Below, in pieces: positions 1 to 64,000 of a DNA stretch of 64,000 bases; positions within the stretch are counted from its first letter, which is position 1; each line of letters begins with the position of its first letter. Position numbers and translations under genes: made by a program. Location: positions 124,001 through 188,000 of the forward strand of contig NZ_FNQZ01000002.1 of NCBI RefSeq assembly GCF_900107545.1, read 5' to 3'. Origin of the DNA: Pseudobutyrivibrio sp. ACV-2 (GTDB lineage: Bacteria > Bacillota > Clostridia > Lachnospirales > Lachnospiraceae). The notes beneath the pieces are model-generated. The model was not told the DNA's origin. It made no database searches and saw only the letters and a list, made by a program, of their open reading frames with translations.

Positions 1-1704
1 GGAAGTTTTTTCTGCGATGTCATATACGCCATGAGCTGATTCGCCTACTGTAGCATTGATGTGCTCAAGAGTTATAGAAATACTTTCTATTGAACCTGAA
101 AGTTCCTCAACACCAGCAGAAATAGAGCTCATGCTATCCTGGAATATTTCTGCATCAGAATAGTATTGTTCTGATACTTTTCCAAAATCTTCATAGTCTC
201 CTAATACTGTCTCCTCAAGGAAGTTTGTTGTGTCCTCAAGGCATGAAGACATTTGGTAAACAGCATTGTTAACCTCACCTACGATTTCATCAATATTTCC
301 AACGGCTTCGCTTGTCTGTTTTGCCAGGTTACTGATTTCTGAAGCAACTACTGCAAAGCCCTTTCCGGCATCACCTGCACGAGCCGCTTCGATAGAAGCA
401 TTAAGTGCCAACAATGATGTCTGTGACGAAATCTGCATAATAGTGTTGGTCAGCTCATTAATCTTTTCTACAGCCTTTGCATTTTCGATAGCCTCGTCTG
501 TCTGCTTTCTTACATTCTCGTAAGTTTCTTTTGTCCTGTCTGTTGCCTGCTTTGTGCTGGCTTTAAGATCCTTGGCTCTACCCATGATATCCTTTGAAAG
601 ATTAGCTCCCTCCAATGCCATACCATCGATATTTTTAGCTTCATCTTTGATAAGCGAAACATTATTGCTGATTTCGGCTGTTGCAGCTGATGTTTCTTCC
701 ATTGATGCAGCAAGCTCTTCAGTTGTAGCAGAATTGTCTGCACACATAGAGTTTACTTCATCTGCAGTTCCCTTTAGTGTAATTACATTTCCGTTAATTC
801 TATCTTCGGTACTTGTGATATCTGTAACCATTTCTCTTAAGGCATTGCGCATCACTCGTACAGAATTTGCAATCATACCGATTTCATCTTTACGCTTTGT
901 TAAAGCTGTGCCCGTCTTGCTGGTCTTGAAATTAAAATGAGCTGTATTGTTTATGATATCAACAATATCCTTTAATGGACGCAACATACCATTAATCACC
1001 AGATAGAAAATAATCATGTACACTAGCAATACAATTAACACAGAAATATTGATTATTTTGCTGAGATTTGATACGGGCTTCATAATCAAATCATAATCAC
1101 CAGTAATAATTACGATATTTCCTCCACCTGTAAAGGCATAACCTGCATATTTCTGGGAGCCTTTGTACTCATAAATTATGGAACCACTGCCTATATCTTC
1201 AGCTGTCTCACCAGCCTGAAGACGTGCAACAATGCTTTTTACAGCATCATTTTCAACAGGTTGAGCTATTTTTTCTATTGAAGGATGGTAAATCATAATA
1301 CCTTCATTGCTGACATAATAAGCATAAGAGCCTTCTACACCTTCAATTTGAATTCCACCTAAAGGTCTGTCGAAAGTCTCAAAGGTAGACTGTGTATTCT
1401 CTGCTGGATTTGCCATCAATTCTGAATATAGATATCTTTCGATAGTAGGGCCTGACAGATCGTTGTATCCCTCTAAAGTGATATATCTTCCTGTAGAATC
1501 CATAGTGGAATCTACTGTACTTGCAGCAACTTCCGCCAGATTTTGTGTATAGTTACGATAGGTATTATTAAGGGTATCCTTAGAAAACCTAATAGCTATC
1601 CCACCTACCGCGATCATCGCCAAAATAAAAACAATATCAAATACTACGACAATTTTAAATGCCATAGAATTAACAAAAGAGACGTTGTCATTCTTGTTTC
1701 TCAT
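1..1704 (-). CDS. Methyl-accepting chemotaxis protein, 3' end outside the window
   Basis: Transmembrane chemoreceptor that would signal to CheA/CheW. The frame is open from an ATG at 1704 to the first base of the window (568 codons), so the C-terminus is missing. It shows a short cytoplasmic N-terminus, a membrane helix near residues 17-39, an extracellular sensor (Cache-like by length and position) up to about residue 215, a second membrane helix ([17 protein letters not shown]), a HAMP-like linker, and a long coiled-coil signalling domain. The receptor hairpin tip is present, with the typical [20 protein letters not shown] stretch. An AGAGG ribosome site lies 6 bases before the ATG. The ligand cannot be told from sequence, and no che genes are in the window. 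Confidence 0.93.
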
Positions 1705-1847
1705 TCTAATACCTCTCTAGAAAAACACTATCCCATGAAACGTCCCTATAATAACATGTATTTAATTATATATAAATAGCTTAATTGTATTGTTCACAAT
1801 TTAATAACATTTAACCTACAAATTTCATTTTTTCGTTATATAAATTG

Positions 1848-3086
1848 TCAATCTCGCATAAAGATGTCCCTTGTGTACACTTTATTACAAACATCATCCA
1901 ATATTGCATCGTATCTATTTGCTATAATGCTATCGCTCATTTCCTTAAACTTTTGTAAATCATTTACAACCAAACTTCCAAAGAATGTATCTCCATCTTT
2001 TAACGTTGGCTCATAAATGATAACTGTAGCCCCCTTTGCTTTTACTCGTTTCATAACACCCTGAATTGAACTTTGACGGAAATTATCAGAGTTTGATTTC
2101 ATAGTCAGTCTGTACACACCTACGGTAACCTGCTTTTCCTTTTCAGCGTTCCAGGTATTTCCTTCGGAATATCCATAATAGCCGGCTTTTTTCAGCACTC
2201 GATCCGCAATAAAATCTTTACGGGTTCTGTTGCTTTCCACAATAGCTGTCATCATATCCTGCGGAACATCCTTATAGTTTGCGAGGAGCTGCTTAGTATC
2301 CTTTGGCAGACAATAGCCACCGTAACCAAATGAAGGATTGTTATAGTGAGAACCGATTCTAGGATCAAGACAAACACCTTCAATAATCTGTTTCGTATCA
2401 AGTCCCTTCATCTCGGCATAAGTATCAAGCTCATTAAAGTATGAAACTCTAAGAGCCAGATATGTGTTGGCAAAAAGTTTAACCGCTTCTGCTTCAGTGA
2501 AGCCCATATACAGTGTATCTATGTCTTCCTTTAGAGCTCCTTCCTGAAGAAGACCTGCAAAAGTATGAGCTGCAGCAACCAGCCTCTCATCATCCATATC
2601 TGTTCCCACGATGATTCTTGAAGGGTAAAGATTGTCATATAACGCTTTGCTCTCTCTTAAGAACTCCGGGCTAAACATGATATTTTTAGTGTTGAATTTT
2701 TCCCTGATTGATTTGGTATAGCCTACTGGGATGGTAGATTTGATAACCATAATCGCATTTGGATTGTATTTCAAGACCAACTCAATAACTGCCTCAACTG
2801 CAGATGTATCAAAATGCTGAGTCTGCGAATCATAGTTGGTAGGCGCTGCTATAACTACAAACTCTGCACCCTCATATGCTTCCTTCGCATCTAATGTGGC
2901 TACCAAATTAAGTTCTTTTTCCTTAAGATACTTTTCTATGTAATCATCCTGAATTGGAGATATTTTATTGTTAATTTTCTCAACTTTTTCAGGAATAACA
3001 TCCACAGCATGAACTTCATGATGCTGTGACAAAAGTGTGGCTATAGAAAGTCCTACATATCCAGTACCTGCTACTGCAATTTTCAT
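1848..3086 (-). CDS. ugd: UDP-glucose/GDP-mannose dehydrogenase family, probably UDP-glucose 6-dehydrogenase
   Basis: 412 aa. Members oxidise UDP-glucose to UDP-glucuronate in two NAD+-dependent steps for exopolysaccharide and wall glycan precursors. The N-terminal Rossmann motif GTGYVGL is at residues 7-13, the STIPVGYT region at 117-124, and the catalytic cysteine is in [10 protein letters not shown] (Cys259). The length fits the short bacterial form. It starts at ATG 3086, 34 bases after prfB on the same strand, so the two may be co-transcribed. Substrate choice (UDP-Glc versus another NDP-sugar) is inferred from the overall sequence pattern only; no glycosyltransferases lie next to it. 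Confidence 0.9.
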
Positions 3087-3120
3087 TATTTTCTCCCATC
3101 TGTGTTTTCACACTAAAAGA

Positions 3121-4258
3121 TTAATCATCTGCCATGGCGCCTCTGTCAGGGCAACCAAGTGACAACCATTTTAAATAGGCATTCATAAATGGAGTAAGCT
3201 TTCCATCAAGAACTGCATCTGCATTTCCTGATTCCTCTCCTGTACGCAAGTCCTTTACCATGGTGTATGGCTGAAGGACATAGGAACGAATTTGATTGCC
3301 CCATCCGATTTCAGAAACCTCGCCACGTATTCCACTGGCCTTTGCAGCGTTTTCTTCCTGTTTCAAAAGCAAAAGCTTTGTTTTCAACATCTGCATCGCT
3401 TTGTCCTTGTTTTGGAATTGGCTTCGCTCATTTTGACAAGTTACTACGATACCTGTGGGGAAATGTGTAATACGAATGGCCGAGCTTGTTTTATTGATGT
3501 GCTGACCTCCGGCTCCTGATGATCGGTACGTATCAATACGGATATCCTCATCACGGATTTCAACATCCACATCTTCCTCTATATCTGGCATAATATCACA
3601 GCTGGCAAATGAAGTCTGTCGCTTTCCCTGCGCGTTGAATGGGGAAATACGAACCAGGCGGTGGATACCTTTTTCTGATTTCAAATAACCGTAGGCATTC
3701 TCGCCATTTACCTGGAATGTAACTGACTTTATTCCAGCTTCGTCACCTTCCTGATAGTCAAGCTCATCCACAGCAAATCCCATGTCAGATGCCCATCTTC
3801 CATACATACGATAAAGCATCTGTACCCAATCGCAGGCCTCTACACCACCTGCTCCGGAATGTAGTGTAACTATGGCATTATCGGCATCATATTCTCCTGA
3901 AAGTAAAGTCTTCATGCGAAGACTTTCCAAATCATTTTCAAATTCTTCTATGAGAAGAGCCACTGTATCAACAATTTCCTGGTCCTCTTCCTCATTGCCA
4001 AGCTCGATGTAATCTTCTATTTCTTTGTATAAATCATCCAGCTTATCTATGACAGCTACGTCGTCCTTCATAGATTTCAGTTCTTTCATTTTGGCTGTAG
4101 ATGTAGTAGCATCCGTCCAAAAATCAGGAGCTTCCATTTCACGCTCTAACTCTTCTATGCGAGCCTTTTTAGCTGCGACGTCAAAGTGAATCCCTCACTT
4201 CCGTCATAGAATTTTTTTGCGAACTAAGTCGCTGTTTGAACTGGTCTAGTTCTATCAC
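3121..4258 (-). CDS. prfB: Peptide chain release factor 2, expressed through a programmed +1 frameshift
   Basis: RF2 ends translation at UGA and UAA. The reading frame is split: a 25-codon ORF starts at GTG 4258 behind a GAGGTGAT ribosome site and stops at TGA (4183-4181). Slipping +1 on CTT at 4186-4184 continues through GAC into the long frame, giving 378 aa. The joined product has the RF2 tripeptide SPF (in RISPFNAQGKR) and the hydrolysis motif GGQ (in SGAGGQHINK). An AGG internal Shine-Dalgarno lies upstream of the slip site as in other prfB genes. An annotation starting at ATG 4137 would miss 40 residues. A structured repeat lies directly upstream (4280-4420). Confidence 0.97.
4180..4198 (-). 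promoter_or_regulatory. prfB programmed frameshift site
   Basis: On the minus strand the sequence reads AGG GAT TCA CTT TGA C. CTT-T is the slippery site, TGA the in-frame stop that RF2 itself recognises, and AGG the stimulatory anti-SD pairing element at the same spacing as in E. coli. Low RF2 raises pausing at UGA and so the shift, which is the known autoregulation of this family. Confidence 0.95.
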
Positions 4259-4279
4259 GAAATCACCTCTTTTCAAATA

Positions 4280-4420
4280 GTGCAATTATGTTCTAATCTA
4301 GGTTGTTGGCTCGCCTGTTACGGTATCAATACTGACACTTGCTACACTTCGCTTAGAACGCTCCGTTTAAGCAAGCGCCTGCATTGATACCTACAGGCTA
4401 TTTAAACTTTGTGTAATTGT
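4280..4420 (-). repeat. Structured element, copy A (upstream of prfB)
   Basis: A ~100-nt core (4310-4409) starts with CTCGCCTGTTACG and ends with CTACAGGCTATTT on the plus strand; GCCTGT and ACAGGC pair. Inside are 20-nt arms (4323-4342 and 4371-4390) that pair imperfectly at both ends (GTATCAAT with ATTGATAC, CTTGC with GCAAG), around a 28-nt loop containing CTTAGAA. CAATTA (4283-4288) and TAATTG (4414-4419) give a possible outer stem. The same ends and loop, with different arms, recur at 11857-11954. It lies just before the prfB ribosome site, so it may be in the prfB leader. Function unknown. Confidence 0.75.
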
Positions 4421-4451
4421 TCCGCCGAATACGGTCTTTTACAGCGTAAAA

Positions 4452-5741
4452 TTACTTTCCTAAAACTTCCAACGCTTTTTGGATTTGGTTGTCCAGGTCT
4501 ACGCTGTAAGTGGCGTCTTCACCGCCTAGGAACTGATATTCAAGCTCTACGTCAGGTTTAATTCCTGTGCCGTGGATGCATTCACCGCTTGGTGTGTAAT
4601 AGGTTTGAGTTGTAAGCTTCATTGCTGAGCCATCTGAAAGTGGAATAGTAGATTGTACGATACCCTTTCCAAATGTCTGAGTGCCTATTATTGTACCATA
4701 TTTGAAATCTCTAACAGCTCCTGTGAAAATTTCCGCAGCTGATGCAGTGTTTCCATTTACAAGAACAACTGATGGAATAGACTTGCTGTGGGCGGCATCA
4801 GATGTAAAATCCTCTCTATGCCCAGCTTTATCCATCGTGTACACAACAGTTCCTTCTGGAAGAATATAGTCAAGCATCTCCACTACTGAATCCACAAGAC
4901 CGCCACCATTATTTCTCATATCAAACACCACTGATGTCATGCCCTGGCCTTCAAGGTCCTCATAGGCAGCCTTGAAATCGTCAAAGGTGTGATCTGTAAA
5001 TTGAGAAACTTCTATGTAGCCTACATTACCTGCCAACATTTGATATTCAACAGTTGGTGTAGCAATGGATGCTCTTTTGCATTTTATGTTTAATTCTTTA
5101 CCATCTCTGGCAATAACAAGAGTTACCTCTGTTCCCTCTTCACCACGGATACGCTGTACAAAGGCATCCAGTTTTTCCTCGGTTGAAAGATGTCCATCTG
5201 CAGATACTATAATATCATTAGCCATTAATCCAGCTGTCTCCGCAGGTGTGCCTTTGTATACCTTTGTGATAGACACAAGACCTGTTTCCATATTCTTCTG
5301 AAGAAGGGCACCGATTCCACTGTAGTTTCCTGTGAGAGATGCCATCAAATCTTTAAACTCTTCTGCTGTGTAATATTCTGAATATGGATCATTAAGACCT
5401 TCCACTACACCTTTATAGATTCCATTAACCAGATTTTCAGCATCTACATCCTGGTAATAGTAGTTTTCAATTACAGAAAGAATAGTCCCCAATTTTGATT
5501 CTGAAGCATTACCTTCCTGAATTGAATTAAGCACATCTGACGCCTGTTCATTGGCTTTCACTGGCATTCCAGCACTTAAACCAAACACAAGTACAAGTGC
5601 AGAAATAACACCACCAAGTACTATCCCTGAAATACCTGCTAAAACCACCGGCCATTTTTTCATCTTAGGTGCTTTATTTGTCCCTGTTTCATTTACAGTT
5701 TCATAGTAATATGTGTATTCTGGTTCTTTGTTTTCATTCAT
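4452..5741 (-). CDS. S41 family C-terminal processing peptidase (CtpA-like)
   Basis: 429 aa, membrane-anchored extracellular serine protease with a Ser-Lys dyad. A cytoplasmic N-terminus is followed by one membrane helix near residues 30-55, a PDZ domain at about 125-205 (YSGIGALL ... ETAGLMANDIIVSADG), and the S41 catalytic domain. The catalytic serine is in GNTASAAEIF and the lysine in TFGKGIVQS. It follows ftsE and ftsX on the same strand, with a terminator-like hairpin between ftsX and its ribosome site. CtpA-type proteases trim exported or wall proteins, so linkage with FtsEX suggests a role in cell-wall turnover; that is inference. Confidence 0.93.
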   Translation of the reverse strand: MNENKEPEYTYYYETVNETGTNKAPKMKKWPVVLAGISGIVLGGVISALVLVFGLSAGMPVKANEQASDVLNSIQEGNASESKLGTILSVIENYYYQDVDAENLVNGIYKGVVEGLNDPYSEYYTAEEFKDLMASLTGNYSGIGALLQKNMETGLVSITKVYKGTPAETAGLMANDIIVSADGHLSTEEKLDAFVQRIRGEEGTEVTLVIARDGKELNIKCKRASIATPTVEYQMLAGNVGYIEVSQFTDHTFDDFKAAYEDLEGQGMTSVVFDMRNNGGGLVDSVVEMLDYILPEGTVVYTMDKAGHREDFTSDAAHSKSIPSVVLVNGNTASAAEIFTGAVRDFKYGTIIGTQTFGKGIVQSTIPLSDGSAMKLTTQTYYTPSGECIHGTGIKPDVELEYQFLGGEDATYSVDLDNQIQKALEVLGK

Positions 5742-5755
5742 TGGATTACCTCCTA

Positions 5756-5788
5756 AAAAAATAAGTGCCTCAGGTTTACTAAGGCACT
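5756..5788 (-). terminator. Terminator or attenuator between ftsX and ctpA
   Basis: On the minus strand AGTGCCT pairs with AGGCACT around an 11-nt loop and is followed by TATTTTTTT, then directly by the AGGAGG of ctpA. It probably lowers read-through into ctpA from ftsEX rather than separating the genes fully, as there is almost no room for another promoter. Confidence 0.7.
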
Positions 5789-5793
5789 AAAAT

Positions 5794-6702
5794 CTACACT
5801 CTCAAATGTTTGTGTAGTGTCACTCTAGACCCTACCCAACCAATTCCAATACCAAGAATAAGTGAGATTGGAACCAGTGTCCTAAAAATAGTTTCAACAG
5901 GTATAAATGATACCATATTGCTCAAGAAACTGAATTCCGAGCTTGCGTAAGCAATAACCTTCTCGTATATCAAATACAGAAGTAATAGTGGAATAACTGA
6001 ACCAATAAGTCCAATGAAAATACCTTCCACAACGAATGGAGCTCTGACAAATGCATCCTTCGCACCTATGAGCTTCATAATGGCAATCTCTTCTCTACGA
6101 ACTGAAATACCAACCATAACGGTATTGCTGATAAGGAATACCGAAACAGCAAGAAGGATTATAACAATAGCAAGTGACACAATTGTGATGGCTTTGTTAA
6201 TATCAGTTAAAGTTTTGGCTGCAACCTCTGATTGGTTTACCTGACGAACGCCATCTAAATCCTCAAGGAAAGACACAAGTGTAGGCTGCATAGCAACGTC
6301 ATTCAAGTAAATCTCATAGTTTGCTGAATTGGCAAGAGGATTGTCCTCTGCAAAACCTGCTGCAGCATCTTCATTGCCATGGAAATATTCCTTCTGGTAA
6401 TCTTCCCATGCCTGCTCTGCAGATACGAAATTGACACTTTTTACTTCTGCACGCTTCTTTACCTCTGTTCCAATTTCCTCGATGCGCTGTTCAGTGATGC
6501 CTTCATCAAAGAATACTGTTACAGCAACTCCTTCCTCAGCAGTCTTTACCATGGACTGGAAATTGGTGCCCAGTGAATAAAAAATACCAAACAAGAAAAT
6601 ACATGCTGTCATGGTGGCTATTGATGCAAGGGAGAACATTTTATTTCTCCATACATTTTTTAATCCCTGTCCGATGTTGTAGATATGGGTACTAATCTTC
6701 AA
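5794..6702 (-). CDS. ftsX: Cell division ABC transporter permease FtsX
   Basis: 302 aa from a TTG start. FtsX is the membrane half of FtsEX, which does not move a solute but activates peptidoglycan hydrolases outside the cell. It has a helix near residues 23-45, an extracellular loop of about 130 residues, and three C-terminal helices, the standard FtsX layout. TTG at 6702 is preferred over the ATG at 6720 because GGAGGTGA lies 6 bases before it and the protein then begins [16 protein letters not shown] as in relatives. It overlaps the end of ftsE by 11 bases, indicating translational coupling. Confidence 0.94.
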   Translation of the reverse strand: MKISTHIYNIGQGLKNVWRNKMFSLASIATMTACIFLFGIFYSLGTNFQSMVKTAEEGVAVTVFFDEGITEQRIEEIGTEVKKRAEVKSVNFVSAEQAWEDYQKEYFHGNEDAAAGFAEDNPLANSANYEIYLNDVAMQPTLVSFLEDLDGVRQVNQSEVAAKTLTDINKAITIVSLAIVIILLAVSVFLISNTVMVGISVRREEIAIMKLIGAKDAFVRAPFVVEGIFIGLIGSVIPLLLLYLIYEKVIAYASSEFSFLSNMVSFIPVETIFRTLVPISLILGIGIGWVGSRVTLHKHLRV

Positions 6703-7372
6703 AGTCGTCACCTCCAACATCGCTGACTACCACGCCTTTTTTGATGGTGATAACTCGCTTATTCATAGCTCTGACGATTTCCATGTTGTGAGTAACTACA
6801 ACAACTGTAGTGCCTCTCTGGTTAATCTCGTCAAGCAGCTTCATAATTTCCCATGTATTATCGCTGTCAAGGTTTCCAGTAGGCTCGTCCGCCAAAATGA
6901 TTTTTGGCTCGTTTACAAGAGCACGGGCGATAGCCACACGCTGCTGCTCACCACCAGAAAGCTGACTAGGCTTTGATTTGTATTTAGCTGCAAGTCCTAC
7001 GAGTGACAGCATAGTAGGAACTTTCTTTTTAATCTCACGATTTGGAGATTCTACAACCTTCATAGCGAATGCTACATTTTCATAAACATTTCTATCAGGT
7101 AAAAGACGGAAATTCTGGAAGACAACTCCTACGTTTCTACGATAGGTAGGAATCTTTTTATGGGTAACCTTCTTTAAATCCTGACCATTGATATAAATCT
7201 TTCCTTTGGTAGGCTCTAACTCCTTTAATAATAATCTGATAAGAGTGGACTTACCAGAGCCGCTGTCGCCCACTACAAAAACAAATTCACCTGGATCAAT
7301 GTGAATAGTGACATCTTCAAGTGCTGGCTTGCCAGCCTCGTAAGACTTACTAACATGATCTAATCTTATCAA
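6692..7372 (-). CDS. ftsE: Cell division ATP-binding protein FtsE
   Basis: 226 aa, the cytoplasmic ATPase partner of FtsX. It begins with a typical [14 protein letters not shown] strand. Walker A is GDSGSGKST near residue 36, the ABC signature is [15 protein letters not shown] near 137, and Walker B is [11 protein letters not shown] near 160, with a switch histidine in VVVTHN. The PTGNLD sequence is typical of FtsE/LolD-type ATPases. It overlaps ftsX; a hydrolase gene that FtsEX could act on lies upstream at 9077-10306. Confidence 0.95.
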
Positions 7373-7401
7373 TTTAATACCTCTTTCTAGTTAAAACTCC
7401 C

Positions 7402-8490
7402 TTAGAACTTTTCACTCTCCATATACTTCATATATTTTACAACCATAAGAGCAATTTTGAAAGTGATTGCATCCTCAAAAACTCTAAGATCTAGACCGGT
7501 ACTCTTTTCAAGCTTGTCAAGTCTGTACACAAGTGTGTTTCTGTGGATGTAAAGCTGACGAGATGTTTCGGAAACATTCAGGCTGTTTTCAAAGAACTTG
7601 CTGATGGTCACAAGTGTTTCCTCATCAAAATCGTCTGGAGATCTATTTTCAAAAATTTCTGAAATAAACATTTTACAAAGTGGAATTGGAAGCTGATATA
7701 TCAGACGACCTATTCCGAGCTGTGAGTATGCAATGACATTTTGGTCGTTGAAGAAAATCTTACCAACGTCCATTGCCATAGATGCTTCTTTGTATGAACG
7801 TGAAACCTCTTTGATTTCACCTACAACAGTACCATATGATACTCTAACCTTTTTGTTTTCTTTGTCATGGAAAGCATCAATGATAACTGCGGCAATCTTA
7901 TCGATTTCATTATTTGTATCATTCTCGCCAAGTTCTTTAACAACGATAATATTGTGTTCATCAACAGCTGTGACAAAATCTTTATTCTTTCCTCCAAATA
8001 CGGAACGAACTCGGTCCAACTCATCTCCATCCTTGTTAGGACTCACTTCTACTATCATTACTACACGACGTGCAGCGATATCCACATGCAGCTTCTTAGA
8101 GCGATTGTAGATATCCACAAGAAGAAGGTTGTCTAATAGAAGATTCTTGATAAAGTTATCCTTATCAAAACGTTCCTTGTATGCAATCATCAATTCCTGA
8201 ATCTGGAACGCAGCAATTTTACCAACTGTTGATGCTTCTTCATTATCACCAAGGGCGAGAACTACAAACTCCAACTGTTGGTCGTCAAAAACTTTAAAAA
8301 ACTGGCAGCCTAAAGCCACTTGGCTCTCTGCCTCTGATGCAGCAAAAACAGCTACGGCGTCTGTAAATTGTGCAGTATCTGAAAAGGTTGACGCACACAT
8401 AACCCCGTCGGAATCCATAACAGCCAAGTCAACCTTTGTGAGCTGATGTAATCCTTCTAGTGTATTTTGCATAATTTGATTCGAAATCAT
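7402..8490 (-). CDS. PucR/CdaR-type helix-turn-helix regulator
   Basis: 362 aa. The C-terminal ~55 residues are a PucR_C/HTH_30 domain (NSLNVSETSRQLYIHRNTLVYRL, split here only for the family match), followed by the typical tail that ends in a helix. The N-terminal ~130 residues look like a small sensor domain as in CdaR-type sugar-diacid regulators, and the middle resembles the degenerate cyclase-like region of CdaR. The ligand is not apparent. GGGAGG lies before the ATG. It stands alone 30 bases upstream of ftsE on the same strand, so it may control the ftsEX-ctpA genes or itself; this is inference. Confidence 0.8.
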   Translation of the reverse strand: MISNQIMQNTLEGLHQLTKVDLAVMDSDGVMCASTFSDTAQFTDAVAVFAASEAESQVALGCQFFKVFDDQQLEFVVLALGDNEEASTVGKIAAFQIQELMIAYKERFDKDNFIKNLLLDNLLLVDIYNRSKKLHVDIAARRVVMIVEVSPNKDGDELDRVRSVFGGKNKDFVTAVDEHNIIVVKELGENDTNNEIDKIAAVIIDAFHDKENKKVRVSYGTVVGEIKEVSRSYKEASMAMDVGKIFFNDQNVIAYSQLGIGRLIYQLPIPLCKMFISEIFENRSPDDFDEETLVTISKFFENSLNVSETSRQLYIHRNTLVYRLDKLEKSTGLDLRVFEDAITFKIALMVVKYMKYMESEKF

Positions 8491-9030
8491 ATCGAATACC
8501 TCCCGCTCCTCTATGCAATATCAACAATGAAAATAGTTCTATTTCATAGATTTTAACATAACCTAACGTCATTTTAATATAAATAGCCAAAAATTGAAAT
8601 AGCAAACTTATATTTTATTATGCAAATTTACAAGTATTATAGCAAAAACATTATTGTGTAATTTTAACATTCTAATATACAATTTTAGATATAATCTGAC
8701 AATACGCAGAATTTTGTAGATTGTTTATTCACTTTATCTGTCAAGAAATTTTCGTAAAATCACATGTTTTGGTAATTTGGAACAAAATGCTCGTTTTTCA
8801 AAAATGTGGATAACTTTTCTTCTGTATTCACAATTATAGTGGATAAAGTGGATAAGTGGTTAACAAGTCTGAAAATTCGTGAAGATTGTGTGAACTATTG
8901 TTGATAAGATTTCACATTTACACACAATTATTAATTATATGTATTTTTAATAATCTGAGGCTTTGTGCACATTTATGAATTTTTATCCTTTATGATACGA
9001 AATTATTATCAGACTTTTTCGCGAATATTA
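8491..9030. other. 540-nt AT-rich gap without genes; contains DnaA-box cluster
   Basis: No plausible ORF on either strand. The stretch is very AT-rich and carries the same-direction GTGGATAA repeats described separately. The promoter of the PucR-type gene should lie in the left part, next to 8490, but no single clear -35/-10 pair stands out. Confidence 0.7.
8805..8907 (+). promoter_or_regulatory. Cluster of DnaA-box-like sites
   Basis: TGTGGATAA at 8805-8813 is an exact match to the DnaA box (TTATCCACA on the other strand). AGTGGATAA occurs twice in perfect tandem (8838-8846, 8847-8855), AGTGGTTAA at 8855-8863, and TGTTGATAA at 8899-8907. All point the same way within 103 bases of AT-rich DNA. 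No dnaA or dnaN is in the window. A DnaA-titrating or reactivating site, a DnaA-controlled promoter, or chance in AT-rich DNA are all possible. Confidence 0.5.
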
Positions 9031-9035
9031 TATAC

Positions 9036-9061
9036 AAAAGGCATCCCACTAATGGGATGCC
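9036..9061 (-). terminator. Rho-independent terminator of the NlpC/P60 gene
   Basis: GGCATCCCA (9040-9048) and TGGGATGCC (9053-9061) form a perfect 9-bp stem with a 4-nt loop, followed on the minus strand by TTTTGTATAT. It begins 16 bases after the stop at 9077. Confidence 0.9.
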
Positions 9062-9076
9062 CTACTATTTCATATC

Positions 9077-10306
9077 TTAGAATATTCTTCTGATAGCCAG
9101 GATATTTTTGTAATTAACATTTGAGTATGTGATACCCGTTCTCTTGTTAGAAGCATGGAGAAGTGTACCATTACCTGCATAAATACCAACATGACCTGAG
9201 TAGCATACAATATCACCTGGCTGCATATCGTCATATGATACTCCATATCCGACGCTACGCATAGCGCTTGATGAATGTGGAAGGCTGACACCATATGCTG
9301 AATATACGCTCATTACGAAACCAGAACAGTCTGTACCGTTCGTAAGTGATGATCCACCGTATACGTATGGGTTACCAACGAACTGCGAACCGTAATTAAC
9401 AACTGCGCTACCACCTGCACCTGATGGTGAAGAGTAGCTCTTACCTGAGCCTGATGATGACTTAGAAGACTTAGAAGATGATGACTTGCTGTTTGAAGCT
9501 GAAGCCACTGCCTTCTTTGCTGCTTCCTGAGCTGCAAGTCTTTCTGCTTCTTCTCTGGCTAAACGAGCTTCTTCTGCTGCCTTTGATTCAGCAACTGTGA
9601 AATCTGTAGAAAGGCTAACATAATCGGTGCTGACATAACCTTCACCGTCATTACTTGTAACCTTTACCCAACCATCGCTGGCTGTAGATTCATCGACAAC
9701 TACAAGATCGTCTCCCATAGGAAGAAGTTCGATAACTGATGATTCTGTAGTAGCAGACTCTCTAACCTTAAGAGTAGTAGTGGTGACTGTAGCCATACGT
9801 CTTGAGACCTTTTTAGCCAATTCCTCGTCGTTCTGTACTACGTATTCGCTCTTAACATAGCCTGTTACATCACCAGATGTAATCTTAAGCCATGTACCAT
9901 CTGCTGCATCAACTGTCTCTGAGACTGTAGCGGCAGAATTGTTATAGAGCTTACCAACGTATTCGCTATCGGCTGATGCCTCTGAACGAATGTATACATA
10001 ATTATCAACCTGAGCAATAGCTATATTTTCATATGGATTAGCCTCTGACGAAGCAACTGCCTCAGCATCATTAGCCGCAAGCTGTGTCTCAGCTGCAATG
10101 ACTGTGGCATTGGCTAACATATCATTAACCGACCCTACTGAACCAGCGAATGCTGTGTAGCTTTTAGTATCTAAAACTCCTGTGGTGCTGGATAAAGCAC
10201 TAACACCAGATGTAACACTAGCTGCATCCGAGCTAAGTGATACTGCAGAAACTACGACGCAAGCGGCAAGTGTATAGCTAACAGCTCTTGTCCAATTAAT
10301 TTTCAT
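9077..10306 (-). CDS. Secreted NlpC/P60 (C40) endopeptidase with two SH3 domains
   Basis: 409 aa cell-wall hydrolase predicted to cut stem peptides of peptidoglycan. It has a signal peptide (about residues 1-30, ending near SSDAAS), two bacterial SH3 repeats at about 105-162 and 170-232, an Ala/Glu-rich helix then a Ser/Lys-rich linker (about 240-295), and a C-terminal NlpC/P60 domain. The catalytic Cys is in NGTDCSGFV and the His in SGHVGIYAG. No coiled coil like that of PcsB/CwlO N-termini is seen, although it lies near ftsEX. It is a single-gene unit with its own terminator. Confidence 0.93.
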   Translation of the reverse strand: MKINWTRAVSYTLAACVVVSAVSLSSDAASVTSGVSALSSTTGVLDTKSYTAFAGSVGSVNDMLANATVIAAETQLAANDAEAVASSEANPYENIAIAQVDNYVYIRSEASADSEYVGKLYNNSAATVSETVDAADGTWLKITSGDVTGYVKSEYVVQNDEELAKKVSRRMATVTTTTLKVRESATTESSVIELLPMGDDLVVVDESTASDGWVKVTSNDGEGYVSTDYVSLSTDFTVAESKAAEEARLAREEAERLAAQEAAKKAVASASNSKSSSSKSSKSSSGSGKSYSSPSGAGGSAVVNYGSQFVGNPYVYGGSSLTNGTDCSGFVMSVYSAYGVSLPHSSSAMRSVGYGVSYDDMQPGDIVCYSGHVGIYAGNGTLLHASNKRTGITYSNVNYKNILAIRRIF

Positions 10307-10451
10307 TCTGTAATAAATCCTCCAAATATGTTACAACTTTGTTACAACTTTTAACATTATATAGTCTAAATCTTTTCCTGTCAAGTCTTTAAAAATCCCC
10401 GTAAACTCAACAAAATTGCCAACTGAGTATTTGTAACAATCGATAAATAAT

Positions 10452-11363
10452 TTACTTTTGTAAATATCTATCGACTGATGTTATAGCATTTGCTCCATCA
10501 GCAGTGGCTGTAATAACCTGTCTAAGCTGCTTTGTACGAACATCACCTGCTGCAAATATACCAGGAATAGACGTCTCACAATTTTCCCCTGCAATAATAT
10601 ATCCCGCTTCATCCTGCTTAGGGAGTCCAGCGATTCCATTTACATTTGGAACATTACCAACAGCAATAAACACACCATCTAACCCAATTGTCTTTTCAGT
10701 GCCGTCATTCTTATTTTTGATAAGAATAGACTCAACCTTTTCAGTACCATTTATAGCCTCAACAGTACTGTCAAATACAATCTGAATCTTATCAGAAGCT
10801 TTTACCTGCTCCTGTAAAATAACAGCCCCTCTAAATTCATCCCTACGATGAATGAGATAAACCTTTTCACAAAATCTGGCAAGATAAAGAGCATCCTCAA
10901 GGGCTACGTCTCCACCGCCGACAACTGCAACGACCTTATCCTTGAAAAAGGCTCCATCACAGGTGGCGCAATAAGAAACGCCTACGCCAGAAAGCTCATC
11001 CTCACCAGGACAACCGAGACTTCTATTTGAAGCACCTGTTGCAAGGATAATGGCTTTACCTTCGAAATTTCCTTTTTTGGTGACAAGCTCCTTGGTAGCA
11101 CCTTTGTCAACAATAGAGGTAACCTTTCCTCTGGCAAACTCCACCCCAAGCTTATCGCAGTGGGCTCTCAAGGACTGTGCCAATTCCTCTCCTGATACGC
11201 CAGGCATTCCAGGATAATTGTCTATTTCATAGGTGCTAAGTATCTGTCCGCCAGTGATTGAGCTGGAGTCTAGGACAAGTAGGTTCATGCCTGCTCGCTT
11301 GCCGTAAATGGCCGCAGCAAGGCCTGCAGGACCTGCCCCTACAACAATAACGTCATAAATCAT
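10452..11363 (-). CDS. trxB: Thioredoxin-disulfide reductase
   Basis: 303 aa FAD/NADPH enzyme that reduces thioredoxin. The N-terminal FAD site is GAGPAGLAAAIYGKRAG, the redox pair is in CATC (SYCATCDGAFF, near residue 133), and the NADPH site is VVGGGDVALEDAL. The C-terminal FAD motif is FAAGDVR. The length is typical. It lies 18 bases after ridA on the same strand, so ridA-trxB may be one transcript. No thioredoxin gene is in the window. Confidence 0.95.
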   Translation of the reverse strand: MIYDVIVVGAGPAGLAAAIYGKRAGMNLLVLDSSSITGGQILSTYEIDNYPGMPGVSGEELAQSLRAHCDKLGVEFARGKVTSIVDKGATKELVTKKGNFEGKAIILATGASNRSLGCPGEDELSGVGVSYCATCDGAFFKDKVVAVVGGGDVALEDALYLARFCEKVYLIHRRDEFRGAVILQEQVKASDKIQIVFDSTVEAINGTEKVESILIKNKNDGTEKTIGLDGVFIAVGNVPNVNGIAGLPKQDEAGYIIAGENCETSIPGIFAAGDVRTKQLRQVITATADGANAITSVDRYLQK

Positions 11364-11381
11364 AATATTCCCCCGGCTTAA

Positions 11382-11756
11382 TTATTTAGTGGCGATAGCC
11401 TCTGCCTCTAATAATACATCCTTAGGGATTCTGGCAACTTCGATGCACGAACGTGCTGGAAATGGCTCTGGAAAATATTTTGCATATACTTCATTAATAG
11501 CGGCAAAATCTTCCATGTTCTTGATGAACACTGTTGTCTTAACAACATTAGCCATAGATGTGCCTGCAGCCTCTAAAAGAGCTGTCATACTCTTGAAAAC
11601 TCTGTCAGCCTGTGCTGCAGCGCCTTCAGGAATAACTCCTGTAGCAGGATCAACTGGAATAATTCCAGATGTGTACACCATACCGTTTACTTCGATGGCC
11701 TGTGAATATGGGCCGATTGCAGCTGGCGCATTTTCAGTAGAAATTACGTTCTTCAT
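11382..11756 (-). CDS. ridA: RidA family reactive-intermediate deaminase
   Basis: 124 aa. RidA hydrolyses reactive enamine/imine intermediates made by PLP enzymes and so protects metabolism. The family pattern is present: APAAIGPYSQAI near the N-terminus, the substrate-binding arginine in PARSCIEVARIP near residue 104, and the EAEAIA end. A GGAGGA ribosome site precedes the ATG. A structured repeat (copy B) occupies the upstream gap. Confidence 0.94.
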   Translation of the reverse strand: MKNVISTENAPAAIGPYSQAIEVNGMVYTSGIIPVDPATGVIPEGAAAQADRVFKSMTALLEAAGTSMANVVKTTVFIKNMEDFAAINEVYAKYFPEPFPARSCIEVARIPKDVLLEAEAIATK

Positions 11757-11809
11757 AGCATTAATCCTCCGCTTTTTATGTCTCCCATTAGTACTTAATT
11801 CGCTTGTAT

Positions 11810-11970
11810 GCCAAGGTTCTGGCCTGCTTATTGCACCGGTAAGCCTTAGTTTTTCTCTCGCCTGTTACGCTCACAAACTATATATCTCTACACTCGGCTT
11901 AGAATGCCTCGCTTAAGAGATATATAGTTTGTTAGCTACAGGCTATTTGGACTTGGTTTATACAAGCCTA
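11810..11970 (-). repeat. Structured element, copy B (upstream of ridA)
   Basis: The core (11857-11954) starts CTCGCCTGTTACG and ends CTACAGGCTATTT as in copy A. The 20-nt arms (11870-11889 and 11916-11935) pair at 19 of 20 positions, but have no sequence similarity to the arms of copy A. The 26-nt loop again contains CTTAGAA, here flanked by GGC and GCC. CTTGTAT..CCAAG on the left and CTTGG..ATACAAG on the right can extend the fold. It fills most of the ridA-cvfB gap and is in the sense direction of the same strand as copy A. Function unknown. Confidence 0.8.
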
Positions 11971-12010
11971 TTAAAAATTACGTGAGTATATTATAACTGA
12001 AAACGTTTAA

Positions 12011-12835
12011 TTACGCACGACGAATTTTGCCGTCGGTTAATGTAATTTTACGCTCTTTGTAGAGACGGCCTATAGCGCGCTTGAAGGCTGCTTTCGAAAG
12101 GCCTGTCTCACGCTTGATTACTTCTGGTGATGCTTTTTCTGTAAATGGCAGTACGCCTGCGTAGCTATCTATCAAATCAAGAAGGGCTTCTGCATCATCC
12201 TCCATCTGAACATATGCCTTGTCACGGATGGTAACGTCGCATTTACCATCTTCCTTGATGCCTGTGACACGAACCATAATTACGTCACCGATGCGGTATT
12301 TTGAAACATCTTCATGTCTAGGAATCATTGCTGAATATTTATCCTCAAGGGCTACGAATGTACCGAAATCATGACCAAATTCATAGATACGAGCCTCTAT
12401 CTCATCACCCACCTGATAAGGTGGCTTTTTAGATAATAAATCATATATGCCCTTCATGCTGGCACAAAGGCGCTCACTTTTATCGATATAGACTCTGACG
12501 ATTATTTCGTCACCCTCTGATGGCTGGCGTGTCATTTCCTTAAAAGGAAGGAATAAATCCTTTTCAAGACCCCAATCCATAAAGGCGCCCACTTTATTTA
12601 CCTGGCTTACTGTAAGGACACCGTATTGGCCCAAAGTAAGCTTTGGTGTGGTAGTGGTGGCTATGAGCCTGTCCTTTGAATCCTTGTATACAAAAACCGA
12701 TACCTCATCACCAATTTTGGTATTTTCTGGCACCTGCTTTTTTGGAAGAAGGACCTTATCTGCACCATCTGTAAGATAAACTCCAAATTCCACCTTTTTT
12801 TCTATTTTGAGATTCTGTATTTCTCCTAATTTCAT
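12011..12835 (-). CDS. cvfB: S1-domain RNA-binding protein of the CvfB/YitL family
   Basis: 274 aa. CvfB proteins have several S1-like OB folds and a C-terminal winged helix, and affect expression of virulence or stress genes post-transcriptionally in other Firmicutes. Here the S1 folds cover about residues 1-210 (for example GVLTVSQVNKVGAFMDWGL) and the winged helix the last ~60 (SPEVIKRETGLSKAAFKRAI). It overlaps the upstream thioesterase gene by one base, so the pair is coupled. Confidence 0.9.
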   Translation of the reverse strand: MKLGEIQNLKIEKKVEFGVYLTDGADKVLLPKKQVPENTKIGDEVSVFVYKDSKDRLIATTTTPKLTLGQYGVLTVSQVNKVGAFMDWGLEKDLFLPFKEMTRQPSEGDEIIVRVYIDKSERLCASMKGIYDLLSKKPPYQVGDEIEARIYEFGHDFGTFVALEDKYSAMIPRHEDVSKYRIGDVIMVRVTGIKEDGKCDVTIRDKAYVQMEDDAEALLDLIDSYAGVLPFTEKASPEVIKRETGLSKAAFKRAIGRLYKERKITLTDGKIRRA

Positions 12836-13533
12836 TATTTGTACTCCACTATTGTATAAACTTCATCGTCCTTTTTCAGAACAACCTGATATCCATGTCC
12901 TAATTCTACCAAATACACGTCTAATTCATCAAACAGTAGGGCAGCCTTCTTATAATTTACAAAAATTGATGAAAATTCCTGAGATGGTAAAAATCTTCTA
13001 GTCACATCGATATAAAAAGAATTATTCATGTGACCGTTTGTGTCAATGTGATTTTCATTGACTGTAAATGTACCTACCTTAGTTCCCTCTCCATTATATT
13101 TGAGCTTGCTTCGAGTAAATTCAAATACAGGTCGATCAGTATCCTCCGGATAAGCTGCTGCAATTTCTTCTGTGATTCTGGCTGGGCGAAGATGCTCCAA
13201 ATCCATAAGCACCCAAAGTGAATCCGCATAGACTAAAAGCTCGCCTTCAGCCGACTCTATGGTGTAGATACGTCTGGCCATCATCCCCTTTACCTGATAC
13301 GGATATGTGGTGATGGTGATATTTTCCATATAAGTAGGCATTCTGTTTATGTGAATCTCGTAGGTGGTTACAAACCAGCCTCGCATACGAGGTGCCAAAT
13401 ATCTGACTCCCACTCCCACATCATCGGAATGAAAACAGCTACAGTCCTGCATGAAATTTACAAGGGCGTAGTATGTAAGATTAAGATTAGAGTCTACCTG
13501 ACTGTATGTAACTCTGGCATTGTATTTGTACAT
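12835..13533 (-). CDS. Acyl-ACP thioesterase family protein
   Basis: 232 aa hotdog-fold protein resembling bacterial FatA-type acyl-ACP thioesterases, which release free fatty acids from acyl carrier protein. The first hotdog begins YNARVTYSQVDSNLNLTYYA; the catalytic-type region is NENHIDTNGHMNNSFYI, with the Asn/His pattern (DTNGHMNN) typical of the family, in the second hotdog near residue 165. The length is shorter than plant enzymes and fits bacterial members. The chain-length preference cannot be told. It is the first gene of a pair with cvfB. Confidence 0.85.
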   Translation of the reverse strand: MYKYNARVTYSQVDSNLNLTYYALVNFMQDCSCFHSDDVGVGVRYLAPRMRGWFVTTYEIHINRMPTYMENITITTYPYQVKGMMARRIYTIESAEGELLVYADSLWVLMDLEHLRPARITEEIAAAYPEDTDRPVFEFTRSKLKYNGEGTKVGTFTVNENHIDTNGHMNNSFYIDVTRRFLPSQEFSSIFVNYKKAALLFDELDVYLVELGHGYQVVLKKDDEVYTIVEYK

Positions 13534-13558
13534 TTTAATTACCTCACATAAAACAAAA

Positions 13559-13583
13559 AGACCTAAGCGATTCGCTTAGGTCT
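13559..13583 (-). terminator. Terminator after tRNA-Gln
   Basis: AGACCTAAGCGA and CGCTTAGGTCT... form an almost perfect stem with a short loop, and the minus strand continues CTTTTTGTTTT. It starts 6 bases after the tRNA 3' end. Confidence 0.9.
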
Positions 13584-13588
13584 TGAAG

Positions 13589-13660
13589 CTGGCCCACAAG
13601 GATTCGAACCTTGAAATGACGGAGTCAGAGTCCGTTGCCTTACCATTTGGCGATGGGCCA
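13589..13660 (-). tRNA. tRNA-Gln, anticodon CTG
   Basis: 72 nt, read on the minus strand. The acceptor stem TGGCCCA pairs with TGGGCCA and is followed by discriminator G. The anticodon arm is ACGGA-CTCTGAC-TCCGT with anticodon CTG. The T arm is CAAGG-TTCGAAT-CCTTG. The leading U and the overall form match bacterial tRNA-Gln. CCA is not encoded. It is a single-gene unit between a promoter and a terminator. Confidence 0.97.
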
Positions 13661-13711
13661 TTATCTTACGGCTTGCTGTGTTTTGTTTGCTTTGCCGTGT
13701 CAACGAATGCT

Positions 13712-13740
13712 ATTATAGGGCATGATTTTAAAAAGTGCAA
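13712..13740 (-). promoter_or_regulatory. Promoter of tRNA-Gln
   Basis: On the minus strand TTGCAC, a 17-nt spacer and TATAAT (13717-13712). Initiation would fall near 13705, about 45 bases before the mature tRNA. Confidence 0.88.
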
Positions 13741-13769
13741 GTACTTTTTTAAAATTTTTTTATTTTTTT

Positions 13770-14423
13770 TTAGAATGTTAATAGCCGACCGTCAAGAATG
13801 TCGTATTTTACAGGTTTTTCCCAGATTATTTTTGCTGAACCAGCAGTCTTATCTGCGATAATTTTTTCAAAGCCTTCCATATCCTCAGATGGAATCACTG
13901 AATTAATTTCTACATCTGCCGCAAACTGAGTATTTAAAATTGGAAAATTATTTTCTCTAAGAACGTATTCTATTTTCCCATAGCCATTATAGTCTGTAGA
14001 GATGGTACAAGGGCATCCAATTTTTGGCTCTAAAAGCTTGCACTCCTTTAATCCTTCCTGAACAGCCTTCTGGTATGCTCTGACAAGTCCACCTGTCCCA
14101 AGCAACACTCCACCAAAATATCTGGTAACAACCACTACACAGTTGTGGATGTTTTCTTTTAAAAGCACATCAAGCATAGGCCTGCCGGCAGTCTGGGCAG
14201 GCTCGCCATCATCATTGCATCTGGTTACCTCATTATTGTCTCCGATTACAAATGCAGAGCAATTATGTCTTGCATCCCAGAATTCCTTTTTCTTGGCATT
14301 TATGAAATTAACTGCTTCCTCCTCGGAAGTGATTGGGGCAACGTGAGCAATGAATCTGGATTTCTTTTCCTCGATTTCTCCTACTCCGCCCTCGTAAACG
14401 ATTTTAAAAGTCTTTTTTTCCAT
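13770..14423 (-). CDS. yigZ: YigZ/IMPACT family protein
   Basis: 217 aa. This conserved family has an IMPACT N-terminal domain (residues ~1-130, with GEIEEKKSRFIAHV, HNCSAFVIG, DDGEPAQTAGRPML and TRYFGGVLLGTGGLVRAY) and a C-terminal ferredoxin-like domain (DUF1949). The biochemical role is not settled; eukaryotic IMPACT binds GCN1. It is divergent from the PBP gene, with 55 bases between the starts. Confidence 0.93.
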   Translation of the reverse strand: MEKKTFKIVYEGGVGEIEEKKSRFIAHVAPITSEEEAVNFINAKKKEFWDARHNCSAFVIGDNNEVTRCNDDGEPAQTAGRPMLDVLLKENIHNCVVVVTRYFGGVLLGTGGLVRAYQKAVQEGLKECKLLEPKIGCPCTISTDYNGYGKIEYVLRENNFPILNTQFAADVEINSVIPSEDMEGFEKIIADKTAGSAKIIWEKPVKYDILDGRLLTF

Positions 14424-14478
14424 AAGGTTTATTATAATTGATAATTTTGCTATAATGAAGCCTAAATTGGAGGTTAAT

Positions 14479-17112
14479 ATGAATTACGGAAAAGAAAATG
14501 CGGCTAAGCAATCTGCCCGGCTTTCTCGACGCAGAAAACGAAAGCGTCATTCGGCTGGTTTGGCTATCATCCGAATCACGTTGCTTTGCGTCATATCTGT
14601 AGTAGTAGCCGGCTGCATTGTTGCTTACCTCTATGCAAGGAATCTTATCGACCAGCTTCCAGACGTATCCACCATAGATATCTCACCTACCGGATACATG
14701 AGCACGGTCTATGATTCCGACGGAAAAGAAATTGAGACTCTTGCCTCAACAGGTGCAAATAGAACCTATGTAAAGCTTGCACAGATACCGGAAGATTTGC
14801 AGCACGCCTTTGTTGCCATCGAGGATTCCCGTTTCTATGAACACAACGGAATTGATCCTCAAGGTATCATCAGAGCTGGTGTAACCGGAGTTCTAAACGG
14901 ATTCCATTTTTCACAGGGTGCCAGTACGCTTACACAACAGTTACTAAAAAATAATTACTTTACCACCTGGACATCCGAGCACACCAAGATGGACAGCATC
15001 AACCGAAAGATTCAGGAACAATACCTTGCTGTACAGCTTGAAAAAATTGTTTCAAAGGATACCATTCTTGAGAACTATCTTAACAGTATCAACTTAGGAC
15101 AGAACACTCTCGGTGTTGAAGCTGCGGCACAAAGATACTTCAACAAATCAGTTTCGGATTTGACCCTATCTGAAAGTGCTGTTATAGCAGGAATCACCCA
15201 AAACCCTTCCCGCTACAACCCAATTACACATCCAGAGGATAACGCTAAACGTCGTAAAAAAGTCCTTGGCGATATGCTAGACCAGGGATTCATCACAAAG
15301 AGCGCTTACGAGGATGCCCTTTCTGATGACGTTTATGATAGGATTCAGGTATTAAACACCGAGCTATCCACATCTTCTACTTCTTATTTTGTAGATGCTC
15401 TTACAGATGAAATAGTTGAAGATCTAGAAAATAAGCTTGGCTATTCCGAATCAGAGGCATACGCACTCCTCTATTCAGGCGGTTTGTCCATTTATTCTAC
15501 TCAGGATTCAAATATCCAGTCTATAGTAGAGGAAGAAATAAATGACTCAGCAAATTATAACGATTTAGCAAAGGTTTCATTCTCATATCGACTCACAGTC
15601 AATAAAGCCGATGGAACCACTAAAAACTATTCCGACATAACAATGCTTTCTTATTACCAGTCAAGCGACAAGAGCTATAATCTTGAGTTTGACAATCAGG
15701 AAGCTGCCGATGCAGCCATCGAAGCCTACAAGGAGGCTGTTATGGATGAGGGCGATGAAGTAGGCGGCGAATCCGTTACCTACACCTTACAGCCTCAGGC
15801 TGCAATGACCATCATGAACCAATCCACCGGAGAGGTAGTTGCTATGGTCGGTGGACGTGGCGATAAAACAGCTGCCAAGACCCTTAACAGAGCTACAGGC
15901 ATTAAACGTCAGCCTGGTTCTACTTTTAAGGTAATCGCTTGTTATGCTGCTGCCCTTGATGCCGGCGGCATGACACTGGCTTCAGTTGAAAACGATATGC
16001 CAACCACCTACCGTGATGGCACATCACTTAAGAATTACAACAATCAATACCTGGGATGGACCAACATCCGAACAGCCATAACAAACTCTATCAACGTTGT
16101 AACAGTTGAGGTTATGGGCGACATAGGTACAAGCCTTGGTTTTGAATACGCAAAGGATTTGGGTATCACAACACTTACTGATGGCGATAACAACCAGGCT
16201 CTTGCCTTAGGTGGTATCACAGACGGTGTTACAAATCTTGACCTGACTGCTGCATATGCAACTATCGCAAATGGCGGTGAATACAACAAACCAATCTTCT
16301 ATACCACAATAGTAGATCATCAGGGTAATATTCTTCTAGATAATAGAGAAAATACTCCTACAAGGGTTTTAAAGGAAACTTCTGCATGGCTTCTTACAAG
16401 CGCAATGCAGGATGTTATGACTTCCGGAACAGGTAAGCCAGCCAACTTTGAAGGCATGACTGTAGCCGGCAAATCCGGTACTACAACGAAAAATAAAGAT
16501 ACAGTCTTTGCAGGCTACACTCCATATTACACAGGCGTTATTTGGGGCGGTTTTGACGATAATACGCCACAAAGCTACACAGCCTACTCTAAAGCAATAT
16601 GGAAATCAGTAATGAGCCGAATCCATGAAGGTCTGGAGAACAAAAGCTTCCCACAGCCTTCTGGCATAGTTACAGCAACAGTATGTAAGAAATCAGGAAA
16701 GCTGGCAGTAGCAGGTGTTTGTGACCACGACCCTAGAGGTTCACAGGTTTACACAGAATATTTCGAAGAGGGCACAGAGCCTACAGAATACTGTGACAAG
16801 CACTACCTTGGAAATGTATGTACAGAATCTCATATGTTTGCCAATTCAGAATGTCCACATTATGGTGGCGTATTTATCATAGGAGCCGCCGCAGGCACCA
16901 GTGATGCACCATTCGGCGTAGATTCTGGTACATTTGGTCAATATTGTCCTATCCACGGAGGTGAGCCACTTCCTAACTCTGGAAGCTTCGGAGGAAGCTC
17001 TGGTGGAAATGTTAGCGGAGGCAATGATATAACTATCGTTGAAAACCCAGACTCTTCTCCAGGTACTGACACTGGCGGAGATATTAAAATCGAAGTTGTT
17101 GGCGGTGAATAA
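14479..17112 (+). CDS. Class A penicillin-binding protein (PBP1A type)
   Basis: 877 aa bifunctional peptidoglycan synthase. A basic N-terminus is followed by a membrane helix near residues 30-53. The glycosyltransferase domain has EDSRFYEHNGID and GASTLTQQLLKN. The transpeptidase has the serine in QPGSTFKVI, SIN in TNSINVVT and KSGTT. The tail has six cysteines, in CxxxG/CDHD/YCDKH-like patterns, then a Gly/Ser-rich end. ATG 14479 is chosen because TTGGAGG lies before it; the ATG at 14455 has no ribosome site and overlaps the TATAAT at 14451-14456. The gene is one of the few on the plus strand. Confidence 0.94.
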   Translation: MNYGKENAAKQSARLSRRRKRKRHSAGLAIIRITLLCVISVVVAGCIVAYLYARNLIDQLPDVSTIDISPTGYMSTVYDSDGKEIETLASTGANRTYVKLAQIPEDLQHAFVAIEDSRFYEHNGIDPQGIIRAGVTGVLNGFHFSQGASTLTQQLLKNNYFTTWTSEHTKMDSINRKIQEQYLAVQLEKIVSKDTILENYLNSINLGQNTLGVEAAAQRYFNKSVSDLTLSESAVIAGITQNPSRYNPITHPEDNAKRRKKVLGDMLDQGFITKSAYEDALSDDVYDRIQVLNTELSTSSTSYFVDALTDEIVEDLENKLGYSESEAYALLYSGGLSIYSTQDSNIQSIVEEEINDSANYNDLAKVSFSYRLTVNKADGTTKNYSDITMLSYYQSSDKSYNLEFDNQEAADAAIEAYKEAVMDEGDEVGGESVTYTLQPQAAMTIMNQSTGEVVAMVGGRGDKTAAKTLNRATGIKRQPGSTFKVIACYAAALDAGGMTLASVENDMPTTYRDGTSLKNYNNQYLGWTNIRTAITNSINVVTVEVMGDIGTSLGFEYAKDLGITTLTDGDNNQALALGGITDGVTNLDLTAAYATIANGGEYNKPIFYTTIVDHQGNILLDNRENTPTRVLKETSAWLLTSAMQDVMTSGTGKPANFEGMTVAGKSGTTTKNKDTVFAGYTPYYTGVIWGGFDDNTPQSYTAYSKAIWKSVMSRIHEGLENKSFPQPSGIVTATVCKKSGKLAVAGVCDHDPRGSQVYTEYFEEGTEPTEYCDKHYLGNVCTESHMFANSECPHYGGVFIIGAAAGTSDAPFGVDSGTFGQYCPIHGGEPLPNSGSFGGSSGGNVSGGNDITIVENPDSSPGTDTGGDIKIEVVGGE

Positions 17113-17126
17113 AGCCCCATAGAAAA

Positions 17127-17157
17127 AGGACTAGCTATCAATCGAATAGCTAGTCCT
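17127..17157. terminator. Bidirectional terminator between the PBP gene and glnN
   Basis: AGGACTAGCTAT and ATAGCTAGTCCT form a perfect 12-bp stem. ATTATTTT follows on the plus strand and CTTTTTC flanks on the minus strand, so it serves both converging genes. Confidence 0.9.
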
Positions 17158-17170
17158 ATTATTTTACGTT

Positions 17171-19291
17171 TTATACTTCGAAAATCATGTCTCCGTAGCT
17201 TGGCATTGGCCATGAATCTTTGTCAACAATCATTTCAAGGGCATCTATTGGAGCGCGAAGCTCTTCCATAGCCTTGACTACTTCATCATGGTAGAAGTTG
17301 GCCTTTTCGCAGCTAGAAGCCTTCATTGTGTAAGCCTGTTCGTTGATAGTTCTAAGGCGAACAAGCGCATCCTTTGACTCACGAAGATAATTAGAAAGCT
17401 TAATCAAAAGCTCCTTCTGTGTGCTTACATCCGCCTCAGGGCATGCATCTGAGATAGTGCCGATAGAAAGTCCAAGCTCTGTTGCATAGCTGATTACAGC
17501 TGGAATAAACTGCTTAGAAGCCATATCTATCATTGTACGTGCTTCGATGTTGATTGACTTGATGTACTGCTCGTATTCGATTTCGGCACGAGACTCAAGC
17601 TCTACCTTTGAGAATACACCAAACTTTTCAAACATTGAAACTGTAGCATCTGTTGTAAGCGCAGGAATAGCCTCTACAAGTGAATTAATAGTAGGAAGGC
17701 CTCTCTTGCCTGCCTCCTCAATCCACTCTGCACCATAACCATTTCCGTTGAATACTATACGCTGATGATCTGTAGCAAGCTTCTTAATCATATTGTGAAC
17801 AGCTGCATCAAAATCCTCAGCCTTTTCAAGTTCATCACATGCCTCGCAGAGTGCTTCAGCCATGATTGTGTTAAGTACTACATTAGGCTCACCTACTGAA
17901 TCCTGAGAACCTGGCATTCTGAACTCGAATTTGTTTCCTGTGAAAGCAAAAGGTGATGTACGGTTACGGTCTGTGGCATCCTTTCTGAAATCAGGAAGAG
18001 TCTTAACACCTGTAGCAAGCTTTTCACCCTTCTTTGATTTAGTAGCCATACCAGTGGAAATAAGCTGTGTGAGTACGTCCTCAAGCTGCTCACCAAGATA
18101 TACTGAAATGATGACTGGAGGTGCCTCATTTCCGCCTAAACGGTGATCATTTCCTACATCTGATGCCGACTCACGAAGGAGGTCTGCATGACGGTCTACA
18201 GCCTTAAGAACAAGGCAAAGGATAAGCAGGAACTGGATGTTCTCATGTGGGGACTTGCCTGGCTCAAAAAGATTGATGCCATCATCTGTTACAAGGGACC
18301 AGTTGTCGTGCTTACCTGAACCGTTTACTCCGTTGAATGGTTTTTCATGAAGAAGACACTGTAAACCGTGACGGTTAGCCACCTTTCTAAGTGTCTCCAT
18401 AATAATCTGATTGTGATCAACAGCAACGTTGCACTGTGCATAAATAGGTGCAAGCTCGTGCTGAGCTGGAGCAACCTCGTTGTGCTGAGTCTTAGATGAA
18501 ACACCAAGCTTCCAAAGCTCGATATTTACATCTCTCATATATGCCTCAATACGCTCAGGAATCGTACCGAAATAATGGTCATCCATTTCCTGTCCCTTTG
18601 GAGGCATAGCGCCAAAGAGAGTACGTCCTGTATACATTAAATCTTTGCGTGCAAGGTACATTTCACGATCGATAAGGAAGTATTCCTGCTCTGCACCAAC
18701 TGATGGGATTACACGCTTTGATGTAGTATTACCAAATAATCTGAGAAGTCTGATAGCCTGCTCAGAAACAACTTCCATAGAACGAAGAAGTGGTGTCTTC
18801 TGATCAAGGGCTTCACCTGTGTATGAGCAGAAGGCTGTAGGAATGCAAAGTGTAGCACCTGCTGCATCCTGTCTTACAAAGGCAGGGGATGTAGGGTCCC
18901 ATGCTGTGTAGCCTCTAGCCTCGAATGTGGCTCTAAGACCGCCTGAAGGGAATGATGATGCATCTGGCTCACCCTTAATCAATTCCTTACCAGAAAAGCT
19001 CATTAGAACCTTTCCAGAAGGCAGTGGTGCTGAAATAAATGAATCATGCTTTTCTGCTGTGATTCCTGTAAGTGGTTGGAACCAGTGTGTGTAGTGTGTT
19101 GCACCCTTCTCAATAGCCCATTCCTTCATCTCATGAGCAATAACATCTGCAGTCTCTAAATCAAGTTCTTTGCCTTCAGAGATGGTCTGCTTGAGCTTCT
19201 GATAAGTCTTCTTTGGCAAGCGTTCCTGCATAACCGTGTCATTAAATACGTTCTCACCAAAGATGTCTGCCACATTGAAATATTCTTCCAT
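17171..19291 (-). CDS. glnN: Glutamine synthetase type III
   Basis: 706 aa, about 250 residues longer than GlnA, which is typical of GSIII. It makes glutamine from glutamate, ammonia and ATP as a dodecamer. Family blocks present include [28 protein letters not shown] with glutamates for metal binding, [13 protein letters not shown], and a [10 protein letters not shown] block. ATG 19291 is preferred to the GTG at 19309, since AAAGGA lies before it and the protein then starts [18 protein letters not shown] like relatives. It is a single-gene unit with terminators on both sides. No GlnR site or ammonium transporter is seen nearby. Confidence 0.96.
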
Positions 19292-19343
19292 TAATATGTA
19301 TCCTTTCACTTTAAATAAATTGTAACTATACAGCTACATAATA

Positions 19344-19384
19344 GAAAAGACAATCAGCAATAAAGCTATGCCGATTGTCTTTTC
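19344..19384 (-). terminator. Terminator of fba
   Basis: GAAAAGACAATC (19344-19355) pairs perfectly with GATTGTCTTTTC (19373-19384). The T-rich arm acts as tail on the minus strand. It lies 30 bases after the fba stop and before the glnN promoter region. Confidence 0.85.
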
Positions 19385-19414
19385 CAAAGCCCTTGTAGGA
19401 GCTATTGTATTTTA

Positions 19415-20281
19415 TTAGTTAGCCTTACCTACTGAACCGAATAATTCCATCTTCTCTTTTACTGTAGCCTTGATAGCATCTGTACCAGGAGCAAGAAGCT
19501 TACGTGGGTCAAATCCCTTACCCTCAAGGTCCTTACCAGCCTCGATGTACTTACGTGTAGCATCAGCGAATGAAAGCTGGCACTCTGTGTTAACGTTGAT
19601 CTTTGAAACACCAAGTTCAATAGCCTTCTTGATCATGTCAGCTGGGATACCTGTACCACCGTGAAGTACGAGTGGCATAGCACCTGTCTTCTGCTGAATA
19701 GCATCAAGAGTCTCAAATGAAAGTCCCTGCCAGTTCTCTGGGTACTTTCCGTGGATGTTACCGATACCTGCTGCAAGCATATCTACGCCAAGGTCAGCGA
19801 TTGTCTTGCACTCTTCTGGATCAGCGCACTCGCCCATACCTACAACACCATCTTCTTCACCACCGATTGAACCAACTTCACACTCGATTGAAAGGCCAAG
19901 ACCGTGAGCAACGTTAACAAGCTCTGTAGACTTTGCAAGGTTCTCCTCGAATGGATAGTGTGATCCATCAAACATGATAGATGTGAAACCAGCCTTAATA
20001 CACTTGTAGCATCCTTCGTATGTACCGTGATCAAGGTGAAGTGCTACAGGAACTGTGATTCCGAGCTCCTCATCCATAGCCTTAACCATAGCTGCAACAG
20101 TACCGAAGCCTGTCATGTACTTTCCAGCACCCTCAGATACACCAAGGATTACAGGAGAGTTAAGCTCCTGAGCTGTAAGAAGAATGGCCTTTGTCCACTC
20201 AAGGTTGTTAATGTTGAACTGACCAACTGCATAGTGACCAGCCTTTGCCTTATCAAGCATTTCTTTTGCAGAAACTAACAT
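19415..20281 (-). CDS. fba: Class II fructose-1,6-bisphosphate aldolase
   Basis: 288 aa zinc-dependent aldolase of glycolysis and gluconeogenesis. Zinc ligands are in HLDHGTYEG (near residue 84), in the HG of NIHGKYP and in LHGGTGIP. FDGSHYPFEEN and the NVNTECQ phosphate-binding region fit class II enzymes. A strong ribosome site (GGAGGA) precedes the ATG. Codon use appears strongly biased, as expected for an abundant enzyme. Confidence 0.96.
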   Translation of the reverse strand: MLVSAKEMLDKAKAGHYAVGQFNINNLEWTKAILLTAQELNSPVILGVSEGAGKYMTGFGTVAAMVKAMDEELGITVPVALHLDHGTYEGCYKCIKAGFTSIMFDGSHYPFEENLAKSTELVNVAHGLGLSIECEVGSIGGEEDGVVGMGECADPEECKTIADLGVDMLAAGIGNIHGKYPENWQGLSFETLDAIQQKTGAMPLVLHGGTGIPADMIKKAIELGVSKINVNTECQLSFADATRKYIEAGKDLEGKGFDPRKLLAPGTDAIKATVKEKMELFGSVGKAN

Positions 20282-20352
20282 AATTATTCCTCCATATATT
20301 CGTATTTAGGTCAAAACCCTATCTAAACGAGATTTTAGCATAAGCTAAATCT

Positions 20353-21246
20353 CTATTCAATAGCTATTTCCAGGGCGTTGTTCTCATCAGATATGAGCAC
20401 TGTATCATGGTTCCCGCCAAATTCACCATCTAAAGTCCAAGGAACCTGTTCGTTGCAGGTGAACTTTATCTCCTTTGTCTGGAATGCATAAACCATATCT
20501 GAGTCTGGAATAAGCCCTGACATAAAGCCAAGTATTTCATTTAATTCGATTGGATTACGAGGCATTTTGATGAGGGTGACCTCAAACACTCCATCGTTTA
20601 ATCCTATATCTCCACGAATAATCCCCTGGAAGCCACCAACTGATTTGGAATTGGTAATCATACCAAAGATGAATTCATCATAGACAACATTTCCTTCGTA
20701 TTCCACCTGCATTCTGAAGGATGGAATATCTCGCAATTGCTTTGCACCCTCGATGATGTAAGCTGCATGTCCAAGAACATTTTTTAAGTCCTGAGGTGTA
20801 GCATAAGAAACCTCTGTAAAAATACCAAATGCAGCTACGTAAACAAATGAGTCTGAGTTAAACCTTCCGATATCACAAGGAAATAGATGCTCAGAAACAC
20901 TAATACGTGCTGCATTCAACATGTTCTTATCTATACCTAGAGAATTACCGAAATCGTTTGTGGAGCCTGCTGGAATGTATCCTATTGGCTTACGTTTTTC
21001 CTTTGGAAGCTGCATCATACCTGTGACAACCTCGTCCAGGGTGCCGTCGCCTCCTGAGCATACGATTCTGTCGTAATTCTCTGCCTGTTCAATTGTTTTA
21101 ACTGTAGCGTCGCCACCAGCCTGTGTAATATGAACACTGACTTGATAGCCTGCCTTAATCATGATGTCTAAGATGTCAGCCAGATGTACTTTTATTTGTC
21201 CTTTTCCCGAACGGGGATTAGCTATAAATAATAATCTTTTTGACAT
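20353..21246 (-). CDS. Diacylglycerol/lipid kinase family protein (DagK/YegS type)
   Basis: 297 aa cytoplasmic lipid kinase. NPRSGKG near residue 10 and GGDGTLDEVV near 67 are the nucleotide-binding blocks of the DAGK catalytic domain; GSTNDFGNSLG follows. The C-terminal half is the beta-rich YegS-like domain. It probably phosphorylates diacylglycerol for phospholipid recycling, but the exact lipid is not certain. It lies 17 bases after the HPr-like gene, as the last gene of the run. A 23-nt imperfect hairpin (20329-20352) follows the stop. Confidence 0.9.
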   Translation of the reverse strand: MSKRLLFIANPRSGKGQIKVHLADILDIMIKAGYQVSVHITQAGGDATVKTIEQAENYDRIVCSGGDGTLDEVVTGMMQLPKEKRKPIGYIPAGSTNDFGNSLGIDKNMLNAARISVSEHLFPCDIGRFNSDSFVYVAAFGIFTEVSYATPQDLKNVLGHAAYIIEGAKQLRDIPSFRMQVEYEGNVVYDEFIFGMITNSKSVGGFQGIIRGDIGLNDGVFEVTLIKMPRNPIELNEILGFMSGLIPDSDMVYAFQTKEIKFTCNEQVPWTLDGEFGGNHDTVLISDENNALEIAIE

Positions 21247-21263
21247 TGTAACCCTCTAATTAT

Positions 21264-21512
21264 TTATTTTGTAAGGAAATCAGAAAGCTCAGCTACTGCT
21301 TTTTCTTCATCATCGCCTGCTGCATCGATAACAACCTGTGAGCCTGAAGACAATACCAAACTCATCATACCCATAATACTTTTAGCATTAACCTTTTTTT
21401 CATCCATCTCAAAATAGATTGAGCTTGAAAATCTGTTAGCTAACTGTACTAAATGTGCTATAGGTGTAGCCTCCATTGAATTTGACATCTGAATAGTAAC
21501 TTCTTTTTGCAT
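21264..21512 (-). CDS. HPr/Crh-like regulatory protein without the PTS histidine
   Basis: 82 aa. The HPr fold is clear: ANRFSSSIYFE, VNAKSIMGMMSL and the final helix match HPr/Crh. When aligned to HPr the active-site GIHARPA becomes SMEATPI, so His15 is Glu14 and Arg17 is Thr16, and it cannot carry phosphate from PEP through enzyme I. The HprK target serine remains (Ser45 in KSIMG). B. subtilis Crh also lacks His15 (Gln there), shares the VNAKSIMG block and lies after whiA, as here. hprK is 4 kb upstream on the same strand. A catabolite-repression role is inferred. Confidence 0.88.
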   Translation of the reverse strand: MQKEVTIQMSNSMEATPIAHLVQLANRFSSSIYFEMDEKKVNAKSIMGMMSLVLSSGSQVVIDAAGDDEEKAVAELSDFLTK

Positions 21513-21554
21513 GACGTCCTCCTGAATATCTAATAAAACATAACTCTAGCCAGT

Positions 21555-22397
21555 CTACAAATCATTTGCTATAGCGGCCAGCTTTTTAAACCTATGATTA
21601 ACTCCCGACTTTCCAATAGGCGGTGTGAGCATTTCTCCCAAGTCTGCAAGTGGTGTATCAGGATAAGTAAGTCTAAGCTTTGCAATCTCCTGAAGTTGTA
21701 TCGGCAGATTATCCAGTCCCATCTTTTCTTCGATAATATGAATCTGCTCAATTTGACGAACGGCTGCATTTACCGTTTTGCTGATATTAGCTGTCTCACA
21801 GTTAACCTTTCGGTTTATAGTGCCACGCACCTCTTTAACAACTCGGATATTTTCCAATTCCATAACGGAATGTGACGCTTCCATAACACGAAGAATCTCA
21901 ACTATTTGAGCCCCTTCTTTGAGGTAGACGACATATTTACCATTTCTCTCAACCGTTTTAGCATACACTTCAAATGCATTCATAGTCCGCTTAATAAAAT
22001 CAGCCTGCGGACTTGTATTACATACGATTTCAAAATGGTATCCCTTATTAGGATCGGATATTGAACCCGCTGCCAAAAACACTCCCCTGATAAATGAACG
22101 TTTGCAGCATGATTGCTGGACCACCAGCTCATCTATCATAGTGCTGTCTTCAGACAGCTTTAGCATTTTTTTTGTCTCTAAATAGACATCTGCAGATATA
22201 GTGGTGACATCTTTCCCTATATTACAAGTATTATTTAATAAAGTAAAGACTTTTCTGTTTAAATGGTCTTCTGTTTTTTCTTTGTATTGATCTATTCCTT
22301 GAATTATCAGAATTCCCGCAAGCTCCGCCACCATACAGTGTCTACTCTTGGGAACCACCTGAAAAAGTTCTTCTTTTACATCCTTTGAAAATGACAA
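21555..22397 (-). CDS. whiA: Sporulation-type regulator WhiA
   Basis: 280 aa. WhiA joins a degenerate LAGLIDADG endonuclease-like domain (residues ~1-190, with AELAGILIIQG and GVFLAAGSISDP) to a C-terminal HTH domain (~200-275, LRLTYPDTPLADLGEML and VNHRFKKL). In Firmicutes it binds DNA and affects division and chromosome segregation. It starts directly after rapZ, and the pair with the HPr/Crh-like gene keeps the B. subtilis yvc gene order. Confidence 0.95.
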   Translation of the reverse strand: MSFSKDVKEELFQVVPKSRHCMVAELAGILIIQGIDQYKEKTEDHLNRKVFTLLNNTCNIGKDVTTISADVYLETKKMLKLSEDSTMIDELVVQQSCCKRSFIRGVFLAAGSISDPNKGYHFEIVCNTSPQADFIKRTMNAFEVYAKTVERNGKYVVYLKEGAQIVEILRVMEASHSVMELENIRVVKEVRGTINRKVNCETANISKTVNAAVRQIEQIHIIEEKMGLDNLPIQLQEIAKLRLTYPDTPLADLGEMLTPPIGKSGVNHRFKKLAAIANDL

Positions 22398-23270
22398 TTA
22401 TTTTCCTCTCAAAGCATCCTTTCCTATATCACGATGCTCTATTTTAAGTCCGTAAGACTCATCTCCATTTAACGCCTCAAAAATCTCGTCAGCCAGACAT
22501 ACAGAGCGATGCTTGCCTCCTGTACATCCCACAGCTATTACCAACTGATTTTTTCCCTCTTTAATATAGTTAGGAATAAGGAATTTGATTAAATCGGTTG
22601 TCTTCTCAAGAAATTCCTTGGCCTCATCATATTTTAATACAAAATCCTTTATAGGCTGGTCATTGCCTGTGAATGGTCTAAGTTCTAAATCATAATAAGG
22701 ATTTGGCAAAAATCTAACATCAAATACTAAATCCGCATCTTCTGGAATTCCATACTTGAACCCAAATGAAACAATGGTAACAAAAAGACTCTTGTACTGG
22801 GCATCATCCACAAAGATTTTTTGAAGCTCTTCCTTTAACTCTCTTGTGAGAAGATGAGTGGTGTCTATAACATAATCAGCCTCGTCTCGTAAGAAACCAA
22901 TAGACTGACGTTCTTCTTTTATTCCTGCGGCAATTCTTTCCCTACCAGATAATGGATGATTTCGACGTGTTTCCTTATAGCGTTTAATAAGGACATCATC
23001 CTCAGCATCCAAAAATAGTATAGAATATGGCTTGCTATCATTGTCTAATTCCTGCAATATATCCGGCAAAAGCTTCATCGCCCTGCCATTACGCACATCA
23101 ATTCCAACTACAATTTTCTGCTCAAATGTGCCACTTTCAGCTAATTCCACGAATGACCTAAGTAATTGTACAGGCAAATTATCAACACAATAATACCCCA
23201 TATCCTCCAGCATTTTAAATGCCGTATTTTTACCCGCACCGGACATTCCAGTAAGAATTAATAGCTTCAA
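22398..23270 (-). CDS. rapZ: RapZ/YvcJ nucleotide-binding protein
   Basis: 290 aa. The P-loop is GMSGAGKNTA at residues 8-17; the C-terminal domain has the GCTGGKHRSV motif near 249. The family binds nucleotides and, in E. coli, small RNAs controlling glmS; in Bacillus YvcJ affects competence. It overlaps murB by 4 bases (ATGA). The glmR/yvcK gene usually between rapZ and whiA is absent here. Confidence 0.95.
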   Translation of the reverse strand: MKLLILTGMSGAGKNTAFKMLEDMGYYCVDNLPVQLLRSFVELAESGTFEQKIVVGIDVRNGRAMKLLPDILQELDNDSKPYSILFLDAEDDVLIKRYKETRRNHPLSGRERIAAGIKEERQSIGFLRDEADYVIDTTHLLTRELKEELQKIFVDDAQYKSLFVTIVSFGFKYGIPEDADLVFDVRFLPNPYYDLELRPFTGNDQPIKDFVLKYDEAKEFLEKTTDLIKFLIPNYIKEGKNQLVIAVGCTGGKHRSVCLADEIFEALNGDESYGLKIEHRDIGKDALRGK

Positions 23271-24202
23271 TCGATGTTCCTCCCAATGATTCTGACCTCT
23301 GGAGTAAGATGTACTCCAAATTTGTCATAAACTTTAGTGTCCACGTCCTTCATAAGTTGCAAAACATCTGCCGCAGTTGCATCAGATTTGTTAATTACAA
23401 AGCCGCAGTGCTTTTCAGATACCTGGGCACCTCCTACAGTATAGCCTCTAAGGCCCGTATCATCAATAAGTTTTCCCGCAAAAAATCCTTCTGGGCGTTT
23501 AAAGGTTGATCCAGCACTTGGGAAATTAAGGGGCTGCTTTTCGATTCGCTTTTGCTTAATGTCATCTATAGTAGATTTGATTTCGTCCTGATTTCCTGGT
23601 ACAAGCTTAATTCTTGCACTAAGGATTATTGATAGCTCATCCATTTCCATAAAAGCAGAGTGTCTATAGGATAAATCCAACTGTTCTACAGGAATGGTTT
23701 TTACCTGGTTGTCAAATGTAAGCACAGTGACATCTAATAAAATATCTTTTATCTCGCCACCATAAGCACCAGCGTTCATATAGACGGCACCACCCATAGA
23801 GCCTGGTATGCCTGAAGCAAATTCAAAGCCTGTCAGACTTGCGGCTACCGCCTGACTTGATACTGATGAAAGTATCGCTCCAGCCTGGACTGTAATAATG
23901 TCGCCATCAACAGAAATTTGCCCTGTATTTTTACCGAAGGAAATCACTACACCCTCTATGCCATCATCAGACACCAAAAGGTTACTGCCATTTCCTATAA
24001 CCATAAATGGTACATTTTTTTCTCTCAATAACGTAATAAGAGGAACCACCTCTGAAATAGATGGCTCCACATAAATATCTGCAGGACCGCCAATCCTGAA
24101 GGTTGTATGTTTCTTCATTGGTTCATCAATGAGAAACTCAACCTCAGGAAAGGTCTGCTGCAGTTCGTTATAAAAGTCTGTTTTTGAAAAACTATTATGC
24201 AT
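23267..24202 (-). CDS. murB: UDP-N-acetylenolpyruvoylglucosamine reductase
   Basis: 311 aa FAD enzyme that completes UDP-MurNAc for peptidoglycan. It has HTTFRIGGPADI, GNGSNLLVSDDG in the FAD domain, GIPGSMGGAVYMNAGAYG, and the proton-donor region PSAGSTFKRPEG; the C-terminus has EVRIIG. This is the type IIb-like form found in Firmicutes. It overlaps the M18 peptidase upstream by 8 bases and rapZ downstream by 4 bases, an operon arrangement. Confidence 0.96.
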   Translation of the reverse strand: MHNSFSKTDFYNELQQTFPEVEFLIDEPMKKHTTFRIGGPADIYVEPSISEVVPLITLLREKNVPFMVIGNGSNLLVSDDGIEGVVISFGKNTGQISVDGDIITVQAGAILSSVSSQAVAASLTGFEFASGIPGSMGGAVYMNAGAYGGEIKDILLDVTVLTFDNQVKTIPVEQLDLSYRHSAFMEMDELSIILSARIKLVPGNQDEIKSTIDDIKQKRIEKQPLNFPSAGSTFKRPEGFFAGKLIDDTGLRGYTVGGAQVSEKHCGFVINKSDATAADVLQLMKDVDTKVYDKFGVHLTPEVRIIGRNID

Positions 24203-25592
24203 ACTTAATAAATGCCTCGTATCCTAACAATGCCTCATATAAGTCAACCTTTGAAATGATTTCACAAGGAGCGTGCATAGAAAGAACAGCTACACCTGAG
24301 TCGATAACCTGCATATTGTAGTTACCCATGATGTAAGCGATTGTTCCACCGCCTCCCTGATCTACCTTACCAAGCTCTGCTGTCTGCCAGCTAACGTTGT
24401 CCTTGTCCATGATAGCGCGAACTTCTCCAACATATTCTGCGCTGGCATCGTTTGAACCGCTCTTTCCTCTTGCACCCGTGTACTTGTTGAATACGAGACC
24501 GCGTCCAAGATATGCTGAATTGTTCTTTTCAAATGCTGAAGCATAATTTGGATCAAATGCTGCTGAAACATCTGATGAAAGTACCTTTGAATTTGTAAGA
24601 GCACGACGTAATTTAAGCTCTGAGTAATCGCCTACAAGATTGTAAAGCTCAGCTAATGTGTTCTCAAAGAACTTAGACTGCATACCTGTAGCGCCTACAG
24701 AACCGATTTCTTCCTTGTCTACAAGAAGAGCACATGCTGTCTTGCTAAGAGTTTCTGTAGTGTTGATAAGAGCCATAAACGAAGGATAAGCACATACTCT
24801 GTCATCGTGACCATATCCTAAAATCATAGAACGGTCAAATCCGAAGTCTCTGGCTGCTCCAGCAGGTACAACCTCGATTTCAGCCGAAATGAAATCCTCT
24901 TCCTCGATTTCATACTTGTCTTTGAGAAGCTTAAGGATGTTCTTCTTAACTGATTCCTTTTCCTTCTCGCCCTTTTCATCAAAGCCTGGAATACTTCCAA
25001 CGATTACGTTAAGGTCTTCACCTTCAACAACCTTGGCACCCTTTTTGTCCATCTGATCTGCTGCAAGATGGATGAGAAGATCTGAAATACCAAATACTGG
25101 ATCTGCTGGATCCTCACCAACATTAACCTTTACAACCTCACCATTCTTTTTAACAAGAACACCGTGAAGAGCAAGTGGAATAGTTACCCACTGATACTTT
25201 TTAATACCGCCATAATAGTGAGTGTCAAGAAGGGCAATATCAGAATCCTCATATAATGGATTCTGCTTTAAGTCCATGCGAGGGCTGTCGATGTGTGCAC
25301 CAAGAATGTTAAGGCCATTCTCAAGAGCCTCGTTACCGATGTTGAATACAGCCATCATCTTACCCTTATTTACAGCGTAAACCTTGTCTCCAGCCTTAAG
25401 CTGTGTTCCATTAGCAATAGCATCTTCGATATCAATATATCCGGCTGCCTTAGCCTTTTCGATGAAGAAATCAACACATTCTCTTTCGGTCTTGCACTCT
25501 GATAAGAACTTTCTGTAATCCTCACCAAAGTCCATAACCTTCTTTAAATCATTTTCTGAAGTATATTTACTCCAAGCATTAATACGTTCCAT
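24195..25592 (-). CDS. M18 family aminopeptidase
   Basis: 465 aa cytosolic dinuclear zinc aminopeptidase. HIDSPRMDLKQ near residue 97 carries the first metal ligand, DKEEIGSVGATG near 312 the catalytic Glu pair, and SMHAPCEIISKVDLYE near the end the last His. The family removes N-terminal residues, often acidic or neutral, from peptides. It is separated from hprK by a hairpin with a T-tail. The exact specificity is unknown. Confidence 0.93.
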   Translation of the reverse strand: MERINAWSKYTSENDLKKVMDFGEDYRKFLSECKTERECVDFFIEKAKAAGYIDIEDAIANGTQLKAGDKVYAVNKGKMMAVFNIGNEALENGLNILGAHIDSPRMDLKQNPLYEDSDIALLDTHYYGGIKKYQWVTIPLALHGVLVKKNGEVVKVNVGEDPADPVFGISDLLIHLAADQMDKKGAKVVEGEDLNVIVGSIPGFDEKGEKEKESVKKNILKLLKDKYEIEEEDFISAEIEVVPAGAARDFGFDRSMILGYGHDDRVCAYPSFMALINTTETLSKTACALLVDKEEIGSVGATGMQSKFFENTLAELYNLVGDYSELKLRRALTNSKVLSSDVSAAFDPNYASAFEKNNSAYLGRGLVFNKYTGARGKSGSNDASAEYVGEVRAIMDKDNVSWQTAELGKVDQGGGGTIAYIMGNYNMQVIDSGVAVLSMHAPCEIISKVDLYEALLGYEAFIKYA

Positions 25593-25613
25593 TAAGATAT
25601 AACTCCTGTTTCT

Positions 25614-25646
25614 AAAAAAAATATATTAAGCGATAAACGCTTTTAA
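25614..25646 (-). terminator. Hairpin with T-run between hprK and the M18 peptidase gene
   Basis: On the minus strand AAGCG-TTTAT-CGCTT is followed by AATATATTTTTTTT and then the ribosome site of the next gene. The stem is short, so partial termination is more likely than a full stop. Confidence 0.55.
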
Positions 25647-25651
25647 GCTAA

Positions 25652-26581
25652 TTAGTTTTTATTAATATTATCCTGAACTCGGCGATAGAGCTCTTCAGCT
25701 GCATTGTAACCCATCTTCTTCTGACGGTGGTTTACAGCTGCCGCTTCACAAATGATAGCCAGATTTCGACCTGGTCTGATTGGAAGTGAGTGACATGTGA
25801 CATCAATACCAAGGATATTCATGTATTCATCTGTCATGCCAAGACGGTCATATTCCTTTTCCTTGCTCCAATCCTCAAGCTTGATAACAAGGTCGATTCT
25901 CTGCTCGTCCTTAACAGCCTCAACACCATAAAGAGATTTAACATCAATGATGCCGATGCCTCTAAGCTCAATAAGGTACTGTGTGATAGATGGCGCACGG
26001 CCGTACAAACGCTCATTGTTTGGACGTCTGATTTCAACAACATCATCTGAAACAAGACGATGACCACGTCTGATTAGCTCAAGAGCAGCCTCTGATTTAC
26101 CGATACCAGACTCACCTGTGATAAGCAAACCTTCACCGTAAACATCAACGAGAACGCCGTGAATGGTGGTGTATGGAGCAAAATCCATATTAAGTGAGAA
26201 AATAAGAGCTGACATAAATTCAGATGTAGCTCTATCTGTTCCTAAAATTGGAACATTTGCCTTAACAGCTTCTCTAAGTAAAATATCTGCCGGCTTCTCG
26301 CCTCGGCAATAAATGATACAAGGAATGTCATATGAGAAAAGCTTGTCGAAGCTTTCAGCTTTCTCCTCATCTGTCTTTTTTGATATATAAGCAACCTCAA
26401 CATTTCCGATTACCTGGATACGCTTTGGCTCGAAATGCTCATAAAATCCATGAAGCTGAAGGGCTGGTCTGTTAACATCAGCCACAGTAACCTGCATCTC
26501 CTCCAAATTTAATTCTGGTGTGAAATTTGTAAGGTTAAATCTTTCCTGGATAGTTGCCACTGTAACATATTTTTGTGCCAT
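25652..26581 (-). CDS. hprK: HPr kinase/phosphorylase
   Basis: 309 aa. It phosphorylates Ser46 of HPr/Crh with ATP or PPi and removes it with Pi, linking glycolytic flux to CcpA repression. The P-loop is GESGIGKSE near residue 155, and the HprK signature (IRPGRNLAIICEAAAVN) is near 268. The length is typical. The HPr/Crh-like gene at 21264 is a likely partner in the same cluster; no canonical HPr gene is in the window. Confidence 0.96.
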   Translation of the reverse strand: MAQKYVTVATIQERFNLTNFTPELNLEEMQVTVADVNRPALQLHGFYEHFEPKRIQVIGNVEVAYISKKTDEEKAESFDKLFSYDIPCIIYCRGEKPADILLREAVKANVPILGTDRATSEFMSALIFSLNMDFAPYTTIHGVLVDVYGEGLLITGESGIGKSEAALELIRRGHRLVSDDVVEIRRPNNERLYGRAPSITQYLIELRGIGIIDVKSLYGVEAVKDEQRIDLVIKLEDWSKEKEYDRLGMTDEYMNILGIDVTCHSLPIRPGRNLAIICEAAAVNHRQKKMGYNAAEELYRRVQDNINKN

Positions 26582-26663
26582 AAAAATCCCTCCGTTAAAT
26601 TATTTTCTTCCCTACGCAAATATCTTTGCAATATATAATGATACTTCATTTTTGTGATAATTC

Positions 26664-28508
26664 CTAGTGGTGAAAGAAGTTGTACACGTTTTCAGCAGCT
26701 TCTCTGGACATAGCCTCTGTTTCCATTAAATCTTCAACTGTGGCTTTTGCCATATTTTCTGCTGAAATGTATTTTTTCATAAGGGCTTTCCTTCGTTTTG
26801 GGCCAATACCTGGAATATCATCCAAAAAGCTTTTTACCTGTCCCTTGCTTCTGAGACTTCTGTGGTATTCTATAGCAAATCTATGGGCCTCATCCTGAAG
26901 CCGTGTGATGAGCTTGAAACCTTCTGAGTGAGTATCGATAGGCAATTCTTCATCTCTGAAATAAAGCCCTCTGGTGCGGTGATGGTCATCCTTTACCATG
27001 CCGGCGATAGGAATATGCAGTCCCAGTTCAGCCATGACCTGTTCTGCGATATGAACCTGTCCCTTGCCACCATCCATCATGATTACATCAGGAAATTTGG
27101 TAAAGCTGCCCTCAATCACTCCTCCATTTTCCTCTAGCTCCTCGATACCGTGCGAAAAACGCCTTGTAAGAACCTCATGCATCGAAGCATAATCATTTGG
27201 CCCTTCAACAGTTTTAATCTTGAATTTGCGGTAATCTGAGCGCTTAGGCTTGCCCTTTTCAAAAACCACCATGGAGCCTACTGACTGGAAACCAGAAATA
27301 TTGGATATATCGTATGCCTCCATACGGCTTGCACCAGGAATTCCAAGAATATCTGCTATTTCCTTCATAGCGCCTATGGTACGGCCTTCTTCTTTCTTGA
27401 TTTTTTCTTTATCCTGGTCTAAAACCATCTGTGCGTTTTTAGCCGCCAGTTCGACCAGCTTGCCCTTTGCACCACGCTTTGGAGTTTTCAAATATACTTT
27501 GGCATTCTTTTTATTTGAAAGCCACTCCTCGATAAGACCTGCTTCCTCAAGCTCATATTGGACAAACACCTCTCTAGGGATGAAAGGAGTGCCGGTATAG
27601 TAATCCTTGAGGAAATATTGGATAAGATCCTCGTCAGTGTCATCCACTCTCACATTGATAAAGAAATGCTCTCGTCCTATCATTTTTCCGCCACGGATAA
27701 AAAATACCTGGACTACTGCATCCTCCGCTGATTTGGCCATGGCTATGATGTCTCTGTCCTCACCGTCAAGCTGCGTAGCCTTCTGCCTGCCAGCGCAGGC
27801 CTTTACAGACTCTATCAAATCTCTGTAAAGTGCTGCTTTTTCAAAGTCTAGTTCCTCTGAAGCTGCAAGCATCTTAGCCTTTAAATCTTCAAGAGTATCA
27901 AAATAGTCTCCATCTAAAAAGGCTATGACCTTTTCCACATTTTTCCTGTACTCTTCCACTGGTACATTGCCCTGACAAGGGCCAAGACATTGGCCTATAT
28001 GATAATTAAGACATGGCCTGTTTTTACCGAAATTCTCAGGAAGCTTTTGAGAACAGGTTCTGATTTTATAAAGCTTTTGAACCAACTCGATGGTATCGTG
28101 CACAGCTCCCGCTGAAGTGAATGGTCCAAAGAATTTGCTGCCATTCTTTTTTAACCGCCTAGAGAAAAGCACCCTCGGATAACTTTCCGTAAGGGTGACC
28201 TCGATGTATGGATATGTCTTATCATCACGAAGCATAGTATTGTACTTCGGACGATATTCCTTTATTAAATTACATTCTAATATCAGAGCTTCAAGCTCTG
28301 AATCGGTCACTATAAATTCAAAATAATCTATGTTGGCAACCATCTGTTTTTTCTTAAGCCCTTCATCGTGGCTTGGCTGAAAATACTGACGTACTCGATT
28401 CTTTAATGAACGAGCTTTACCAACATAGATTATTTCGTCATTACTACCATGCATTAGATAAACTCCCGGTTGGTCCGGGAGTTTACTTAAATCTTGTTCT
28501 GTTACCAT
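26664..28508 (-). CDS. uvrC: Excinuclease ABC subunit C
   Basis: 614 aa nucleotide-excision repair nuclease. A GIY-YIG domain lies at the N-terminus ([19 protein letters not shown]), a zinc-type Cys cluster follows ([19 protein letters not shown]), then the UVR domain near residue 205-240, the RNase H-like UvrC domain ([18 protein letters not shown]), and C-terminal helix-hairpin-helix repeats ([14 protein letters not shown]). It starts 5 bases after ftsH. uvrA and uvrB are not in the window. Confidence 0.97.
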
Positions 28509-28513
28509 AAATT

Positions 28514-30541
28514 TTATTCGTCAAAAATGCTATCAGTTACTACATTATTTGGATCGTTGTCGTCTTCGAAAATACTCTTATGTTCAGGTAACAACGAGTT
28601 ATTCTCTGACTTTTTCTCTTCTGGTTCAGGGATGCCTTTGATTTCTCTGAAAATCTTCATGAATTCCTTACCAGTAATAGTTTCATGCTCGAAAAGATAC
28701 TCTGAAATCTTATCAAGACTTTCCATGTTCTCAGTGAGAAGCTCCTTAGCCTTTGTATATGCATCTGTAATCATCTTGAGAACTTCTTCATCAATCTGGC
28801 CGGCTGTGTTGTCACCGCAGATAAGAGATGCTCTACCATCAAGATATTGACTCTCAACAGTGGCAAGCCCCATCATACCAAATTTATCCGACATACCAAA
28901 ACGAGTTACCATAGCTCTGGCAATCTTGGTAGCCTGTTCAATATCGTTTGCGGCACCTGAGGTGTATGAACCGAATTTAATATCTTCGGCTGCTCTACCA
29001 CCCATGTAAGTGACGATTTTAGCAATGAGCTCATCCTTTGTCTCAAGGAATTTCTCTTCCTCTGGAGTCTGAAGTGTATATCCTAGAGCACCCATTGTTC
29101 TAGGAACAATTGTAATTTTTTGAACTGGCTCTGCATCCTTCTGCAATGCTGAAACAAGCGCATGACCAACTTCATGATACGAAACGATTTTACGTTCCTT
29201 CTCACTCATTGCTCTGTCCTTCTTTTCCTTACCGCCTACAGCCACAAGTTCAAATGCCTCAAATAAATCCTTTTGAGTAACATACTGTCTCTTAGCCTTT
29301 ACTGCAAGGATAGCTGCCTCGTTAATAATATTGGCAAGGTCTGAACCCACAAGACCTACCGATGCAAGTGCAAGTGCATCTAAATCTACAGATTCATCCA
29401 TCTTTACATCCTTGGCATGTACCTTGAGAATTTCAAGACGTCCCTTTTGATCTGGTCTGTCAACGATGATTCTTCTATCAAAACGTCCTGGACGAAGGAG
29501 TGCTTTATCAAGCACCTCTGGACGGTTTGTAGCTGCAAGAATAAGAAGACCCTTGTTAGAGTCGAAACCATCCATCTCTGAAAGGAGCTGATTAAGTGTC
29601 TGCTCACGTTCATCATTGCCACCCCCATAATGAGCATCACGACTCTTACCGATGGCATCAATCTCATCGATGAATACAATACATGGTGCAACCTTCTGTG
29701 CTTCCTTGAACAAATCACGCACACGTGACGCACCAACACCTACGAACATCTCTACGAAATCAGAACCTGCAAGTGAGAAGAAAGGAACACCTGCTTCACC
29801 GGCTACTGCTTTTGCAAGAAGTGTCTTACCAGTTCCAGGAGGGCCTACAAGAAGCGCACCCTTTGGAAGCTTTGCACCGATTTCGGTGTATTTCTTTGGA
29901 TTGTGAAGGAAATCTACCATTTCCTGTACGGATTCTTTAGCTTCATCCTGGCCTGCAACATCCTTGAATGTGATGCCTGTAGCCTTTTCCATATTGTAGA
30001 GCTTGGCATTTGATTTGCCTACGCCCATTGGTCCGCCGCCCATACGTTTCATAAGGAAGCCAAGAACTACCCAAAGTAAAACAAGCGGCAATACAAAGGA
30101 TAAGATATTATAAATAATCGCTGCTGTTGAATCTGCAATGGTTCCTTCGTATTTAACGCCATGCTCATCCAGCTTGTCCAAAAGGTCATCATCTTTAAGA
30201 TAAGCTGTGTATAACGTTACTTTTGCAGTCGGCTGACCTGCTGCTTCATATATTTGCTGAAGCTTTTCATCTTCTTCTGTTGTTTCGGACTTTGAATAGC
30301 TTACGCCTTCCTTTAATGTGATATTTATCACATCATCCTTAAAGTTAACCTCTGAAACCTTGTCATCCTCCACCAGGTCCAGGAATTCAGTGTAGCTTAT
30401 TTCCTGATTTGTGCTAGCGCTGGCTCCTTTGTACATCATACTTGTAAAGAAGAGAGCTATGAGCACTAATATGCCTAATGTATAAAAAGGCTGACGGTTA
30501 TTCTTTTTATCTCCGCCATTTGAATTGTTATTATCGTTCAC
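28514..30541 (-). CDS. ftsH: ATP-dependent zinc metalloprotease FtsH
   Basis: 675 aa membrane AAA+ protease. Helices lie near 20-37 and 140-164 around an extracellular domain. Walker A is GPPGTGKT at 233-240, Walker B is [10 protein letters not shown], and SRH follows. The zinc motif is HEVGH, a valid HExxH variant of the usual HEAGH. The C-terminus is acidic. It probably heads the ftsH-uvrC-hprK run; no tilS or hpt, often upstream of ftsH in Firmicutes, is present. Confidence 0.97.
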
Positions 30542-30635
30542 ATCTGCCTCCGTGTAAAATCAAATTTTGTACTTAATTAATGTATCATAAAAGGCTTGAA
30601 ATGTATCGTTTTTAATAAATTTTTAATACAAATAA

Positions 30636-30675
30636 AACAAAAAATCCGCTAGCTGCCTGATAGCATAACTAGCGG
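30636..30675 (-). terminator. Terminator of the Trp-type ABC operon
   Basis: CCGCTAGCT (30646-) pairs with ACTAGCGG (ending 30675), one mismatch, and ATTTTTTGTTTT follows on the minus strand. It lies 18 bases after the ATPase stop. Confidence 0.88.
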
Positions 30676-30692
30676 TATAAAGCTTTAATTAT

Positions 30693-31490
30693 TTATTTAG
30701 AAAGAATTTCTGTATCATTTGTAAATTCAGTACCCGAAACCTCTTCAAATTTATGGAGAAGATCTTCGATAGTAAGATTTTTCTTTTCTTCACCACTGAT
30801 ATTTAAAATAACACGTCCCTCATTCATCATAATAAGACGATTACCATAATTGATTGCATCGCGCATGTTGTGGGTGACCATCATGGCTGTAAGATTATGC
30901 TCTCTAATAAGCATATCTGTAATTTCTAAAACTTTTGATGCAGTCTTTGGGTCAAGGGCTGCTGTATGCTCATCCAAAAGCAATACCTTTGGTTTTTGAA
31001 TAGTTGCCATAAGAAGAGTCAACGCCTGTCGCTGTCCACCAGAAAGTAGACCTACCTTTGCTGTAAGACGGTCCTCAAGGCCCAAATCCAGTTCTTTAAG
31101 CATCTCATGATATTTTTCACGCTCTGTTCTGGTAACTCCCCATCCAAGGCCTCTAGATTTGCCTCTTCGCGCTGCGAGAGCCATGTTTTCATCAATTTGC
31201 ATATTTGCTGCTGTACCTGTCATTGGGTCCTGGAACACTCGTCCTAAATATTTAGCTCTTTTGTGCTCTGGGAGTCCAGTAACATCAACGCCATCTATCA
31301 TTATGCTTCCACCATCTACAGGCCATACACCTGCAACAGCATTCAGAAATGTAGATTTACCTGCACCGTTTCCACCGATTACTGTACAAAATTCTCCCTC
31401 TTCAAGGCGAAGTGTTGCTCCTGCTAAAGCTACTTTTTCATTAATAGTTCCGGCATTGAAGGTTTTTTGAAGATTAATAGCATTAAGCAT
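30693..31490 (-). CDS. ABC transporter ATP-binding protein (tryptophan/TrpZ-like system)
   Basis: 265 aa. Walker A is GGNGAGKST, the signature LSGGQRQALTLLMA, Walker B LLLDEHTAALDP. Start ATG 31490 is chosen because GGAGGT lies before it; the longer frame to 31574 would run 92 bases into the permease gene, while the short start overlaps by only 8. Partner genes are a BPD_transp_2-type permease and a PF04392-like binding protein, the arrangement of the streptococcal TrpXYZ importer. The substrate is a guess from family. Confidence 0.9.
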   Translation of the reverse strand: MLNAINLQKTFNAGTINEKVALAGATLRLEEGEFCTVIGGNGAGKSTFLNAVAGVWPVDGGSIMIDGVDVTGLPEHKRAKYLGRVFQDPMTGTAANMQIDENMALAARRGKSRGLGWGVTRTEREKYHEMLKELDLGLEDRLTAKVGLLSGGQRQALTLLMATIQKPKVLLLDEHTAALDPKTASKVLEITDMLIREHNLTAMMVTHNMRDAINYGNRLIMMNEGRVILNISGEEKKNLTIEDLLHKFEEVSGTEFTNDTEILSK

Positions 31491-32412
31491 TTTCCTTACC
31501 TCCTCTCTTAGCTGCCTTTCTAAACGAGCTATTGCTCTTGTTCTTAAGGTAAGGAACTGCAAGGAATATAGCAACTATAATAGCTGTGAACAGCTTCATA
31601 TCGTTTGCTGGCATCTTTAGCCATAAAACGATAGCTATGAAAATGTAATATAAAATTCCACCAACTACCACAAATGCAAGTGATAAAGCGAAATTAGATT
31701 TTTTCTTAAATAATGTAGTACAGAGAACTTCACCAATAATGATAGAAGCAAGACCGATTACGATTGCACCTCGTCCCATGTTAACGTCAGCATTTCCGTT
31801 AAACTGTGCAAATAATGCACCTGCAAATGCAACAATAGCATTTGAAATAACAAGACCAAAGGCCTTCATAAAGTTAACATTAATACCCTGTGCCTTTGTC
31901 ATAGCTGGGTTAGTGCCTGTGGCTCTGAGAGCGGAACCCATCTCAGTACCAAAGTACCAATACATTAAAGCAATAATGATTGCAGCAAATACAAGTACAG
32001 TAATTAATGCATCATTTTTGTATCTTAAAGATACTGCTAAGTTATATTTGTCTACTGAAATTGGTGTATTTGGCTGATTATTAGCAATTCTTAGGTTTAT
32101 AGAATAAAGCGCTAATTGCGTCAATATTCCAGATAAGATATCAGGGATACCAAATACAGTGTGTAGTACGCCTGTAATGAGACCAGCCAAGGCTCCTGCA
32201 ACAAATGCAAGAATCAATGCAAGTATCCATGAATGGCCACTGATAATAACCATGGCTGCCACTGCTCCACCTGTGGCAAATGAACCGTCTACAGACAAAT
32301 CTGCGAAATTCAATAATTTAAATGTTATAAAAATACCCAATGCCATAATTCCGTATATTATACCTTGTGCTACGGTACCTGGCATTCCTGCAATTAAAGT
32401 TTCAATTCCCAT
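31483..32412 (-). CDS. ABC transporter permease (tryptophan/TrpY-like)
   Basis: 309 aa integral membrane protein of the LivH/RbsC type, with about 8-9 hydrophobic helices (for example GIIYGIMALGIFITFKLLNFADLSVDGSF at the start region). The ATG at 32412 has TTTGGAG before it; the upstream TTG at 32424 overlaps that site and is not used. It lies between the lipoprotein and ATPase genes. No T-box or Trp-leader is seen upstream of the operon. Confidence 0.9.
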   Translation of the reverse strand: MGIETLIAGMPGTVAQGIIYGIMALGIFITFKLLNFADLSVDGSFATGGAVAAMVIISGHSWILALILAFVAGALAGLITGVLHTVFGIPDILSGILTQLALYSINLRIANNQPNTPISVDKYNLAVSLRYKNDALITVLVFAAIIIALMYWYFGTEMGSALRATGTNPAMTKAQGINVNFMKAFGLVISNAIVAFAGALFAQFNGNADVNMGRGAIVIGLASIIIGEVLCTTLFKKKSNFALSLAFVVVGGILYYIFIAIVLWLKMPANDMKLFTAIIVAIFLAVPYLKNKSNSSFRKAAKRGGKENA

Positions 32413-32427
32413 TTTTAACTCCAAAGA

Positions 32428-32447
32428 GCAAGGCCATATGGCCTTGC
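32428..32447 (-). terminator. Perfect 20-nt palindrome between binding-protein and permease genes
   Basis: GCAAGGCCATATGGCCTTGC is self-complementary and is followed on the minus strand by TCTTT. A strong hairpin here would protect the binding-protein message and partly stop transcription, which gives more binding protein than permease. The whole gap is 71 nt. Confidence 0.7.
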
Positions 32448-32483
32448 CCGTATTAATTATTTTTAAATTTAAATAATACTTCT

Positions 32484-33503
32484 CTATTCCTCGATTGGTA
32501 CATAATCCTCAGGAATTTCAATATTTAGCTTTTCAGCTATTGTGGCATTATATTCTTTTGTAAATTCTGTAGCATACTGAATATCATATGTTGCTGGATC
32601 TTTTCCGTTTGCAAGAATCTCATATGCCATAAGGCCTGCATTATAGCCAATGTCATAATAAGAAATCGAAAGTGTTGCAATTCCACAGCCTTTGCAAATT
32701 CCTTCCTCACCTGCAACAATTGGAATACCTGCAGTAACGGCGATATTATTAATTGTTTCAGCTGCATTTGCTGCTACGTTGTCTGTTGGAACGTAAAGTA
32801 CGTCACTTGATCCGCATGCTGTTTGTACAACTGTCGCAACATCAGCTGAATCTGAAAATGTGTAATCTGTTACATTGTATCCATAATCTTCAAGATATTC
32901 TGTAATTTTCTTTGCCTGGAATAATGAATTCTTTTCACCTGAGCAGTAGATAATTCCAACTTCCTTTGCATCAGGGAATAATGAATTTAACATTTCAGCC
33001 TGTCCGTCAAGTGGTGCAAGGTCTGATGTACCTGTTACATTAACGCCCGTCGAACCATTCCAGTCTGATATATCAAGAGCTGAAGCATAATCAGTAACTG
33101 ATGTTCCAACGATTGGAATAGTGCTGGTTGCTGTCTCAGCTGCCTGTAATGCTGGTGTAGCATTTGCCATAATCAAATCGACGTTATCAGATACAAAAGT
33201 ATTAGCAATGGTAGCACATGTAGCACTGTCACCTGATGCATTTTCAATTGTAACAGTAACATTATCACCAAGCTTTTCCTTGAGTGCATCCTGGAAACCT
33301 TCAGTAGCTGCATCTAAAGCTGGGTGCTGAACTAACTGGATCACCCCGACGTTATAAGTTTTAGCATCATCATTTTCAACCTGTTCCTCAGCAGCTGGTG
33401 CTGAAGCATTGTCAGCTTCCTTTTGAGCAGCTGCATCTGTACCACATGCAACCAAAGAAAGTGTCATAGCTGAAGCCATAATTAATGCAAAAATTTTCTT
33501 CAT
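32484..33503 (-). CDS. ABC transporter substrate-binding lipoprotein (TrpX-like, PF04392 type)
   Basis: 339 aa. A signal peptide with lipobox (LSLVACGTD, Cys20) is followed by a low-complexity Ala/Glu linker and then a two-lobe domain beginning YNVGVIQLVQHPALDAA. This opening and the TATPALQAAETAT and GTSVTDYASALD blocks are typical of the ABC_sub_bind family that includes TrpX. It is the first gene of the operon and starts ~150 bases left of the rplQ terminator. Confidence 0.9.
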   Translation of the reverse strand: MKKIFALIMASAMTLSLVACGTDAAAQKEADNASAPAAEEQVENDDAKTYNVGVIQLVQHPALDAATEGFQDALKEKLGDNVTVTIENASGDSATCATIANTFVSDNVDLIMANATPALQAAETATSTIPIVGTSVTDYASALDISDWNGSTGVNVTGTSDLAPLDGQAEMLNSLFPDAKEVGIIYCSGEKNSLFQAKKITEYLEDYGYNVTDYTFSDSADVATVVQTACGSSDVLYVPTDNVAANAAETINNIAVTAGIPIVAGEEGICKGCGIATLSISYYDIGYNAGLMAYEILANGKDPATYDIQYATEFTKEYNATIAEKLNIEIPEDYVPIEE

Positions 33504-33604
33504 ACAACTCTCCTCCTATGTCTTTAATTATGGTGTTCACTTTAGCACTTTTATCTGCTAAAGTCAATGGTTATTCTGTGTAACAATATTGTAGTTTTAT
33601 GTCT

Positions 33605-33636
33605 AAAAAAAAATCCCAGGACTATAAGTCCTGGGA
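33605..33636 (-). terminator. Terminator of the ribosomal superoperon after rplQ
   Basis: TCCCAGGACT and AGTCCTGGGA (33614-33636) form a 10-bp stem with a 3-nt loop, followed on the minus strand by nine Ts. It is the strongest terminator in the window and ends the S10-spc-alpha run. Confidence 0.95.
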
Positions 33637-33652
33637 TAATGAAAGTCTTAAA

Positions 33653-34177
33653 TTATACTAACTCAAGAACAACTTCCATAGCAGCATCGCCCTTACGTGG
33701 TCCGATCTTGATGATACGTGTGTAACCACCCTTGCGATCAACATACTTTGGAGCAACTTCATCAAATACGAAGTTTGCCATGTCAACCTTGCGTGTCTGG
33801 CTCTTCTTCTCGCCCTTAGCTGTTGGAGTGTAAAGAACCTGCATCATCTGACGACGAGCGTGAAGTCTTGAAGGAGAATCCTTCTTAATCTTCTTATCTA
33901 CTGTATCGTATACAGTAACCTTCTTGCCATCAACAACTTCCTTTACTCTCTTACCATCTTTATCTTTACGAGCAACCTTTGCCTGAACTGTAACTTCTTC
34001 GAAGTTATCCTTTTCCTTAACACCAAGTGTAATGATGTGCTCAGCAATCTTTCTTACTTCCTTAGCCTTAGCCTCTGTTGTAACGATCTTGCCGTGGTAA
34101 AGAAGCTCAGTTACCTGGTTTCTTAAAAGTGCTTTTCTCTGTGAAGATGTTCTGCTTAACTTTCTGTACTTTGCCAT
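33653..34177 (-). CDS. rplQ: 50S ribosomal protein L17 with an internal insertion
   Basis: 174 aa against about 120 in B. subtilis. MAKYRKLSRTSSQRKALLRN and the C-terminal GGYTRIIKIGPRKGDAAM are standard L17. About 50 extra residues, rich in Lys, Asp and Val, lie at ~53-102 between the ITLG and RLHARRQ blocks. Longer L17 forms occur in Lachnospiraceae as far as I recall, so this is probably lineage-specific. ATG 34177 is preferred over the upstream start at 34204, which lacks family similarity. Last gene of the superoperon. Confidence 0.95.
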   Translation of the reverse strand: MAKYRKLSRTSSQRKALLRNQVTELLYHGKIVTTEAKAKEVRKIAEHIITLGVKEKDNFEEVTVQAKVARKDKDGKRVKEVVDGKKVTVYDTVDKKIKKDSPSRLHARRQMMQVLYTPTAKGEKKSQTRKVDMANFVFDEVAPKYVDRKGGYTRIIKIGPRKGDAAMEVVLELV

Positions 34178-34207
34178 TTCTTGTCTCCTTGTTACTGGCG
34201 TCACAGG

Positions 34208-34274
34208 TGCTCATCGGTCTTACCCCGTAACTTGATTAATGGAAAGGCATGCGCGAACTTGCTCATCGGTCTTA
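34208..34274. repeat. 15-nt direct repeat in the rpoA-rplQ gap
   Basis: TGCTCATCGGTCTTA occurs at 34208-34222 and again at 34260-34274, period 52, within the 139-nt gap. The copies are identical. It would be transcribed in the mRNA leader of rplQ. No known r-protein leader was recognised. Confidence 0.7.
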
Positions 34275-34316
34275 TAGTCCACGTATTATTTCCTGTTACT
34301 AATATACTTATGCGAA

Positions 34317-35276
34317 TTAGTCTTCAATTAATCTAAGCGAAAGACCAAGCTCGCTAAGCTTCTGCTCTACTTCTTCCATAGACTTGCGACCAAGGTTACG
34401 TACCTTCATCATGTCATCAGGTGACTTGTCGCAAAGCTCTGCAACAGTGTTGATACCAGCTCTCTTTAAGCAGTTGTATGAACGAACTGAAAGCTCAAGC
34501 TCATCAATGCTCATTTCAAGAGTCTTACCTGTAGTATCATCTGGCTTTTCAGCGATAACTGAAAGATCCTGTGCAGCCTCTGAAAGATTAACGAATAAAT
34601 TAAGGTGCTCACTGAGAACCTTAGCAGCCATAGAAACTGCCTCATCTGGTCCCATAGTACCGTTTGTATATACATCAAGTGTAAGCTTGTCATAATCTGT
34701 AACCTGACCTACACGAGTGTCTTCAACTGTCATATTTACACGCTCAACTGGTGTGTAAATTGAGTCAACTGCAATCTTGCCGATTGGAGTATCTGGAGTC
34801 TTATTCTTGTCTGCTGAAACATAACCACGATTCTTTGTGATTGTAAGCTCCATATAAAGCTTGCAATCATTGCCACCATTAAGGTGAGCAATAACAAGAT
34901 CAGGGTTGATGATTTCTATATCAGAGTCTACCTGGATATCAGCAGCTGTAACTACTCCCTCTCCCTCGAACTCGATGTATGCTGTTTTTGGCTCATCTGA
35001 ACTACTATTATTTCTAATAGCAAGTTCCTTGATATTCATAACGATTTCTGTAACGTCTTCCTTAACGCCCGGAATAGCGCTAAACTCATGGAGAACGCCT
35101 TCAATCTTAATCTGGCTAACTGCAGCTCCTGGCAGAGATGAAAGCATAATTCTACGAAGAGAATTACCCAGTGTTATACCATAACCTCTTTCAAGAGGTT
35201 CTACAACGAATCTGCCGTATTTTTTGTCCTCAGAAATCTCAGCGATTTCAATATTAGGGTTTTCAAAATTTAACAC
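34317..35276 (-). CDS. rpoA: DNA-directed RNA polymerase alpha subunit
   Basis: 319 aa. The N-terminal assembly domain has [20 protein letters not shown] near residue 32-51, and the C-terminal alphaCTD (about 245-315) has the [17 protein letters not shown] helix-hairpin region and [10 protein letters not shown]. Normal length. It lies between rpsD and rplQ as in all Firmicutes alpha operons, with unusually wide gaps on both sides (164 and 139 nt). Confidence 0.98.
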
Positions 35277-35318
35277 TACATTGCCTCCTTAATGTAATTT
35301 GCTAGACTCTAAAAAACA

Positions 35319-35413
35319 GAATATTAAATAATATTCTGATTCAATGCTTATGCCGTATAAAAAAATTTTAACAAATCGCACTTATACAAGCAAGCTTGTA
35401 TAAGTGCTTTTTG
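35319..35413. other. Two perfect hairpins in the rpsD-rpoA gap
   Basis: AGAATATT-AAAT-AATATTCT lies near 35319-35338. A longer stem GCACTTATACAAG / CTTGTATAAGTGC (13 bp) lies near 35384-35413. TTTTTG follows the second only on the plus strand, opposite to the genes, so in sense it is not a usual terminator. It could be an mRNA structure for processing or regulation. Confidence 0.6.
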
Positions 35414-35440
35414 TAAGATTTTACTAAATATTTAATTATT

Positions 35441-36034
35441 TTACTTAGAATATAACTCGACGATAAGCATTTCGTCTACAGGAACATCAATCTGCTCTCT
35501 GTTAGGAAGCTCTTTAACTGTACCCTTGAGGTTCTCAGCGTCTACTTCAACCCAATCAGGAGTAACTCTACCTGCTGTTACTTCTGTAATATCCTTAAAT
35601 CTCTGAATGTTCTTTGACTTTTCGCGAACTTCGATAACATCTCCAGCCTTTACAAGGTATGAAGGAATGTTAACTGACTTACCGTTTACAAGGAACATCT
35701 TGTGATCAACAACCTGACGAGCTTCTTTTCTTGTACGAGCAAATCCCATACGGAATACTACGTTGTCAAGACGGCTCTCAAGCATTGTCATAAGGTTTTC
35801 ACCTGTCATACCCTTCTGACGGTCAGCCTTCTCATAATAATTACGGAAAGGCTTCTCAAGTACGCCATAGATGAACTTAGCCTTCTGCTTCTCCTGAAGC
35901 TGAAGTGCGTACTCAGACTTCTTTCCTCTTCCTCTATTCTTCTGTCTACGTGACTTTTTATCATATCCTAAAAATGTTGGATCTAAATCAAGAGATCTAC
36001 ATCTTTTAAGAACTGGTGTCTTATTAACTGCCAT
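35441..36034 (-). CDS. rpsD: 30S ribosomal protein S4
   Basis: 197 aa, with the S4 RNA-binding domain near residues 90-150 ([24 protein letters not shown]). The N-terminus lacks the four zinc Cys residues of the C+ form, so this is the zinc-independent type. It lies 17 bases after rpsK. S4 represses the alpha operon in other bacteria. Confidence 0.97.
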
Positions 36035-36050
36035 TAGATTTCCCTCCTAA

Positions 36051-36443
36051 TTAGACTCTTCTACGCTTTGGTGGACGACATCCGTTATGTGGAACTGGAG
36101 TAACATCCTTGATTGTAAGAACCTGAACGCCGTTTGCATCGATTGCTCTGATTGCAGCCTCACGTCCTGAACCTGGTCCCTTTACGAATACATCTACACT
36201 CTTTAAACCGTGAACTAATGCAGCCTTAACTGCTGTCTCTGCTGCCATCTGTGCAGCATAAGGAGTAGATTTCCTTGAACCTCTAAATCCTAGACCACCA
36301 GCACTTGCCCATGAAAGAGCGTTACCCTGAGCATCAGTAATAGTAACGATAGTATTATTGAAAGATGCCTGAACATGTACCTGTCCGTGTTCAACGTTTT
36401 TCTTTACACGCTTTTTTGTTGTCTTCTTTGCAACTTTAGCCAT
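36051..36443 (-). CDS. rpsK: 30S ribosomal protein S11
   Basis: 130 aa. [16 protein letters not shown] and the C-terminal [18 protein letters not shown] are diagnostic. It lies in the platform of the small subunit. 35 bases after rpsM in the alpha operon. Confidence 0.98.
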
Positions 36444-36478
36444 AATTAAACTAACCTACTTTCTTTATCTATAAATAA

Positions 36479-36847
36479 TTACTTCTTCTTATTAGCTACT
36501 GTACGCTTTGGACCCTTGCGAGTACGAGCGTTTGTCTTAGTCTTCTGTCCACGAACAGGAAGACCCTTTCTATGACGGATTCCTCTATAGCATCCGATTT
36601 CCTGAAGTCTCTTGATATCAAGTGCAACTTCTCTTCTAAGATCACCTTCTACAGTTAATGTCTCATCGATAACTGTGCTGATCTTCTTAACTTCTTCGTC
36701 AGTTAAATCCTTAACACGAGTGTTAGGATCTACACCAGCTGCTTCAAGAACTTTGTTTGAGCTTACTCTACCAATTCCGTAAATGTAAGTTAAACCAATT
36801 TCAATTCTCTTGTCTCTTGGTAAATCTACACCTGCAATACGAGCCAT
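36479..36847 (-). CDS. rpsM: 30S ribosomal protein S13
   Basis: 122 aa. [19 protein letters not shown] and the tail [15 protein letters not shown] are diagnostic. S13 contacts the large subunit and P-site tRNA. It follows rpmJ after an unusually long (210-nt) gap with several hairpins. Confidence 0.98.
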
Positions 36848-36906
36848 GTGTGTTTACACCTCCATAAATATTTCTACAATTAATAATCGATATAGAAAAT
36901 ACAGCT

Positions 36907-37017
36907 CCGATTACTCGGCCTGAAATGTGTGTATCCCCATATCTGGTACAAATAGTTGGCCTCGGTATGATAGGCCTTTTTATTATGAACAGTCTAAATT
37001 AGATACACTTTAGACTG
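36907..37017 (-). other. Structured spacer between rpmJ and rpsM
   Basis: Three inverted repeats lie in the 210-nt gap: CCGA-TTAC-TCGG (36907-36918), GGCCT/AGGCC (36958-36976) and CAGTCTAAA/TTTAGACTG (36990-37017, 9 bp). None has a T-tail in the direction of the genes. A leader bound by an r-protein is possible; function not shown. Confidence 0.5.
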
Positions 37018-37057
37018 CAGCCGCACATAATAAATGCATTACATAAGTGGACAGAAA

Positions 37058-37171
37058 TTAACCCTGACGCTGCTTATGCTTTGGGTTTTCACAAATAATG
37101 CGAATGCTACCCTTTCTTTTGATGACCTTGCACTTCTCGCACATAGGCTTTACAGAAGATCTTACTTTCAC
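37058..37171 (-). CDS. rpmJ: 50S ribosomal protein L36
   Basis: 37 aa from GTG 37171, behind GGAGGAAAATC. The sequence begins [17 protein letters not shown] and ends NPKHKQRQG. The zinc ligands Cys11, Cys14, Cys27 and His32 are all present, so this is the zinc-binding form. It is too short for usual ORF cutoffs. It lies behind a strong promoter. Confidence 0.96.
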
Positions 37172-37250
37172 GATTTTCCTCCTTTCCATGCCCTTTTTTC
37201 AAAGGTTGTGGTCAATCTATAATTGAACATACTGAAAACGTCCGGTTAAT

Positions 37251-37279
37251 AGTATAGCTAGCGTTTTTAGGTATGTCAA
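37251..37279 (-). promoter_or_regulatory. Promoter before rpmJ (alpha operon)
   Basis: On the minus strand TTGACA, a 17-nt spacer and TATACT. Initiation would fall near 37244, giving a ~73-nt leader before rpmJ. It allows rpmJ-rpsM-rpsK-rpsD-rpoA-rplQ to be made independently of the S10/spc promoter. Confidence 0.88.
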
Positions 37280-37314
37280 TAACAAATTAATTTATTTTTG
37301 TGTCAAATCTGTGT

Positions 37315-37533
37315 CTATTTATCTCTCCAAATGATTCTACCCTTTGATAAATCATAAGGACTCATTTCAATAGTAACTTTATCACCAGGTAAGATACGAA
37401 TGTAATTCTGTCTTAACTTACCGCTTATATGAGCAAGAATCTGATGACCGTTTTCAAGCTCAACCTTAAACATAGCATTTGGAAGTTTTTCAACTACAAC
37501 TCCCTCTACTTCAATAACATCTGCCTTAGACAT
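37315..37533 (-). CDS. infA: Translation initiation factor IF-1
   Basis: 72 aa, one S1-type OB fold. [20 protein letters not shown] and the [12 protein letters not shown]-like end ([16 protein letters not shown]) are diagnostic. It overlaps the KOW gene by 8 bases. Confidence 0.98.
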
Positions 37534-37792
37534 CTTTATTCCTCCTATTATAAACTTTAAGAATTCTTTTAATGGTTAAATCATCCAATGGCTTTGAACT
37601 ATCATAAATTTCAAAAACCTCAGTTGGAAGATTTTTTATTAGTTGTAAATGAATTTTTTTCTTTTTCTTAGGCTTGATCATGGTCTTTGTCGTACCATTT
37701 ACAATCATATAGTAATCACCGATTTCTTCAATAACTACATATACTTGTTTAGCATCATGACCAGCCTTTGATGTTGCAAGCATTAAATCCAT
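37526..37792 (-). CDS. KOW-domain RNA-binding protein (L14e-like)
   Basis: 88 aa small basic protein. A KOW-like N-terminus ([19 protein letters not shown]) is followed by a lysine-rich patch (PKKKKKIHL) and a charged tail. A small protein of this type is commonly found between map and infA in Clostridia and is thought to bind RNA or ribosomes; its function is not established. It overlaps map by 10 bases and infA by 8, so it is translationally coupled. Confidence 0.85.
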
Positions 37793-38583
37793 TTGTTTCC
37801 CTCCGGATTTGCAAGCTCTGTTGGTGTAAGAGTTAATATTTCAGGAGCACCATCTGTAATTACGATTGTATTTTCATAATGAGCTGAAAGTGATTCATCC
37901 ATAGTAACTACTGTCCATTCATCATCCATCCATGCAACTTCAGGACCACCCGCATTAATCATTGGCTCAATGGCAAGTGTCATACCTTTTATTAATTTAG
38001 TACCTTTTCTAAACTTACGACGGAAGTTTGGAATCTCTGGAGCTTCATGAAGTGAAGTTCCTATTCCATGCCCTACCAATTCTCTGACTACACCGTAACC
38101 ACAACTCTCGGCATATTCCTGAATGGCACCGGAAATATCAAATAAATGATTTCCCGCAGTTGCATATTTCATACCCTGGAAAAATGACTGTCTGGTTCTT
38201 TCAATAAGAAGTCTTGCTTCCTCGCTTATTTCACCAATGCCTACTGTACGAGCAGCATCTGAGTGATAACCTTTATAAAGGACTCCAGTATCAAGACTGA
38301 CAATGTCACCACTTACAAGGATACGATCATCCGTTGGTATACCATGAACCACTTCGTCATTAACTGAAACACAAACACTTCCTGGAAATCCATACAAGCC
38401 TTTAAAATTCGGCTCGCAACCAAAGCTTCTGATAACCTCTTCGCCTAATCTGTCAACCTCAAGTGTTGACATGCCCTCATGAATTTCTTTTGCAAGAGTT
38501 TCATGAACCTGAGCTAGGATTTTACCAGCTTCACGCATTAATTGAATTTCTTCTTCAGTTTTAATAGTAATAACTTCTGACAT
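37783..38583 (-). CDS. map: Type I methionine aminopeptidase
   Basis: 266 aa metalloenzyme that removes the N-terminal Met. Metal ligands: Asp in SLDTGVLYKG, Asp in HSDAARTVG, His in GHGIGTSLHE, Glu in AIEPMI and Glu near the end. It starts one base after the adk stop and overlaps the KOW gene. The adk-map pair is standard in the spc operon of Firmicutes. Confidence 0.97.
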   Translation of the reverse strand: MSEVITIKTEEEIQLMREAGKILAQVHETLAKEIHEGMSTLEVDRLGEEVIRSFGCEPNFKGLYGFPGSVCVSVNDEVVHGIPTDDRILVSGDIVSLDTGVLYKGYHSDAARTVGIGEISEEARLLIERTRQSFFQGMKYATAGNHLFDISGAIQEYAESCGYGVVRELVGHGIGTSLHEAPEIPNFRRKFRKGTKLIKGMTLAIEPMINAGGPEVAWMDDEWTVVTMDESLSAHYENTIVITDGAPEILTLTPTELANPEGNKWI

Positions 38584-38584
38584 C

Positions 38585-39229
38585 TTAAGCTCCTAAAATA
38601 GCTGTGATATCCTCAAATACTTTTTCCATTGGCTGTGTACCATCTACAGACTTAAGAATACCCTTGCCATTATAATAATCAATAAGTGGCTGTGTCTGAT
38701 CATGATAAACATCAAGTCTCTTCTTAACTGTTTCTGGCTTGTCATCATCTCTGAGAACAAGATCGCTGCCACATGAATCACAAACGCCTTCCTTTTTTGG
38801 TGGAATAGAAACGATGTGATATGTTGCACCACAGTTAAGACAAGCTCTACGACCTGACATTCTGTTGATAATGTTTTCATCTGGAACATCTACATCGATT
38901 GCATAATCCATTGACTGACCAATTTTAGTAAGTGCAGCGTCAAGAGCCTCTGCCTGTGGAATAGTTCTTGGGAAACCATCTAAAACAAATCCGTTTTTAG
39001 CATCATCCTGTGCAATACGGTCCATAACGAGATCACATGTAAGTTCATCTGGAACAAGCAAACCCTGATCCATGTATTCCTTTGCCTTTTTACCAAGTTC
39101 TGTCCCGTTTTTTATGTTAGCACGGAATATATCACCTGTAGAAATGTGAGGAATAGAATACTTGCTGGCAATCTGCTTTGCCTGTGTTCCTTTGCCTGCA
39201 CCAGGTGCACCTAACATAATAATCTTCAT
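38585..39229 (-). CDS. adk: Adenylate kinase, zinc-binding lid form
   Basis: 214 aa. The P-loop is [10 protein letters not shown] at residues 7-16, then STGDIFR and LDGFPRT. The lid has four cysteines (CLNC ... CDSC), which bind zinc in Gram-positive enzymes. It equilibrates AMP, ADP and ATP. Lies after secY with a ~90-nt gap that contains an imperfect stem (CTAAAGAGATAC / GTATCCCTTAG). Confidence 0.97.
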
Positions 39230-39319
39230 ATCATAAACCCTCCTGGATAGATGTATTTTTCTCTATAAACACCTAAAGAGATACACAGTATTCTGCGTAT
39301 CCCTTAGATGAACTAATGA

Positions 39320-40636
39320 CTATTTGTCATTTAAAAATCCTTTGTAATTACGAACCATCATCTGTGACTCTACCTGCTTAAGTGTTTCAACGATAACACC
39401 AACAATAATGATAATTGAAGTACCACCGAAAGAAACGCTTGCGCCAACCAAGCCATTAAAGATGAGTGGAAGTAATGCTACGATTGCAAGTCCAATTGCA
39501 CCAATAAAAATAATGTGCTGTAAGATACCTGTTAAATAGTCTGAAGTTGGCTTACCAGGTCTGATACCAGGGATAAATCCACCAGATCTCTTAAGATTTT
39601 CAGCAATCTCAAGAGGATTGAAAGTAATCTCTGTATAGAAATAAGCAAATCCAATAATTAAAAGAACATATACAAATGCTCCTATTGAATTTACCCAGTT
39701 TCCTGGATTGAACCAATTTGACTGATTCATAGCATTTAATACTTTACCCCAGAATCCTGTAACACCGTTCTTTGCGAACAACTGAACAAGCATTATAGGT
39801 GTCTGAAGTAATGATTGAGCGAAAATAACCGGGATAACACCTGCTGTATTAACCTTCATAGGAATAACAGACGAGTTACCTCCTACCTGTCTTCTGCCCT
39901 GAATTTTATTGGAATACTGTACTGGAATACGTCTTTCTGCACTCTGTAAGATTACAACGAACACAACAAGCGCAACAATGATAGCGGCAATAATAACACC
40001 AGCAAGTGTTGCTTTTGCAATTGTTCTACCAGACATAAACTGCTCATAAAGCTTTGTTAAATCAGCTGGAATACGGCTAATGATATTGATAGTAAGAACT
40101 ATAGAAATACCATTACCAATACCCTTTTCTGTAATTCTCTCACCGATCCACATAAGAACAGCAGAACCAGCTGTAAGAGAAGCAACTACTAAAATAACAT
40201 AAAGTGGGTTATAAGCTACAAGATATCCACTTCTTCCAAAACCAATTGCCATTGCAATTGATTCACCAAGTGCCAAGGCAATAGTAAGATAACGTGTTAT
40301 CTGTGTCATCTTTTTTCTGCCCGCTTCACCATCACGCTGCATTTCTTCTAACTTTGGAAATGCAATTGTAAGCAACTGCATTATGATAGAAGATGTAATG
40401 TATGGTGTAATGTTCAGCGCGAAAACTGACATTGATGAAAAAGAACCACCAGTGATTGAATCAAAGAAATTCAATGCACTGTCACTATCCGCGAAGAGAC
40501 TGCTAAAGGCACTGCCATTGATGCCAGGCACTGGAAGCAAGCTTCCAAGCCTAACAACAATAAGCATCAAAAATGTAAAACCAATTCGTCTTCTTAAATC
40601 TTTGATTTTAAAAGCATCGCGTAGTGTTTGAAGCAT
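39320..40636 (-). CDS. secY: Preprotein translocase subunit SecY
   Basis: 438 aa with ten membrane helices, the channel of the Sec system. The plug-region start GSLLPVPGIN, the GIGNGISI block (TEKGIGNGISIVL) and the FKP-like cytoplasmic end (GGFIPGIRPGKPTSDYL) are diagnostic. It overlaps the rplO stop by one base (TAATG), the usual coupling. Confidence 0.98.
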   Translation of the reverse strand: MLQTLRDAFKIKDLRRRIGFTFLMLIVVRLGSLLPVPGINGSAFSSLFADSDSALNFFDSITGGSFSSMSVFALNITPYITSSIIMQLLTIAFPKLEEMQRDGEAGRKKMTQITRYLTIALALGESIAMAIGFGRSGYLVAYNPLYVILVVASLTAGSAVLMWIGERITEKGIGNGISIVLTINIISRIPADLTKLYEQFMSGRTIAKATLAGVIIAAIIVALVVFVVILQSAERRIPVQYSNKIQGRRQVGGNSSVIPMKVNTAGVIPVIFAQSLLQTPIMLVQLFAKNGVTGFWGKVLNAMNQSNWFNPGNWVNSIGAFVYVLLIIGFAYFYTEITFNPLEIAENLKRSGGFIPGIRPGKPTSDYLTGILQHIIFIGAIGLAIVALLPLIFNGLVGASVSFGGTSIIIIVGVIVETLKQVESQMMVRNYKGFLNDK

Positions 40637-41079
40637 TAGATCACCTCAACTGTTCCGCCTAAAGCTTCAATTTTTTCTTTTGCGCTAGCGCTGAATGCAT
40701 TAGCCTTGACATTAAGCTTCTTTGTAAGCTCTCCGTTACCAAGAATCTTAACGCCATCACGAGGGTTCTTAATGATACCGCACTCGATAAGTGTATCAAC
40801 AGTTACAGTAGCACCATCATCAAATCTCTCTAAATAAGAAACATTGATACCAACGATTTCCTTTGTATTTCTATTCTTGAAACCACGCTTAGGAAGACGT
40901 CTGTATAAAGGCATCTGTCCACCTTCGAATCCAAGTCTAATGCTTCCGCCAGAACGAGCCTTCTGTCCCTTATGACCCTTACCAGCAGTCTTGCCATTTC
41001 CTGAACCGTGACCACGGCCTCTTCTGAAATTATCGCTGTGCTTTGAGCCTTCTGCTGGCTGTAAGTTAGATAAATCCAT
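40636..41079 (-). CDS. rplO: 50S ribosomal protein L15
   Basis: 147 aa. The glycine/basic N-terminus ([20 protein letters not shown]) and the [18 protein letters not shown] block are diagnostic. Late assembly protein of the large subunit. Overlaps secY by one base. Confidence 0.98.
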
Positions 41080-41096
41080 TATGGCACCTCCTTCTA

Positions 41097-41282
41097 TTAA
41101 ATTTCTTCAACTTTTACTAAGTGATTGACCATTCTAAGCATTCCGCGAACGCTGTCGTTGTCAGGAAGCTCAACAGTCTTATTGACCTTTCTAAGGCCAA
41201 GTGCTTCTACAGTCTTCTTGTTCTTTGGAACAGCACCGATTGTAGACTTTACGAGTGTTACTCTTAACTTCTTCTCTGCCAT
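41097..41282 (-). CDS. rpmD: 50S ribosomal protein L30
   Basis: 61 aa. [19 protein letters not shown] and [10 protein letters not shown] are typical of L30. It lies 13 bases after rpsE. SD and length normal. Confidence 0.97.
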
Positions 41283-41295
41283 TTACCTTTCCTCC

Positions 41296-41805
41296 TTAAG
41301 CAAGAATGTCTTCAACCTTCTTGCCACGAGCCTTAGCTACTTCTTCAGGTGACTTAAGAAGCTTAAGTCCTTCGATAGTAGCAAGAACAACGTTCTGCTT
41401 ATTTGATGATCCAAGTGACTTTGTACGGATGTTTCCGATACCTGCAAGCTCACATACGGCACGAGCTGGACCACCAGCGATGATACCAGTACCTTCTGGA
41501 GCCTTCTTAAGAAGTACAGAAGCGCCTGTGTGCTTACCCTGAATATCGTGTGTAATACTGTGGTTGTCATCAAGCTTAACTGTGATAAGCTTCTTCATAG
41601 CATCTTCCTTACCCTTGCGGATAGCTTCTGGAATTTCAGCTGCCTTGCCAAGTCCAGCGCCAACGTGTCCGTTCTTATCGCCTACTACAACAAGAGCTGT
41701 GAAACGCATGTTACGTCCACCCTTAACAACCTTTGTTACACGCTTAATTTCTACAACCTGCTCAGTTAATTCTAACTGGCTAGCGTCAATGATTTCACGT
41801 TTCAT
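41296..41805 (-). CDS. rpsE: 30S ribosomal protein S5
   Basis: 169 aa. The double-stranded RNA-binding N-terminal domain has [22 protein letters not shown]; the C-terminal has [17 protein letters not shown]. Mutations here affect spectinomycin response and fidelity in other bacteria. In order after rplR. Confidence 0.98.
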
Positions 41806-41816
41806 GTGTTCTCCTC

Positions 41817-42185
41817 CTAGAATTCTAATCCAGCTTCTCTAGCTGCATCTGCTAAAGCTGCAACCTTGCCGGCATAAATGTAACCACCTCTGTCGAAAAC
41901 GACTTCCTTGATTCCCTTTTCCTGTGCCTTCTTAGCAATAACAGTACCAAGCTTTGAAGCAGCTTCTACGTTATTTGTCTTTGCAAGATCTGCCTTAACG
42001 TCAGCGTCAAGAGTAGATGCTGAAACGAGTGTATTTCCACATGTGTCATCGATAACCTGAACGTACATGTGATTATTGCTTCTGAACACTGCTAAACGAG
42101 GTCTTTCTGCAGTACCGGCTAGAGTGTTACGAAGTCTTCTATGCTTTGTCTGGCGAATTACTGATCTAGATTTTTTACTTACCAT
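41817..42185 (-). CDS. rplR: 50S ribosomal protein L18
   Basis: 122 aa; binds 5S rRNA with L5. [18 protein letters not shown] and [20 protein letters not shown] are diagnostic. Lies between rplF and rpsE. Confidence 0.98.
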
Positions 42186-42204
42186 TATACATTCACTCCT
42201 TTAC

Positions 42205-42744
42205 TTATTTCTTACCGGTCTTACCGACTTTACGTCTAATAACTTCATCAGCGTACTTAATACCCTTACCCTTGTATGGCTCAGGTCTTCTCTTATCTCT
42301 AATGTTGGCAGCGTACTGTCCAACCTTTTCCTTGTCGATACCCTTGATGATAATTTTATTTCCGTCAACAGTTGACTCAACACCCTCAGGATCTTCCATC
42401 TCTACTGGGTGAGAATAACCAAGGTTAAGAGTAAGCTTGTTTCCAGCCTTAGATGCTCTGTAACCAACACCGTTAACCTCAAGAGTCTTCTCATAGCCTG
42501 CTGTAACACCAACAACCATGTTGTTGATAAGTGTTCTTGTAAGACCATGTAAAGACTTCATTTTCTTTAAATCATTAGGTCTTGTAACAACGATTTCTTC
42601 ACCCTCAAGCTTGATATCCATCTCTGATGGAAGTGTTCTCTCAAGAGTGCCCTTAGGACCTTTTACAGTCACATGATTATTTTCTGCAATATCAACTGTA
42701 ACACCAGCTGGAACTGCGATTGGCATTCTTCCTATACGTGACAT
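42205..42744 (-). CDS. rplF: 50S ribosomal protein L6
   Basis: 179 aa. [15 protein letters not shown] and the C-terminal [19 protein letters not shown] are diagnostic. Next to the factor-binding site. The 88-nt gap before it contains CCGG and TTTGGT/ACCAAA inverted repeats, the second overlapping the rpsH stop. Confidence 0.98.
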
Positions 42745-42832
42745 GCCCGTACCTCCTTAATATAAACTGTATGTCCGGCTTCTATAACCGGGTTATACTT
42801 TAGGTAAATTAGTAACTAATGGTTTGGTCTGA

Positions 42833-43234
42833 TTACCAAACGTATGCAAGAACTTCGCCACCAACCTGAAGCTTACGAGCTTCCTTATCTGTGATGATGC
42901 CCTTGTTTGTAGAAAGGATAGCGATACCAAGACCACCTAAAACGTATGGGATATCGTCCTTACCTGCGTAAATACGAAGACCTGGCTTAGAGATTCTCTT
43001 AATACCAGAAATAATCTTCTCGTTCTTGTTTGCACCGTACTTTAATGTAACACGGATATCCTTGAAGTTACCATTATCAACGATGTCGTACTTTGTGATA
43101 AATCCTTCATCAACAAGAATGTCTGCAATTGCAATCTTCATCTTTGATGCAGGAACATCTACTGTATCATGTTTTGCAGTATTTGCATTACGGATTCTTG
43201 TAAGCATATCTGCTATTGGATCACTCATTGTCAT
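42833..43234 (-). CDS. rpsH: 30S ribosomal protein S8
   Basis: 133 aa. [19 protein letters not shown] and the C-terminal [18 protein letters not shown] are diagnostic. S8 binds 16S helix 21 and represses the spc operon in E. coli. ATG 43234 is kept because AGGAGG lies 10 bases before it. Confidence 0.98.
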
Positions 43235-43274
43235 GATGCAATTTCCTCCTAATTATCAATCTGTGCTCGCTTAA

Positions 43275-43460
43275 TTACCATGAAGCTTTCTTAACGCCAG
43301 GAATCTGTCCCTTGTAAGCTAATTCACGGAAACATACTCTACAAATACCATACTTTCTAAGGTATGCATGTGGACGACCGCAGATTTTGCAGCGGCTATA
43401 TTCCTGTGTAGAAAACTTAGCTGCGCGCTGCTGCTTAACTTTCATTGACTTCTTTGCCAT
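43275..43460 (-). CDS. rpsZ: 30S ribosomal protein S14, zinc (type Z) form
   Basis: 61 aa from ATG 43460 ([11 protein letters not shown]). Zinc ligands are Cys24, Cys27, Cys40 and Cys43. The frame stays open to 43529, but that extension runs into the rplE stop region, lacks family similarity, and GGAGG precedes 43460. Only this C+ copy is in the window. Confidence 0.97.
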
Positions 43461-43470
43461 AACTTTCCTC

Positions 43471-44016
43471 CTATGCTTCCTTAGCGAAAGGCATATTGAA
43501 TAAACGAAGTAATTCTCTAGCCTCTTCATCTGTCTTAGCTGTAGTTACAAAGATGATATCCATACCACGAGTCTTGTCAATCTTATCGTACTCGATCTCT
43601 GGGAAGATAATCTGCTCCTTGATACCAAGTGCATAGTTTCCTCTTCCATCGAAGGAATTAGGATTTACACCTCTAAAGTCACGTACACGTGGAAGTGCAA
43701 GGTTGATGAGACGATCTGCGAACTCATACATCTTCTCACCACGAAGTGTAGTCTTGCAACCGATTGCCATACCTTCACGAATCTTGAAGTTAGCAACTGA
43801 ATTCTTAGCCTTTGTTGTAACTGCTTTCTGGCCTGTAATCTTTTCCATATCATTAACTGCAGACTCAAGAAGCTTTGCATTGTCCTTTGCTTCGCCAACA
43901 CCCATGTTGACAACGATCTTTTCGATCTTAGGAACTTCCATAATATTCTTGTATCCGAACTTCTCTACCATTGCTGGTACGATCTCATTAAGATACTGAT
44001 CTTTTAATCTACTCAA
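43471..44016 (-). CDS. rplE: 50S ribosomal protein L5
   Basis: 181 aa; binds 5S rRNA at the central protuberance. [16 protein letters not shown] and the tail [20 protein letters not shown] are diagnostic. 10 bases before the rpsZ start. Confidence 0.98.
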
Positions 44017-44038
44017 CGAACTGTTCTCCTTTCTTCAA

Positions 44039-44350
44039 TTAGTCAATCACTTCGCCAGTCTTCTTAGCGAAACGGACTTTCTTATCTCCGTCCATCTTGA
44101 AGCCAACGCGTGTAGGCTGACCGTTATGAAGTAACATAACATTTGAAGCATCGATAGGAGCTTCCTGCTCGATGATACCGCCTGCCTGGTTAGCCATGCT
44201 AGGCTTAACATGACGCTTAACCATGTTAACACCTTCAACTGTAACAGTGTTATTCTTCTTATCTACTGCGATAACCTTACCTTCGTTATTTACATCGCCA
44301 CCAGCGATGACACGAACTGTATCGCCCTTTTTAATCTTCATAGTTGCCAT
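44039..44350 (-). CDS. rplX: 50S ribosomal protein L24
   Basis: 103 aa with a KOW motif (KIKKGDTVRVIAGGDVNNEG). An early assembly initiator. The ATG is placed 8 bases after AGGAGG. Normal length and order. Confidence 0.98.
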   Translation of the reverse strand: MATMKIKKGDTVRVIAGGDVNNEGKVIAVDKKNNTVTVEGVNMVKRHVKPSMANQAGGIIEQEAPIDASNVMLLHNGQPTRVGFKMDGDKKVRFAKKTGEVID

Positions 44351-44362
44351 TTACTCTTCCTC

Positions 44363-44731
44363 CTACAATACTTCTGGAGCGAGAGAAACAATCTTCATGA
44401 ACTGCTTCTCACGAAGCTCTCTAGCTACAGGTCCAAAAATACGAGTTCCTCTTGGAGTCTTGTCATCCTTGATGATGACTGCAGCATTTTCATCAAACTT
44501 GATATATGAACCATCTTTACGACGGGCACCCTTTACTGAACGAACAACTACTGCCTTAACTACATCACCCTTCTTTACAACGCCACCTGGTGTTGCATCC
44601 TTAACGGTAGCAGTAATAATGTCGCCAATGTTGGCATATCTTCTTGTAGATCCACCCATAACACGGATAACAAGGATTTCCTTGGCACCAGTATTATCAG
44701 CTACCTTTAATCTACTTTCCTGTTGTACCAT
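44363..44731 (-). CDS. rplN: 50S ribosomal protein L14
   Basis: 122 aa. [19 protein letters not shown] and the [19 protein letters not shown] end are diagnostic. Contacts 16S helix 14 at an intersubunit bridge. Confidence 0.98.
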
Positions 44732-44749
44732 TATAGTAGCCTCCTTTAA

Positions 44750-45004
44750 TTATTTTGCTCTCTCGATTACTTCAACGAGTCTCCATCTCTTATCCTTAGA
44801 GAGTGGTCTTGTCTCCATAACCTTTACTGTATCACCGATGTGAGCATCGCCGTTCTCATCGTGTGCCTTAAGCTTATATGTCTTCTTAACGATCTTGTTG
44901 TAAAGTGGATGCTTTACATTGTCACGGATTGCAACAACGATTGTCTTATCCATCTTGTCGCTTACAACAACACCTGTACGTGTTTTTCTTAAGTTTCTTT
45001 CCAC
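44750..45004 (-). CDS. rpsQ: 30S ribosomal protein S17
   Basis: 84 aa OB-fold protein. [19 protein letters not shown] and [19 protein letters not shown] are diagnostic. Order rpmC-rpsQ-rplN is standard. Confidence 0.98.
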
Positions 45005-45040
45005 GTTTTTGTTCTCCTTTCAAAAACTTCCGATTCTTTT

Positions 45041-45247
45041 TTACGCGTTCTTCTCAGCTTCTGTGATAACAGTCTGAATACGAGCGATGTTACGACGAAC
45101 CTCGCGAATTCTTGCTGTGTTATCTAACTGGTTTGTAGCATTCTGGAATCTTAAGTTGAAAAGTTCTTTCTTAGCTTCAACGAGCTGAGCATTAAGCTCT
45201 GCTACTGAAGTATTCTTTAAATCTTCTACGTACTTTGTATTCTTCAT
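45041..45247 (-). CDS. rpmC: 50S ribosomal protein L29
   Basis: 68 aa helical protein at the tunnel exit. [19 protein letters not shown] and the [12 protein letters not shown] end are typical. Overlaps rplP by one base. Confidence 0.97.
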
Positions 45248-45675
45248 TATGCTTCACCGCCTTCTAAATCCTCACGGGAAACTATCTTGCACTTGCAAGG
45301 AAGTTTGTGTGTAGCGAGACGAAGTGCTTCTCTAGCAACTTCCTCAGATACTCCTGAGATCTCGAATAATACACGGCCCGGCTTAACAACAGCTACCCAA
45401 TATTCAAGTGTACCCTTTCCTGAACCCATTCGAGTTTCAGCAGGCTTTGCAGTAACAGGCTTGTCTGGGAAAATCTTAATCCAAACCTTACCACCACGCT
45501 TAATGTAACGTGTCATAGCGATACGAGCTGCTTCGATCTGATTTGACTTAATCCAAGCTGGCTCTGTTGCAACGATACCATACTCACCGTATGAAATCTT
45601 ATTTCCTCTTGAAGCTTTTCCAGCCATGTTCCCACGGAACTGCTTTCTATGCTTCGCTCTCTTTGGCATTAACAT
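45247..45675 (-). CDS. rplP: 50S ribosomal protein L16
   Basis: 142 aa from ATG 45675 ([17 protein letters not shown]). AGGAGGAG lies upstream of this start. The longer frame to 45723 would overlap the end of rpsC by 47 bases and adds residues not found in L16. Near the A-site of the large subunit. Confidence 0.97.
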
Positions 45676-45676
45676 A

Positions 45677-46336
45677 TTACTGAGCTCCTCCTTCCACATT
45701 CTTCTTCTTTGGAAGTACTTCACCCTTATAGATCCATACCTTTACGCCAACCTTACCATATGTAGTGTCAGCTTCAGCAAATCCATAATCGATATCAGCA
45801 CGGAGTGTCTGAAGTGGAATAGTACCTTCATTGTAAGACTCGCTACGCGCCATATCAGCACCACCAAGACGTCCTGAACAGCTTGTCTTGATACCCTTGA
45901 TACCAGTCTTCATTGCACGACCCATGCAAGACTTCATTGCTCTACGGAATGATACACGGTTCTCAAGCTGACCTGCGATGTTCTCAGCAACGAGCTGTGC
46001 ATCACGATCTGGTCTCTTGATTTCCTTGATATCTACAACAAGCTTATCGCTTGTCTGCTTTTGGAGCTCTGTCTTAATCTTGTCGATTTCAGCGCCGCCC
46101 TTACCGATAACAACGCCTGGCTTTGCTGTGTAAACAGTAACCTTTACACGACCTGCAGCTCTCTCGATTTCAATCTTTGAAACGCCTGCAGCATAAAGCT
46201 TCTTCTTAAGAAACTTTCTGATATTATAGTCTTCAACTAAGTAGTCTGAGAAGTTCTCGCCCTCAGCATACCACTTAGAATCCCAGTCCTTAATAACACC
46301 GACTCTTAAGCCATGAGGATTAACTTTCTGTCCCAT
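45677..46336 (-). CDS. rpsC: 30S ribosomal protein S3
   Basis: 219 aa. [20 protein letters not shown] is diagnostic; a KH domain has [15 protein letters not shown] near residue 75-90. Part of the mRNA entry site. Ends one base before the rplP start. Confidence 0.98.
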
Positions 46337-46347
46337 GTGTTGCCTCC

Positions 46348-46737
46348 TTAATTTTTCTGGTCAAGCACGATTGTGAGGTGGCTCATTCTCTTTTCGATTC
46401 TGTAAGCTCTACCCTGTGCTCTTGGTCTAATTCTCTTCATTGTAGGTCCCTTGTTTGCGTAGCACTCAGCTACAACAAGATCCTTACGATCTAAGCCGTT
46501 ATTGTTCTCAGCGTTTGCAATAGCAGACTTAAGTAATTTCTCTATAACACTTGAAGCGTATCTTGGATTGTACATTACGATAGCAAGAGCTGTGTCAACA
46601 TCCTTACCACGAATGGCATCAAGTACGAAACAAGCCTTCTGAACTGACATTCTAGCATAAGATAACTTTGCTGAAGGTCTTGTATCCTTTACATCGTTTC
46701 TCTCACGTTTAATTTGAGATCTATGTCCCTTAGCCAT
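46348..46737 (-). CDS. rplV: 50S ribosomal protein L22
   Basis: 129 aa. [20 protein letters not shown] and the [20 protein letters not shown] end are diagnostic; the long beta loop lines the exit tunnel. Confidence 0.98.
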
Positions 46738-46759
46738 GATTAAAACTCCTTTCTGTTAA

Positions 46760-47041
46760 TTAGCGTACCTTTGACTTCTTCTCGTCCTTACCGTGACCTC
46801 TGTAGGTTCTAGTAGCAACGAATTCTCCAAGCTTGTGTCCAACCATATCTTCTGTAACATATACTGGAACATGCTTTCTACCGTCATGTACTGCAATTGT
46901 ATGTCCAACCATCTGTGGGAAGATTGTAGAACGACGTGACCATGTCTTGATTACTGACTTGTCGCCGTTTGCGTTCATAGCTTCAACCTTCTTTAATAAG
47001 CTTGCATCAGCAAATGGTCCTTTTTTTAATGAACGTGCCAT
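46760..47041 (-). CDS. rpsS: 30S ribosomal protein S19
   Basis: 93 aa. [19 protein letters not shown] and [17 protein letters not shown] are diagnostic. In the head of the small subunit, next to S13. Confidence 0.98.
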
Positions 47042-47052
47042 GTGTATCCTCC

Positions 47053-47895
47053 TTATTTGATAGCTCTACCATCGCGTCTTCTTACGATGAGCTTGTTAGA
47101 CTGCTTGTGCTTCTTTCTTGTCTTGAGACCAAGAGCTGGCTTGCCCCAAGGTGTGCATGGACCTGGACGTCCGATAGGAGCGCGGCCCTCACCACCACCA
47201 TGTGGATGGTCATTAGGGTTCATAACAGAACCACGAACTGTAGGTCTGATACCCATGTGTCTCTTACGACCAGCTTTACCGATCTTAACAAGGTTGTGAT
47301 CACCGTTACCGATTACACCGATAGATGCGCGGCAGTTAAGAGGTACCATTCTCATTTCGCCTGAAGGAAGACGAAGTGTTGCATACTTTCCTTCTTTAGC
47401 CATGAGCTGAGCTGAGTTACCAGCTGAACGAACGAGCTGTCCGCCACGACCTGGATAAAGCTCAATATTATGAATAAGAGTACCAACTGGAATCTTCTCA
47501 AGTGGTAAGCAGTTACCAACTCTAACTTCAGCTTCAGCACCGTTCATAACTGTCATGCCGTCTGTAAGACCAGCTGGAGCAAGGATGTAAGCCTTCTCGC
47601 CGTCTGCATAGCAGATAAGAGCGATGTTAGCTGTTCTGTTTGGATCGTACTCTACGCCGATAACCTTTGCAGGAATTCCATCCTTATTTCTCTTGAAATC
47701 GATAAGTCTATATTTCTGTCTGTTACCGCCACCATGATGTCTAACGGTAATCTTACCCTGATTATTACGACCAGCGTGCTTCTTGAGTGAAACAAGAAGT
47801 GCCTTCTCTGGAGCCTTCTTTGTGATCTCAGAGAAATCAGAACCAGTCATATTTCTTCTCGAAGGTGTATATGGGTTATATGTCTTAATTCCCAT
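47053..47895 (-). CDS. rplB: 50S ribosomal protein L2
   Basis: 280 aa. [37 protein letters not shown] and the C-terminal [17 protein letters not shown] with the conserved His are diagnostic. Needed for peptidyl transfer assembly. A 71-nt gap separates it from rplW. Confidence 0.98.
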
Positions 47896-47966
47896 TTTTG
47901 TTCTCCTTTCAAAAACTCGTTTATTATCGCGCTCGACTGCGCATAAAATTATTTATCAGCTATATT

Positions 47967-48266
47967 TTAAAGTCCTGAGAAAATCTCGATATCTTTGCTA
48001 TCAGCTGTAAGCTGAACGATAGCCTTCTTTGTCTTTGCTGTCTTTCCGAAAGTCATTCCACGTCTCTTTGTCTTACCATCAGCGTTCATTGTGTTAACTG
48101 ATGAAACCTTAACTCCGTCGAACATCTTTTCAACAGCTTCCTTAATCATAGTCTTGTTAGCTTCTGGATGAACTAAGAAAGTGTACTTCTTTTCAGCCAT
48201 AGCGTTCATAGACTTCTCTGTGATTACAGGCTTAAGGATTACGTCATAGTACTGTACGTTTGCCAT
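47967..48266 (-). CDS. rplW: 50S ribosomal protein L23
   Basis: 99 aa. [18 protein letters not shown] is diagnostic. Docking site for trigger factor and SRP at the tunnel exit. Overlaps rplD by one base. Confidence 0.98.
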
Positions 48267-48886
48267 TATGCATACACCTCCTGAATCTGATCAACAGCAG
48301 CCTTTGTTACAACTACTGTGTTGTACTTAAGGATGTCATATACGTTGATTGTGTTTGTAAGGGCAGTCTTTACTGTAGGGATGTTCTTTGCAGACATAAC
48401 TACGTTCTGATCATTTGTATCAAGAACTATGAGAGCCTTTTCAACGTTAAGGTTTGTAAGAACCTTTGCGAAATCCTTTGTCTTAATAGAATCAAGCTTA
48501 AGCTCGTCAACTACGATGAACTTGTTCTCGTTAACTGCAGAAGTGAGAACTGACTTAAGAGCTGCTCTCTTTTCCTTCTTGTTAAGCTTGAATGAATAAT
48601 CTCTTGGTGTTGGAGCGAATACTACGCCACCACCTGTCCACTGTGGAGATCTTGTAGAACCCTGTCTTGCATGACCTGTTCCCTTCTGTCTCCAAGGTTT
48701 TCTACCACCACCTGAAACCTCAGAACGTGTCTTAGCCTTCTGTGTTCCCTGACGGTTATTTGCAAGCTGCTGGACAACTGCCATGTGAACTAAATGCTCA
48801 TTAATCTCAACTGCGAAGATGCTGTCGTTAAGATCCATGGTGCCAACTTCTTTGCCTTCCATATTGTATACGGATACTTTAGCCAT
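48266..48886 (-). CDS. rplD: 50S ribosomal protein L4
   Basis: 206 aa. [20 protein letters not shown] with the long basic loop is diagnostic. In E. coli L4 also represses the S10 operon through its leader, relevant to the long leader seen here. Confidence 0.98.
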
Positions 48887-48915
48887 CGCTAAGTTCCTCC
48901 TTTCCTATCGTAAGA

Positions 48916-49599
48916 TTACTTTCCTGCTTTAACTGACTCTTTGATTGTTACAAGAGACTTCTTTGGTCCTGGAACAGCACCCTTTACTAAAAGCAGATTG
49001 TTTTCAACGTCAACACGTACAATCTCAAGATTCTGGATTGTAACTCTTGTTCCGCCCATCTGACCAGGCATTCCCTTGCCCTTGAATACACGGCTAGGTG
49101 ATGAACATGCACCATTTGAACCCTGATGTCTGTGGAACTTAGAACCGTGAGCCATAGGACCTCTGTGCTGGCCTAATCTCTTGATAGCGCCCTGGAATCC
49201 CTTACCCTTTGAAGTAGCTGTTGCATCAACCTTGTCACCAGCTTCAAAGATGTCAGCTTTGATTTCCTGAGCAAGTGCATAATCTGCACAATTATCAAAT
49301 CTAAACTCTCTAACAAATCTCTTTGGCTCAACACCAGCCTTATCGAAGTGACCCTTCTCAGGCTTGTTTACGCCATTGCGATGAATGATTTCTTTGCGTC
49401 CGTTAGCATCCTTATTAACAAGCTTAACCTTCTTGTCAACAAAGCCAACCTGAACTGCATCGTAACCGTCGTTTTCTACTGTCTTAATCTGTGTAACAAC
49501 ACATGGACCTGCAGAAAGTACAGTTACAGGAATAAGCTCGCCGCCTTCGTTGAAGACCTGAGTCATTCCGACCTTTGTAGCTAAAATAGCTTTCTTCAT
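48916..49599 (-). CDS. rplC: 50S ribosomal protein L3
   Basis: 227 aa from ATG 49599 ([20 protein letters not shown]), with GGAGGT 9 bases before it; the start at 49614 would place that site inside the gene. [19 protein letters not shown]-type block (split by context) and [10 protein letters not shown] are typical. Unusually, a 170-nt gap lies between rpsJ and rplC. Confidence 0.97.
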
Positions 49600-49769
49600 T
49601 TTTCTTACCTCCATTTTCTACAGCGGAACGCTTCGTGCCCTATTTAATATAGAGTGGGTAGCGGAACCGTTCATCCTAGAACAGTGTCATATAAGTGGAA
49701 CCCGATAAGAAATCTAAGTTGCTTCTATATAAAACCATCTTGGATGTTTACTTAACTAAATGAACTCAA
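49600..49769 (-). other. 170-nt spacer between rpsJ and rplC
   Basis: Most S10 operons have little space here. The spacer holds an 8-bp direct repeat AGCGGAAC (49622-49629 and 49660-49667, period 38) and TATATAGA/TCTATATTA arms that could pair. No promoter or terminator was clear. It may be a second leader acting on rplC. Confidence 0.5.
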
Positions 49770-50081
49770 TTATTTGTTCTTGATGCTGATTTCAACACCT
49801 GCTGGCATCTCTAACTTAGAAAGTGCTTCAACAGTCTTCTGTGTTGGATCAATGACATCAATCAATCTCTTATGAGTTCTCTGCTCGAACTGCTCACGAG
49901 AGTCCTTGTACTTATGTACAGCTCTAAGAATTGTAACAACTTCCTTCTTTGTTGGAAGAGGTACTGGACCACTAACCTGTGCTCCGTTCTTCTTAACAGT
50001 CTCGATGATTTTCTTGGCAGATGAATCTACTAACTCATGATCATAAGCCTTGAGTGTGATTCTCATAACTTGATTTGCCAT
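49770..50081 (-). CDS. rpsJ: 30S ribosomal protein S10
   Basis: 103 aa. [20 protein letters not shown] and [20 protein letters not shown] are diagnostic. First gene of the superoperon, also the NusE antitermination factor. A strong AGGAGGAG ribosome site precedes it. Confidence 0.98.
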
Positions 50082-50338
50082 AAAAAAAGTCTCCTCCTTT
50101 TTCGTTTTTCTGATTTCTGAGAAAAATCGAACAAGTGGCGACTGTACACTTACCCGTGTGTATCATAGATTTAAACTCAAAGTTTGAACCTAAGTTCTCA
50201 CACGTCGTCTCCGCGAATGCGGACGGTTTTCTGTTGTACAGTGACTTGTCGTCAGTTTCCTAACTTGACATTCGCTCCACGGAAAACCAACTCGTAATTG
50301 AGTTGCAACCTCACGCTTCATAGCTATCATGTCACAGC
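50082..50338 (-). ncRNA. Long structured leader of the S10 operon
   Basis: From the predicted start near 50338 to the rpsJ ATG the leader is ~257 nt. Pairings: an outer stem joining 50128-50148 to 50235-50251 (ACAAGT..ACTGTACA with TGTACAGT..ACTTGT, GGCG bulge); inside it CGTGTG/CACACG (50155-50160, 50199-50204) enclosing AAACT/AGTTT (50173-50185); and TCCGC-GAAT-GCGGA (50210-50223). CAACTC/GAGTTG (50288-50305) is separate. No T-run follows the folds. Probably an r-protein-controlled leader; its class was not recognised. Confidence 0.65.
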
Positions 50339-50345
50339 AAGTAAT

Positions 50346-50374
50346 AATATACACGGGAGAGTCCATATATGCAA
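50346..50374 (-). promoter_or_regulatory. Promoter of the S10 ribosomal superoperon
   Basis: On the minus strand TTGCAT (50374-50369), a 17-nt spacer, and TATATT (50351-50346). It lies 265 bases before rpsJ and is the only clear minus-strand promoter in this gap. Confidence 0.82.
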
Positions 50375-50465
50375 GAGAAAGATGAAAATAATTGTACTTT
50401 ATTTAGTACAATCCAAAAGAGCACTACATGTTGTGGTTTTATTATAATATCGAAACTATTAGTCA

Positions 50466-50493
50466 TTGAACATTGACAATTCTCAAGTATAAT
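50466..50493 (+). promoter_or_regulatory. Promoter of the methyltransferase gene
   Basis: TTGAAC, a 16-nt spacer, TATAAT on the plus strand. Initiation near 50500 would put the palindromic repeat at 50516-50560 in the 5' leader. Confidence 0.7.
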
Positions 50494-50515
50494 ATCGGAG
50501 TGAAGGTTGTGAAAT

Positions 50516-50560
50516 GCTTCATCAGTCAGCTGCGCTGACAGCTTCTCATTTTGGAGAAGC
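50516..50560 (+). repeat. Degenerate palindromic repeat (REP/MITE-like), copy 1
   Basis: It reads like the units at 52921 and 61668 (CATCAGTCAGC ... CTGAC then a second stem). The first hairpin is GTCAG/CTGAC; the second is GCTTCTC/GAGAAGC where other copies have CCTTCCCC/GGGGAAGG, so both arms changed together and pairing is kept. Confidence 0.75.
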
Positions 50561-50591
50561 TTCTATATATAATAGAAAGGTTATTTAAATT

Positions 50592-51479
50592 ATGCAAGCA
50601 GCAAACAATTGGAAAGATTATGAAATAATAGATTGTAGCTCTGGCGAAAAGTTGGAGCGTTGGGGCGAGTATGTTCTTCTTCGTCCTGATCCACAGGTAA
50701 TATGGAACACTAAAAAAAGCTCTCCTTATTATAAGAAGCTAAACGCTCATTATCATCGTTCAAATAAAGGTGGTGGTGAATGGGAGTTCTTCGATTTGCC
50801 TGAGCAGTGGACCATCAGTTATCCTATCTGCGATAAGAACCTAACATTTAATCTGAAGCCTTTTGCTTTTAAGCATACTGGTCTGTTTCCAGAGCAGGCT
50901 GTCAACTGGGATTGGTTTTCTTCTATTATAAATAAGGAAATAAAAGAAAAGAATCGTCCTGTAAAGGTCTTAAATCTTTTTGCATACACAGGCGGTGCTA
51001 CACTTGCAGCTGCCGCAGCTGGTGCTCAGGTCACACATGTGGACGCGTCAAAAGGAATGGTTGGCTGGGCTAAGGAAAACGCTGTTTCATCTGGCCTTGG
51101 TGATGCTCCTATCAGATGGCTCGTGGATGACTGCAGAAAGTTTGTGGAAAGGGAAATCCGCCGCGGCAATAAATACGATGGAATTATAATGGATCCTCCT
51201 TCATATGGTAGAGGTTCTAAAAACGAGGTTTGGAAAATCGAAGATGATATCTTCCCATTTATTGAACTCTGCGAGCAGATACTTTCGGATGACGCCCTTT
51301 TCTTCCTTGTTAATTCATATACAACTGGACTTCAGCCTGCAGTTTTAAACTATATGATAAGCACTGCACTATTAAAGAAGCATCCTGGTACAGTTACAGC
51401 TGATGAAATAGGTCTTCCTGTTACAGAGTCAGGGCTTGTACTTCCATGTGGCGCAAGCGGACGATGGGTACGAAATTAA
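50592..51479 (+). CDS. Class I SAM-dependent (rRNA) methyltransferase
   Basis: 295 aa. The SAM-binding motif is LNLFAYTGGATLAAAAAG near residue 124-141, followed by THVDASKGM, and the catalytic-type motif is MDPPSYGRG near 201, as in RlmI/RlmK-type 23S rRNA methylases. It lacks the N-terminal PUA domain of RlmI but has a ~110-residue N-terminal domain of its own. The exact target is unknown. Monocistronic or with the MATE gene 69 bases later. Confidence 0.88.
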   Translation: MQAANNWKDYEIIDCSSGEKLERWGEYVLLRPDPQVIWNTKKSSPYYKKLNAHYHRSNKGGGEWEFFDLPEQWTISYPICDKNLTFNLKPFAFKHTGLFPEQAVNWDWFSSIINKEIKEKNRPVKVLNLFAYTGGATLAAAAAGAQVTHVDASKGMVGWAKENAVSSGLGDAPIRWLVDDCRKFVEREIRRGNKYDGIIMDPPSYGRGSKNEVWKIEDDIFPFIELCEQILSDDALFFLVNSYTTGLQPAVLNYMISTALLKKHPGTVTADEIGLPVTESGLVLPCGASGRWVRN

Positions 51480-51548
51480 TATTTTAATTTTTATTTAGAA
51501 TAATCTACACACTATTCGTAATACATTAATATAGAAGGAAAATATGTT

Positions 51549-52919
51549 ATGACTGAAACAACAATGAATCCACTCGGCACTGAACCAGTGGGAAAACTAC
51601 TTAGGAAGTTTGCCATTCCTAGTATTATAGCCATGCTTGTAGGCTCACTTTACAACATGGTTGACCAACTCTTCATTGGAAACTTTGTAGGACCTCTCGG
51701 AAATGGAGCAACAAATATCCAGTTTCCATTATCAATACTTAATGTTTCAATAGCACTTTTATGCGGAATTGGTTCAGCTTCCACATTCAATCTAGCCATG
51801 GGACGTGGTGAGACAAAACGCGCCGGTTATTATATAGGAAATGCTGTTTCTTTAATGCTTTTAGGTGGACTTGTTCTCACAGTTGTTACAGAGCTATTTT
51901 TAGAGCCTATCCTTATTGGTTGTGGTGCTACTGAAAACATTTTACCTTATGCGGTGGAGTACTCACGCATTTGTGCACTTGGCTATCCACTTTTTATTTT
52001 ATCAGCCGGCGGTGCTCATATCGTCAGAGCCGATGGTAGTCCTAATATGACCATGGCAATCAATATGACTGGTGCTATTATTAACACCGTCCTTGATTTT
52101 CTTTTTGTAGCTGTGTTCCACTGGGGAATGACAGGAGCTGCTGTGGCAACCATTATCGGTCAATACATTGCAGGAATTATGGTACTTGTTTACCTTACGA
52201 AATTTAAAACTGTTAAGCTGGAAAAGAAGCATTTTGTTTTAAACGGACATATGATTGCTGCTGTTATAGCCCTTGGCGCAGCACCTTTCATCAATCAGAT
52301 TGCCATGATGATTGTTCAGATTGTTATGAATCATGTGATGGGATATTATGGCGCAAAATCCATCTATGGAGCTGATATTCCTATTACCTGCGCTGGCATT
52401 ATTTCAAAGGTTACAGGTATATGTTTTTCATTTATCATTGGTATTTCTCAAGGATTGCAGCCAATCGTTTCATTTAACTATGGAGCTCAGAATTATAAGA
52501 GAGTTAAAGATGCTTATTTACTTGCAACAAAAATTGCTGCTGTTATAGCTATTGGAAGCTGGGCATGCTTTCAGATATTCCCTAGACAGTTAGTTTCGAT
52601 TTTTGGTTCCGGTTCTGATTTATACTTTGAATTCTGTACTAAATATTTCAGAGTCTTCCTATTTGGTATTTTCACATGTTTCCTGCAGCCACTTGCATCA
52701 AACTTCTTTACATCAATAGGAAAGCCTTACAAGGGTATTTTTATGTCTCTTACTAGACAGGTGCTTTTCCTTACACCACTTATTTTATTGTTACCTCTAT
52801 TCCTTGGATTCAATGGAGTACTTTTTGCAGGACCAATTGCAGATGCGCTTTCGTTTACGATTTGTTTGATTCTTTTGGTTAGAGAATTTAGGAGAGATGA
52901 GTTTAGGACCGCTAGGTAG
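51549..52919 (+). CDS. MATE family efflux transporter
   Basis: 456 aa with 12 predicted membrane helices. GSLYNMVDQLFIGNFVGPLG at the start and the pseudo-repeat GISQGLQPIVSFNYGAQNYK in the second half are typical of MepA/NorM-type drug/Na+ antiporters. Substrate unknown. It ends 1 base before a pair of palindromic repeats that form its terminator. Confidence 0.93.
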   Translation: MTETTMNPLGTEPVGKLLRKFAIPSIIAMLVGSLYNMVDQLFIGNFVGPLGNGATNIQFPLSILNVSIALLCGIGSASTFNLAMGRGETKRAGYYIGNAVSLMLLGGLVLTVVTELFLEPILIGCGATENILPYAVEYSRICALGYPLFILSAGGAHIVRADGSPNMTMAINMTGAIINTVLDFLFVAVFHWGMTGAAVATIIGQYIAGIMVLVYLTKFKTVKLEKKHFVLNGHMIAAVIALGAAPFINQIAMMIVQIVMNHVMGYYGAKSIYGADIPITCAGIISKVTGICFSFIIGISQGLQPIVSFNYGAQNYKRVKDAYLLATKIAAVIAIGSWACFQIFPRQLVSIFGSGSDLYFEFCTKYFRVFLFGIFTCFLQPLASNFFTSIGKPYKGIFMSLTRQVLFLTPLILLLPLFLGFNGVLFAGPIADALSFTICLILLVREFRRDEFRTAR

Positions 52920-52920
52920 T

Positions 52921-53018
52921 AGCCCTCATCCGTCAGCTGGCGCTGACACCTTCCCCCTGAGGGGGAAGGCAACACCTCATCCTTCCCTTGCTGGCCACCT
53001 TCCCCTAGCGGGGAAGGC
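52921..53018 (+). repeat. Palindromic repeats (REP/MITE-like), copy 2, two units
   Basis: Unit 1 (52921-52970) begins AGCCCTCATCCGTCAGC, has GTCAGC/GCTGAC and CCTTCCCCC/GGGGGAAGG stems. Unit 2 (52973-53018) repeats CCTCATCC and the CCTTCCCC/GGGGAAGG stem. It sits exactly between the MATE stop and the cyclase stop of two converging genes. Confidence 0.9.
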
Positions 53019-53027
53019 TTTTTTATT
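52998..53027 (+). terminator. Terminator of the MATE gene, formed by the repeat
   Basis: CCTTCCCC-TAGC-GGGGAAGG followed by CTTTTTTATT. The stem is the second palindrome of the repeat, so the repeat serves as terminator. Confidence 0.88.
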
Positions 53028-54312
53028 TGCAGATTATTTGGTTGCGACCGTTTGCTTTTGCTTCGTATAGGTTTGCGTCGGCTCGCTTTAAAAATTCGTC
53101 GATGTTTTCTCCTGGTATGAGTGCTGTCAGGCCAAATGACATTGTAATTTGCTGATTAGAATTTGGAATCCAAATAGTTCTAACTTCACTCATTATAATT
53201 TCCAAATCACGTCGTGCTATTTCAAGTTCAAAATTCTCAAATATAAGCAGAAATTCCTCACCACCCCAGCGTGCAGCAAAGCCTTTTGCTACCATTCCAG
53301 CTTTTAATTTATCTGCTACTCTTTTTAAAACATAATCTCCCATTTCATGATTGAATGTATCGTTCACTTTTTTAAAGAAATCTATGTCTGAAATACATAC
53401 ACAGTATTTTGTACCTCTTTCTAATGCATCAACTCTAATTTCTTCAAGTTTCTTATCTGCATATCTTCTGTTGTACAATTCAGTAAGGGCATCGTAGTTT
53501 ACCAATGTCTGAATAGCTCTAGCCATTCGTTTTCCATCATTTGCAAGAACCTTTATTTCATCATCTTCCTGGGTCAGTTCCCTAGGCATTGCAACGTCGA
53601 ATTCTCCATTTGCGAGGCTGTCTATATATTTATTCATTTTGGAAATTCTTTCAGCCAGCTTCTTATGGAAATATGCCATGATGAAACCAATAAAGAGTGC
53701 CGAAACTATACATACTATGAACACAGGTCCTGTGTAGATGAACATTTCTCGTTTTACAGATTCTTTAGACCTGCTTACACCTACCATTCCACTTATCTGC
53801 CCCTTATCATCCTTTATTGGTCTATAAAAGGCGCAGCTTTTTACGTCATAGATAAGGACGTTTTCATAGAATTTGCTCTGGCCCGCTTCTAGAACATCAT
53901 TTTTTACTATAACAGAGGCATTTGTACCTATTGCACGATTTCCTTCTGCATCCTTAAGTGTAGTAAGCAAGCGCACGTCATTGTAAAAAATCGTAATATC
54001 GATTTCAAGCTTTTTACCCAGTTCATCAAGTAAGGTGGTCTCGCCATTTATGGGCTGCTCACCCTTGTACATTTCAAGGACACCATCACCATTTGCATCC
54101 TCTGCCCAATATTCACCTACATATACTGTATCGAAAACATACATCGCTAAATCTGCATCTCTAATAAGCTCTTCTTCGGCTTTGTCAGCGGTGATAGTAT
54201 ATAGGCCACTCACACTGAAGCTAACAATTATTGTAGTCATAATTGCAAGGGGAATTAGAGTGATGCGAAGCATTTGATTTTTTAGACTGTTGGATAATTT
54301 TTTTTGTGACAT
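53023..54312 (-). CDS. Membrane-bound diguanylate cyclase (sensor-HAMP-GGDEF)
   Basis: 429 aa from ATG 54312; the GTG at 54321 overlaps the AAAGGTGAT ribosome site and is not used. Helix near residues 15-40, an extracellular Cache-like domain (GYWAEDANGDGVLEMYKG region within ~45-170), a second helix near 185-205, a HAMP-like linker, then GGDEF with GGEEF in the active-site position (RWGGEEFLLIF). No RxxD inhibitory site precedes GGEEF. It should make c-di-GMP. No EAL domain or c-di-GMP riboswitch was recognised in the window. Confidence 0.92.
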   Translation of the reverse strand: MSQKKLSNSLKNQMLRITLIPLAIMTTIIVSFSVSGLYTITADKAEEELIRDADLAMYVFDTVYVGEYWAEDANGDGVLEMYKGEQPINGETTLLDELGKKLEIDITIFYNDVRLLTTLKDAEGNRAIGTNASVIVKNDVLEAGQSKFYENVLIYDVKSCAFYRPIKDDKGQISGMVGVSRSKESVKREMFIYTGPVFIVCIVSALFIGFIMAYFHKKLAERISKMNKYIDSLANGEFDVAMPRELTQEDDEIKVLANDGKRMARAIQTLVNYDALTELYNRRYADKKLEEIRVDALERGTKYCVCISDIDFFKKVNDTFNHEMGDYVLKRVADKLKAGMVAKGFAARWGGEEFLLIFENFELEIARRDLEIIMSEVRTIWIPNSNQQITMSFGLTALIPGENIDEFLKRADANLYEAKANGRNQIICK

Positions 54313-54345
54313 GATAATCACCTTTTTCTAAACACCTGGGTACAC

Positions 54346-54395
54346 ACCTCATCTGTCAACTATGCAGACAGATTCTACTCAACGAAAAGCCTTCT
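54346..54395 (-). repeat. Degenerate palindromic repeat, copy 3
   Basis: CCTCATCTGTC ... GACAG and AAAGCCTTCTCG match the start, first stem and end of the other copies, but the second stem is broken. It lies in the gap upstream of the cyclase gene. Strand is nominal. Confidence 0.55.
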
Positions 54396-54441
54396 CGTTC
54401 ATAATGCCATATTTATATGAATTTATGGTGAACATAAAAGA

Positions 54442-54462
54442 GCCACCGCTTAATGCGATGGC
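54442..54462 (-). terminator. Terminator after yjfF
   Basis: GCCATCGC and GCGGTGGC (one G-U pair) with a short loop, followed on the minus strand by TCTTTTATG. Ends the Ytf-type operon. Confidence 0.8.
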
Positions 54463-54470
54463 CCTTAAGA

Positions 54471-55502
54471 TTATTTATTTCTTTGTGCTTTAACAAGAGC
54501 AAAAACCGATTGAAGGATGATGAAAACACATAATAGTGCTGCTGTTGCGATGTTTGCCCAGCTGGAAAGAAGCTTTCCATTTGTATTTACAAGAACAGTG
54601 ATGGTACCATTAATGAGAACTCCAAATAGAGATCCAATAACATTTCCAACACCACCTGTAAGAAGGGTTCCGCCGATGACAGCTGATGCAATGGCATCCA
54701 TCTCTAAGCCTTTTGCCTGGTTTACTGAACCTGACATAGTGTTAAGGCAATAGAGAATTCCACCGATTGAGCATAGGAAGGATGAAAGAATGTGTGATAA
54801 CATTCTGGTCTTTTTTACATTGAGACCCATCATTGTGGCTGAAGTCTGATTGCCGCCTACTGCGTAGAGATTACGGCCAAACTTTGTATATTTTAACATT
54901 AGGAAGATGAGTACAAGGACTACCAGCGCAATGATGACTGTTGGTCTCATGTAAGGTACCACGATTTTACCGTGGCGGTTGGCTTTGCCCAAAAATTCAG
55001 GAAGGTTAATTTTTGAGTTTGCCCATGCATAAAACAGTGGATTATCTGCTTCAGTAATAGAAATCTGTCCTGAGCAGATAACGGCTGTCATGCCTCTTGC
55101 AAAGAACATTCCTGCCATGGTTACAATAAATGGCTGAATTTCCAAGTAGCCTACAAGGAAGCCCTGGACTAACCCAAATACAAGCCCTATTGCAAGTACA
55201 AGGATTACCATTGGGACTGCCCCTACATGCCACTCAGTCATACCATATACTAAAAGCATACAGTCCATAGCAATTACCGAACCGACGGAAATGTCAATTC
55301 CACCTGTGAGCATTACGCAGGTCATTCCGCAAGTGACGCAGATCAGACCAGCATTATTGATAAGGATGTTTAAAAATGTCTGAAGGTTACTAAATCCTTT
55401 ATCCTGATAGATTGCGCAACCCACTGCATACATAAATACAAATAAGCATATGGTAATAATTATAAGTACTGAGTTAGAATCTAATTTCTTTTTTGTCTTC
55501 AT
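54471..55502 (-). CDS. yjfF: Sugar ABC transporter permease, YjfF type
   Basis: 343 aa with ~9 membrane helices of the RbsC/BPD_transp_2 family. ICVTCGMTCVMLTGGIDISVG and GGTLLTGGVGNVIG are typical. It overlaps the ytfT stop by one base and is the second of two permeases, as in the E. coli galactofuranose system YtfQRT-YjfF. Substrate by family only: galactofuranose, arabinose or another sugar. Confidence 0.9.
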   Translation of the reverse strand: MKTKKKLDSNSVLIIITICLFVFMYAVGCAIYQDKGFSNLQTFLNILINNAGLICVTCGMTCVMLTGGIDISVGSVIAMDCMLLVYGMTEWHVGAVPMVILVLAIGLVFGLVQGFLVGYLEIQPFIVTMAGMFFARGMTAVICSGQISITEADNPLFYAWANSKINLPEFLGKANRHGKIVVPYMRPTVIIALVVLVLIFLMLKYTKFGRNLYAVGGNQTSATMMGLNVKKTRMLSHILSSFLCSIGGILYCLNTMSGSVNQAKGLEMDAIASAVIGGTLLTGGVGNVIGSLFGVLINGTITVLVNTNGKLLSSWANIATAALLCVFIILQSVFALVKAQRNK

Positions 55503-56566
55503 TATGCTGCCTCCTTTACAAGTGCTGCCTTGGCATTTTGTGCCTTTTGAGCACGTCTTGCAGCCATGTATGCCTTGAAGGCTGGGGCCTGCACAACTAC
55601 GATGATGATAACGATGATAGCCTTAAACACTGGGGCTTTATCAGTTGAAACACCCATTGCAAGAAGGGTGGTTGTGATAGCCTGAATAGTGTAAGCACCG
55701 ATGATAGAGCCTGCTAAATTAAACTTACCACCGCCAAGTGAATTGCCGCCAAGTGCTACTGCAAGGATGGCATCCAGCTCATAGTTTAGACCAATGTTAT
55801 TAGAATCAGCTGAATAAATTCTAGAGGATGCAACAATACCTGCGATACCTGCACATACACCACATACTACATAGCAGATAAAACAAATTACATCAGAATT
55901 AATACCAGAGATTCTTGCAGCACGGCTGTTAATACCTACTGACTGGATATACAGTCCAAGTGCTGTTTTTCTGAGCAATATTGCAACAACTAATATTACC
56001 ACAACTGCCACAAACACAGGTGTTGGGATTGGACATCCCGGAATAAAATTACCCAGATATTTGTATGGCTCATATCGTATATACGTAATCTGGTTGTTGC
56101 AAAGAAGAAGTCCAATAGCTCTTGCAGCTGTGAACAAAATCAATGTCGCCACCATAGGTTGAATCTTTAGCTTTGCTACTAAAGCTCCGTTCATGGCACC
56201 ACTGACACCGCCCATCAAAACACCAAATAGCATACCAACTATCATTGGAACTGCAAGTGTTGATACGGAATTGTTTCCATAGCCTGCTAGAAGCATACAA
56301 CAGCTACAAGCTGAAAGTGACATTACAGAACCTACAGAGATATCTGTTCCTGCAGAAACTGCAACAACCAGGGTCTGACCGACAGCAAGGATAGCAATTT
56401 CAGAACCTCTGTTTAAAATATCAATTAATCTACCATACAAAACGCCGTGATTGATTTTAATCAGGAAAAAGTCAGGTGACTTTACCAGATTAATAAGCAG
56501 TACCAATATCATACAGAAGATTGGCAAGAACAGCGGCTTTTTCGTAAGCTTTCTTAAATTTTCCAT
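55502..56566 (-). CDS. ytfT: Sugar ABC transporter permease, YtfT type
   Basis: 354 aa, ~9 membrane helices of the same family as yjfF, with AVGQTLVVAVSAGTDISVGS and ALGGNSLGGGKFNLAGSI. It overlaps both neighbours (ytfR and yjfF) by one base. Its C-terminus is Ala/Lys-rich. It forms a likely heterodimeric channel with the YjfF-type protein. Confidence 0.92.
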   Translation of the reverse strand: MENLRKLTKKPLFLPIFCMILVLLINLVKSPDFFLIKINHGVLYGRLIDILNRGSEIAILAVGQTLVVAVSAGTDISVGSVMSLSACSCCMLLAGYGNNSVSTLAVPMIVGMLFGVLMGGVSGAMNGALVAKLKIQPMVATLILFTAARAIGLLLCNNQITYIRYEPYKYLGNFIPGCPIPTPVFVAVVVILVVAILLRKTALGLYIQSVGINSRAARISGINSDVICFICYVVCGVCAGIAGIVASSRIYSADSNNIGLNYELDAILAVALGGNSLGGGKFNLAGSIIGAYTIQAITTTLLAMGVSTDKAPVFKAIIVIIIVVVQAPAFKAYMAARRAQKAQNAKAALVKEAA

Positions 56567-58080
56567 TATTCTCCACCTCCTGCAATGGCTGCCATTACTG
56601 ATTCCTGAGTCATATCACCAGAGATTTCTCCCACCTGAGCACCATCTCGCATTACGTACATTCTGGTGCAGGTGCGGAGCATTTCTTCGATTTCTGATGA
56701 TATAAATACTATGCTCATGCCCTCCTCCTCTGCGAATTTGAGGGCAAGCTTTTGGAATTCAGTTTTAGTACCGATATCAATACCTCTTGTTGGTTCATCA
56801 AGAATTAAAAAGTCAGGATGTGTGCATAACCATCTGGCCAAAATTACTTTTTGTTGATTACCACCTGAAAGTTGATTTATAGGTGTCTCCCTTGAGGCTG
56901 TTTTAATCTGAAGCATTTCAATGAATTTATCCGCTATTTCATTTTGCTTCGCCACCGGAATCTTTTTAAACATTCCATTTTTTGCCTGAAGTGCAAGAAT
57001 AATATTTTCCCTTACTGAAAGATCTCCGATACAACCATCAGCCTTTCTGTCATCAGGAAGATATCCCATGCCGGACTTGATTGCATCCAAAGGCTCCTTT
57101 ATGCTGAGTTCCTTTCCATAGACCTTTAATGTGCCAGTCTGAGCTTTATCTGCACCATAGATGCAGCGAACCATCTCTGAACGACCAGACCCAAGAAGGC
57201 CAGTAACACCAACAACTTCGCCCTTTTTAATCTGAAAATCAAATGGCTTAATAGTACCCTTATGGCTAAGATTTTTAGCATCAATCACTACCTCCCCCGA
57301 AGTATTTGTACCACCCTCTTTTTTGATAGACGCCAAATCATCGAAATCCTTACCAAGCATTGCCGCTACAAGCTTGACTCTTGGCATCTCCTCAACTGAA
57401 TACTCTCCAGCAAATTCACCATTTCTAAGAACAGTAATGGTATCGCATACCGCATATACCTGCTCCAGGAAATGAGTGACAAATATAATACCAACTCCCT
57501 TTGCTTTAAGGTCTCGCATAACCTTGAAGAGCTTTTCAACCTCATTATCATCAAGGGATGATGTAGGCTCATCCAGGATTAAAACCTTACAGTCCATATC
57601 TACAGCTCTTGCTATTGCTATCATTTGCTGAATAGCAAGAGAATAATTTTCGAGTGCCAGTGTAACATCAATTTTAATATCAAGACCATCCATTATTTCT
57701 TTGGCACGTTTGTTCATTGTGCGCCAGTCGATGGTGTTAAGCTTTGTCTTTGGCTCACGGCCAATAAATAAATTTTCAGCTACTGTTAAGTTAGGGCAAA
57801 GGTTTACTTCCTGGTAAACTGTAGCTATTCCCTTTTCCTGAGCCTCCAGTGTGGAGTGGTTTACAACAGGTCCATCAATGCCAGCCACATGGATTTCACC
57901 CGCATCTAATGAATAGACACCGGTAAGGACTTTGATTAATGTAGATTTGCCGGCGCCATTCTCGCCCATAAGCGCATGTATTTCGCCCTTTCTAAGGGTG
58001 AACTGGGCATTTGAAAGAGCCCTAACACCTGGAAAGGATTTGGAAATATTGCGCATGGTTATAAGTAAATTTTCATCCAT
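56566..58080 (-). CDS. ytfR: Sugar ABC transporter ATP-binding protein, YtfR/MglA type
   Basis: 504 aa with two ABC domains. Domain 1 Walker A is GENGAGKST near residue 40, and ILDEPTSSLD is its Walker B. Domain 2 has GLLGSGRSEMV, signature LSGGNQQKVILARWL and LDEPTRGIDIGTK. Both halves are in the usual MglA/RbsA form with a weaker second Walker A. A hairpin-rich 134-nt gap separates it from ytfQ. Confidence 0.95.
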   Translation of the reverse strand: MDENLLITMRNISKSFPGVRALSNAQFTLRKGEIHALMGENGAGKSTLIKVLTGVYSLDAGEIHVAGIDGPVVNHSTLEAQEKGIATVYQEVNLCPNLTVAENLFIGREPKTKLNTIDWRTMNKRAKEIMDGLDIKIDVTLALENYSLAIQQMIAIARAVDMDCKVLILDEPTSSLDDNEVEKLFKVMRDLKAKGVGIIFVTHFLEQVYAVCDTITVLRNGEFAGEYSVEEMPRVKLVAAMLGKDFDDLASIKKEGGTNTSGEVVIDAKNLSHKGTIKPFDFQIKKGEVVGVTGLLGSGRSEMVRCIYGADKAQTGTLKVYGKELSIKEPLDAIKSGMGYLPDDRKADGCIGDLSVRENIILALQAKNGMFKKIPVAKQNEIADKFIEMLQIKTASRETPINQLSGGNQQKVILARWLCTHPDFLILDEPTRGIDIGTKTEFQKLALKFAEEEGMSIVFISSEIEEMLRTCTRMYVMRDGAQVGEISGDMTQESVMAAIAGGGE

Positions 58081-58104
58081 AATCTTTCTCCGCTTATTTA
58101 ATTA

Positions 58105-58194
58105 ACTGGCGGTCTACTGTTTTTCCATAGGCCGAGGGTGTGTAGATCGCCATCAGTTCTTAAACAAATGGGGAAGGAAAATATCCTTCCCCAT
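58105..58194 (-). terminator. Two stem-loops between ytfQ and ytfR
   Basis: ATGGGGAAGG/CCTTCCCCAT (58168-58194) follows the ytfQ stop and is trailed on the minus strand by TTTGTTT. A second stem, ACTGGCGGTCTAC/GTAGATCGCCATCAGT (58105-58157), lies next. Together they would make binding protein in excess of transporter. Confidence 0.75.
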
Positions 58195-58214
58195 GTATAA
58201 TTCGTATTTACGAT

Positions 58215-59324
58215 TTAGTAGCTAGCCTGTGATGCAGCATCTGTTACAAGGATAAGGTCCTCTGTAACTTCTTCGCCAGCGTTGTTTGTGTATGTGATTG
58301 ACTTAAGGATATCTTCTGCAACATACCATGGCTCTGTCATGAATGTCTGCTTTGCAACTGTCTCACCAGCCTTAAGAGACTTGATGATGTCTGCACAATA
58401 AGAACCCTGAAGTGGGTAGCACATGAAGTCTGCGTTGATGTCGCCACTCTCTACATATTCAAGACCTGCCTTGCAAGCATCGAAAGAGATAAGGATAACA
58501 TCATTATCAACACCATAAGAAACACCAGCTGCCTTCATAGCATCCATAGCACCAAATGCTTCGTTATCATTCTGGCAAACAACTACGTTGAACTTGCCTT
58601 CATATGACTTGCAGTATGACTCCATAACCTGCTGTCCGCCATCCTGTGTGAAGTCACCATCCTGAGAATCAAGGATTGTCCAGCCTTCTGCATCTGCATA
58701 TTTCTTGAAGCCCTCTGTACGTCCAATCTGAGCTGAAGAACCGTTAGAGCCTTCGATTACAAGGATGTTGAGATCCTTGATGCCCTTTGCTTCAGCGTAT
58801 GCCTTGAGCCATGCACCAGATGCAAGACCTTCGTTCATGAACTCTGAACCTACCCATGAAACATATTTATCAGAATCTTCGATTGTTCTATCGATAACGA
58901 TTACAGGAATACCTGCATCCTCGCACTCTGTAAGAACTGTATCCCAACCAGTTGAAACGATAGGGTCGATTACGATGTAGTCAACGTCATCCTGGATGAA
59001 CTGTCTAACTGCTTCAATCTGCTTTGCAGAATCATTATCGCAGTCAACAAATTCAAGATCATATCCGTTAGCCTCTGAGAAAGCTTCCTGAACTGAGTTT
59101 GTAGAAGCTGTGCGCCAATCTGATTCGTGACCAACCTGAGCAAAACCAACGATGATTTTTTCTCCGTCATCTGTTGTAGACTCACTGCTTCCTGAGTCTG
59201 TTGTTTCAGCAGCTGTATCTGTTGTTGATGTGTCTGTTGTTGCACCTGCATCTGAGCCTCCGCAAGCTACCATAGAAGCTGCCATAAGTGCTGTTAGCAT
59301 TCCTGCTACTAATTTCTTTTTCAT
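58215..59324 (-). CDS. ytfQ: Sugar-binding lipoprotein, YtfQ type
   Basis: 369 aa. Lipobox SMVAC (Cys21), an acidic Ser/Thr-rich linker (GSDAGATTDTSTTDTAAET), then a periplasmic-binding-protein type I fold beginning IIVGFAQVGHESDWRTAS. The VDYIVIDPIVSTGWD and VVCQNDNEAFGAMDAM blocks are the YtfQ pattern. It is the first gene of the ABC operon, followed by a strong hairpin. A second paralogue is at 60635-61663. Confidence 0.93.
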   Translation of the reverse strand: MKKKLVAGMLTALMAASMVACGGSDAGATTDTSTTDTAAETTDSGSSESTTDDGEKIIVGFAQVGHESDWRTASTNSVQEAFSEANGYDLEFVDCDNDSAKQIEAVRQFIQDDVDYIVIDPIVSTGWDTVLTECEDAGIPVIVIDRTIEDSDKYVSWVGSEFMNEGLASGAWLKAYAEAKGIKDLNILVIEGSNGSSAQIGRTEGFKKYADAEGWTILDSQDGDFTQDGGQQVMESYCKSYEGKFNVVVCQNDNEAFGAMDAMKAAGVSYGVDNDVILISFDACKAGLEYVESGDINADFMCYPLQGSYCADIIKSLKAGETVAKQTFMTEPWYVAEDILKSITYTNNAGEEVTEDLILVTDAASQASY

Positions 59325-59387
59325 AAGGTTTTCTCCTTCCTATTGTGGCCAGTCTGTCGTTCCCTGGCGCTTTATTTATCTGGGAAT

Positions 59388-59416
59388 AATTTAGCATTAG
59401 GTAAATACAGTCACAA
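59388..59416 (-). promoter_or_regulatory. Promoter of ytfQ
   Basis: On the minus strand TTGTGA, 17-nt spacer, TAAATT. It lies 64 bases before the ATG. The CATACCAAT sites begin 40 bases upstream of its -35 box, so a bound factor would more likely activate, or loop, than block it. Confidence 0.65.
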
Positions 59417-59456
59417 TAAATTCACAGCAAATATCATTGATTCTATAGAACCAACA

Positions 59457-59613
59457 GTACCAATTTTTGCATGTTTGTATTTTTGCATACCAATCTTTTT
59501 AAAAAGCCGTATATTTGCGCTTTTGAGGGTGGAAAATTTTAAACAAATATATTAAAATTTTTAGATTGGTATGTATATCTATCTCACAATTTTCATACCA
59601 ATTTCTTTTATAG
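59457..59613. promoter_or_regulatory. Four CATACCAAT-like sites in the regulator/ytfQ divergent gap
   Basis: Motif copies: GTACCAATT (59457-59465), CATACCAATC (59486-59495), its exact inverse GATTGGTATG (59574-59583) and CATACCAATT (59604-59613). Copies 2 and 3 are a perfect 10-bp inverted repeat centred 88 bp apart. The last lies next to the start of the regulator gene. They are candidate operators for the adjacent GntR/LacI protein. Confidence 0.6.
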
Positions 59614-59670
59614 TGTGATAGTATTGTGATATAAAAAGTGGAAACTCTTATTTAAATGGGGGATTATTTT

Positions 59671-60633
59671 ATGATTCCAAAATATATAAGACTCAAAGAA
59701 ATTATTAACGACAAAATCTCTAAAGGCGAATATCCTATAGGCTCTAAGCTTCCTACTGAGATGCAGCTGGCCTATGAGTATAATGTGAGTCGATCAACAG
59801 TGCGTCAGACCCTAGAACTTCTAAAGGAAGATGGTATTATCTCAAAGCGTTGGGGAAGCGGTAATACTATCATTTCTAAAAATAATACTTCGAAAAAAAA
59901 TGTAGTAAAAATTATCCTGCCAGATAAGAAATATCCATTTTATGAAAACCTGGTAGAGGATATAGAAACTTTGCTTCTAAAAGAAGGATTCCAACCGGAT
60001 TTTTGTGAGACAAAGGGAAGTGTAAACTCTGAAAGAGAATACCTTTCGTCAATGTTAAACGATGCCTATGGAGGACTTATTATACTGCCCACTCACTCTA
60101 GTGTAAGCTCTACAAATGCCGACTTGATGCAGATTTTATTAAAGAGGCAGGTGCCTATTGTCTTTATCAATTCTGCTCCAAAGGATATATATAACCCTAC
60201 AGTGATTGCTGCCGATAATTATGCCAGGGGCTACTACATGGCCCGTAGCTATATAAACGAAGGGCATAAAAATATTGGAGGAATATTTTTACAGGATGAT
60301 GTTGCATCCACTCTGGCATACTCAGGCTTTATTGATGCAATCCGCGACGCCAATTTATCTATTAATGATGCATACTTTTTATTTGTAAATTCCATTGATT
60401 TTCCTGGAATGCTCACCAGAGCAGAACATACTATAAATGAATTTTTAAGAGTTGCCTATCAGGATGCCTCTGTTATTTATGTAGATGATTTTACACTTTA
60501 TCCAGAGGGTGCATATCCGGTTTACAGAAGCAACCTTCATTTATCAAAATCCTTTGGTAAAGAACTCGCCAAAGCTTTTATTGCATTAAAAAAGAATGGT
60601 AACAGTAAATCTATCACCATTCCTTATAAATAG
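59671..60633 (+). CDS. GntR/LacI-type transcriptional regulator (AraR-like)
   Basis: 320 aa from ATG 59671, with GGGGG 8 bases upstream; the ATG at 59656 has no ribosome site. The N-terminal 70 residues are a GntR winged helix (LPTEMQLAYEYNVSRSTVRQ), and the rest is a LacI-type ligand domain (VIYVDDFTLYPEG, GGLIILPTHS), the layout of AraR, the arabinose repressor of B. subtilis. It is divergent from ytfQ, which it probably regulates. The ligand is not known; arabinose is a reasonable guess only. Confidence 0.85.
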   Translation: MIPKYIRLKEIINDKISKGEYPIGSKLPTEMQLAYEYNVSRSTVRQTLELLKEDGIISKRWGSGNTIISKNNTSKKNVVKIILPDKKYPFYENLVEDIETLLLKEGFQPDFCETKGSVNSEREYLSSMLNDAYGGLIILPTHSSVSSTNADLMQILLKRQVPIVFINSAPKDIYNPTVIAADNYARGYYMARSYINEGHKNIGGIFLQDDVASTLAYSGFIDAIRDANLSINDAYFLFVNSIDFPGMLTRAEHTINEFLRVAYQDASVIYVDDFTLYPEGAYPVYRSNLHLSKSFGKELAKAFIALKKNGNSKSITIPYK

Positions 60634-60634
60634 T

Positions 60635-61663
60635 TTAATATTTTCTACCTTCGATAAAATCAGCAGTGAGGCTTTCCGAAGTGAAGTACTGCTCCTTCAC
60701 ATAGGTAATCTTTGGGACGGCCTCACCATTTTTTAGATGACTAATCAGATTATAAATATAGGGTCCCTGAAGTGGATTGCATTCCACTTCAGCGCTTATC
60801 TGGCCATTCATGCACATGATAAGTGCAGTGTTCACTGCATCGAAGGATACGATTTTTATCCCCGAGTCTGGTCCGTAGCTTATCCCCGCTTCGTTTAAAG
60901 CAGCCATAGCTCCAAAAGCTTCTTCGTCATTTTCGCAATACACTACATCGATGTTTTCTGCTCCAAGTTCATCAATGGCCATAGCCATTATTTCCCTGCC
61001 CTTTGCCTTGGTAAATTCTCCGCAGTCTTCGTATACTACCTTCCAGTTTTCATGGTCGCCAAGGCCTAGTTCAAGGGCGTGAGAGCGTCCTATCTGAGCT
61101 GAGGAACCTAGCGTCCCCTGGATGTGTACTATGTTTAAAGGTTTATTTGAATCTGGCTCAGAGTCTTCAAATAGCTTTTCCATGAGATAAACTGCACTCT
61201 CCCCTTCAGCCTTGAAATCTGAACCTACAAAGGCTGTGTACAGTGACTCATTTGAGACCACCACATTTCTATCGCAGATGATGACGGGTATTCCGGCTGC
61301 CTTGGCTTCCGAGAACACTGTGTCCCAGCCGGTTTCCACAATAGGACTGATTACTATATAGTCTACCCCCTGCTGGATAAAGGTTCTGATGTCTCTAATT
61401 TGATTATCCTGTTTTGACTGGGCATCCTTGTAAATGAGCTTGTAACCCTTGTCCTCTGTAAAGGATTCTTTTACCGAATCTGTTAGAGCCACTCGCCAGG
61501 CTGATTCAGCGCCTGGTTGTGAGAAACCTACTACGGTCAGGTCTGGGTTTTCATCATCTGTATCATTGGGTGCAGATTTTGATAGGCTGCAGGATATGGT
61601 GGTGATGGAGAGTAGGAGTAGTAATGTGAATGTTAGTATGGTTATTATGTGTTTTTTAGTCAT
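60635..61663 (-). CDS. Orphan sugar-binding lipoprotein, YtfQ-like
   Basis: 342 aa. Lipobox TTISC (Cys25), then a type I binding protein with GFSQPGAESAWRVALT and DYIVISPIVETGWDTVF, clearly paralogous to ytfQ at 58215. It ends 2 bases from the regulator stop (convergent). It has no permease of its own and follows the histidine kinase and response regulator on the same strand. It may supply a second ligand to the Ytf transporter or deliver sugar to the kinase's sensor domain. Upstream gap is repeat copy 4. Confidence 0.9.
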   Translation of the reverse strand: MTKKHIITILTFTLLLLLSITTISCSLSKSAPNDTDDENPDLTVVGFSQPGAESAWRVALTDSVKESFTEDKGYKLIYKDAQSKQDNQIRDIRTFIQQGVDYIVISPIVETGWDTVFSEAKAAGIPVIICDRNVVVSNESLYTAFVGSDFKAEGESAVYLMEKLFEDSEPDSNKPLNIVHIQGTLGSSAQIGRSHALELGLGDHENWKVVYEDCGEFTKAKGREIMAMAIDELGAENIDVVYCENDEEAFGAMAALNEAGISYGPDSGIKIVSFDAVNTALIMCMNGQISAEVECNPLQGPYIYNLISHLKNGEAVPKITYVKEQYFTSESLTADFIEGRKY

Positions 61664-61667
61664 TATT

Positions 61668-61842
61668 AGCCCTCATCCGTCAGCTGCGCTGACACCTTCC
61701 CCCAGAGGGGGAAGGCTATACCTCATCCGCCCCTCGCCGGGGTGGCAGATAATGCTAAAGCATCATCTCTTCCTCGCCGGGGTGGCAGATAACGCTAAAG
61801 CATTATCTCTTCCCTTCTGGCACCTTCCCCTCTAGGGGAAGG
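61668..61842 (+). repeat. Palindromic repeats (REP/MITE-like), copy 4, with 40-bp tandem
   Basis: Unit 1 (61668-61716) is near-identical to unit 1 of copy 2. A second part has CCTCATCCGC then two 40-bp direct repeats (61732-61771 and 61772-61811), each with CCTCGCCGGGG and GATAAYGCTAAAGC. The end (61819-61842) is CCTTCCCC-TCTA-GGGGAAGG. It covers the stop and last codons of the histidine kinase. Confidence 0.9.
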
Positions 61843-63265
61843 CTTTAGTTTCTTCTATTTTGGGTATTACGGCTGTTATGGTGGTGCCTACTCCTTCAGT
61901 GCTTGAGATGGAGAGGCCGTATTCTTCACCGTATAGCAGTTGCATTCTTTCGTGGACAGTTCTTAGGCCAAAGCCTACTTTTTCACCGTTGATGATGACC
62001 TTTCGCATTTCTTTAAGTCTTTCTTCGGTCATGCCTGCGCCATTATCTTTGACTGTTAGCTCTATTTTGTCTCCCATATCAATGGCTTCTACTTTTATAG
62101 AGCCCTTTTCACGTTGAAGCTTTATCCCATGATAAATGCTGTTTTCTACAAGGGGCTGAAGTGTCAGCTTTGGAATTGAATAAGGATATAAACTGTCCGG
62201 GATATTTACCTCATAATCCATTCGATCCTGATAACGAATTTTCTGGATGGAAAGGTAGCTTAAAATATGCTTTTGTTCTTCCTCTAGAGTAATGATATCC
62301 TTGCCTCGGCTGAGACAGAATCTGAAGAAATCAGAAAGAGCACTGACCATATTTATACTATCCTGCTTTTTGTCAGCCTCTATCAGCCAGATTATTGTGT
62401 CCAAAGTATTGTACAGAAAGTGTGGGTTAATCTGGGCTTGCAGAAGCTCCAGTTCAGCATGTCGTTTTCTTCTCTCTGCCTGTTTATTTTCCTGAATCAG
62501 AGTGTTGAGCTGACCTACCATTTCTTCAAAGCCATCGGATAAAGTCTGGATTTCTATGGCATCGGCTTCTACAGGCTGCTTCACCTCGAAGTCTCCACCC
62601 TTAATATCTCCTACACGTTTTAAAAGCTTTGCTATAGGAGCAGTAATTCTTTCTGTAATGCCTGAGATATAGGTGGCAACAAGGATAACCATTATGATAA
62701 ACAAGGCCAATGTGCCATATATCATATATTGAAGCTGGGCTGTGAGCTCTTCCTGCAAAAGACTTAGATGTACAGACTCGTGATATAGATAATCATACAT
62801 ATAGGTCTGAATTAAATCCGTCAAAATATATATGTTGTTATCCAGCTGACTCATACTCTCATCATAGGAGCCTGCATCATCTATTTCATCCATGCGCTGC
62901 TCCAATGTGAGGCAAAGATTTCGCACCGATTTGATGGATTCTATACTTTTTTTATCACTGGTCTGCTTTAACAGTTCCTCTGCCAAAAGCCTGGCGTTTT
63001 CCACTTCATCAATAGGCTTGCCTACTGAATATGCGCTGTCGCTGACATAGTAAAACATCTTTAGGTCAACTTCGTTTTTAAAATCCTGGTTGAAGGCTGA
63101 AGCTGAGGTAACATTGTGCAAAATGGTATGATACTGATAGGCATACCAGCACAAAATACCTATGAGTATCGCAATTACGATACTCATAGGTATGAATATT
63201 ACAGTTATTAATCTTCCAAGCATGATACTCATGTTGGATTTTCTTTTGGTCAATATTTTTTTCAT
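61832..63265 (-). CDS. Sensor histidine kinase, YesM family
   Basis: 477 aa. Helix near residues 17-40, an extracellular sensor ~41-180, a second helix ~185-208, HAMP ~210-260, then a His_kinase domain with the phospho-site in QINPHFLYNTLDTII and an HATPase_c domain with KLTLQPLVENSIYHG and DNGAGMTEERL. YesM/LytS-type kinases pair with AraC-type regulators, as here. The last residues AFP and the stop come from the repeat at 61668-61842, so the native C-terminus may have been replaced. It overlaps the regulator by 4 bases (ATGA). Confidence 0.92.
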   Translation of the reverse strand: MKKILTKRKSNMSIMLGRLITVIFIPMSIVIAILIGILCWYAYQYHTILHNVTSASAFNQDFKNEVDLKMFYYVSDSAYSVGKPIDEVENARLLAEELLKQTSDKKSIESIKSVRNLCLTLEQRMDEIDDAGSYDESMSQLDNNIYILTDLIQTYMYDYLYHESVHLSLLQEELTAQLQYMIYGTLALFIIMVILVATYISGITERITAPIAKLLKRVGDIKGGDFEVKQPVEADAIEIQTLSDGFEEMVGQLNTLIQENKQAERRKRHAELELLQAQINPHFLYNTLDTIIWLIEADKKQDSINMVSALSDFFRFCLSRGKDIITLEEEQKHILSYLSIQKIRYQDRMDYEVNIPDSLYPYSIPKLTLQPLVENSIYHGIKLQREKGSIKVEAIDMGDKIELTVKDNGAGMTEERLKEMRKVIINGEKVGFGLRTVHERMQLLYGEEYGLSISSTEGVGTTITAVIPKIEETKAFP

Positions 63266-64000
63266 AACTCTTGACCCTTTGCGCGAAACTCTTTAGGACT
63301 AAGACCATATGTCTTTTTAAAGATATAGCTGAAGTAGTGTGGGTCTCTATAGCCCACCTTTTCTGCAATCTCCTGGGATTTCTTTGAGGTGGTAAGAAGC
63401 ATTTCTTTAGCCTGCTCCATACGTTTTGCAGTAATATATTCTACAAAGGTGGTCTTGTTTTCACGGGAAAACATGGCACTCAAATAACTAGGGGAAATAT
63501 TTACTTCCTTTGCCACTTCATTAAGGCTGAGATTAGCATCTGAAAAATGCTCGTCCACATATTTTATGGCAGCATCCAGTTGTGACTGGGATTGTTTACC
63601 CACCTCATTTGTACGCTTTTTTATAGCGCAGGCAAACATATCCTTTACCAAATCTAACACATTTGAGGATTCAGCGTTTTCTAAACTTCTACGTATTTGC
63701 GAACCTAACACCTTATCAGGATCAAGATCTATTTTTCTCAAATAATCACAGACACACATATACATTGTCATAGAGAAATATTTGCAAAAGAGATTTGAAT
63801 TCAAAGCATTTTTCGTCTGCTTTCCAATAATATTTTCAAGGAAGCTATCTATCTCTGATTCCATAGCGTTCTCAAGAAAAAGTCCTACCAGTCGCTGGTC
63901 TATTGCCGCTTTGTCGTTTTCATCGTTACTGCTGCGTATTTTCTCAATATCTTCATCTGTAAAAATGTGGCCTACCGTATTTACGTATCGACAACTCAGG
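63262..64000 (-). CDS. AraC-type response regulator (YesN family), N-terminus outside the window
   Basis: The frame is open from the stop at 63262 to the right edge (64000), over 245 codons; an ATG at 63864 is internal and not the start. The C-terminal ~100 residues are an AraC HTH pair (EVAKEVNISPSYLSAMFSRE and EIAEKVGYRDPHYFSYIFKK). The middle resembles the linker of YesN regulators. The receiver domain should lie beyond the window. It is cotranscribed with the kinase and should control sugar uptake or use genes, perhaps the orphan binding protein. Confidence 0.9.
   Translation of the reverse strand, partial: LSCRYVNTVGHIFTDEDIEKIRSSNDENDKAAIDQRLVGLFLENAMESEIDSFLENIIGKQTKNALNSNLFCKYFSMTMYMCVCDYLRKIDLDPDKVLGSQIRRSLENAESSNVLDLVKDMFACAIKKRTNEVGKQSQSQLDAAIKYVDEHFSDANLSLNEVAKEVNISPSYLSAMFSRENKTTFVEYITAKRMEQAKEMLLTTSKKSQEIAEKVGYRDPHYFSYIFKKTYGLSPKEFRAKGQEL

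Follow-up and report, generated by a model that had tools for sequence, protein, structure and literature searches.

Two intergenic hairpins in a 64,000-nt stretch of Pseudobutyrivibrio sp. ACV-2 (the whole stretch of DNA that we analysed, hereafter the window) belong to a dispersed family that, we have hardly any doubt, is under selection at the level of RNA. Across the family, stems keep a near-constant length with a largely free sequence, and loop modules are conserved. With some reserve, we favour the reading that the family is a genus-specific, non-coding repeat that spreads and works as an RNA hairpin inside mRNAs.

Results

Two hairpins in the window have the same loops and different stems

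Copy A (4310..4401, minus strand; covariance model score 86.1 bits, E 3.3e-21) lies in the spacer between an upstream gene for an S41 C-terminal protease (ctpA-like; 4452..5741, minus strand) and the downstream peptide chain release factor gene prfB (main reading frame 3121..4137, minus strand). Copy B (11857..11946, minus strand; 105.1 bits, E 1.9e-26) lies between an upstream gene for a CvfB-like S1-domain protein (12011..12835, minus strand) and a downstream gene for a RidA-family protein (Ribonuc_L-PSP; 11382..11756, minus strand). Scanning the window with the covariance model yielded, above noise, only these two copies and an antisense echo of copy B. The sequence bears out the shared ends and CTTAGAA loop that a first-pass annotation of this DNA had described, with CTCGCCTGTTACG at 4310 and at 11857, CTACAGGCTATTT at the opposite end of each copy, and CTTAGAA in both loops.

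Read on the minus strand, the two copies have a common plan, in which AUA is followed by a 6-bp outer stem GCCUGU/ACAGGC (in copy A, 5' arm GCCTGT at 4393..4398 and partner 3' arm ACAGGC at 4313..4318, both minus strand), an internal loop that opposes A to GUA (GUAG ... CGUAAC), and an apex in which UUAA, two pairs, GA and three pairs lead to a 7-nt loop (AUUCUAA in copy B) and a matching 3' side, with GAG as the 3' closure. The variable inner stem of copy A has a 22-nt 5' arm (4370..4391, minus strand) that starts at the last G of GTAG and a 22-nt 3' arm (4322..4343, minus strand) that is followed by GTAAC, and these enclose a type I apex (4344..4369, minus strand) with a G/A-rich internal loop and the 7-nt loop GTTCTAA. 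In copy B, 21-nt arms at 11916..11936 and 11869..11889 enclose a type I apex at 11890..11915 with the 7-nt loop ATTCTAA (all minus strand). The arms thus pair within each copy and differ between copies, as the first-pass annotation had stated; its further statement that they are unrelated needs a correction, since the arms are not entirely free: all 41 aligned copies from the genome that carries the window (the home genome) have the same CAA/UUG triplet within the stem.

On the minus strand, both copies are far more stable than shuffled sequences (minimum free energy z −6.65 for copy A and −8.26 for copy B, no shuffle among 200 reaching this stability). The plus strand of copy A is barely above shuffles (z −1.35, 20 of 200 as stable), and that of copy B folds well too (z −7.41 versus −8.26 on the minus strand). 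The strand of the RNA is the minus strand, the same as that of the flanking genes; the case for this is made by the whole family.

Downstream of copy A, the prfB start region (4190-4262, minus strand), read by eye, has CTTTGAC after a Shine-Dalgarno-like AGGG, which resembles the usual programmed frameshift site of release factor 2.

The family is dispersed through one genus

A pattern of the two ends matched the home genome seven times and its reversed control not at all. A covariance model built from six of these seven copies matched 60 copies in the 3.66 Mb home genome (weakest E 8.8e-4), and at least three further copies with a second apex type (type II) were missed by the model. Exact 3' halves number 49 in the home genome, 41 of them within the 60 matches. 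The eight outside comprise three missed type II copies (C24:183105, C31:35820 and C38:292842), a copy whose apex holds another hairpin family (C27:60464), and four 3' halves that are repeated next to a known copy.

Among the 28 other Pseudobutyrivibrio genomes, 26 have matches, with 6 to at least 71 per genome; these counts are lower bounds, as the best 71 candidates of each genome were scored and weak distant relatives may escape. The same model, again with the best 71 candidates per genome, found the element in none of 32 genomes of other genera. In a family-wide draw of 348 genomes (best 12 candidates per genome), some of them common to the genus and other-genera search, the sole matching genomes were the two from Pseudobutyrivibrio, with no match in the 346 from outside the genus. 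A fixed-stem pattern run on a named genome collection returned 21 stretches, 19 labelled Pseudobutyrivibrio and two from one genome labelled Butyrivibrio fibrisolvens 16/4. A covariance-model search had been proposed in the first-pass annotation, which offered a dispersed non-coding RNA family as one reading of the two copies; with 60 matches in the home genome and more in its relatives, that reading has gained far more than two members.

The two genus genomes that gave no match, G007 and G021 (86% and 83% complete), also have the prfB proteins least similar to the rest of the genus (89% and 86% identity), and may therefore branch deeply. Because these two genomes, both less than 90% complete, gave no match, the element is perhaps not needed by the genus.

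Rfam returned only tRNA and an S10-Clostridia leader for the whole window, with nothing for copies A or B, and a relaxed scan of 4100-4600, which covered copy A and not copy B, returned only mir-511 and MAT2A_C far below cut-off. Six further loci gave no family match for the element either. Two other hits of these scans are known RNAs, namely the S10-Clostridia ribosomal protein leader at 50246-50329 of the window (minus strand, 92.3 bits) and a TwoAYGGAY RNA in one relative (locus L219, 5356-5514, 65.3 bits). There was no viral-contig match to two element patterns, no phage match to copy A and no plasmid match to copy B, leaving a phage or plasmid origin without support in the queries tried. 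We found no open-licence PMC paper that names the family or pairs Pseudobutyrivibrio with REP or stem-loop terms, and the available part of PMC8632094 contains no mention of Butyrivibrio or Lachnospiraceae.

The hairpin is modular

Each element is assembled from a base loop, stem 1, the GUAG/CGUAAC internal loop, stem 2 and an apex, and these modules combine freely. By rough patterns, the base is AUAGC...GCGAG in 20 of the 60 home copies, UGAGC...GCGGA in 29 and of other ends in 11, and there are at least three apex types (likewise assigned by rough patterns), including GAGGAGUAUAGCGAAAGCGAUCUC with a GAAA tetraloop. An exact GTAG marks the foot of the long inner hairpin in 52 of the 60 home copies. 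Measured from GTAG to CGTAA, 34 of 42 type I home copies span 68 or 70 nt, and type I copies of relatives are looser (65 to 80 nt). Conserved sequence extends about 10 nt into each flank. In our own reading, the loops resemble sheared G-A and bulged-G motifs.

Paired changes and wobble bias point to selection on sense RNA

In alignments fitted to the covariance model and compared with shuffles that ignore relatedness, 41 home copies had 96.1% of cells paired (71.8% in shuffles), changes on both sides in 26 of 32 pairs, and a covariation score of 0.649 versus 0.188, which none of 500 shuffles reached; for 71 distinct copies taken from other genomes, the same treatment gave 95.6% of cells paired, two-sided changes in 29 of 32 pairs, and a score of 0.623 versus 0.173. 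All six pairs of the outer stem changed on both sides. Pairing fell to 31-44% when the alignments were slid out of register, and RNAalifold on an unfitted MAFFT alignment of seven copies recovered this fold, in which 22 of 33 pairs were compensated. By pair counts against shuffles, compensatory changes on one strand therefore lie far beyond chance in these larger alignments, upholding the original suggestion that structure rather than sequence has been kept. Of the findings that the first-pass annotation had listed as refuting its reading, none arose in what was searched: copies are numerous, covariation is strong, and Rfam and the phage, plasmid and viral-contig queries returned no match to the element.

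Two further measures distinguish the strands. The sense strand folds better than the antisense strand in 57 of 60 home copies, and fold z is below −3 in all 60. Counted with equal scores, stem mismatches in the home genome were 65 G-T versus 6 A-C (55 of 60 copies, the other five having loops unmatched by the parser; binomial p=1e-13, relatedness ignored), and those in other genomes were 39 versus 0 (53 of 71 copies, 18 being omitted for the same reason; p=4e-12, relatedness ignored). One badly registered home copy (L026) contributes 6 G-T and 2 A-C, and without it the home counts are 59 versus 4. The great excess of G-T over A-C indicates that the minus-strand (sense) RNA is what selection sees.

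Elements turn over and recur at different loci

The element is very probably mobile or copied between loci: we observed both the same sequence at different loci and presence and absence at one locus. Gene conversion between existing copies could account for part of this pattern. Read by eye in 29 genomes, the ctpA-prfB spacer holds a full element in 14, a mini-hairpin in one, remnants in two (one doubtful) and none in 11, with one unassessable, and at least five of the 14 full elements are nested or have repeated halves. The CvfB-ridA spacer, read in the same way, holds a full element in three genomes, a mini form in four and none in 21 (two with possible remnants), with one unassessable. Half-unit counts in the prfB arrays, also by eye, are 4:2, 3:3 and 2:1 (5':3') in different genomes; because these numbers vary from genome to genome, duplication or loss of single halves also occurs, and we reject the idea that nesting is always insertion into a loop.

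Comparison of the two closest genomes, G026 and G019 (prfB DNA 97.5% identical), gives a measure of this turnover. Of 13 G026 elements in five syntenic blocks, seven are common with G019 at 0.97-1.00 identity, one is common at 0.86, four are absent or replaced and one lies beyond the colinear block. Among those four, one was script-paired with its neighbour's orthologue (0.92) and one stands opposite an inverted element (0.72); one further G019 element is a mere remnant in G026. The 0.86 pair has near-identical flanks, and three of its stem pairs and its apex hairpin are changed on both sides. Stems are not always in flux, as the seven elements kept at 0.97-1.00 attest.

One case of copying joins two loci whose flanking genes we take, from their sequence, to be MFS-like and PfkB-like. 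The same element, with two differences, precedes the MFS-like gene in G026 and the PfkB-like gene in G019. At the MFS locus, the G024 copy is identical to the G026 copy amid neighbouring DNA that is 83% identical, a different stem is found in the close relative G019, and deletion forms occur in G006 and G008. G026 itself carries, at the PfkB locus, an element whose outer ends and GUAG/CGUAAC loop are the same but whose interior is a short new stem bearing another hairpin family. The home genome contains two copies, 10 kb from each other, that are 97.9% identical and have unrelated flanks. The compared spacers yielded no clean empty site, and the flanks of near-identical pairs, read by eye, no consistent target duplication.

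Two other dispersed repeats were seen beside the element. A second hairpin family (GGCAAGCGCGAGCA ... TGCGGGAGCACGG), with stems that by eye are variable and paired, occurs in intergenic DNA and inside the apexes of GUAG elements (L189 ~1370-1480, L264 ~1350-1500, L222, L224, L270, L024 2574 and others). An exact 14-mer of this family is present in 13 of 281 loci; it had no Rfam match in the loci scanned and is absent from the window at up to two mismatches. A third family (CCTTCCCC...GGGGAAGG...GATGAGGG) is intergenic in relatives (L210 8259, and L265 on the minus strand, less than about 130 nt upstream of the PfkB-like start) and once stands where the element would be.

Candidate movers are patchy

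Y1 transposases are the usual movers of single-stranded DNA hairpins. We found a Y1 transposase (PF01797) in 10 of 29 genus genomes, several of the matches partial and many of the genomes drafts, versus elements in 27 of 29, and reverse transcriptases in 15 of 29, not including several element-rich genomes. No element was found around four Y1 genes of other genomes or around two reverse-transcriptase genes, nor at the two home Y1 loci. Absence of reverse transcriptase is weak evidence, because many genomes are drafts, and at 15 of 29 genomes we reject it as a universal partner. Both kinds of enzyme are too patchy to be obvious movers, and a RAYT or other Y1 mover is unsupported at the loci examined. 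Among home copies with the exact 3' motif, none was an autonomous copy with a gene between its halves. The first-pass annotation had also raised a mobile element folded as single-stranded DNA; copying between loci and turnover agree with its mobile part, and the strand asymmetry, which points to RNA, and the presence of Y1 transposases in only 10 genomes speak against its DNA-folded part.

The same evidence bears on whether the element is a REP-like, GTAG-tagged palindrome moved as single-stranded DNA by a RAYT, which we consider quite improbable. The GTAG at the foot of the long hairpin is suggestive, as are the dispersed, intergenic and genus-specific distribution and, in the part of PMC3733652 on which we draw, published GTAG REP subfamilies that have alternative complementary stem residues and G-T pairs. 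However, the element measures about 90 nt and its stem about 21 bp or more, the GTAG-to-CGTAA span being mostly 66-76 nt, whereas REPs are 20-40 bp with stems mostly of 6-9 bp, and its GTAG is enclosed by a covarying outer stem rather than terminal. The patchiness of Y1 genes also counts against a RAYT, if weakly, since that part of PMC3733652 notes that RAYTs may be missing from REP-bearing genomes.

Stems change by single wobble steps and by double changes

Across 22 comparisons of copies at least 85% identical, which overlap and are not independent, 59 pairs differed, with 17 single wobble changes, 11 double changes passable via G-U, 19 double changes not passable via G-U, and 12 changes to or from an unpaired state. 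In the ten comparisons at 0.95 identity or above, seven of ten changes were single wobble changes, two were double and one was pair-breaking, and the two double changes are probably one event. The single wobble steps are as expected under selection on RNA. For the double changes between more distant copies, one has to assume either a one-step process (template switching, for instance, or exchange between copies) or enough time.

There is little chance, in our estimate, that the element is a palindrome of DNA without an RNA role, its symmetry kept only by template switching in replication. Two nested home copies that we read have an outer hairpin that lacks an internal loop and forms a perfect palindrome (22 bp in one, 14 bp in the other), and 30 of the 59 (non-independent) changed pairs are double, 19 of them unable to pass via G-U. 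According to the portion of PMC8794818 available to us, template switching can indeed create and keep perfect stems. However, a DNA palindrome predicts equal numbers of G-T and A-C mismatches, in contrast to the observed 65:6 and 39:0, and does not explain the conserved unpaired loops, the near-constant stem length or the sense orientation. Under RNA-level selection, stems may change with their pairing kept through wobble-tolerant single steps, template switching at the palindrome, and exchange of interiors between copies that share ends.

Elements lie mostly in sense between unrelated genes

Placement was scored on gene calls from a codon-usage caller trained on the window. None of the 60 home copies overlaps a called gene; 54 lie between co-directional genes (48 in sense, six antisense, of which two share one spacer), four between convergent genes and two between divergent genes. 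The sense copies sit mostly between the stop of one gene and the start of the next, at median distances of 70 nt from the former and 53.5 nt from the latter. The six antisense home copies and the four between convergent genes mean that a role upstream of a gene cannot hold for every copy.

This sense orientation, the site upstream of starts and the modular conserved loops would suit a cis-regulatory leader or riboswitch-like switch for one signal, which we nonetheless hold to be highly improbable. The downstream genes have no common pathway among those tested: of 47 listed downstream proteins, ten, picked by eye among the shorter ones, were searched against Pfam, and nine had a match, with unrelated functions (SmpB, ATP synthase c, cyclophilin, FabA-like, NrdR, aconitase C-terminal, TatD, SpoU and AsnC-type regulator). 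Apexes and base loops combine freely, against a switch for one signal, and the prfB and ridA spacers lack the element in many relatives. The narrower proposal of the first-pass annotation, a regulatory RNA in the prfB leader, is not supported, because the element is full or nested in 14 of 29 ctpA-prfB spacers and absent or reduced in 14, and home copies precede unrelated genes; we reject a prfB-specific leader on this distribution within the genus. Intrinsic terminators or attenuators, for which one G026 element (L214, 3295-3420) with an extended outer stem and a T-run offers a terminator-like example, are scarcely credible and were rejected, as TTTT follows within 12 nt in only two of 60 home copies. 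The G019 counterpart of that G026 element (L224) is a terminator-like hairpin that carries the second hairpin family.

Discussion

A proposed portable RNA hairpin inside mRNAs

The element probably acts in cis in mRNA. As we picture it, the hairpin would be transcribed as part of its operon, and a host protein would bind it, recognising the loops and the length of the stem (about 21 bp, two helical turns) rather than the sequence of the stem. The likeliest binder would be an RNase III-like double-strand RNase or some other double-stranded RNA-binding factor, and each copy could then serve as a portable intercistronic processing or stabilising site, as Correia elements of Neisseria can. From what is accessible of PMC2649163, transcribed Correia/NEMIS repeats are part of the mRNA and are bound, and sometimes cut, by RNase III. 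This analogy and the two-turn stem length are the reasons for naming RNase III, and processing by that type of enzyme specifically is a tentative suggestion.

A bolder reading, to which we give a minor share of our belief, is that of a mobile element that inherits its shape and not its sequence: the end and loop modules would be what is recognised, the stem would be a free cassette whose two arms are rewritten or swapped together, copying would pass via RNA or an RNA-like strand, and only the transcribed sense fold would be selected. If this were true, portable mRNA-processing sites would form a layer, itself turning over, that extends through the whole genus. Should the copies be processing sites, their gain and loss would rewire operon expression across a gut and rumen genus. 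Dozens of copies per genome in many genomes offer an unusually clean view of selection on RNA structure that is nearly free of sequence and, because the same loops occur with different stems in so many copies, the route of paired change (wobble, template switching or exchange) can be tested.

Comparison with known repeats

Correia elements preserve their inverted-repeat sequence and often insert at TA, and BOX and RUP are modular or MITE-like intergenic repeats of a Firmicute that, to our knowledge, have not been described with wholesale replacement of paired stems. In contrast to the fixed inverted repeats of Correia elements, the stems of the present element are largely free, with six of six outer-stem pairs varying on both sides, and its loops are kept. 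It is like Correia/NEMIS, as presented in the portion of PMC2649163 available to us, in being a dispersed, non-coding, gene-adjacent hairpin repeat with evidence of mobility, and some Correia/NEMIS loci vary between strains in presence and sequence (PMC2649163). BOX and RUP of Streptococcus pneumoniae are named in a table of PMC2267715, the part of that paper used here. With RNA hairpins maintained by template switching the element has in common that both arms can be rewritten at once, although what the accessible text of PMC8794818 describes is a mechanism in RNA genes and not an element family.

GTAG REPs come closest, both in their tag and in having variable complementary stems. As far as the available part of PMC3733652 describes them, the two are alike in the GTAG at the foot of the hairpin, the complementary stem variants, the G-T pairs and the intergenic site, and they differ in size, in the enclosed GTAG, in the CGUAAC partner strand, in the long stem and in the lack of a consistent Y1 transposase. 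We judge the family to be a new form of transcribed palindromic repeat, outside both REP and Correia elements as these have been described.
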